Source: a virus
Strand: one strand, 5' to 3'
DNA: 20,959 bases
Virus record (IMG/VR): IMGVR_UViG_3300047369_000255
Coordinates: 1 to 20,959 of that record
Positions 1 through 20,959 of the stretch are shown here, piece after piece (position 1 is the stretch's first letter; each line of letters starts with the position of its first letter). Position numbers and translations under genes: made by a program. The notes under the pieces are model-generated. The model worked only from the letters and a program-made list of their open reading frames with translations. It was not told the DNA's origin and searched no databases.

Positions 1-1
1 A

Positions 2-226
2 GAATTAACAGAAACAAGCAAAGTTGACTTTTCACAAGTTAACCAAACATCTGCTCAGACAATGCGTAGAAACTTAGCAAACACACAAGGGTTATTAAGC
101 TACATTACAGAACCGAGTTTTGTAACAAGTGGAGTATTGCCAATTGTAGGTGATAAAATGAACCATCAAGAGTGTTTAGAATTAATGGCAACAGCAGCGT
201 GGAGTGAACCGATGCCTGAAGAATAA
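2..226 (+). CDS. C-terminal end of an unidentified late gene (partial)
   Basis: An open frame enters from the left edge and runs 74 codons to TAA. The visible part begins ELTETSKVDFSQVNQ and ends AAWSEPMPEE. It has no membrane segment, no cysteine cluster and no motif I recognise. Its mixed, polar composition would fit the end of a virion or tail-associated protein. It lies two bases before the next start, and the genes that follow form a lysis-like cassette, so it is probably the last structural or late gene of an operon that began outside the window. That role is inferred from position only. Confidence 0.7.
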   Translation, partial: ELTETSKVDFSQVNQTSAQTMRRNLANTQGLLSYITEPSFVTSGVLPIVGDKMNHQECLELMATAAWSEPMPEE

Positions 227-228
227 TA

Positions 229-558
229 ATGAATAAAAATAATAACATAATAGTAATGGAAGACCACAGTTTAATAATGGTAGTTAGCACCTTAGTTGGA
301 GCGTTAGGCATTAAGGAAATTTGGAACATAGTGAAAAAGCGTATGGATATCTCAGCCGCTAAAGAAGAAAGAGTTGACGGTCTATCCTTAAAAGTTATTG
401 AAGAGTTAAAAGATAAGATTAGCGAATTAGAATTGAAAATTGATGTGTTAATTACTGAAAACACACAATTAAGAGTTAAATTAGCGAAAATGGAAGAGAG
501 ACTTATATTAAACGCTAAATCAAAAGCCTCAAGAAAGCGTCCAAGTAGTGGAAATTAG
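229..558 (+). CDS. small coiled-coil protein with hydrophobic N-terminus, lysis cassette
   Basis: This 109-residue protein has a hydrophobic stretch near residues 14-30 (SLIMVVSTLVGALG). A charged heptad-like coiled coil follows from about residue 45 to 93, and the end is basic. A second in-frame ATG at 256 would remove the first nine residues and put the hydrophobic stretch closer to the N-terminus. One N-terminal membrane segment plus a periplasmic coiled coil is the usual plan of an inner-membrane spanin or accessory lysis protein. The neighbours (DUF5675-like protein, holin) agree with that. I cannot confirm the topology, and no outer-membrane spanin partner is visible. It overlaps the next gene by 11 bases. 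Confidence 0.7.
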   Translation: MNKNNNIIVMEDHSLIMVVSTLVGALGIKEIWNIVKKRMDISAAKEERVDGLSLKVIEELKDKISELELKIDVLITENTQLRVKLAKMEERLILNAKSKASRKRPSSGN

Positions 559-1006
559 ACTTAAAAGAATAGCAGACAACGGAGACGCATCAATTAGTCT
601 ATTTTATATAGATGACGAATTCCAATGCTTTGTAATAGAAGACGAGCAAAGGACAAAGAAAGTCTACGCTGAAACTCGTATTCCTGAGGGTGTTTATAAT
701 ATAGACCTAAGAAAAGAGGGAGGCTTTCATAATAGATACTCTAAGAAGTTTAAGAATCATAAAGGGATGTTGTGTTTATATAACAAACCAAACTGGACTT
801 TAGAAAATAAAGGACTAAAATTTCAGTATATTTTAATTCACACAGGAAACACAGACGAACATACTGCGGGGTGTTTATTATTGAATGATGTTGTAGACGC
901 TAAAAAGTTTACAGGCAGTTATTCAACACAAGCTTATAAAAGAATTTATCCAATTATTGCAAACCACATTGAAGAGTGTGGACCAATCAAAATAGTAGTA
1001 GAATGA
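548..1006 (+). CDS. DUF5675-like protein, candidate lysis enzyme
   Basis: The protein has 152 residues and starts at GTG, overlapping the gene before; no ATG fits the conserved MEIRLKRIA-type start. The body resembles the DUF5675 family of phage proteins: a beta-rich N-terminus with FVIEDE near residue 28, the segment IPEGVYNIDLR near 45-55, and IHTGNTDEHTAGCLLL at about 97-112. In the last segment H98, H105, G108 and C109 are spaced like the His and [ST]HGC motif of YkuD-type L,D-transpeptidases. A peptidoglycan-acting role is therefore plausible, but it is my inference. No classical lysozyme, amidase or M15 peptidase is visible nearby, so this is the best endolysin candidate in the window. 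It shares an ATGA junction with the holin gene. Confidence 0.75.
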   Translation: MEIRLKRIADNGDASISLFYIDDEFQCFVIEDEQRTKKVYAETRIPEGVYNIDLRKEGGFHNRYSKKFKNHKGMLCLYNKPNWTLENKGLKFQYILIHTGNTDEHTAGCLLLNDVVDAKKFTGSYSTQAYKRIYPIIANHIEECGPIKIVVE

Positions 1007-1443
1007 GTAAATTAAAAAACAGTAAATTAGGGAAGTTATTAGCTGAGAAAGCTCCAAAAGTTTTGGATATTGTTGGCGATTTATTACCTGACAAAGGTGT
1101 TATGGGAGTAGTGAAGAACTTAATAGACTCAGACCCTGACTTAACACCTGAAGAGAAAGCACAATTACACCAACAGACAGTAGAATTATATAACTTAGAG
1201 GTTCAGGACAGAGACTCAGCTAGAAAGAGAGAAGTAGATTTGACAAAAACGGGAGCAGTTGACTGGATGATGAACGCAACGGGTATAATAGGCTTAACTA
1301 GTTTTGTCTTTTTAATTATTTCAATTGTGTTTGTGACAGTACCCGAACACAATAGCGAGTTAATGATTCACACAACGGGAATTGTAGAAGGAATTGTTCT
1401 ATCAATTGTCGGTTATTATTTTGGTTCTATTGCTAAAAAATGA
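1003..1443 (+). CDS. GTA-type holin (3TM-holin family-like)
   Basis: The ATG at 1003 lies in the ATGA junction with the preceding stop, so I prefer it to an upstream in-frame ATG at 976 inside the previous gene. The 146-residue product has a soluble N-terminal half with LTPEEKAQLHQQ (about 48-58) and the acidic/basic segment ELYNLEVQDRDSARKREV (61-78). Two strong hydrophobic segments follow near 92-112 and 124-142. This order, including D-x-x-SAR before the membrane part, is typical of the holin family first described for gene-transfer-agent release. It would form holes in the inner membrane to end the infection cycle. Only two full membrane segments are clear; a third would have to be the amphipathic part near residue 30. 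Confidence 0.8.
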   Translation: MSKLKNSKLGKLLAEKAPKVLDIVGDLLPDKGVMGVVKNLIDSDPDLTPEEKAQLHQQTVELYNLEVQDRDSARKREVDLTKTGAVDWMMNATGIIGLTSFVFLIISIVFVTVPEHNSELMIHTTGIVEGIVLSIVGYYFGSIAKK

Positions 1444-2501
1444 GCAGCTCAGAAAGTAAGAGAACAACAACGAGAATGAGGTTAAAAGACGATGAGGTTG
1501 ACATCGTTTCAAACTATAGACGCGTTAAAGAAGAGGCAGAGAGAGAGGGCTTAAACGTTGAGTCAGTTCACAGCGGATGGATTAAGAACAAAAATGCTTC
1601 TTTATACTTTAAACAACCGAACCCAAAAGAAAAAGACTTTTATAAATTAGGTAAGGACTTAATAAAAGAGTTAAAAGAATTTTCTCCTCAATATCCTAAA
1701 CTAGATAGAGATAAATACAAAGACCCGCATCTGTTCTTTTGTTCTCCGTCTGACTTACATATTGGGAAGCTTTGTAAGTCGTTTAATGCAGACCAAGACT
1801 ATAACTCACAAATAGCAGTAATAAGAACGTTAGAGGGTGTAAAGTCTTTAATTAAAAAGGCTCAAGGTTTTAATATTGATAAAGTAGTTTTATTATTAGC
1901 GGGAGATTTGCTTCACGTTGACAGTTTTAAAAATACTACTACAAATAATACCCCGCAGGATGTTGACGGATTGTTCTCGGACAATTTTATGATTGCAAAA
2001 CGCTTGATGGTTGAAGTTATTGAAATGCTTTTACAGGTTGCTGACGTCCATTGTATGTTTACACCTGGAAACCACGATTTAGTTAGCGGTTGGATGTTAG
2101 CTCAAATACTACAAACTCACTTTAGACACAACAAAAACACTTCTTTTGATGTTAGTTTAAGAATGAGAAAATACTACAAATACGGTACTAATGAGAACGC
2201 TTCTTTAATTGGTAGCTGCCACGGTGATAAGATTAAATTTGACACACTACCTTTAATAATGGCTGACGAGTGTAGTGATTGGAGCAGCTGTAAATTTCGC
2301 TATATGTTCACACAGCATATTCACCACAAATTAAGTAGTAAACAATTTCCAGGAATTCACATTGAGTCACTTATGTCACCGTCCGAAAGTGACAACTGGC
2401 ATCATAAGAGCGGTTATCAAAGTTCTAATAATAAAGGAATTGAAGGCTTTCTTATATCTAAAAACTACGGACAAGTCGCACGTCTGACACATTTATTCTA
2501 A
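1440..2501 (+). CDS. calcineurin-like metallophosphoesterase
   Basis: The product has 353 residues and an ATGA junction with the holin gene. The metal-binding motifs occur in the family order: SDLHIGK (D105, H107), AGDLLH (D156), PGNHD (N211, H212), CHGDK (H261) and QHIHH (H293, H295). The first hundred residues are charged and helical and precede the catalytic domain. They may bind DNA or a partner but match nothing I know. Phosphoesterases of this fold in phages include DNA exonucleases and nucleotide or polynucleotide phosphatases; the substrate cannot be read from the sequence. It is the last gene before a non-coding gap and the next promoter, so it ends the late transcript. A place next to lysis genes is unusual for a DNA-metabolism enzyme. 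Confidence 0.85.
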   Translation: MSSSESKRTTTRMRLKDDEVDIVSNYRRVKEEAEREGLNVESVHSGWIKNKNASLYFKQPNPKEKDFYKLGKDLIKELKEFSPQYPKLDRDKYKDPHLFFCSPSDLHIGKLCKSFNADQDYNSQIAVIRTLEGVKSLIKKAQGFNIDKVVLLLAGDLLHVDSFKNTTTNNTPQDVDGLFSDNFMIAKRLMVEVIEMLLQVADVHCMFTPGNHDLVSGWMLAQILQTHFRHNKNTSFDVSLRMRKYYKYGTNENASLIGSCHGDKIKFDTLPLIMADECSDWSSCKFRYMFTQHIHHKLSSKQFPGIHIESLMSPSESDNWHHKSGYQSSNNKGIEGFLISKNYGQVARLTHLF

Positions 2502-2550
2502 TTATTTTCTCGAAGTAGCTTAAAGTTTTTTTAAAAAAAGTTATAGTAAA

Positions 2551-2583
2551 TTAGTTTTATTATAAATATTATATATATATTTG
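2551..2583 (+). promoter_or_regulatory. promoter of the early operon (Bacteroidota type)
   Basis: TATATTTG at 2576-2583 is an exact match to the TAnnTTTG -7 element of Bacteroidota. TTAG at 2551-2554, 21 bases upstream, stands where the -33 TTTG is expected. The block TTATAAATATTATATATAT before it is repeated almost unchanged in the promoter near 12172. The 103-base gap also holds A- and T-tracts, but no clear operator repeats. Transcription would begin near 2590, a short distance before the ATG at 2605. Confidence 0.6.
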
Positions 2584-2604
2584 AATATAATTAACAACTA
2601 AACT

Positions 2605-2754
2605 ATGAAAAATTACACTGTTAAATCAATTTACATTTATGACATTGAAAAATATAATACATTTAAAAAAATCATAAAAAACAAAGGTACTTCAATGTCT
2701 TTAGAAATCAACAATTTTATAGACAACTTTATAAACGAAAACAAACAACAATGA
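2605..2754 (+). CDS. small ribbon-helix-helix-like protein (49 aa)
   Basis: First gene after the early promoter. The 49 codons start MKNYTVKSIYIYDIEKYN. The layout is a short strand (KSIYIYD), a helix (EKYNTFKKIIKNKG), then a turn and second helix (SMSLEINNFIDNFINEN). This is the order of Arc/CopG ribbon-helix-helix proteins. The second half aligns by eye with the gene at 2843-3025: GTSMSLEINNFIDNFINEN against GVSYSKLIVKFIEDYIKEN. The first gene of an early operon is a usual place for a phage regulator, so DNA binding is likely but inferred. It overlaps the next gene by four bases. Confidence 0.65.
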   Translation: MKNYTVKSIYIYDIEKYNTFKKIIKNKGTSMSLEINNFIDNFINENKQQ

Positions 2755-2843
2755 AAAAACTACTATTACAATCACTAACATTAATCGGAGCTATATATGT
2801 AGCTTATAACTTAACAATAATAATAATTTTAAAAATAGCATAA
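2751..2843 (+). CDS. single-pass membrane peptide (30 aa)
   Basis: ATG overlaps the stop of the previous gene (ATGA) and its own stop shares a base with the next ATG (TAATG). This tight fit supports it as a real gene. After MKK almost all residues are hydrophobic (LLLQSLTLIGAIYVAY, then IIIILKIA), giving one membrane span of about 25 residues with no soluble domain. I recognise no family. Tiny membrane peptides in early phage operons often modulate host membrane proteins or superinfection, but nothing here shows such a role. Confidence 0.55.
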   Translation: MKKLLLQSLTLIGAIYVAYNLTIIIILKIA

Positions 2844-3025
2844 TGATAGGAAACTTTTACATAACAGATAATAAAAGAGAAATTTTAATTAAATTCAAAG
2901 AGAAAGCTGAAGAGAACGGAGTAAGCTATTCTAAACTAATCGTTAAATTTATAGAGGATTATATAAAAGAAAATAGTACAAGCGAATGCGAAAAATTATT
3001 AAATAAAATACAAAAATTAAAATAA
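2843..3025 (+). CDS. small ribbon-helix-helix-like protein (60 aa)
   Basis: The 60-residue product starts in a TAATG junction. It has an N-terminal strand-like stretch (GNFYITDN), a helix (REILIKFKEKAEENG), the turn VSYS and a second helix (KLIVKFIEDYIKEN), followed by a short charged tail. This is the ribbon-helix-helix plan and parallels the first protein of the operon, so the two look like diverged paralogues separated by a membrane peptide. A role as homo- or heterodimeric DNA-binding regulator is inferred from fold and position. The 11-bp direct repeats near 11458, 11970 and 12114 are candidate targets. Confidence 0.65.
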   Translation: MIGNFYITDNKREILIKFKEKAEENGVSYSKLIVKFIEDYIKENSTSECEKLLNKIQKLK

Positions 3026-3222
3026 TGGAAGCAACACCAACAAAGAGAACTTATCAATTTAAAGACCATCACACAGACGTAAAAGTCTCAATAGACAAAA
3101 GAGACGGAAATCCAACTATAATTGAGTTTACTAGCTTTAAAACTGATTATCACTTATTAGTAGAGACTGGAGAGTTTATGCAGCTTTATAATATAGTAAA
3201 CAAATTAAAAGAGCTGTTATGA
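3025..3222 (+). CDS. small early protein of unknown function (65 aa)
   Basis: The gene starts in a TAATG junction and ends in an ATGA junction. The protein MEATPTKRTYQFKDHH... has alternating strand-like segments (KVSIDKRDG, TIIEFTSFK, YHLLVETGEF) and a C-terminal helix (LYNIVNKLKELL). A strand-rich small domain with one helix could be a nucleic-acid-binding fold, but I see no diagnostic residues. Position only says that it belongs to the early operon just before the recombination genes. Confidence 0.65.
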   Translation: MEATPTKRTYQFKDHHTDVKVSIDKRDGNPTIIEFTSFKTDYHLLVETGEFMQLYNIVNKLKELL

Positions 3223-3554
3223 GTTGGGGTAGCTACAGCGAATACTTAGAAGAGTGGGAACGTTTTGAAGCATCAAAAGACCTTTACGAAGAACTTAGAT
3301 TTTTAGTAGTAAGAATCAATTTTAATAAAAGACTTTTAAGTTCAAAGAACTGGACACCAACTCGAAAAGACATCATAAAACACAGAGAACGATTTGAGGA
3401 ATATCTAGATTTATTTAAAGAAATAAGCTCAAAACTTAAATTAATTAATTATAATTACTTTCCCAAACGACTTAAAACAATAAAAAAATCAATAGTTAAA
3501 ATCAAAAATTATGACACGCAAAGAACAACTAAACAAACTCTTCATAGAGTTTAA
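3219..3554 (+). CDS. helical early protein of unknown function (111 aa)
   Basis: The start is the ATG of an ATGA junction. The product is rich in Lys, Glu, Leu and aromatic residues and predicted largely helical (YLEEWERFEASKDLYEELRF near 9-28, KHRERFEEYLDLFKEISSKL near 54-73). Its last 15 codons overlap the next gene by 44 bases, where the protein turns into a basic tail (DTQRTTKQTLHRV). That tail may simply be what the overlap permits. I recognise no family. Confidence 0.65.
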   Translation: MSWGSYSEYLEEWERFEASKDLYEELRFLVVRINFNKRLLSSKNWTPTRKDIIKHRERFEEYLDLFKEISSKLKLINYNYFPKRLKTIKKSIVKIKNYDTQRTTKQTLHRV

Positions 3555-3891
3555 TCTAAGTGAAGAGGACACTTTTAAACACTCTCATTATCACATTATA
3601 ACGAGAAGCGGAATAGACAAAATTCAGGCAGACTCAGGAATCTTAATTGAATACACACTTAAACATTACAACCCTGACACAAAAACCTGTGTAATAAAAG
3701 CCATAGGACAACTAAAAGACGTAGTAATTGAAACATTCGGAGAGGCAGCTCCCGACAATAATAGAAACGCCTATCCTGTAGCAATTGCAGAAAAAAGAGC
3801 AATGTCAAGAATAGTGTTAAAATTATCGGGGCTTTATGCTTTGGGTGTATTTGGAGAAGATGAGTTTAAAGAGGATTTAAAAAAGAAATAA
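3511..3891 (+). CDS. putative single-strand annealing protein (Rad52/ERF-like)
   Basis: The protein has 126 residues. The segment NAYPVAIAEKRAMSRIVLKLSGL (87-109) resembles the conserved A-E-x-R-A-x-x-R-A region of phage annealing proteins. The region before it (ITRSGIDKIQ near 30-39, then two strand-like stretches) fits the same type. At 126 residues it is shorter than typical Rad52 or ERF proteins, so it may be a minimal core only. Its neighbour two genes on is a YqaJ-type exonuclease, the usual partner in a lambda-Red-like pair, and an SSB-like protein follows. The function is inferred from this context plus the motif; an accessory protein of unknown role is the alternative. Confidence 0.5.
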   Translation: MTRKEQLNKLFIEFNLSEEDTFKHSHYHIITRSGIDKIQADSGILIEYTLKHYNPDTKTCVIKAIGQLKDVVIETFGEAAPDNNRNAYPVAIAEKRAMSRIVLKLSGLYALGVFGEDEFKEDLKKK

Positions 3892-3892
3892 G

Positions 3893-4051
3893 ATGCAAGA
3901 CAACAAAGCAAACACAGTCGAAAACAACAATTTTTTAGACGAATTATTTAACAAAATAGATTATGCAAGATTTCAAAATAAGATGTTCGGCAATAGGTCA
4001 GATAATGACAAAGCCACAAAGGAAGACCGACACAATATCAAAGACGACTAA
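3893..4051 (+). CDS. possible small acidic protein overlapping the exonuclease gene (52 aa)
   Basis: The ATG lies one base after the annealing-protein stop and the frame reads 52 codons, MQDNKANTVENNNFLDELFNK.... It overlaps the exonuclease gene by 89 bases in another frame. The first 23 codons fill an otherwise empty gap between two genes and read like normal protein. The part inside the exonuclease gene is less protein-like (many D, N, K). If real, only the N-terminal half is likely to matter. An untranslated spacer is the alternative. Confidence 0.4.
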   Translation: MQDNKANTVENNNFLDELFNKIDYARFQNKMFGNRSDNDKATKEDRHNIKDD

Positions 4052-4613
4052 GTCTTATTGTCAGGATTGGCTAAAAGAGCAAATCTACGGACGTAAAAAA
4101 GAGTTTAGTAGTAAATACACAGAGAAAGGAAATAAAGTCGAACAGGAGTCTCTTAATTATATAGCTAAAAACTTAGATTATAAAGAGATAATTAAAAACG
4201 AAAAGAGTTTTGAAAACGACTTTTTAACTGGAACACCTGACGCAATACTTTCAGACCACTTAATTGACGTTAAAAACAGTTGGGATTGTTATAGCTTTCC
4301 TTTATTCTTTGACGCAATACCTAATAAAGCATATTACTATCAAGCTCAAGGATATATGGCTCTAACTGGCTTAGATAATTATAAGTTAATCTACACTCTT
4401 ATGGACACACCTGACGAGTTAATTGAGAGAGAATATAAGTTTAGTAATGCTGATAATTATGACTTATTTTGTCAACACTATAAGTATAGTAATATAGACT
4501 CAAAGTATAGAATTAAAGTATTTAATATTGAAAGAGATAACGAAGTAATTGAAAGCATTTATAAAAGAGTTATAGATTGCAGAATGTACATAAAATTTGA
4601 ATTAAATAAATAA
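3963..4613 (+). CDS. YqaJ-like phage recombination exonuclease, PD-(D/E)XK fold
   Basis: The product is a 216-residue nuclease. The family motifs are in order: KGNKVEQESL with E60, LTGTPDAIL with D93, LIDVKNS giving the D102-x-K104 part of the core, and YYYQAQGYMALTG with Q127-x3-Y131. This is the pattern of YqaJ/lambda exonuclease proteins, which degrade the 5' strand of double-stranded ends so that an annealing protein can pair the 3' strand. The length is normal for the family. The start at MQDFKIRCSAIGQ is chosen because the family usually begins close to this S-x-I-G-x-I motif. It lies between a probable annealing protein and an SSB-like gene, which together make a recombination set. Confidence 0.85.
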   Translation: MQDFKIRCSAIGQIMTKPQRKTDTISKTTKSYCQDWLKEQIYGRKKEFSSKYTEKGNKVEQESLNYIAKNLDYKEIIKNEKSFENDFLTGTPDAILSDHLIDVKNSWDCYSFPLFFDAIPNKAYYYQAQGYMALTGLDNYKLIYTLMDTPDELIEREYKFSNADNYDLFCQHYKYSNIDSKYRIKVFNIERDNEVIESIYKRVIDCRMYIKFELNK

Positions 4614-4615
4614 TT

Positions 4616-4717
4616 ATGGAAGACGAAGAACAAAGAGACTTTTTTGACTTAATAGACGAAGCCTATGACAGACTCGTTGATGAAAGACTAAATAACGGAT
4701 ATTATAAAAACAAATAA
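4616..4717 (+). CDS. tiny acidic protein (33 aa)
   Basis: The ATG is two bases after the exonuclease stop, and 33 codons follow (MEDEEQRDFFDLIDEAYDR...). The product is strongly acidic and probably a single helix. It fills the exonuclease-SSB gap. After its stop, a short A-rich stretch with three copies of ACAAATAAA (4709-4740) leads to the SSB start. No family is recognised. A DNA-mimic or protein-inhibitor role is conceivable for such an acidic peptide, but nothing proves it. Confidence 0.5.
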   Translation: MEDEEQRDFFDLIDEAYDRLVDERLNNGYYKNK

Positions 4718-4741
4718 ATAAACAAATAAAAACAAATAAAA

Positions 4742-5020
4742 ATGAAGAAAGAAGAAACAATATACTGTGGAAGCGGTAAAGCAATGAACGACAAGTGGTT
4801 AAAAGTAACAATCAACCCCGCTAAAATTAAAGACTATATTCAGGAGTATAACGGTAATAAGTTTATTAAATTAAATATAAACGTAAAAGACGAAGCTGAC
4901 CAATACGGAAAGAACGTTGCTGTCTCTGTAGATACTTGGAAGCCTGACACAGAAAAACAAGCTGAGCCTGTGAAACAAGATTCTGACTCCTGGGAATCTT
5001 CAAACGATTTACCCTTTTAA
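4742..5020 (+). CDS. ssb: SSB-like single-stranded DNA-binding protein
   Basis: The protein has 92 residues. Residues 5-65 are strand-rich (YCGSGKAMNDKWLKVTIN, FIKLNINVKDEADQYGKNVAVSVD), as in small OB-fold proteins. The last part is disordered and acidic and ends in SNDLPF. A C-terminal acidic tail with a D-x-P-F tip is the hallmark of bacterial and phage SSBs, where it recruits partner proteins. The product is shorter than cellular SSB (about 150-180 residues), as many phage versions are. It follows the recombination genes and precedes replication genes, the expected place. OB-fold identity is an inference, because no single residue proves it. Confidence 0.7.
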   Translation: MKKEETIYCGSGKAMNDKWLKVTINPAKIKDYIQEYNGNKFIKLNINVKDEADQYGKNVAVSVDTWKPDTEKQAEPVKQDSDSWESSNDLPF

Positions 5021-5037
5021 GTATAAAAAAATAATAG

Positions 5038-5319
5038 ATGACTTCAATGAAAGGGAATTCGATATGGTTTTCAAGGCTTGTACAAGATTTAATAATTGAG
5101 GGATATACAATTCCCGAACTAGCTGAGCAGTGGAACATTAATGCTGTTTATTTATGTCAATTGTATAAGCCTATAAAAGTAAATCAAATACCAAACTACA
5201 AAAGAGAAGCATATTATGAGCAGGAGTGGGACTACGGTTCTACTCCAACTTATAAGTGGGAAGAAATAAGCAAAGAAGAAAAGTCTTTTTATTACGATAA
5301 CTTAAAATCTAATAACTAA
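5038..5319 (+). CDS. small helix-turn-helix-like protein (93 aa)
   Basis: The 93-residue product contains LVQDLIIEGYTIPELAEQWNINAVYLCQLYKP (about 14-45), which reads like a helix-turn-helix: helix, turn at GYT, and a recognition helix. A second ATG at 5047 is possible. The C-terminal half is aromatic and acidic (YYEQEWDYGSTPTYKWEE) and matches nothing known to me. It lies between the SSB-like gene and a nuclease-like gene and shares a TAATG junction with the latter. DNA binding is likely but its target is unknown. Confidence 0.6.
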   Translation: MTSMKGNSIWFSRLVQDLIIEGYTIPELAEQWNINAVYLCQLYKPIKVNQIPNYKREAYYEQEWDYGSTPTYKWEEISKEEKSFYYDNLKSNN

Positions 5320-5678
5320 TGGAGTTTAATAGTGACTTTAAATACGACTTAAAACTTGGAAATAAAGGAGAAAATTTACTTTCAAAAATACTTGAATTAA
5401 AAGGAAATACTATTGAAGTTAAAACAGATAGAGACGCTATTAAAAACAAATGTACTGGTAATGTTTTTGTCGAATATATGTCAAGAGGTAAACTAAGTGG
5501 CATAAGTACAACACAAGCAAAATGGTGGGCGTTTGTTATAAGCAATGAACAAATTATTTTAATTGAAACTAATAAGTTAAAAAAACTTTGTAAATTGAAA
5601 ACCCTCAAAAAAGTCGCAGGAGGCGACAACAATACAAGTAAAGGAATATTATTACCTTTAAAATACATAATCAAATAA
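5319..5678 (+). CDS. PD-(D/E)XK nuclease-like protein
   Basis: A 119-residue product. The motifs visible are GNKGENLL with E18, then TIEVKTD with E33-x-K35, then TGNVFVEY and RGKLSGISTTQAKWWAFV (57-73). The E-x-K core followed by TGN..E and SGI.TT.A..W is a pattern I associate with a phage family of resolvase-like nucleases. The acidic residue normally found 10-20 positions before E-x-K is not evident: only 14 residues separate E18 from E33 and none is Asp. The protein may use another acid or be inactive. It is the second of three nuclease-like proteins in this operon. Confidence 0.6.
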   Translation: MEFNSDFKYDLKLGNKGENLLSKILELKGNTIEVKTDRDAIKNKCTGNVFVEYMSRGKLSGISTTQAKWWAFVISNEQIILIETNKLKKLCKLKTLKKVAGGDNNTSKGILLPLKYIIK

Positions 5679-5694
5679 AATAAAACAAAGAACA

Positions 5695-6111
5695 ATGACA
5701 GATTTACCGTGGTTTAAATTCAATCCTAATCAATGGCTCACAGGCACAATAAGCTTTCTCAGCTTAGAACAGCAGGGAGCGTTTATGAAAGTAGTTTGCT
5801 ACTATTGGAGCAAAGAATGTAAAGTTCCTTTAGAACAATACAAAAGAATAATTCCTAACGACTTCAAAAGCCTTTTAGACGTTGGAATAGTAAAACAAAA
5901 AGGCAAAAATATTGTAATAGATTGGTTAGATAATCAATTTAAAGAGCGTAAAGATTCACACTCAAAAAGAGTAGAATCAGGAAGAAAAGGCGGGAAGCAT
6001 AGCTTAAGCAAAGCTCAAGCATTAAGAAAAGAACAGAAAAGAAAAGATAATTACGAAAACGACAACGTCTTAAAAGTATCTGAAGAGGTTAAAAAACTTC
6101 TTAAAAAATGA
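5695..6111 (+). CDS. DUF1376-like replication initiator with internal iterons
   Basis: A 138-residue protein. The N-terminus WFKFNPNQWLTGTISFLSLEQQGAFMKVVCYYW (6-38) matches the start of DUF1376/YdaU-type phage replication proteins, a winged-helix domain. The C-terminal third is basic (RKGGKHSLSKAQALRKEQKRKD, 98-119). That part is encoded by three 11-bp direct repeats, so the peptide KAQAL mostly reflects DNA that probably acts as origin, as in lambda O. It is shorter than most family members (200-300 residues) and lacks a C-terminal helicase-loader domain. It overlaps the ATPase gene by four bases, which suggests that the two act together at the origin. Confidence 0.7.
   Translation: MTDLPWFKFNPNQWLTGTISFLSLEQQGAFMKVVCYYWSKECKVPLEQYKRIIPNDFKSLLDVGIVKQKGKNIVIDWLDNQFKERKDSHSKRVESGRKGGKHSLSKAQALRKEQKRKDNYENDNVLKVSEEVKKLLKK
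5995..6027 (+). repeat. three 11-bp direct repeats inside the initiator gene (origin iterons)
   Basis: Units are AAGCATAGCTT, then AAGCAAAGCTC, then AAGCATTAAGA, head to tail with no spacer. Purine-rich DNA follows immediately (6028-6048). The last two units and the purine tract are repeated in the array at 11970-12060. One unit per helical turn, inside an initiator gene, is the design of lambda-type origins. Confidence 0.65.
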
Positions 6112-6977
6112 TAGTAGAAGACGACAACGCTTTAAAATACTTATACGACTATAAAGACGGTAAGATTAAGCAAGGTCTTAAGATAGGTTGTTTATTGGAT
6201 GAAAATCTCGTTTTAAAAAGAGGAGAGTTTAACCTTTGTTTAGGGTTGGACAATGTAGGGAAGACGTTTTGGTTATTATGGTATTTTACAACACTAGCAA
6301 AAAAACACAAATTAAAGTTTATTATTTGGAGTGGTGAGAATAGGTCCTCACAATTAAAAAGAGATATTATAGAAATGTGGACAGGCACTAAATTAAAAGA
6401 CTTAACGAAGTTTGAAATACTAAAATATAATAATGAAATAAGTAAATATTTTAAGTTTATTAATAACAGAAAACTTTATAGTCCTATTGATTTGTTTAAC
6501 ATCTTCGCAAACTCTGACGCTGATGTGTGTGCTATCGACCCTTATACTGGATTGAATCACGACAGACGAGTTAATCAATTTGACAGAAACTATAATTTCT
6601 GTAATAGTGCGAGAAAATTTTGTAATAAGACAGGTAAGACTTTGTTTGTAAGTATTCATCCTCAGACTGAGGCAGCTCGTAGAGTCTACCCTCCTGACCA
6701 CTTACTCAACGGACACATTCAAAACCCTAGAAAAGCTGACTGCGAGGGAGGCCAGGTGTTCCCAAATAGAGTCGATTCGCTATTCGTAGTCCACAGATTA
6801 ATATCACATAAGGAATTATGGCCTTTTACAGAGGTTCACGTTATGAAAATTAAAGACCGAGAATCAGGAGGAAGCTGTACAATGTTAGGAGAGCCTTTAA
6901 GATTTGATTTCAACAACGGTTTAGGTTTTACAATCGGAGGCATAAACCCACTAAAAAATACAGAGAATTATGGATGA
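6108..6977 (+). CDS. RecA/DnaB-like replication ATPase (helicase-like)
   Basis: The product has 289 residues and one RecA-type core. The Walker A motif is GLDNVGKT (46-53), Walker B is ADVCAIDPYTG (138-148, D144), and a strand ends LFVSIHPQTEA with H184 in the sensor position. MKIKDRESGG (246-255) follows, like the basic finger of DnaB-type helicases. The N-terminal helicase domain of full DnaB (about 150 residues) is absent, so this is a core-only version as in several phage replicative helicases and KaiC-like ATPases. Next to the initiator-like gene it most likely unwinds or loads at the origin. A RepA-type primosome ATPase is the alternative. Confidence 0.8.
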   Translation: MIVEDDNALKYLYDYKDGKIKQGLKIGCLLDENLVLKRGEFNLCLGLDNVGKTFWLLWYFTTLAKKHKLKFIIWSGENRSSQLKRDIIEMWTGTKLKDLTKFEILKYNNEISKYFKFINNRKLYSPIDLFNIFANSDADVCAIDPYTGLNHDRRVNQFDRNYNFCNSARKFCNKTGKTLFVSIHPQTEAARRVYPPDHLLNGHIQNPRKADCEGGQVFPNRVDSLFVVHRLISHKELWPFTEVHVMKIKDRESGGSCTMLGEPLRFDFNNGLGFTIGGINPLKNTENYG

Positions 6978-7239
6978 ATTAGAACTATTACTTAGAAAAA
7001 ACAAATTACATATCTTAATTATAAAAGCAATGCACGATTGTGATAAGGGTAAACCATCTAAAAATAGATTAGATGCCTTAGACACTCTAAAAACATCAAT
7101 GGAAACGATTCACGAGTTAGCAGAACACAATAGAAACTTATTAAAAGAAGTAAGAAAGCTTAGACTAAACAATGCATTACAGACAAAGGATATAGTAGAA
7201 TTGAAACTAAAAATAAACACTTTAGAAGAGTGGAAATAA
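6970..7239 (+). CDS. coiled-coil protein of unknown function (89 aa)
   Basis: The gene overlaps the ATPase gene by eight bases. The product is largely helical and charged, with leucines at heptad spacing from about residue 45 to the end (TIHELAEHNRNLLKEVRKL, VELKLKINTLEEW). It has no cysteine pair and no enzyme motif. It may be an oligomeric accessory of the replication ATPase before it, but only position suggests that. Confidence 0.65.
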   Translation: MDELELLLRKNKLHILIIKAMHDCDKGKPSKNRLDALDTLKTSMETIHELAEHNRNLLKEVRKLRLNNALQTKDIVELKLKINTLEEWK

Positions 7240-7250
7240 AATAAAAAATT

Positions 7251-7364
7251 ATGAATTACTTATTAAGTCTTTTATTGATATCACATTTTATAGCTATATT
7301 GACTGGAATGTTTTTAATTAGATTAATTGATATATATTTTAACGATGAAGAAAAGAACCCTTAA
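7251..7364 (+). CDS. single-pass membrane protein (37 aa)
   Basis: The ATG follows an A-rich leader 11 bases after the previous stop. Residues 3-30 are hydrophobic (LLSLLLISHFIAILTGMFL), then a short acidic tail (NDEEKNP). One membrane span is predicted. It overlaps the next gene by 20 bases. No family is recognised. Confidence 0.5.
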   Translation: MNYLLSLLLISHFIAILTGMFLIRLIDIYFNDEEKNP

Positions 7365-7536
7365 CGAATACCGACAAGTCAAAGACTCAGTTTATACTCA
7401 GATTTACGAGGACGAGTTAAAGACGAACAGAATACTTAGTTACATACTAAAAAAGTATTGTGATAAATACCCAAACGATAAAGACTTAGGACAACAAATA
7501 AGAAAACTAATAAACGATGGCACTGAACGCAAATAA
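7345..7536 (+). CDS. small basic helical protein (63 aa)
   Basis: I chose ATG 7345 (MKKRTLNEYRQ) over a TTG six codons upstream, because the protein-like part begins here and an A-rich stretch precedes it. The 63-residue product is charged and helical (DELKTNRILSYILKKYCDKY). It overlaps the next gene by 20 bases. No motif is recognised. Confidence 0.6.
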   Translation: MKKRTLNEYRQVKDSVYTQIYEDELKTNRILSYILKKYCDKYPNDKDLGQQIRKLINDGTERK

Positions 7537-7879
7537 AAAAGGAAAAAATTTCGAGAGAAAAATAGCAAACGAATTAAGCAAAGAGTTTAACTGTAAAATT
7601 CGAAGGACTCCGCTTTCAGGCGGGATGGATTTTAAAGGAGACATTCTTTGTATTGACGATAACTCTATTATGTCAGAGTTTTCTTGGGAGTGTAAGAACC
7701 AAGAGAAACTAAATATTTGGAAGGCTCTCGCTCAGTCTCGTAATGACGCACCGAGAGGGACTATTCCTTTGGTCTGTTTTACGAAAAACTTTGAGTCAGA
7801 ATATGTTGCTGTACAGTTCAACGACTTTGTAAATATTGTTAAAGAATTAGAAGAGTTAAGAAATGAAAGAAACACTTAA
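7517..7879 (+). CDS. PD-(D/E)XK nuclease, Holliday-junction-resolvase-like
   Basis: A 120-residue nuclease. The core is complete: KKGKNFERKIANEL with E13, then RTPLSGGMDFKGDI with D42, then FSWECKNQ with E58 and K60. After it, NIWKALAQSRNDAPRGTIPLVCF gives the Q/R-containing helix and last strand of the fold. This layout is shared by archaeal-type Holliday junction resolvases and small phage endonucleases. It could cut branched replication or recombination intermediates before packaging; this is inferred from family and place. It is the third nuclease-like gene in the operon and the one with the clearest active site besides the YqaJ-type enzyme. Confidence 0.75.
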   Translation: MALNANKKGKNFERKIANELSKEFNCKIRRTPLSGGMDFKGDILCIDDNSIMSEFSWECKNQEKLNIWKALAQSRNDAPRGTIPLVCFTKNFESEYVAVQFNDFVNIVKELEELRNERNT

Positions 7880-8207
7880 TAAAATAGCTGATATTATAGA
7901 CGACTATAATACTACTGACATCTTTGACGGTCAGACGCTAAACAACCAATTAAAACAACTTACGTCTATGTTGTACCACGTTGAAACAATAAGAACGAAA
8001 GCACACCAAGACTTTGAGTCTGTTATTCATAATAAAGTAAATGAAGGTTTTAGCGTAGCAAGGGCAACAAACGAAGCTAACGTTGCTGTTCCCGAGATGT
8101 ATAGACTAAGAAGATTATTGGAATCTGGGTATCGTGTAGCCGATTCAATGAGAACTAACATAAGTTTTTTAAAGTCTGAAATGTATAATGTTCAAAAAGA
8201 TTATTAA
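7863..8207 (+). CDS. conserved-looking helical phage protein of unknown function (114 aa)
   Basis: The gene overlaps the resolvase-like gene by 17 bases. The product is all-helical by appearance: residues 1-50 (LNKIADIIDDY, NNQLKQLTSMLYHVETIRTKAH), then VNEGFSVARATNEANV, then YRLRRLLESGYRVADSMRTN. No catalytic pattern or membrane segment is seen. I recognise no family with confidence. The helical-bundle look would fit a structural or scaffold-like accessory factor. Confidence 0.65.
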   Translation: MKETLNKIADIIDDYNTTDIFDGQTLNNQLKQLTSMLYHVETIRTKAHQDFESVIHNKVNEGFSVARATNEANVAVPEMYRLRRLLESGYRVADSMRTNISFLKSEMYNVQKDY

Positions 8208-8216
8208 TTTTACAAA

Positions 8217-8705
8217 ATGAACAACAAGCTTATTAAGAAAATAGAGAATTTTATTTTGTTTATTGGTAGAGAATACCGAGTTGTTCAAATAGAAGATTTT
8301 AAACAGGATATAATCTTACTCTTATTAGAAAAGGGCGAAGACTTTATTTTGCAATTAGATAGCGAGAACAGTATTAAAAAATATATATATAAGCTTTGTC
8401 TGTTTCAAATAATAAACGAGAGAGGACAGTATCAAAAAAAGTATTATATACCTGCTCACTTTCAAGACTTAAAAGATATAGACACTTACTCAAATACTTG
8501 TTTCAAAGATGAGGTATTAATTGAATTAGTTGACTCACTATCGGGATTAGATAAGATACTTATTGAGCAGTTATTAATTTGCAGAGGCATTAAGTCTTGT
8601 CTATCTGAAAAAAGTAAAATAAGCAACTCCACTATCAATTTTAAAATAGAAGAGTTATCAAAAAGAATTAAACAAAAATGGCAATTAAACGAATTTTATG
8701 GTTGA
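8217..8705 (+). CDS. putative sigma-70-like transcription factor
   Basis: The protein has 162 residues. Residues 26-70 (EDFKQDIILLLLEK, then KKYIYKLCLFQIINERGQYQKK) resemble the region 2 helices of small sigma factors. Residues 101-155 (LVDSLSGLDKILIEQLL, then SEKSKISNSTINFKIEELSKRIKQKW) read as the helix-turn-helix of region 4. The size fits an ECF-type sigma, but key aromatic residues of region 2 are not obvious. Being the last larger gene before packaging, it would suit a switch to late transcription. Both sigma identity and late role are inferences; a simple helix-turn-helix regulator is the alternative. Confidence 0.5.
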   Translation: MNNKLIKKIENFILFIGREYRVVQIEDFKQDIILLLLEKGEDFILQLDSENSIKKYIYKLCLFQIINERGQYQKKYYIPAHFQDLKDIDTYSNTCFKDEVLIELVDSLSGLDKILIEQLLICRGIKSCLSEKSKISNSTINFKIEELSKRIKQKWQLNEFYG

Positions 8706-8904
8706 GATAATTTTAATAATAACACTAACAACAGCCTGGACAGATTATGCTCGTCCAATGCTTTATATATTAGACTACAAACCTTTTAACTGTAGTTTCT
8801 GCCTAACGTTTTGGCTTTCGATAATAGTATTTTTTATAACTTTTAATCCTATTGTGTTGTCGAGTTCGTTATTTTTACGTATAATAGAAAGACGTTTATT
8901 ATGA
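8698..8904 (+). CDS. small membrane protein with C-x-x-C (68 aa)
   Basis: The gene overlaps the sigma-like gene by eight bases. There is a hydrophobic segment at 2-13, then YKPFNCSFCLTFW (28-39) with C32 and C35, and a second hydrophobic segment at 38-60. A short C-x-x-C-L-T-F-W turn between membrane segments is known from small membrane proteins of the DUF1360 type. A holin or membrane-anchoring role is possible but not shown. Confidence 0.6.
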   Translation: MVEIILIITLTTAWTDYARPMLYILDYKPFNCSFCLTFWLSIIVFFITFNPIVLSSSLFLRIIERRLL

Positions 8905-9176
8905 ATGTAGATAAAGTAATTAAGATATATAAGTTAACTTCAGCTTTTCCGTCTAGTATTGGATTAGATTATTTAAAAAATGAGTTAGACCCTATACTAA
9001 AACAAATAAACCCTGACATTAGGATTAGTTGGGCTTGTAATAGTTGTGTAAAGAATCAAATGTCACAATTATACGGATGGTTAATGAAGAAAGAAGAGAC
9101 AGAGAAAAAAGTAGTTAAAAAGAAAACAGTAAAAAAGAATGTCAGAAAACAAACTCGAAAGAAAAGGGAAAGTTAG
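8901..9176 (+). CDS. small protein with C-x-x-C and lysine-rich tail (91 aa)
   Basis: The start is in an ATGA junction with the membrane protein. Residues 1-62 form a compact part with SWACNSCVKNQMSQLYGW (C46, C49). From residue 63 the protein is nearly all Lys, Arg, Val and Thr (KKVVKKKTVKKNVRKQTRKK), like a histone-H1-type tail. Nucleic-acid binding through the tail is likely. The Cys pair could hold a metal only with extra ligands that I cannot identify. The last 38 bases overlap the acidic protein that follows. Confidence 0.65.
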   Translation: MNVDKVIKIYKLTSAFPSSIGLDYLKNELDPILKQINPDIRISWACNSCVKNQMSQLYGWLMKKEETEKKVVKKKTVKKNVRKQTRKKRES

Positions 9177-9360
9177 CTATGGCTACTTTATAGACGAAGA
9201 GGGTCTATTCTATTACTCAGAAATGAACGGAGAAGTTTACGAGATGTTTGATATTAACGGAGTGTCTTCAATGACATTAAATGATAATTATGATTTTAAT
9301 ATTTTAGAATTAGCATATATATATAATTTAGATGAACTGGATAGAGAAGACGAACTATAA
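9139..9360 (+). CDS. small acidic protein (73 aa)
   Basis: The product is strongly acidic and aromatic (YFIDEEGLFYYSEMNGEVYEMFD; end LDELDREDEL). It starts inside the basic tail of the previous gene, in another frame. Strand-like segments in the middle suggest a small beta domain. No family is recognised. Its charge is opposite to that of the neighbour, so the two may bind each other. Confidence 0.6.
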   Translation: MSENKLERKGKVSYGYFIDEEGLFYYSEMNGEVYEMFDINGVSSMTLNDNYDFNILELAYIYNLDELDREDEL

Positions 9361-9367
9361 CACAGAA

Positions 9368-9508
9368 ATGATGAAACGAAGACTTACATATAACGGAAAG
9401 CAAGTCTATATTAAAAAACTAAAAAGCAAATACGCTTTAGTCTCCCACTATAAAGAGGGAAACATCAAACAGTTTAAAGTTAATATAAAAGACTTAGCTG
9501 ACATATGA
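9368..9508 (+). CDS. tiny basic protein (46 aa)
   Basis: The frame reads MMKRRLTYNGKQVYIKKLKS... and ends in an ATGA junction with the next gene, which supports it. An ATG at 9332 in the same frame would add 12 residues (MNWIEKTNYNTE) and overlap the previous gene by 29 bases; overlaps of that size occur elsewhere in this operon, so it is possible. The product has alternating strand-like segments with Lys and Tyr, like a small SH3- or OB-type piece. Function unknown. Confidence 0.5.
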   Translation: MMKRRLTYNGKQVYIKKLKSKYALVSHYKEGNIKQFKVNIKDLADI

Positions 9509-9771
9509 AGCTAACACCAAAAGAAATTGAGGAGCAAAAGAAACTTCACGGAGCTGAAGCGGTTAACTTCTTTGTGCGGTTTATGGAAGCTAGAGAGAGG
9601 TGGAGAAGACTACCCGATTATTTTATTAAAGAAGTGATTTCAAACAGTGACGATATTAGAACTAATAAAAACCTTAGAGGAGGAAATAATAGAACAAACA
9701 AACGGAAAATTCAAAAGCTCTTGGGAGATAGAGCGGCTGAAACTAGCACACGAAAGAAAGACGATGCCTAA
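9505..9771 (+). CDS. small charged protein upstream of terminase (88 aa)
   Basis: The first 50 residues (LTPKEIEEQKKLHGAEAVNFFVRFMEARERWRRLPDYFIKEVI) read like a normal helical protein. From about residue 50 on, the reading becomes Asn-, Arg- and Lys-rich (RTNKNLRGGNNRTNKRK) and less protein-like, while another frame over the same DNA reads well (9647-9820). The C-terminal third may therefore be real only by default, or the true product may shift frame. No family is recognised; position suggests an accessory packaging or DNA-binding role. Confidence 0.55.
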   Translation: MKLTPKEIEEQKKLHGAEAVNFFVRFMEARERWRRLPDYFIKEVISNSDDIRTNKNLRGGNNRTNKRKIQKLLGDRAAETSTRKKDDA

Positions 9772-9820
9772 ATGGGTTAGAGATTTAATTAAGAAGTATG
9801 AGCAAAAAGCTAACACCTAA
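9647..9820 (+). CDS. overlapping small helical protein, GTG start (57 aa)
   Basis: In the +1 frame relative to the gene at 9505, a stop at 9635-9637 is followed by GTG 9647 and 57 codons. The product reads TLEEEIIEQTNGKFKSSW, then EIERLKLAHERKTMPKWVRDL, then IKKYEQKANT. This is more protein-like than the frame it overlaps, with typical Glu/Lys/Leu codons and an amphipathic helical pattern. It ends 23 bases inside the small terminase gene. Either it is an overlapping gene using GTG, or it is the C-terminus of the 9505 protein reached by a frame change near 9637-9647. Confidence 0.45.
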   Translation: MTILELIKTLEEEIIEQTNGKFKSSWEIERLKLAHERKTMPKWVRDLIKKYEQKANT

Positions 9821-10268
9821 ACAGAGAAAATTTGCTGAAGAGTATGTTAACACAGGCAACGCTTCAGAGGCTTATAGACGAGCTTATGATGTAGGAAAGA
9901 ATACTTCAATTGATACCATTAAAGTAAACTCAAGTAAGATGTTATCAGATACTAACATACTACTAACTATCAAAGAGTTACAAAAGAAAGAAGCTGAGTC
10001 TTTTCAAATCACACGCAAGGACGTAGCTGAGGGTTATTTTAAGATGATTAAATCTTGGGAATATCTTATGGACCTAGCAGCAAAAGAAAACCTCTCTAAG
10101 GAGCAGAAAGCGAAGTTCTATTTACTTAAAGAAATGGTTAAAGGTTCTGACTATAGAGGAGCGTACGATTCTATTGCAAAGATGTTCGGACTCAACGCAC
10201 CTGACAAACAGGAGATAGAGCAGACTGTACACAATATTAATATCAATATAAAGCGTGGAAGCGACTGA
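9798..10268 (+). CDS. terS: terminase small subunit
   Basis: The protein has 156 residues. LTPKQRKFAEEYVNTGNASEAYRRAY (5-30) is the standard N-terminus of Terminase_2-type small subunits and carries the DNA-binding helix-turn-helix. A helical middle follows (KDVAEGYFKMIKSWEYLMDLAAKE, 74-97), and the C-terminus (NININIKRGSD) probably contacts the large subunit. The ring of small subunits recognises phage DNA and loads the large subunit. It overlaps the large-subunit gene by 14 bases, which implies translational coupling. Confidence 0.9.
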   Translation: MSKKLTPKQRKFAEEYVNTGNASEAYRRAYDVGKNTSIDTIKVNSSKMLSDTNILLTIKELQKKEAESFQITRKDVAEGYFKMIKSWEYLMDLAAKENLSKEQKAKFYLLKEMVKGSDYRGAYDSIAKMFGLNAPDKQEIEQTVHNININIKRGSD

Positions 10269-11433
10269 GATATTTGAGCGTAACTATGACAGCGAATCTA
10301 AAATCGTAGTTAATCGAGGAGGGACGAGAAGTAGTAAGACTTGGTCTTTAAATCAATTATGTGCTTTGTGGTTGATTAGTGGCAATTATGGCGAAGGTCA
10401 ATACTGCAACGAGGGTGTATGGACTACAGTACGTAAATATCGTACGAACTTAGACGGAACAGTTGTTAGAGATTTTGAAGATATATTGAAAGCTGAAGGT
10501 TGGTATAATTTAGTTGACCACAACAAGACTAAGAAACAATACAGAGTAGGAAAGAGATTAGTTGAGTTTATAGGAGCAGATGACGAACAGAAACTGAGAG
10601 GAGCTAAAAGAAATATATTATACTGTAATGAAGCAAACGAATTAGAATACAAACAGGAGTTCTTCCAGTTGTTAATGAGGACCGAGAATAAAATCTTTAT
10701 TGACTTCAATCCTGATGACGAACAAGTGTGGATAAATCAGGAGCTAGAGATTAAGCGTTCTAATGAAGTCGGAGACGTTGAGGTAATAGTATCTAATTAC
10801 AAAAACAATTCTTTCTTACCTAAGTCACTAATTAAAGAAATAGAATACCTACAGCAAACAGATAAAGAGTTTTGGAAGATATACGGTCTTGGTGAATACG
10901 GTAATATAAGCGGTTTAATATATGAGAATGTTAAATACGTTGACAGGATGCCTGACGCTAAACTCGTAGCGTATGGATTAGACTTTGGTTATAGCTTAGA
11001 CCCTGCAGCTTGTTTGGCTGTTTACAAACGAGATAAAGACTTATATTTAAAAGAGATAGTTTACGAGAAAGGGTTAACTAATCAGGACCTAGCTGAACGT
11101 CTTAAATCTATTGTCAATAGAGATGAGGTTATCTGTGATAGTGCAGAACCTAAATCAATAGAAGAGTTATATAGATTAGGTATAAACGCAAAACCCGCGG
11201 TCAAAGGTAGGGACTCAATACTAAACGGAATTGACATTCTTAAACGTTATAATATAAACGTTGTTAATAGTAGTAATTTAAAAAAAGAGTTTAGGACATA
11301 TAAATGGGCGACAGACAAAAACGGGAACAGTCTACAAAAACCAATCGGCTTGGACCACTTAATGGATGCGTTGAGATACGTTGCTTTAATACATTTAAAG
11401 GAACATAACAAAGGTTGGTATTCAATTAGATAA
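10255..11433 (+). CDS. terL: terminase large subunit, PBSX type
   Basis: The product has 392 residues with a GTG start overlapping terS; no ATG precedes the Walker A motif at a fitting distance. ATPase motifs: RGGTRSSKT (21-29), ILYCNEANE with the catalytic Glu (121-129), and the coupling strand FIDFNPDD (148-155). RNase-H-like nuclease motifs: GLDFGYSLDP with D243, EVICDSAEPK with D295, and GLDHLMDALRYV with D367 and D371. It pumps DNA into the prohead and cuts it. The length is slightly below the usual 410-450 residues of the PBSX-type family but all motifs are present. Instead of portal and head genes, a regulatory block and tail genes follow. Confidence 0.95.
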   Translation: MEATEIFERNYDSESKIVVNRGGTRSSKTWSLNQLCALWLISGNYGEGQYCNEGVWTTVRKYRTNLDGTVVRDFEDILKAEGWYNLVDHNKTKKQYRVGKRLVEFIGADDEQKLRGAKRNILYCNEANELEYKQEFFQLLMRTENKIFIDFNPDDEQVWINQELEIKRSNEVGDVEVIVSNYKNNSFLPKSLIKEIEYLQQTDKEFWKIYGLGEYGNISGLIYENVKYVDRMPDAKLVAYGLDFGYSLDPAACLAVYKRDKDLYLKEIVYEKGLTNQDLAERLKSIVNRDEVICDSAEPKSIEELYRLGINAKPAVKGRDSILNGIDILKRYNINVVNSSNLKKEFRTYKWATDKNGNSLQKPIGLDHLMDALRYVALIHLKEHNKGWYSIR

Positions 11434-11457
11434 ATTAATTTACAGAGGTAGAATAAA

Positions 11458-11490
11458 AAAAGTGTAAGAAAAGTGTAAGAAAAGTGTAAA
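11458..11490 (+). repeat. three 11-bp direct repeats upstream of a promoter (operator-like)
   Basis: AAAAGTGTAAG occurs twice head to tail and a third time as AAAAGTGTAAA, each exactly 11 bases apart. The array ends three bases before the -33 region of the following promoter. It therefore sits where an activator or repressor bound on one face of the helix would touch RNA polymerase. Confidence 0.6.
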
Positions 11491-11492
11491 AA

Positions 11493-11525
11493 GTTTTTTA
11501 TATATATATTATATTTATATATTTA
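11493..11525 (+). promoter_or_regulatory. promoter of the first stand-alone unit
   Basis: TATATTTA at 11518-11525 differs by one base from the ideal TAnnTTTG. A GTTTTTT stretch about 20 bases upstream replaces the -33 TTTG, so the promoter is weak by itself and may need an activator on the adjoining repeats. Downstream, CATTGTAATTAA is shared with the promoter near 12188. Confidence 0.55.
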
Positions 11526-11552
11526 CATTGTAATTAATTAAAACCAAACACA

Positions 11553-11858
11553 ATGAAAGATTTAAAATTTAAAATTAACAGAACTAAAAAACAAAGAGAG
11601 AACTTAACACAACCTAAAACAATGATATTAAAAGTTTTACAAGACAAAATAAACATACGTCAAAAATTGGTTTGTTTAGTTTCTTGTGAAAACAACTTCT
11701 ATCAATTACTACAGCATAATATAAACGAGTTTGGGTTAAAGAAAATTATAGACATTAGTCAAGTTAAAGACATTAGAGACATTCACGTTATGAATATGAC
11801 AAACCACACTAAAAACGGTACTGTAATTAATTACTTTTCTAAACCAATTACACTATAA
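11553..11858 (+). CDS. stand-alone small protein of unknown function (101 aa)
   Basis: A single gene with its own promoter and terminator, placed after terL. The N-terminus is very basic (LKFKINRTKKQRENL). The middle (MILKVLQDKINIRQKLVCLVSCENNFYQLLQHNINEFGL) is mixed helix and strand, and the end has IHVMNMTNHTKNG. No membrane segment or known motif is seen. Its autonomous transcription and basic character would suit an accessory (moron-like) or host-directed gene, but that is only inference from layout. Confidence 0.65.
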   Translation: MKDLKFKINRTKKQRENLTQPKTMILKVLQDKINIRQKLVCLVSCENNFYQLLQHNINEFGLKKIIDISQVKDIRDIHVMNMTNHTKNGTVINYFSKPITL

Positions 11859-11880
11859 AATAAAAAACAAAAACTAACTA

Positions 11881-11910
11881 AAGAGCCACCGTAAAAAGTG
11901 GCTTTTTTTT
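11881..11910 (+). terminator. intrinsic terminator after the 11553 gene
   Basis: Stem AGCCAC (11884-11889) pairs perfectly with GTGGCT (11898-11903) around an eight-base loop, followed by eight T. The stem can extend by A-T and G-T pairs into the T run. Confidence 0.9.
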
Positions 11911-11969
11911 GCAAATAAATATTTTGTCATTAGTGACTAAATTAAACACTTTTAAGCTCTCAACAGAGG

Positions 11970-12024
11970 GAGCAATGCTAAAGCAATACTTAAGCAATGC
12001 TTAAGCAATACTCAAGCATTAAGA
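11970..12024 (+). repeat. five 11-bp direct repeats (iteron array)
   Basis: Units in order are GAGCAATGCTA, AAGCAATACTT, AAGCAATGCTT, AAGCAATACTC and AAGCATTAAGA, with no spacers. The consensus is AAGCAATRCTT. The last two units and the following purine tract nearly match 6006-6040 inside the initiator gene, including the identical final unit. A shared binding site for the phage initiator is the simplest explanation. Confidence 0.75.
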
Positions 12025-12113
12025 AGAGATAAGATAAGAAGAGAAAAGAAGAGATAAAATGACAATAGACTAAACAATAAAAGACTAGATTATAATAGAT
12101 TATATAATACCAA

Positions 12114-12146
12114 TAGTTAACTTGTAGTTAACTTATAGTGAACTAA
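12114..12146 (+). repeat. three 11-bp direct repeats upstream of a promoter (operator-like)
   Basis: Units are TAGTTAACTTG, TAGTTAACTTA and TAGTGAACTAA, contiguous. Each contains a GTTAAC or near-GTTAAC palindrome. The array ends 17 bases before the -33 TTTG of the next promoter. The sequence differs from the repeats at 11458 but the number and period are the same. Confidence 0.65.
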
Positions 12147-12163
12147 AAAAAACTTAAAAAAGT

Positions 12164-12195
12164 TTTGTAGTTTATAAATATTATATATATATTAG
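12164..12195 (+). promoter_or_regulatory. promoter of the second stand-alone unit
   Basis: TTTG at 12164-12167 and TATATTAG at 12188-12195 are separated by 20 bases, the spacing of Bacteroidota -33 and -7 elements. The spacer contains TTATAAATATTATATATAT, the same block as in the early promoter at 2560-2578. CATTGTAATTAACTAA follows, as in the other two leaders. Confidence 0.65.
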
Positions 12196-12229
12196 CATTG
12201 TAATTAACTAAACAACTAAACTTACAACT

Positions 12230-12394
12230 ATGACTTTAACCACACACGAAAAAATGCTTTTACAAGATTTATTAAGATTATCTAAAAGAGAAAATGAAAA
12301 AACTTTACACAATACTGAATTAAGTAAAGTAGTAAAAGATGATTTAGAATATGATGTTAAACTTGCTAAAGATTTATTAAATAAATTAAAGTAA
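12230..12394 (+). CDS. stand-alone small helical protein (54 aa)
   Basis: This 54-codon gene (MTLTTHEKMLLQDLLRLSKRE...) has its own promoter upstream and a terminator 20 bases downstream, so it is transcribed alone. The product is charged and helical, with leucines at helical spacing (EKMLLQDLLRLSKREN, then YDVKLAKDLLNKLK). It might be a small coiled-coil inhibitor or regulator. The codon pattern is normal for this genome. No family is recognised. Confidence 0.6.
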   Translation: MTLTTHEKMLLQDLLRLSKRENEKTLHNTELSKVVKDDLEYDVKLAKDLLNKLK

Positions 12395-12413
12395 AAACTA
12401 AACAACTAAATTA

Positions 12414-12443
12414 AGAGCTACTTTAACGAGTAGCTTTTTTTTT
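12414..12443 (+). terminator. intrinsic terminator after the 12230 gene
   Basis: AGCTACT (12416-12422) pairs perfectly with AGTAGCT (12429-12435) around a six-base loop, followed by nine T. Confidence 0.9.
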
Positions 12444-12444
12444 G

Positions 12445-12452
12445 TATATTTG
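12445..12452 (+). promoter_or_regulatory. -7 element of a possible fourth promoter
   Basis: TATATTTG is an exact TAnnTTTG match and is followed by TATTGAATTAAACCAC, which resembles the leader of the other three promoters. The -33 element is poor (TTTA at 12422-12425, inside the terminator). It would start transcription just ahead of the hairpin at 12473 and of the tail operon. Confidence 0.4.
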
Positions 12453-12472
12453 TATTGAATTAAACCACTTAA

Positions 12473-12511
12473 AAGGGGAGGTCGGCAAAAGAGCGTCTCC
12501 TCTTTTTTTTT
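12473..12511 (+). terminator. terminator or attenuator ahead of the tail operon
   Basis: AAGGGGAG (12473-12480) pairs with CTCCTCTT (12497-12504) with one G-T pair around a 16-base GC-richer loop, followed by a run of nine T (12503-12511). It lies between the second stand-alone unit and the tail genes, about 45 bases before the next start, and it comes after a possible promoter. It could therefore work as an attenuator. Confidence 0.65.
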
Positions 12512-12553
12512 GTGTTTATTGTAAATATTAAAAAATTTGTTATATATAGTATT

Positions 12554-13198
12554 ATGGAGATTACACTACCAACATCTTGGAATGATATAACGCTACAAAA
12601 GTATATTAATTTAAGACCCGTAATAAACACCGAAATGAGTGAGATTGAAAGGGTTATTAATATCTTATGTGTGTTAACAGGCGAAAAGAAAGAAGTAATT
12701 AAAAACATAAGTTTGGAGCAGTACCATAAGATTAAAAAGAAATTAGCTTTTCTAAATACTGAACTCCCTGACACATTAGTTAACAAAAGATTTAAGATAG
12801 GTTCTCATTGGTATGAGTTTAAGCTAAACGCTAATAAACTTTTATTTGGTGAGTACATTAACAATATGGAAATATTGCAGGACGCTCAAGACAATCAAGA
12901 AGTAATTTTCAACAACCTTCATAAAATACTGACAACGATATGCCGACCAATTGAGAAGAAGCGGTTCAGATGGAAAGACGTTGAAGTTACAGGAGAAGTC
13001 GTCAGGCAGACAGCAGATAACTTCTTAGAGAATATGCCTATATCTATTGCTTATCCTATCGGTGTTTTTTTTTACAATCACTTACCGAACTTAACAACAG
13101 ATATAAAAACCTCTTTGATGGAGAAAGCGGAGAAGATAATGAGAGAGTCCAAAAAGGAACTGGATTCTCTGAGCGTTGGGGATGGTGGTCAACGTTAG
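12554..13198 (+). CDS. tail assembly chaperone-like protein, short form
   Basis: I chose ATG 12554 (MEITLPTSWNDITLQKY) over a GTG at 12512, because the upstream codons overlap a T run and hairpin. The 214-residue product has W-x-D-I-T-L near the start, a helical body with VINILCVLTGEKKE (34-47), and RFKIGSHWYEFKLN (88-101). A second helical part includes LHKILTTICRPIEK, and it ends shortly after PIGVFFYNHLPNL. This general plan is that of tail assembly chaperones of Bacteroidota siphophages, which hold the tape measure protein during tail assembly. A run of nine T at 13065-13073 allows a -1 shift into a second open frame, as in lambda G/GT. The tape measure gene lies further downstream than usual. 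Confidence 0.65.
   Translation: MEITLPTSWNDITLQKYINLRPVINTEMSEIERVINILCVLTGEKKEVIKNISLEQYHKIKKKLAFLNTELPDTLVNKRFKIGSHWYEFKLNANKLLFGEYINNMEILQDAQDNQEVIFNNLHKILTTICRPIEKKRFRWKDVEVTGEVVRQTADNFLENMPISIAYPIGVFFYNHLPNLTTDIKTSLMEKAEKIMRESKKELDSLSVGDGGQR
13065..13073 (+). other. slippery run of nine T (probable -1 frameshift site)
   Basis: The zero frame reads GTT TTT TTT TAC, so the heptamer T TTT TTT (13066-13072) meets the X XXY YYZ rule. A -1 slip places the ribosome on TTA at 13072, in a frame that stays open to 13350. The +1 frame meets a stop within about ten codons. A run of nine T could also cause transcriptional slippage. Confidence 0.65.
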
Positions 13199-13350
13199 AC
13201 AATCTTACAAACAGCAGGGTTGATAAATGGGATGAGATACTCGCCTGGGAGGTGATTAAAGCGTTAAATGTAGTCGCTTACTACACAGACAAACAAAAGA
13301 TGGAAAGACAGCAGCACAGCGAATCAATGCAGAAATTAAAACGTAGATAA
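13072..13350 (+). CDS. frameshifted C-terminal part of the tail assembly chaperone (GT-like)
   Basis: This is the -1 frame relative to the short form, with no start codon of its own at a fitting place. It has 92 codons: LQSLTELNNRYKNLFDGES, then GFSERWGWWSTLDNL, DEILAWEVIKALNVVAYY and a basic end QKLKRR. The W/F-rich turn followed by L-A-W-E and V-V-A-Y-Y is the look of the second domain of frameshifted tail chaperones. It fills what would otherwise be a gap of about 150 bases before the next gene, and its stop shares a base with that ATG (TAATG). Joined to 173 codons of the zero frame it gives a 265-residue long form. Confidence 0.65.
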   Translation, partial: LQSLTELNNRYKNLFDGESGEDNERVQKGTGFSERWGWWSTLDNLTNSRVDKWDEILAWEVIKALNVVAYYTDKQKMERQQHSESMQKLKRR

Positions 13351-13934
13351 TGAGTGAGAGTCCTTTCGACATAAATTCTTTTGACGTTTCTCAATTAGAG
13401 GAAGTTGTTGTTGACAATCCTACAACGTTAGGAGAAGTGATGAGCAATATTGCGGCTGAGATGGTTTACTGTTTAAAGGCAACTATTGACGAGAAGGGTG
13501 TTGTTTATAAGGGAGGTTTAAAAGACTCTGTAAGGATGCCTATAGAGATGTTTGGTCAAAAGATGACAGCGACTTTGTATATGGCTGATTATTACGACTA
13601 TATTAATCAGGGTGTTAAAGGAATAGGAGGACTAAGAAAGAGTGGTCCTGAATCAGAGCGAAAGCCTTGGGTTGTTCACGCTCCCGACTCGCCTTATCAA
13701 TTTAAGAAAGGTCCGAGAGTGAGTCACATTAGAGAGTGGGCAAAGAGTAAAGGGATAAACGAATATATAGCTCGAAACGTAATTGCATACAAAGGGATTA
13801 AACCTCGTTATTTCTTTGATGACTGTATGAAAGAGACATTCACAGGTCCTGCGTTTAATGAGTTTAAAAAAGATATTAGAATTGTTACTACTAAAAAAGT
13901 TAGTAAAGGAATGAAAAAGATTTTGAAAAAATGA
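13350..13934 (+). CDS. HK97 gp10-like tail-completion or neck protein
   Basis: A 194-residue protein. LGEVMSNIAAEMVYCLKATIDEKGVVYKGGLKDSV (27-61) followed by ATLYMADYYDYINQGVKG (about 73-90) is the core pattern of HK97 gp10-like proteins: an N-terminal helix, a G-x-L-x-x-S turn, then Y-A-x-Y-x-E/D-x-G. After it there is an extended part with HIREWAKSKGINEY and KPRYFFDDCMKETF (about 151-164), where gp10 proteins also have a P-x-x-F/Y motif. It would cap the head-proximal end of the tail. It is coupled to both neighbours by TAATG and ATGA junctions. Confidence 0.65.
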   Translation: MSESPFDINSFDVSQLEEVVVDNPTTLGEVMSNIAAEMVYCLKATIDEKGVVYKGGLKDSVRMPIEMFGQKMTATLYMADYYDYINQGVKGIGGLRKSGPESERKPWVVHAPDSPYQFKKGPRVSHIREWAKSKGINEYIARNVIAYKGIKPRYFFDDCMKETFTGPAFNEFKKDIRIVTTKKVSKGMKKILKK

Positions 13935-15274
13935 GTATTACAGTAAGCAACTTGCCACAGAATTATAGAACCGTTTATAATCCTATTGAGATTGTAGTCA
14001 AAGAGTCTGACGCAACAACGAGAGGCTATGAGGGTTTTCAATATATTATAGATATTTACGAGACAACAGGAGTTGTTTTATTGTCTAGATTAAAAACACC
14101 TATAAGAACAGACGGGTTCGGAAGAGTCAATATGAATGGAGTAATGGAGTCATATGTTCAAACAATACTAAGTGAGATTAATCAAACTAATCAGGAGGCA
14201 ATGTTCGACAATTCTGACGGTCCTCAATACTACAACGATGCATCCTGGAGACAGTTTAAAATTCGCTTTGGTTGGGAACATTATAACGGTGGCACATTAA
14301 CACAATCTTTAAATCAAACAGTAAGCTTTCCGAGTCCTTTAGAAGACGCTAACTTTTACGACTTAATTGTGTTTAACGGAGCTTTACCTAACTACAGAGG
14401 AAGCGTTTTAAACTTCTACGATTGGCAGGTTACAGATAAATTCACAGAATATTTAGTTGGAGGAGGTGCTACTCGTTCTGATTGGTTAACTAATCAACCA
14501 AACACTTTGACAGCTAATGAAAGCGGGAACGTTAAAGTAGAATTAACAGACGAGGGATATCTATATTTTTTATATGATAATGCAGCTTACCCAATAGACA
14601 GAGTGAAGATAGAAGAGTATAATAGTGCAGGAGCTGTCTTATCTTCGTCAGAGTTAAGAAAACCAACAGCAGTAACAGAACACCACGTTAGTGTAGCAGC
14701 ATCACCTCAAACACTTAACAACGTTGCAGCGGCTGAGTTCTTGTCAGGTAGTCAACCGATAATCTCATCTTCAGCGACTTCTTATAGTGTTGCACTTTAT
14801 AACTCAACATCAATAAAGACTAAGAAAATGTTTTTTAATATTGATAGCGAGTGTCGATATGAGACGAGAAGACTAGAGTTTTTAAATTCGTTAGGAGGCT
14901 TTGATTATTTTAATTTTACTAAGGTCAGTAAAAGAAGCGAAGAAATAGAGAGAAAGTTCTTCAAACAAAATCCTGAGAATCTATCGTCTGTAGGTGTAAT
15001 TAATTACTCAATAAGTGACAGACAAAAAGTTCAATATTATACAACCTCTAAGCCTAAAATGAAACTAACGTCAGACTGGGTTGACGCTGATACTTTTAAT
15101 TGGTTATTAGAGTTGATTGAGTCGCCTGAGATATACCTACACGAAAACAATCAAAGGATTCCTGTTAAAAATATAGAGGGCAATTGGGAAGAGAAAAGAA
15201 GCAAAGTAGATAAAATATTTAATTTAGAAATTAACCTAGAGTTTGGGGTTGATAATTACAGACAAAGATATTAA
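13931..15274 (+). CDS. tail or baseplate protein (447 aa)
   Basis: The product is beta-rich with many Thr, Ser, Asn and Tyr. The N-terminal part (NPIEIVVKESDATTRGYEGFQYIIDIYET, about 17-46) reads as a beta-sandwich. The sequence RRLEFLNSLGGFDYFNFTKVSKR (about 316-338) resembles a segment I associate with tail proteins of Bacteroidota phages. No enzyme motif or signal peptide is seen. Its place between gp10-like and tape measure genes, ahead of another large tail protein, supports a tail-tube-tip or baseplate role. The exact protein (distal tail versus hub) is not decided by sequence. Confidence 0.6.
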   Translation: MSITVSNLPQNYRTVYNPIEIVVKESDATTRGYEGFQYIIDIYETTGVVLLSRLKTPIRTDGFGRVNMNGVMESYVQTILSEINQTNQEAMFDNSDGPQYYNDASWRQFKIRFGWEHYNGGTLTQSLNQTVSFPSPLEDANFYDLIVFNGALPNYRGSVLNFYDWQVTDKFTEYLVGGGATRSDWLTNQPNTLTANESGNVKVELTDEGYLYFLYDNAAYPIDRVKIEEYNSAGAVLSSSELRKPTAVTEHHVSVAASPQTLNNVAAAEFLSGSQPIISSSATSYSVALYNSTSIKTKKMFFNIDSECRYETRRLEFLNSLGGFDYFNFTKVSKRSEEIERKFFKQNPENLSSVGVINYSISDRQKVQYYTTSKPKMKLTSDWVDADTFNWLLELIESPEIYLHENNQRIPVKNIEGNWEEKRSKVDKIFNLEINLEFGVDNYRQRY

Positions 15275-15275
15275 G

Positions 15276-15389
15276 ATGGAAAACAAAGAAACTGAATTTG
15301 AAAAGATGCTTAGAGAATTGGAGAAAATGCCAGTTCCCGAAAGAACTTGTAACATTGATGACGACAATTGTGAAAGCTGTTCAGGATGA
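15276..15389 (+). CDS. small Cys-containing protein (37 aa)
   Basis: The ATG is one base after the previous stop and the stop overlaps the next ATG (GATGA), so it fits the operon exactly. The sequence is acidic and ends TCNIDDDNCESCSG, with three cysteines (C25, C32, C35) in the last 13 residues. Only three Cys are present, so a complete metal site would need a partner or dimer. No family is recognised. Such tiny genes between large tail genes may encode assembly factors. Confidence 0.55.
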   Translation: MENKETEFEKMLRELEKMPVPERTCNIDDDNCESCSG

Positions 15390-18300
15390 CAAAGGAAGAG
15401 TTATATATTGACGGTCAAACAATTGAGTTAATAGAGTCTTTAAATCCTAACTTAACTTTTAATATTGCAGACATTGCAAAGCCTGACACAAGAAAAGCGG
15501 ACTTTTCAAAGACTATCACAATTCCAGGGTCTAAGAAGATTAACAAAATCTTTGAACACATCTTTGATATTAATACGTCTTTACAGACTTTTAATCCTAA
15601 CTTAAAAACTGATGTCGTTTACTTAGTAGACGGAGAAGTTCAAATTGATGGTTATCTACAACTAAAAAAAGTTAACAATACTGACGGTTTAATTTCTTAT
15701 GAGTGTGTTATTATTGGACGTTTAGGAAACTTTGTCAACGCTTTAGGCGACAAGGAGCTAGATGACGCTTCAATGAATTGGAGTACACTTAATCATAATT
15801 GGACACAGGCTAATCAAATAGCGTCTTGGTCTGCAACGACAGGATATGTCTACCCAATGATTGATTATGCTACAGGTGTTGACCTTTACGACTGGGGAGT
15901 TACTGAGTTGTTTCCTGCCGCTTTTGCAAAAGACTACATTGACAAAATGTTTGCTGCTGCGGGATATAGCTACACCTCAACTTTCTTAACGTCAGACCCT
16001 TTTAATAAATTAATAATTCCTTTTAATGCAAAAGACTTTAAGTTTACAACATCAGAGATAAGCACTCGAACATTCTCAGCAACTACAGCACAATACCAGT
16101 CGACAAGTTCAACGAGTCAAAATCTAAATCTAAACGCAGGTTCTAGTTTTAACGGTGCTTTAAGTCACGACACTTATTCTATTAAGATGACTGCTGAAAG
16201 TGACCCTAACAACGTTTATAGCACATCATTAGGTAAATACACTTGTAATAAAAAAGGAACTTATAACCTACAATTTGAGGTTGATTTAACAGGGACTTTC
16301 ACTCCTCAAGAGTACACAACAGGAGCTTCTCCGAGTGTTGATGTTAGGAATATAACATCAATATTTGGAAAGTTAGAACTTGTGAGACGTAACTCTTCAG
16401 GAATTACAGTTGGAGGATATACTTACACAGACACAACAGGCACAGTAATAACAACAGGAATCTTAGGGAGTAAAGAGTATTTAATTAATTACGACACAAA
16501 TACAGCTATCCCAACAGGAACGACAAGTGTAACAACTTCAGGAGCTACTTATCCTGATAGCTCTTACTTAGAAGGATATAACGATATTGAATACACTTCA
16601 TTTATAAATACCTCTTCACCTACAATCAAATGGTATTATGACGGTTATCCTAGAACCGAGTCTGTTCAACCTAATAAATATTGGGTTGTTGTTAATAACG
16701 TTGAGTTAGAAGCAAACGACACAATAGAAACAAATTTAAAAACAGAGTTATATCTAGAATATTATGAATTAAGCGAATATAACGGACAGATTTCTTTAGG
16801 AAATGTAAGTGTAAGACCTACACCTCCGCTATTTGTTCAATCTCCAAACCCTTTTAACACATCAGGTTATTTTACTGGAGAAATTGCTTTGAATGTTTCT
16901 AACGGTATCTTTAAGAATCAAGTTGCAAATAACAATTATGTTGAGGGTGACTCAATAGACTTTAATACTGTAATACCTAAGAATATAAAACAAAAAGACT
17001 TCTTTATGTCTATTATAAAGATGTTTAATCTATATATTCAGCCTGACGAAAACAACGATAAAAACTTATTGATAGAACCGAGAGAGGACTTTTATAATAA
17101 CACTATTGTTGATTGGTCTGACAAATTAGACAACTCTCAAGTTATTGAGTTTCTACCTATGGCAGCAATTGACTCAAAAGAATACTTATACAAATACAAA
17201 GATGATAAAGACTATTATAACGACCTTTATACAGCCACCTGGAATGAGAGCTACGGTCAAAGAAAGAAAGAAATTAATAACGAGTTTTTAAAGAATACAA
17301 ATAAGACAGAACTTATATTTTCACCTACTCCGTTAGTCGGTCAATTAGACCAAGACAGAATTATTCCATCAATAAAGAAATACGATGAAAACAACGGACA
17401 GGCGAGAACAGAGTCAAATATTAGGATATTATATTACGGAGGTTTAAAAAATTGCAACTCTATTTGGGAGCATCGAGGCTCTTTAGTGTCTTCTACTTTC
17501 AACACAACTTATCCGTATGCAGGTCACTTTGACGACCCTTATACTCCAACCTTAGATATAAATTTCGGATTAACAAAAGAGATTTATTACGATGACACTT
17601 TCTATCCTATAACATTAACAGATAACAACTTATTTAAAAAATACTATTCTAAGTTTATTGAAGAGATAACAGACGTTAACAGTAAGATAGTAAACGCTTA
17701 TTTCTACTTAACACCTGGCGACATAAAAACACTTTCGTTTAAAAAACAATATTACTTTAATGGTTCTTATTTTAGATTAAATAAAATAGAAAATTACAAC
17801 CCGTCAAACCCTGTGACAAAATGCGAGTTTTTAAAGATTAAATTAGCGACAGTATTCCAACCGACTACAGCAATAATAAACGGAGGGACTGGTGTGTTAG
17901 CAGGAGAGAACACTCCACTCTATCAAAGCGGAATGATACAACACTCAAATAATAATATTATAAACTCTGAAAGCGTTCGAGCTTTCGGTTCAAATAATCA
18001 CATTGACGCTTCAGCTAAAAATGTTAGTATCATAGGCTCTAATAATTACGTCACAGCAGGAAGTGAGAATGTAACAATTAACGGAAACAATAATTTAGTA
18101 TCAGGAGCTAAAAACGTTAGTTTAATAAACACAGACAACACAGAGGTTTTAAATAGTAATATATCTTACATAAATAACGAGATACAAGGAACAGGAACTA
18201 TAAGAACTGTCAACATAAATGCGAGAGTTTTAGAGAGTGTGAGAACTTACTTAATTGATACATCTGCGGCAAATGTTACTTTGACTTTCCCAACAACTGC

Positions 18301-18472
18301 GACTTATGGGAAAATTTGGATATTTAAAAAACTACACTCATCACATCAAGCAATTATTAACGCAGGAACTAACTTAATAGACGGAGCAGCAACTTACACA
18401 ATGACTTCAGCATATGACACAGTTGAGCTGCAATGGGACGGAGATACTTACAATATTATAAGCACTAAATAA
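15386..18472 (+). CDS. large tail hub/fibre-like protein (1028 aa)
   Basis: The N-terminus (LYIDGQTIELIE, then ADIAKPDTRKADFSKTITIPGSKKINKIFEHIFDI, 28-62) is a pattern I know from large tail proteins of Bacteroidota phages. A long beta-rich middle follows. Residues about 535-600 (KDFFMSIIKMFNLYIQPDENNDKNLLIEPREDFYN) look like a hub or lectin-type module. Residues 853-935 are Asn/Ser-rich repeats of about 16 residues with GSNN, GNNN and N-V-S-I spacing, a beta-roll. The last 85 residues (LTFPTTATYGKIWIFKK to DGDTYNIIS) resemble tip domains of phage fibres. It probably joins the tail end to host recognition; this is inferred from domain order. Confidence 0.7.
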   Translation: MTKEELYIDGQTIELIESLNPNLTFNIADIAKPDTRKADFSKTITIPGSKKINKIFEHIFDINTSLQTFNPNLKTDVVYLVDGEVQIDGYLQLKKVNNTDGLISYECVIIGRLGNFVNALGDKELDDASMNWSTLNHNWTQANQIASWSATTGYVYPMIDYATGVDLYDWGVTELFPAAFAKDYIDKMFAAAGYSYTSTFLTSDPFNKLIIPFNAKDFKFTTSEISTRTFSATTAQYQSTSSTSQNLNLNAGSSFNGALSHDTYSIKMTAESDPNNVYSTSLGKYTCNKKGTYNLQFEVDLTGTFTPQEYTTGASPSVDVRNITSIFGKLELVRRNSSGITVGGYTYTDTTGTVITTGILGSKEYLINYDTNTAIPTGTTSVTTSGATYPDSSYLEGYNDIEYTSFINTSSPTIKWYYDGYPRTESVQPNKYWVVVNNVELEANDTIETNLKTELYLEYYELSEYNGQISLGNVSVRPTPPLFVQSPNPFNTSGYFTGEIALNVSNGIFKNQVANNNYVEGDSIDFNTVIPKNIKQKDFFMSIIKMFNLYIQPDENNDKNLLIEPREDFYNNTIVDWSDKLDNSQVIEFLPMAAIDSKEYLYKYKDDKDYYNDLYTATWNESYGQRKKEINNEFLKNTNKTELIFSPTPLVGQLDQDRIIPSIKKYDENNGQARTESNIRILYYGGLKNCNSIWEHRGSLVSSTFNTTYPYAGHFDDPYTPTLDINFGLTKEIYYDDTFYPITLTDNNLFKKYYSKFIEEITDVNSKIVNAYFYLTPGDIKTLSFKKQYYFNGSYFRLNKIENYNPSNPVTKCEFLKIKLATVFQPTTAIINGGTGVLAGENTPLYQSGMIQHSNNNIINSESVRAFGSNNHIDASAKNVSIIGSNNYVTAGSENVTINGNNNLVSGAKNVSLINTDNTEVLNSNISYINNEIQGTGTIRTVNINARVLESVRTYLIDTSAANVTLTFPTTATYGKIWIFKKLHSSHQAIINAGTNLIDGAATYTMTSAYDTVELQWDGDTYNIISTK
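17942..18190 (+). repeat. beta-roll repeats encoded in the large tail gene
   Basis: The encoded peptide repeats about every 16 residues: GSNNHIDASAKNVSII, then GSNNYVTAGSENVTIN, then GNNNLVSGAKNVSLIN, with weaker units on either side. G-x-N-N turns plus N-V-[ST]-[IL] strands resemble left-handed beta-rolls of trimeric adhesins and fibre shafts. The DNA repeats are diverged, so the copies are old. Confidence 0.65.
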
Positions 18473-18474
18473 AA

Positions 18475-20568
18475 ATGGCAGAAAAGATAGCATTAGAATT
18501 AGACGTACAAACGGGTAAAGCTGTTAGTAATTTAGGAGAGTTAGAAAAGGCAACTAAACAACTAAATAATACTATAGATAAGTCTGACAAAGAAACACAG
18601 AGTCTTCAGCAACAGTTTGACTCATTAAATAAAGAGATAGAGGAAGCTCCTGTTAATATCAGGGCAATGAATAAACAGATACAACAGTATCAAGCTATTG
18701 CCTTAGAAGCAGGAAGAACATCACCTCTAGGAAAAGACGCAATACAAAAAGCGGCAGCCTTAAAAGACAGATATATTGATATTCAAAACGAAGTTAATAG
18801 ACTCGCAAATGACGGAGTCAAACTTCAGGCGGCTCTAGATATTGGAACAACTGTTGTCGCAGGATTCACAGCGTTTCAGGGTGTGATGGCTTTGAGTGGT
18901 GTTGAGAGTGAGGAGTTGAGAGAAACGATGGTTAAGCTTCAAGGGGCACAATCTGTCTTAATGGGTGTTGAAACGTTAAGAAAGAATTTAGAGAAAGAAA
19001 GCACTATTGTTCTTGTTGCTAAAAACACAGCAGAAAAGGCAAACCTTGCACTCACAAAAGCGACTACAATAGCAAACAAAGCCTTAGGACTTTCAACAGA
19101 TACAGCTACAAAGTCGTTTAAGTTAATGAGAGGAGCTTTAATAGCTACGGGAATAGGTGCTTTGGTTGTGTTGATAGGTACTTTAATTGCTAATTGGGAT
19201 AAGGTAACTAAGGCTTTAGGAAGTACAACAGAGGCACAACAGGCATACAATGACGCGTCTGCAAAAGCAATTGACAGCATAGGCAAAGAGTTAGACGCTG
19301 CTGACAAATTACAAAAAGTTTTAAAAGACGATACAGCAACGAGAGAGGAAAAAGTTCAAGCTGTTAAAGACTTACAAAAAGAATACCCTGGACTACTAGA
19401 CAACGTTGACGCTGAGAAAGACGGATTAATTGCAGTTAGCGAACAACTAACGAAAAACATTGAGTTAATTACTATTAAAGCACAGTTAGAGGCTTTAGAG
19501 GAATTAAGACAGGAGAAAACAAAAGAGAATTTAAAGTTAGAATTAGAAGCTCAAACAGGAGTTAATGTTGGAGTTATGGACCACATAGCAACACTACAAC
19601 TTAGTATGTCGGCACAAGATTTAGCCAATTTAAAAACTAATGAAACTATTAAAGAAAACGAAAAGTATAAGAGTAGTATAGACGATTTAGTTGAAGGATT
19701 AAAAGTTAAAATGAAAATAGCAATTGAGGGGAACGCTCAAGACGCTGAAATGATAGCAGAGGAGGCTGACAGATTAAAAGAATTAGAAAAACAAAAAAAG
19801 GAAGATGAAGCTAACGCTAAAAAAAGAGCAGATGCAGCAGCAAAAAGAGCTAAAAGATTAGCAGACGAAGAAGCAAAAGCAAAAAAGGAAGCTGACGATT
19901 TAATGTTCGCAGCGAGAAAAGAGATAAACAATAGACGAGTAATTGAGGAAATAGAAACAAATAATAAACTAAAAGAAGAAGAAAAGTCTACACTTGAAAC
20001 ACTATCGGGATTTTATAAAGCTTATTATGATAAACAAAGAGAAGAACAACAAAAAGAGTTAGAGAGACAAATAGCTTTAGAAGATGCAAAGTTAGGATTA
20101 GCGGCTGACGGAGTAGGTGCTTTAATTAATTTAACAACAGCGTTTGCAAAGGATAACGAGAAGAGTCAAAAGAGAGCCTTTGAAATAAATAAAAAATTAC
20201 AAATTGCACAGGCAATAATTCAAACTTATCAGGGTGCAAATGCTATCTTTGCGAGTGCTGCGGCAAACCCTGCAACGGTCTTATTCCCCGCACAGCCTTT
20301 TATAGCGGCAGGGATTGCCATAGCTAACGGATTGGCTAACGTTGCGACAATAAGTAAACAACAGTTTCAGAGTTCGAGTCCTGGTGGCGGAGGAAACAAA
20401 GCTCCTGACTTTTCAGGTGGCGGAGGAACAGCTCCTCAATTGTCACCTGTTACAAATACGAGTACAATTGTTCCACAAGGACCGACTCAGGTTTTTGTTA
20501 CAGAGACAGATATTACTAACACACAAAATCAAGTGAATGTCATACAAGGACAGGCAACACTAAGTTAA
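18475..20568 (+). CDS. tape measure protein (697 aa)
   Basis: A long helical protein. Residues 10-120 are coiled coil (ATKQLNNTIDKSDKETQSLQ). Hydrophobic segments lie near 124-142 and 219-240 (ALIATGIGALVVLIG followed by NWDKVTKAL, a common tape-measure motif). A highly charged Ala/Lys/Glu helix covers about 420-475, and a third hydrophobic, Ala-rich part lies near 575-630 (NKKLQIAQAIIQTYQG, then AAGIAIANGLANVATI). The end is Gly/Ser/Thr-rich and flexible. It sets tail length and is ejected with DNA. At roughly 1.5 angstrom per residue, 697 residues would suggest a tail of about 100 nm (family rule, not measured). No peptidase or lysozyme domain is seen. Confidence 0.85.
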   Translation: MAEKIALELDVQTGKAVSNLGELEKATKQLNNTIDKSDKETQSLQQQFDSLNKEIEEAPVNIRAMNKQIQQYQAIALEAGRTSPLGKDAIQKAAALKDRYIDIQNEVNRLANDGVKLQAALDIGTTVVAGFTAFQGVMALSGVESEELRETMVKLQGAQSVLMGVETLRKNLEKESTIVLVAKNTAEKANLALTKATTIANKALGLSTDTATKSFKLMRGALIATGIGALVVLIGTLIANWDKVTKALGSTTEAQQAYNDASAKAIDSIGKELDAADKLQKVLKDDTATREEKVQAVKDLQKEYPGLLDNVDAEKDGLIAVSEQLTKNIELITIKAQLEALEELRQEKTKENLKLELEAQTGVNVGVMDHIATLQLSMSAQDLANLKTNETIKENEKYKSSIDDLVEGLKVKMKIAIEGNAQDAEMIAEEADRLKELEKQKKEDEANAKKRADAAAKRAKRLADEEAKAKKEADDLMFAARKEINNRRVIEEIETNNKLKEEEKSTLETLSGFYKAYYDKQREEQQKELERQIALEDAKLGLAADGVGALINLTTAFAKDNEKSQKRAFEINKKLQIAQAIIQTYQGANAIFASAAANPATVLFPAQPFIAAGIAIANGLANVATISKQQFQSSSPGGGGNKAPDFSGGGGTAPQLSPVTNTSTIVPQGPTQVFVTETDITNTQNQVNVIQGQATLS

Positions 20569-20578
20569 AATTTATATT

Positions 20579-20959
20579 ATGGAAAAAAGCGAATTATTAG
20601 AATTAATTATTGACGAAGAAGATGAGTCAGGAGTGTCAATGATAGCATTAGTCGACAACCCTGCAATTGAATCAAATTGGATGGCATTTCAAAAACATCA
20701 GTTTGAAGAAACGTTTAACGACTATCCTGAGTCTGCGTCTAACAACGCAAAGAAAGCAATTAAATACAAAGAAGAGAATAACGTTGATTGTGGAACTCGA
20801 GTAGGTTGGACTAGAGCGAGACAGTTAGCAAACAAAGACAACATCAGTTGGGAAACTATCGGACGTATGGCTTCTTTTAATAGACACCAACAGCATAAAG
20901 ACGTACCTTATAACGAGGGTTGTGGTGGTCTTATGTGGGATGCTTGGGGAGGTGCTTCA
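20579..20959 (+). CDS. XkdF-like head maturation protease or related head protein (partial)
   Basis: The ATG at 20579 opens a frame that is still open at the right edge (127 codons visible). The start (LLELIIDEEDESGVSMIALVDNPAIESNWMAF) matches XkdF-type phage proteins, where a short strand is followed by D-x-P-A-I-E and an aromatic stretch. From about residue 48 comes a compact insert with SNNAKKAIKYKEENNVDCGT, GWTRARQLANKDNIS, RMASFNRHQQ and GCGGLMWDAWGG. This small domain recurs in phage head proteins (portal, protease or capsid fusions) and has no proven role. The catalytic part would lie outside the window, so protease activity is inferred from family only. Confidence 0.55.
   Translation, partial: MEKSELLELIIDEEDESGVSMIALVDNPAIESNWMAFQKHQFEETFNDYPESASNNAKKAIKYKEENNVDCGTRVGWTRARQLANKDNISWETIGRMASFNRHQQHKDVPYNEGCGGLMWDAWGGAS

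Follow-up and report, generated by a model that had tools for sequence, protein, structure and literature searches.

To our knowledge, two-locus initiator control is known from very few phages, namely SPP1 and P4. In phage lambda, the iterons lie within gene O and are followed by a purine-rich, A+T-rich stretch, and there is one such locus. In the satellite phage P4, two distant cis sites, ori and crr, are bound by alpha and both are needed, while crr alone is no origin. The alpha protein and its ori site are mentioned in PMC6092414. In the Bacillus phage SPP1, oriL is located inside gene 38, and oriR belongs to the late region, where its segment is bracketed by transcriptional signals and also carries three moron genes; both origins present direct repeats plus an A+T-rich element and are bound by gp38, and it has been proposed that gp38 bound to oriR stalls forks and thereby sets off the synthesis of concatemers (PMC6316719, PMC3485210).

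We analysed a viral window of 20,959 b, which corresponds to a whole IMG/VR record and carries two similar arrays of 11-bp units. As in SPP1, one array is located in the putative initiator gene, here called rep, and the second kilobases away in the late region; as in P4, there would be two distant cis sites for one, here putative, initiator. A preliminary description of this DNA had proposed two initiator-binding loci, and conservation, co-variation and DNA constraint make this the best-supported reading of the sequence. We assign a probability of about 0.72 to the two arrays being putative binding sites of one initiator (Rep), which would give two linked initiator loci 4–7 kb apart, a two-origin plan resembling that of SPP1.

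Two arrays of 11-bp units and their surroundings

The gene hosting array 1, the two arrays, as determined by direct reading, and the tracts that follow them are the following:

5695–6111, + strand: rep, coding for a DUF1376-like/primosomal-protein-like putative initiator of 138 aa
5995–6027, + strand: array 1, located within rep and made of three contiguous units of the form AAGCnnnnCTn (11 bp), AAGCATAGCTT (5995–6005), AAGCAAAGCTC (6006–6016) and AAGCATTAAGA (6017–6027)
6022–6058, + strand: purine-rich tract after array 1, 81% A+G and 22% G+C
11970–12024, + strand: array 2, five contiguous 11-bp units, intergenic and behind terL, GAGCAATGCTA (11970–11980), AAGCAATACTT (11981–11991), AAGCAATGCTT (11992–12002), AAGCAATACTC (12003–12013) and AAGCATTAAGA (12014–12024)
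12021–12058, + strand: purine tract after array 2, 92% A+G, followed by 81% A+T DNA up to 12230

The last unit of both arrays is AAGCATTAAGA. Reading of the letters confirmed the three and five 11-mers, their common last unit and the purine DNA after them, all of which had been noticed before, and the proposed register of 6003–6035 against 12000–12032 was also correct (offset 5997). When the region of array 2 (11900–12210) was compared with the whole record by BLAST, it matched positions 5995–6050 at 82% identity over 56 bp (E 3.9e-11), and the similarity ended where the array and the purine tract end, the rest of rep giving no match. Array 2 was the best lag-11 repeat of the window (34/42 matches), above all values obtained in 300 dinucleotide shuffles (mean 23.7, maximum 28). 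As a stand-alone repeat array 1 was weak (14/22 lag-11 matches), and its strength comes from the cross-match to array 2 and from the relatives, not from its own repeat score. The likeness between the two arrays is not due to chance. GC skew across the window showed no switch at array 1 or array 2 and was uninformative for the origin search, because nearly all genes of the window are on one strand.

The neighbouring genes and signals are as follows:

6108–6977, + strand: gene immediately following rep, for a RecA-fold helicase-like protein (C-terminal part of a primase/helicase), PHROG 18375 with E 4.8e-18
9798–10268, + strand: terminase small subunit (TerS), PHROG 51 with E 4e-20
10255–11433, + strand: terminase large subunit (terL), Pfam Terminase_3 and Terminase_3C
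11477–11542, + strand: promoter-like block, copy 1, before the small ORF 11553–11858 and 73% identical to copy 2
11553–11858, + strand: small accessory ORF (moron-like)
11884–11911, + strand: intrinsic-terminator-like hairpin and T run, just upstream of array 2
12147–12212, + strand: promoter-like block, copy 2, a direct copy of copy 1, before the small ORF 12230–12394

By tblastn, the helicase-like gene matched phage primase/helicases. Array 2 sits between the terminator-like hairpin and the second promoter-like block, and there are cassettes on both of its sides, with a pair of small accessory ORFs and a terminator present in two copies. The DNA of ORF 11553–11858 was found in just two related loci (L008 and L011) besides the window, and the small ORFs around array 2 are gained and lost among relatives, while the array and its purine tract stay.

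The sequence and predicted structure of Rep were also evaluated. Rep matched Pfam DUF1376 (PF07120) with an E value of 7.8e-4 and 20.2 bits, below the curated cut-off of 30.1, and for this reason we call it DUF1376-like only; the match to the PHROG primosomal protein was closer (E 9e-6). The AlphaFold2 model presented a confidently predicted winged helix (pLDDT 90–95 over residues 21–90, in the order H-H-H-E-E), followed by a long C-terminal helix, and array 1 lies in the codons for a poorly conserved, low-confidence linker. The best Foldseek match of the model was DnaD (2vn2, E 0.33). VIA-align gave a Z of 4.6 with DnaD (rmsd 3.1, 72 aligned) and of 3.9 with the Rep–DNA complex 5kbj (rmsd 4.0, 76 aligned), unrelated winged helices scoring at similar Z, and the Rep profile gave no match to the sequences of solved structures. 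Since the Pfam and PHROG matches are weak and the winged-helix matches have low Z, it is the gene context that suggests Rep as the putative initiator.

Arrays in related viruses

When viral contigs were scanned using TerL and Rep of four types as queries, about 230 loci were obtained. Contigs were scored when they held rep, terL and enough DNA behind terL together, and loci sharing a contig were counted once. Both arrays were present in 37 distinct contigs, 20 had the terL-side array only and three the in-gene array only. Two of these three end 1.1 kb (L126) and 0.95 kb (L143) behind terL; the third, L160, is truly devoid of a terL-side array within 5.3 kb of terL, indicating that the second site is not universal. 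No clade member with enough sequence lacked both arrays. The distance from the rep array to the terL-side array was 4.4–7 kb among the relatives. The near-complete L097 record held exactly two arrays, and its other matches to AAGCATWWAGA were isolated, with no adjacent units, or located in overlapping contig ends. The array-bearing viruses form a large group of marine phages of flavobacteria that are uncultured. A scan of genome contigs also found a distant terL in one Flavobacteriales MAG, which is a host hint only.

The unit ends AAGC..CT are general, and the middle of the unit is a lineage dialect that is common to both loci within a genome, the central bases being AATG or AATA in the group of the window, ACC in L097, GAAC or its complement GTTC in L199, and ACTACAGC in L075. 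Across seven Rep lineages, the two arrays matched with a mean score of 18.4 within genomes versus 11.2 between genomes, and when the pairing was permuted the true pairing alone (1/5040) reached 18.4. In 45 genomes, the partial correlation of the terL-side array was 0.68 with Rep given TerL and 0.37, which is not zero, with TerL given Rep. The window and L013 have TerL and TerS that are 90% and 89% identical, yet their arrays are unrelated (score 10), while the window and L228 are only 28% and 27% identical in TerL and TerS, yet their arrays are closely similar (score 28). This double dissociation of array and terminase speaks against a role in packaging and favours a binding protein that moves together with rep. 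Shared descent or gene conversion between the arrays could account for part of the co-variation. Because the two array copies change together in evolution, it is probable that DNA copying in the virus has two linked points at which it starts, or at which it starts and stops.

The codons of rep that overlap array 1 were also constrained. Among L097-type rep genes (66 different ones), the codons spanning the array and the purine tract showed zero synonymous diversity, compared with a mean over the gene of 0.48 of expectation (P 5e-5 for the array window); the rep genes of group A were under the same synonymous constraint over the array (P 0.002). Judging from these alignments, array 1 is selected as DNA and not only as peptide. 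With repeats in the putative initiator ORF, A+T-rich, purine-asymmetric DNA and DNA-level selection, array 1 presents the sequence features of a candidate lambda-type origin.

The in-gene array has been lost repeatedly. Rep lacks the array in group B (reps L013 and L018; TerL about 89% identical), where the only array is on the terL side and has the unit AGCAAATGCTG; no second AGCAAATG array was found anywhere in six records of this group. In L193–L195, the in-gene array is missing by a clean in-frame deletion relative to L069; L193 keeps the terL-side array, and L194 and L195 were not scorable for it. The Rep tree indicates at least two independent losses of the in-gene array, plus a third change at the long-branched L068. 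Since the terL-side copy is kept when the in-gene copy is lost, the ranking implied in the preliminary description, in which the in-gene array was the main origin and the terL-side array the second, may be reversed. The intergenic array 2 is also the more complete of the two in the window, and for both reasons we consider that it is probably at least a full origin. A tentative interpretation is that an origin has been caught moving, that is, that an in-gene origin was duplicated behind terL, the two copies co-evolved and the in-gene copy was then deleted, leaving the intergenic copy as the sole origin. If the origin did move, the initiator linker would have been freed from double coding in the lineages, at least two, that lost the in-gene copy.

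Possible functions of the second array

We infer binding by Rep and firing at either site, and fork stalling may be involved. Rep would load on the 11-bp near-palindromic units, which are about one helical turn apart and would present one helix face, would open the adjacent strand, almost A/G-only over ~35 nt, as the unwinding element, and would hand over to the helicase encoded next door. A unit array with a purine tract in the same orientation at each locus would be the anatomy of a replication origin. The two loci may represent two origins, or an origin and an initiator-bound switch point, and the second site might also stall forks to start concatemer synthesis.

Other explanations of array 2 were weighed against two initiator-binding loci. 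A decayed copy of the end of the initiator gene had been suggested earlier; on this reading, array 2 would be a decayed or truncated copy with no function, and a frame reading SNTQALRRDKIRREKKR is still present in the window and its close relatives. However, when 41 distinct versions of array 2 were compared, no conserved ORF spanned the array, the SNTQALRR frame of the window carried stops in most relatives, and the 11-bp period, which the preliminary description had proposed to check, persisted in relatives with broken frames. Within an intergenic region that changes fast, array 2 is the part that is conserved best; it is also longer than array 1 in the window, and the terL-side array changes in step with rep and persists where rep has lost its own. 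In addition, the similarity stops at the array and tract, and no relative among those examined carried simply an intact initiator gene at the second locus. A decayed copy is thus rejected as extremely improbable. A packaging-linked role had also been proposed: array 2 would be a pac/cos site or a TerS operator beside the terminase, its likeness to array 1 being secondary. The array does lie directly behind terL in nearly all relatives, in some of them a few bases from the terL stop, but in some relatives, such as L055, a methyltransferase-like gene separates the two, and the ends of 27 contigs of 29–32 kb are scattered round the genome and not located at the array. The unit type of array 2 is, moreover, dissociated from the TerS/TerL type in both directions and is also found inside rep, where it is under DNA-level constraint. 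As the array follows Rep more than TerS/TerL, this role is disfavoured and we regard it as improbable.

An initiator-binding control site would keep Rep as the binder and give array 2 another task, either as a titration/handcuffing locus, such as incA of plasmid P1, or as a fork barrier that switches theta to concatemer replication. The late-region placement, the terminator/promoter bracket and the accessory genes resemble SPP1 oriR, and the early genes of the window include a RecE-like exonuclease, the kind required for such a switch. Array 2, however, has complete origin parts (more units, a purine tract and an A+T-rich flank), and a pure control role would not explain why it is the copy kept when the in-gene array is lost; we consider this explanation unlikely, but with a chance worth keeping in mind. 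The units could also serve a transcription factor as operators, through which it would regulate rep as well as the promoter that follows array 2; a winged-helix Rep could autoregulate, and there is a promoter-like block after array 2 at 12147. Array 1 nevertheless lies near the 3' end of rep, where an operator of this gene would hardly be expected, the purine tract is constrained along with the units, and several relatives (L069 and L082 among them) have no comparable promoter copy after the array, making operators a very doubtful explanation.

Comparison with known replication origins

Natural genomes with both arrays, with the intergenic array only and with the in-gene array only, together with several iteron dialects, make it possible to address by comparison the reason for which a phage keeps two initiator sites, the role of the second one, as an origin or as a concatemer switch, and the way in which an origin moves. 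AAGCnnnnCT units before a AAGATAAGATAAG tract could serve as a candidate-origin marker in such genomes. No description of origins in these phages was found in a search of mostly open-access literature. In the cultured Flavobacterium phage morran9-1 and Leeuwenhoekiella phage Arctus_1, a DUF1376-type gene contains GCAATGC-type repeats and also an AGAAGA/GATAAG purine tract, and no second array was found behind terL or elsewhere in either genome.

As at the lambda ori in gene O, array 1 consists of iterons in the (putative) initiator gene, and the stretch after them is strand-asymmetric, rich in purines and rich in A+T; in contrast, lambda has one locus and longer iterons, and here there are two loci with 11-bp units. 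Unlike in P4, either array can be absent from a lineage. The closest resemblance in layout is to SPP1, with array 2 bracketed, here at the sequence level only, by transcription signals and accessory genes as oriR is, and with direct repeats next to A+T-rich DNA at both loci. The two loci are about 5–6 kb apart here as opposed to about 12–13 kb in SPP1, and contiguous 11-bp near-palindromic units, a DUF1376-like putative initiator and an adjoining helicase gene also set the present system apart. The virus group and host phylum are unrelated to those of SPP1, and the in-gene copy has been repeatedly lost here. Two distant initiator loci, one of them in the initiator gene, are a kind already known from SPP1; what is new, to present knowledge, is the host group, the DUF1376-like putative initiator, the unit, the spacing, the co-variation of dialects and the fact that the in-gene copy was lost repeatedly.

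Predicted accessory cassettes around the terL-side array

The terL-side array (five 11-bp units, 11970–12024) lies between two small ORFs (11553–11858 and 12230–12394), which are flanked by two pairs of duplicated blocks:

11477–11542 and 12147–12212, promoter-like blocks, similar direct copies
11862–11910 and 12394–12442, terminator-like blocks, similar direct copies

From this arrangement, the small ORFs with their duplicated promoter-like and terminator-like blocks are predicted to be exchangeable accessory cassettes. On the related contig L011, a near-identical counterpart of ORF 11553–11858 was located across the array, on the opposite side relative to the window. Immediately upstream of each promoter-like copy we observed one additional 11-bp direct-repeat array (11454–11489, TAAGAAAAGTG; 12113–12144, ATAGTTAACTT), unlike in sequence both the terL-side array and the one inside rep, the putative initiator gene; these two arrays are perhaps activator or repressor sites for the cassettes.

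Surroundings of the array in the window and its relatives

A hairpin-like sequence (GCTCTCAACAGAGGGAGC, 11956–11973), with a similar version in relatives, overlaps the first unit of the terL-side array, and an inverted repeat (GTCATTAGTGAC, 11926–11937) is found approximately 35 nt upstream, its counterpart in L010 and L011 being TTAGTCA..TGACTAA. In some relatives a DNA methyltransferase-like gene has apparently been inserted, with terL on one side and the array on the other (L055, 11180–11907; L143, after 7010), and in L115 the array follows terL at a distance of about 950 nt.

Related contigs L180 and L097

L180 carries a rep variant (3334–3834) whose in-gene array (GGCTTGAGGGTGGCTCAAGGGTGG...) is longer and G-rich; we read it as one more dialect, or lineage-specific set of central bases, of the 11-bp unit, and no terL side was seen for it on this contig. 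The two ends of the L097 record of 31,473 bases (L241 and L242) overlap across the terL-side array, with a few differences, which makes a circular or terminally redundant genome of about 30–31 kb probable.
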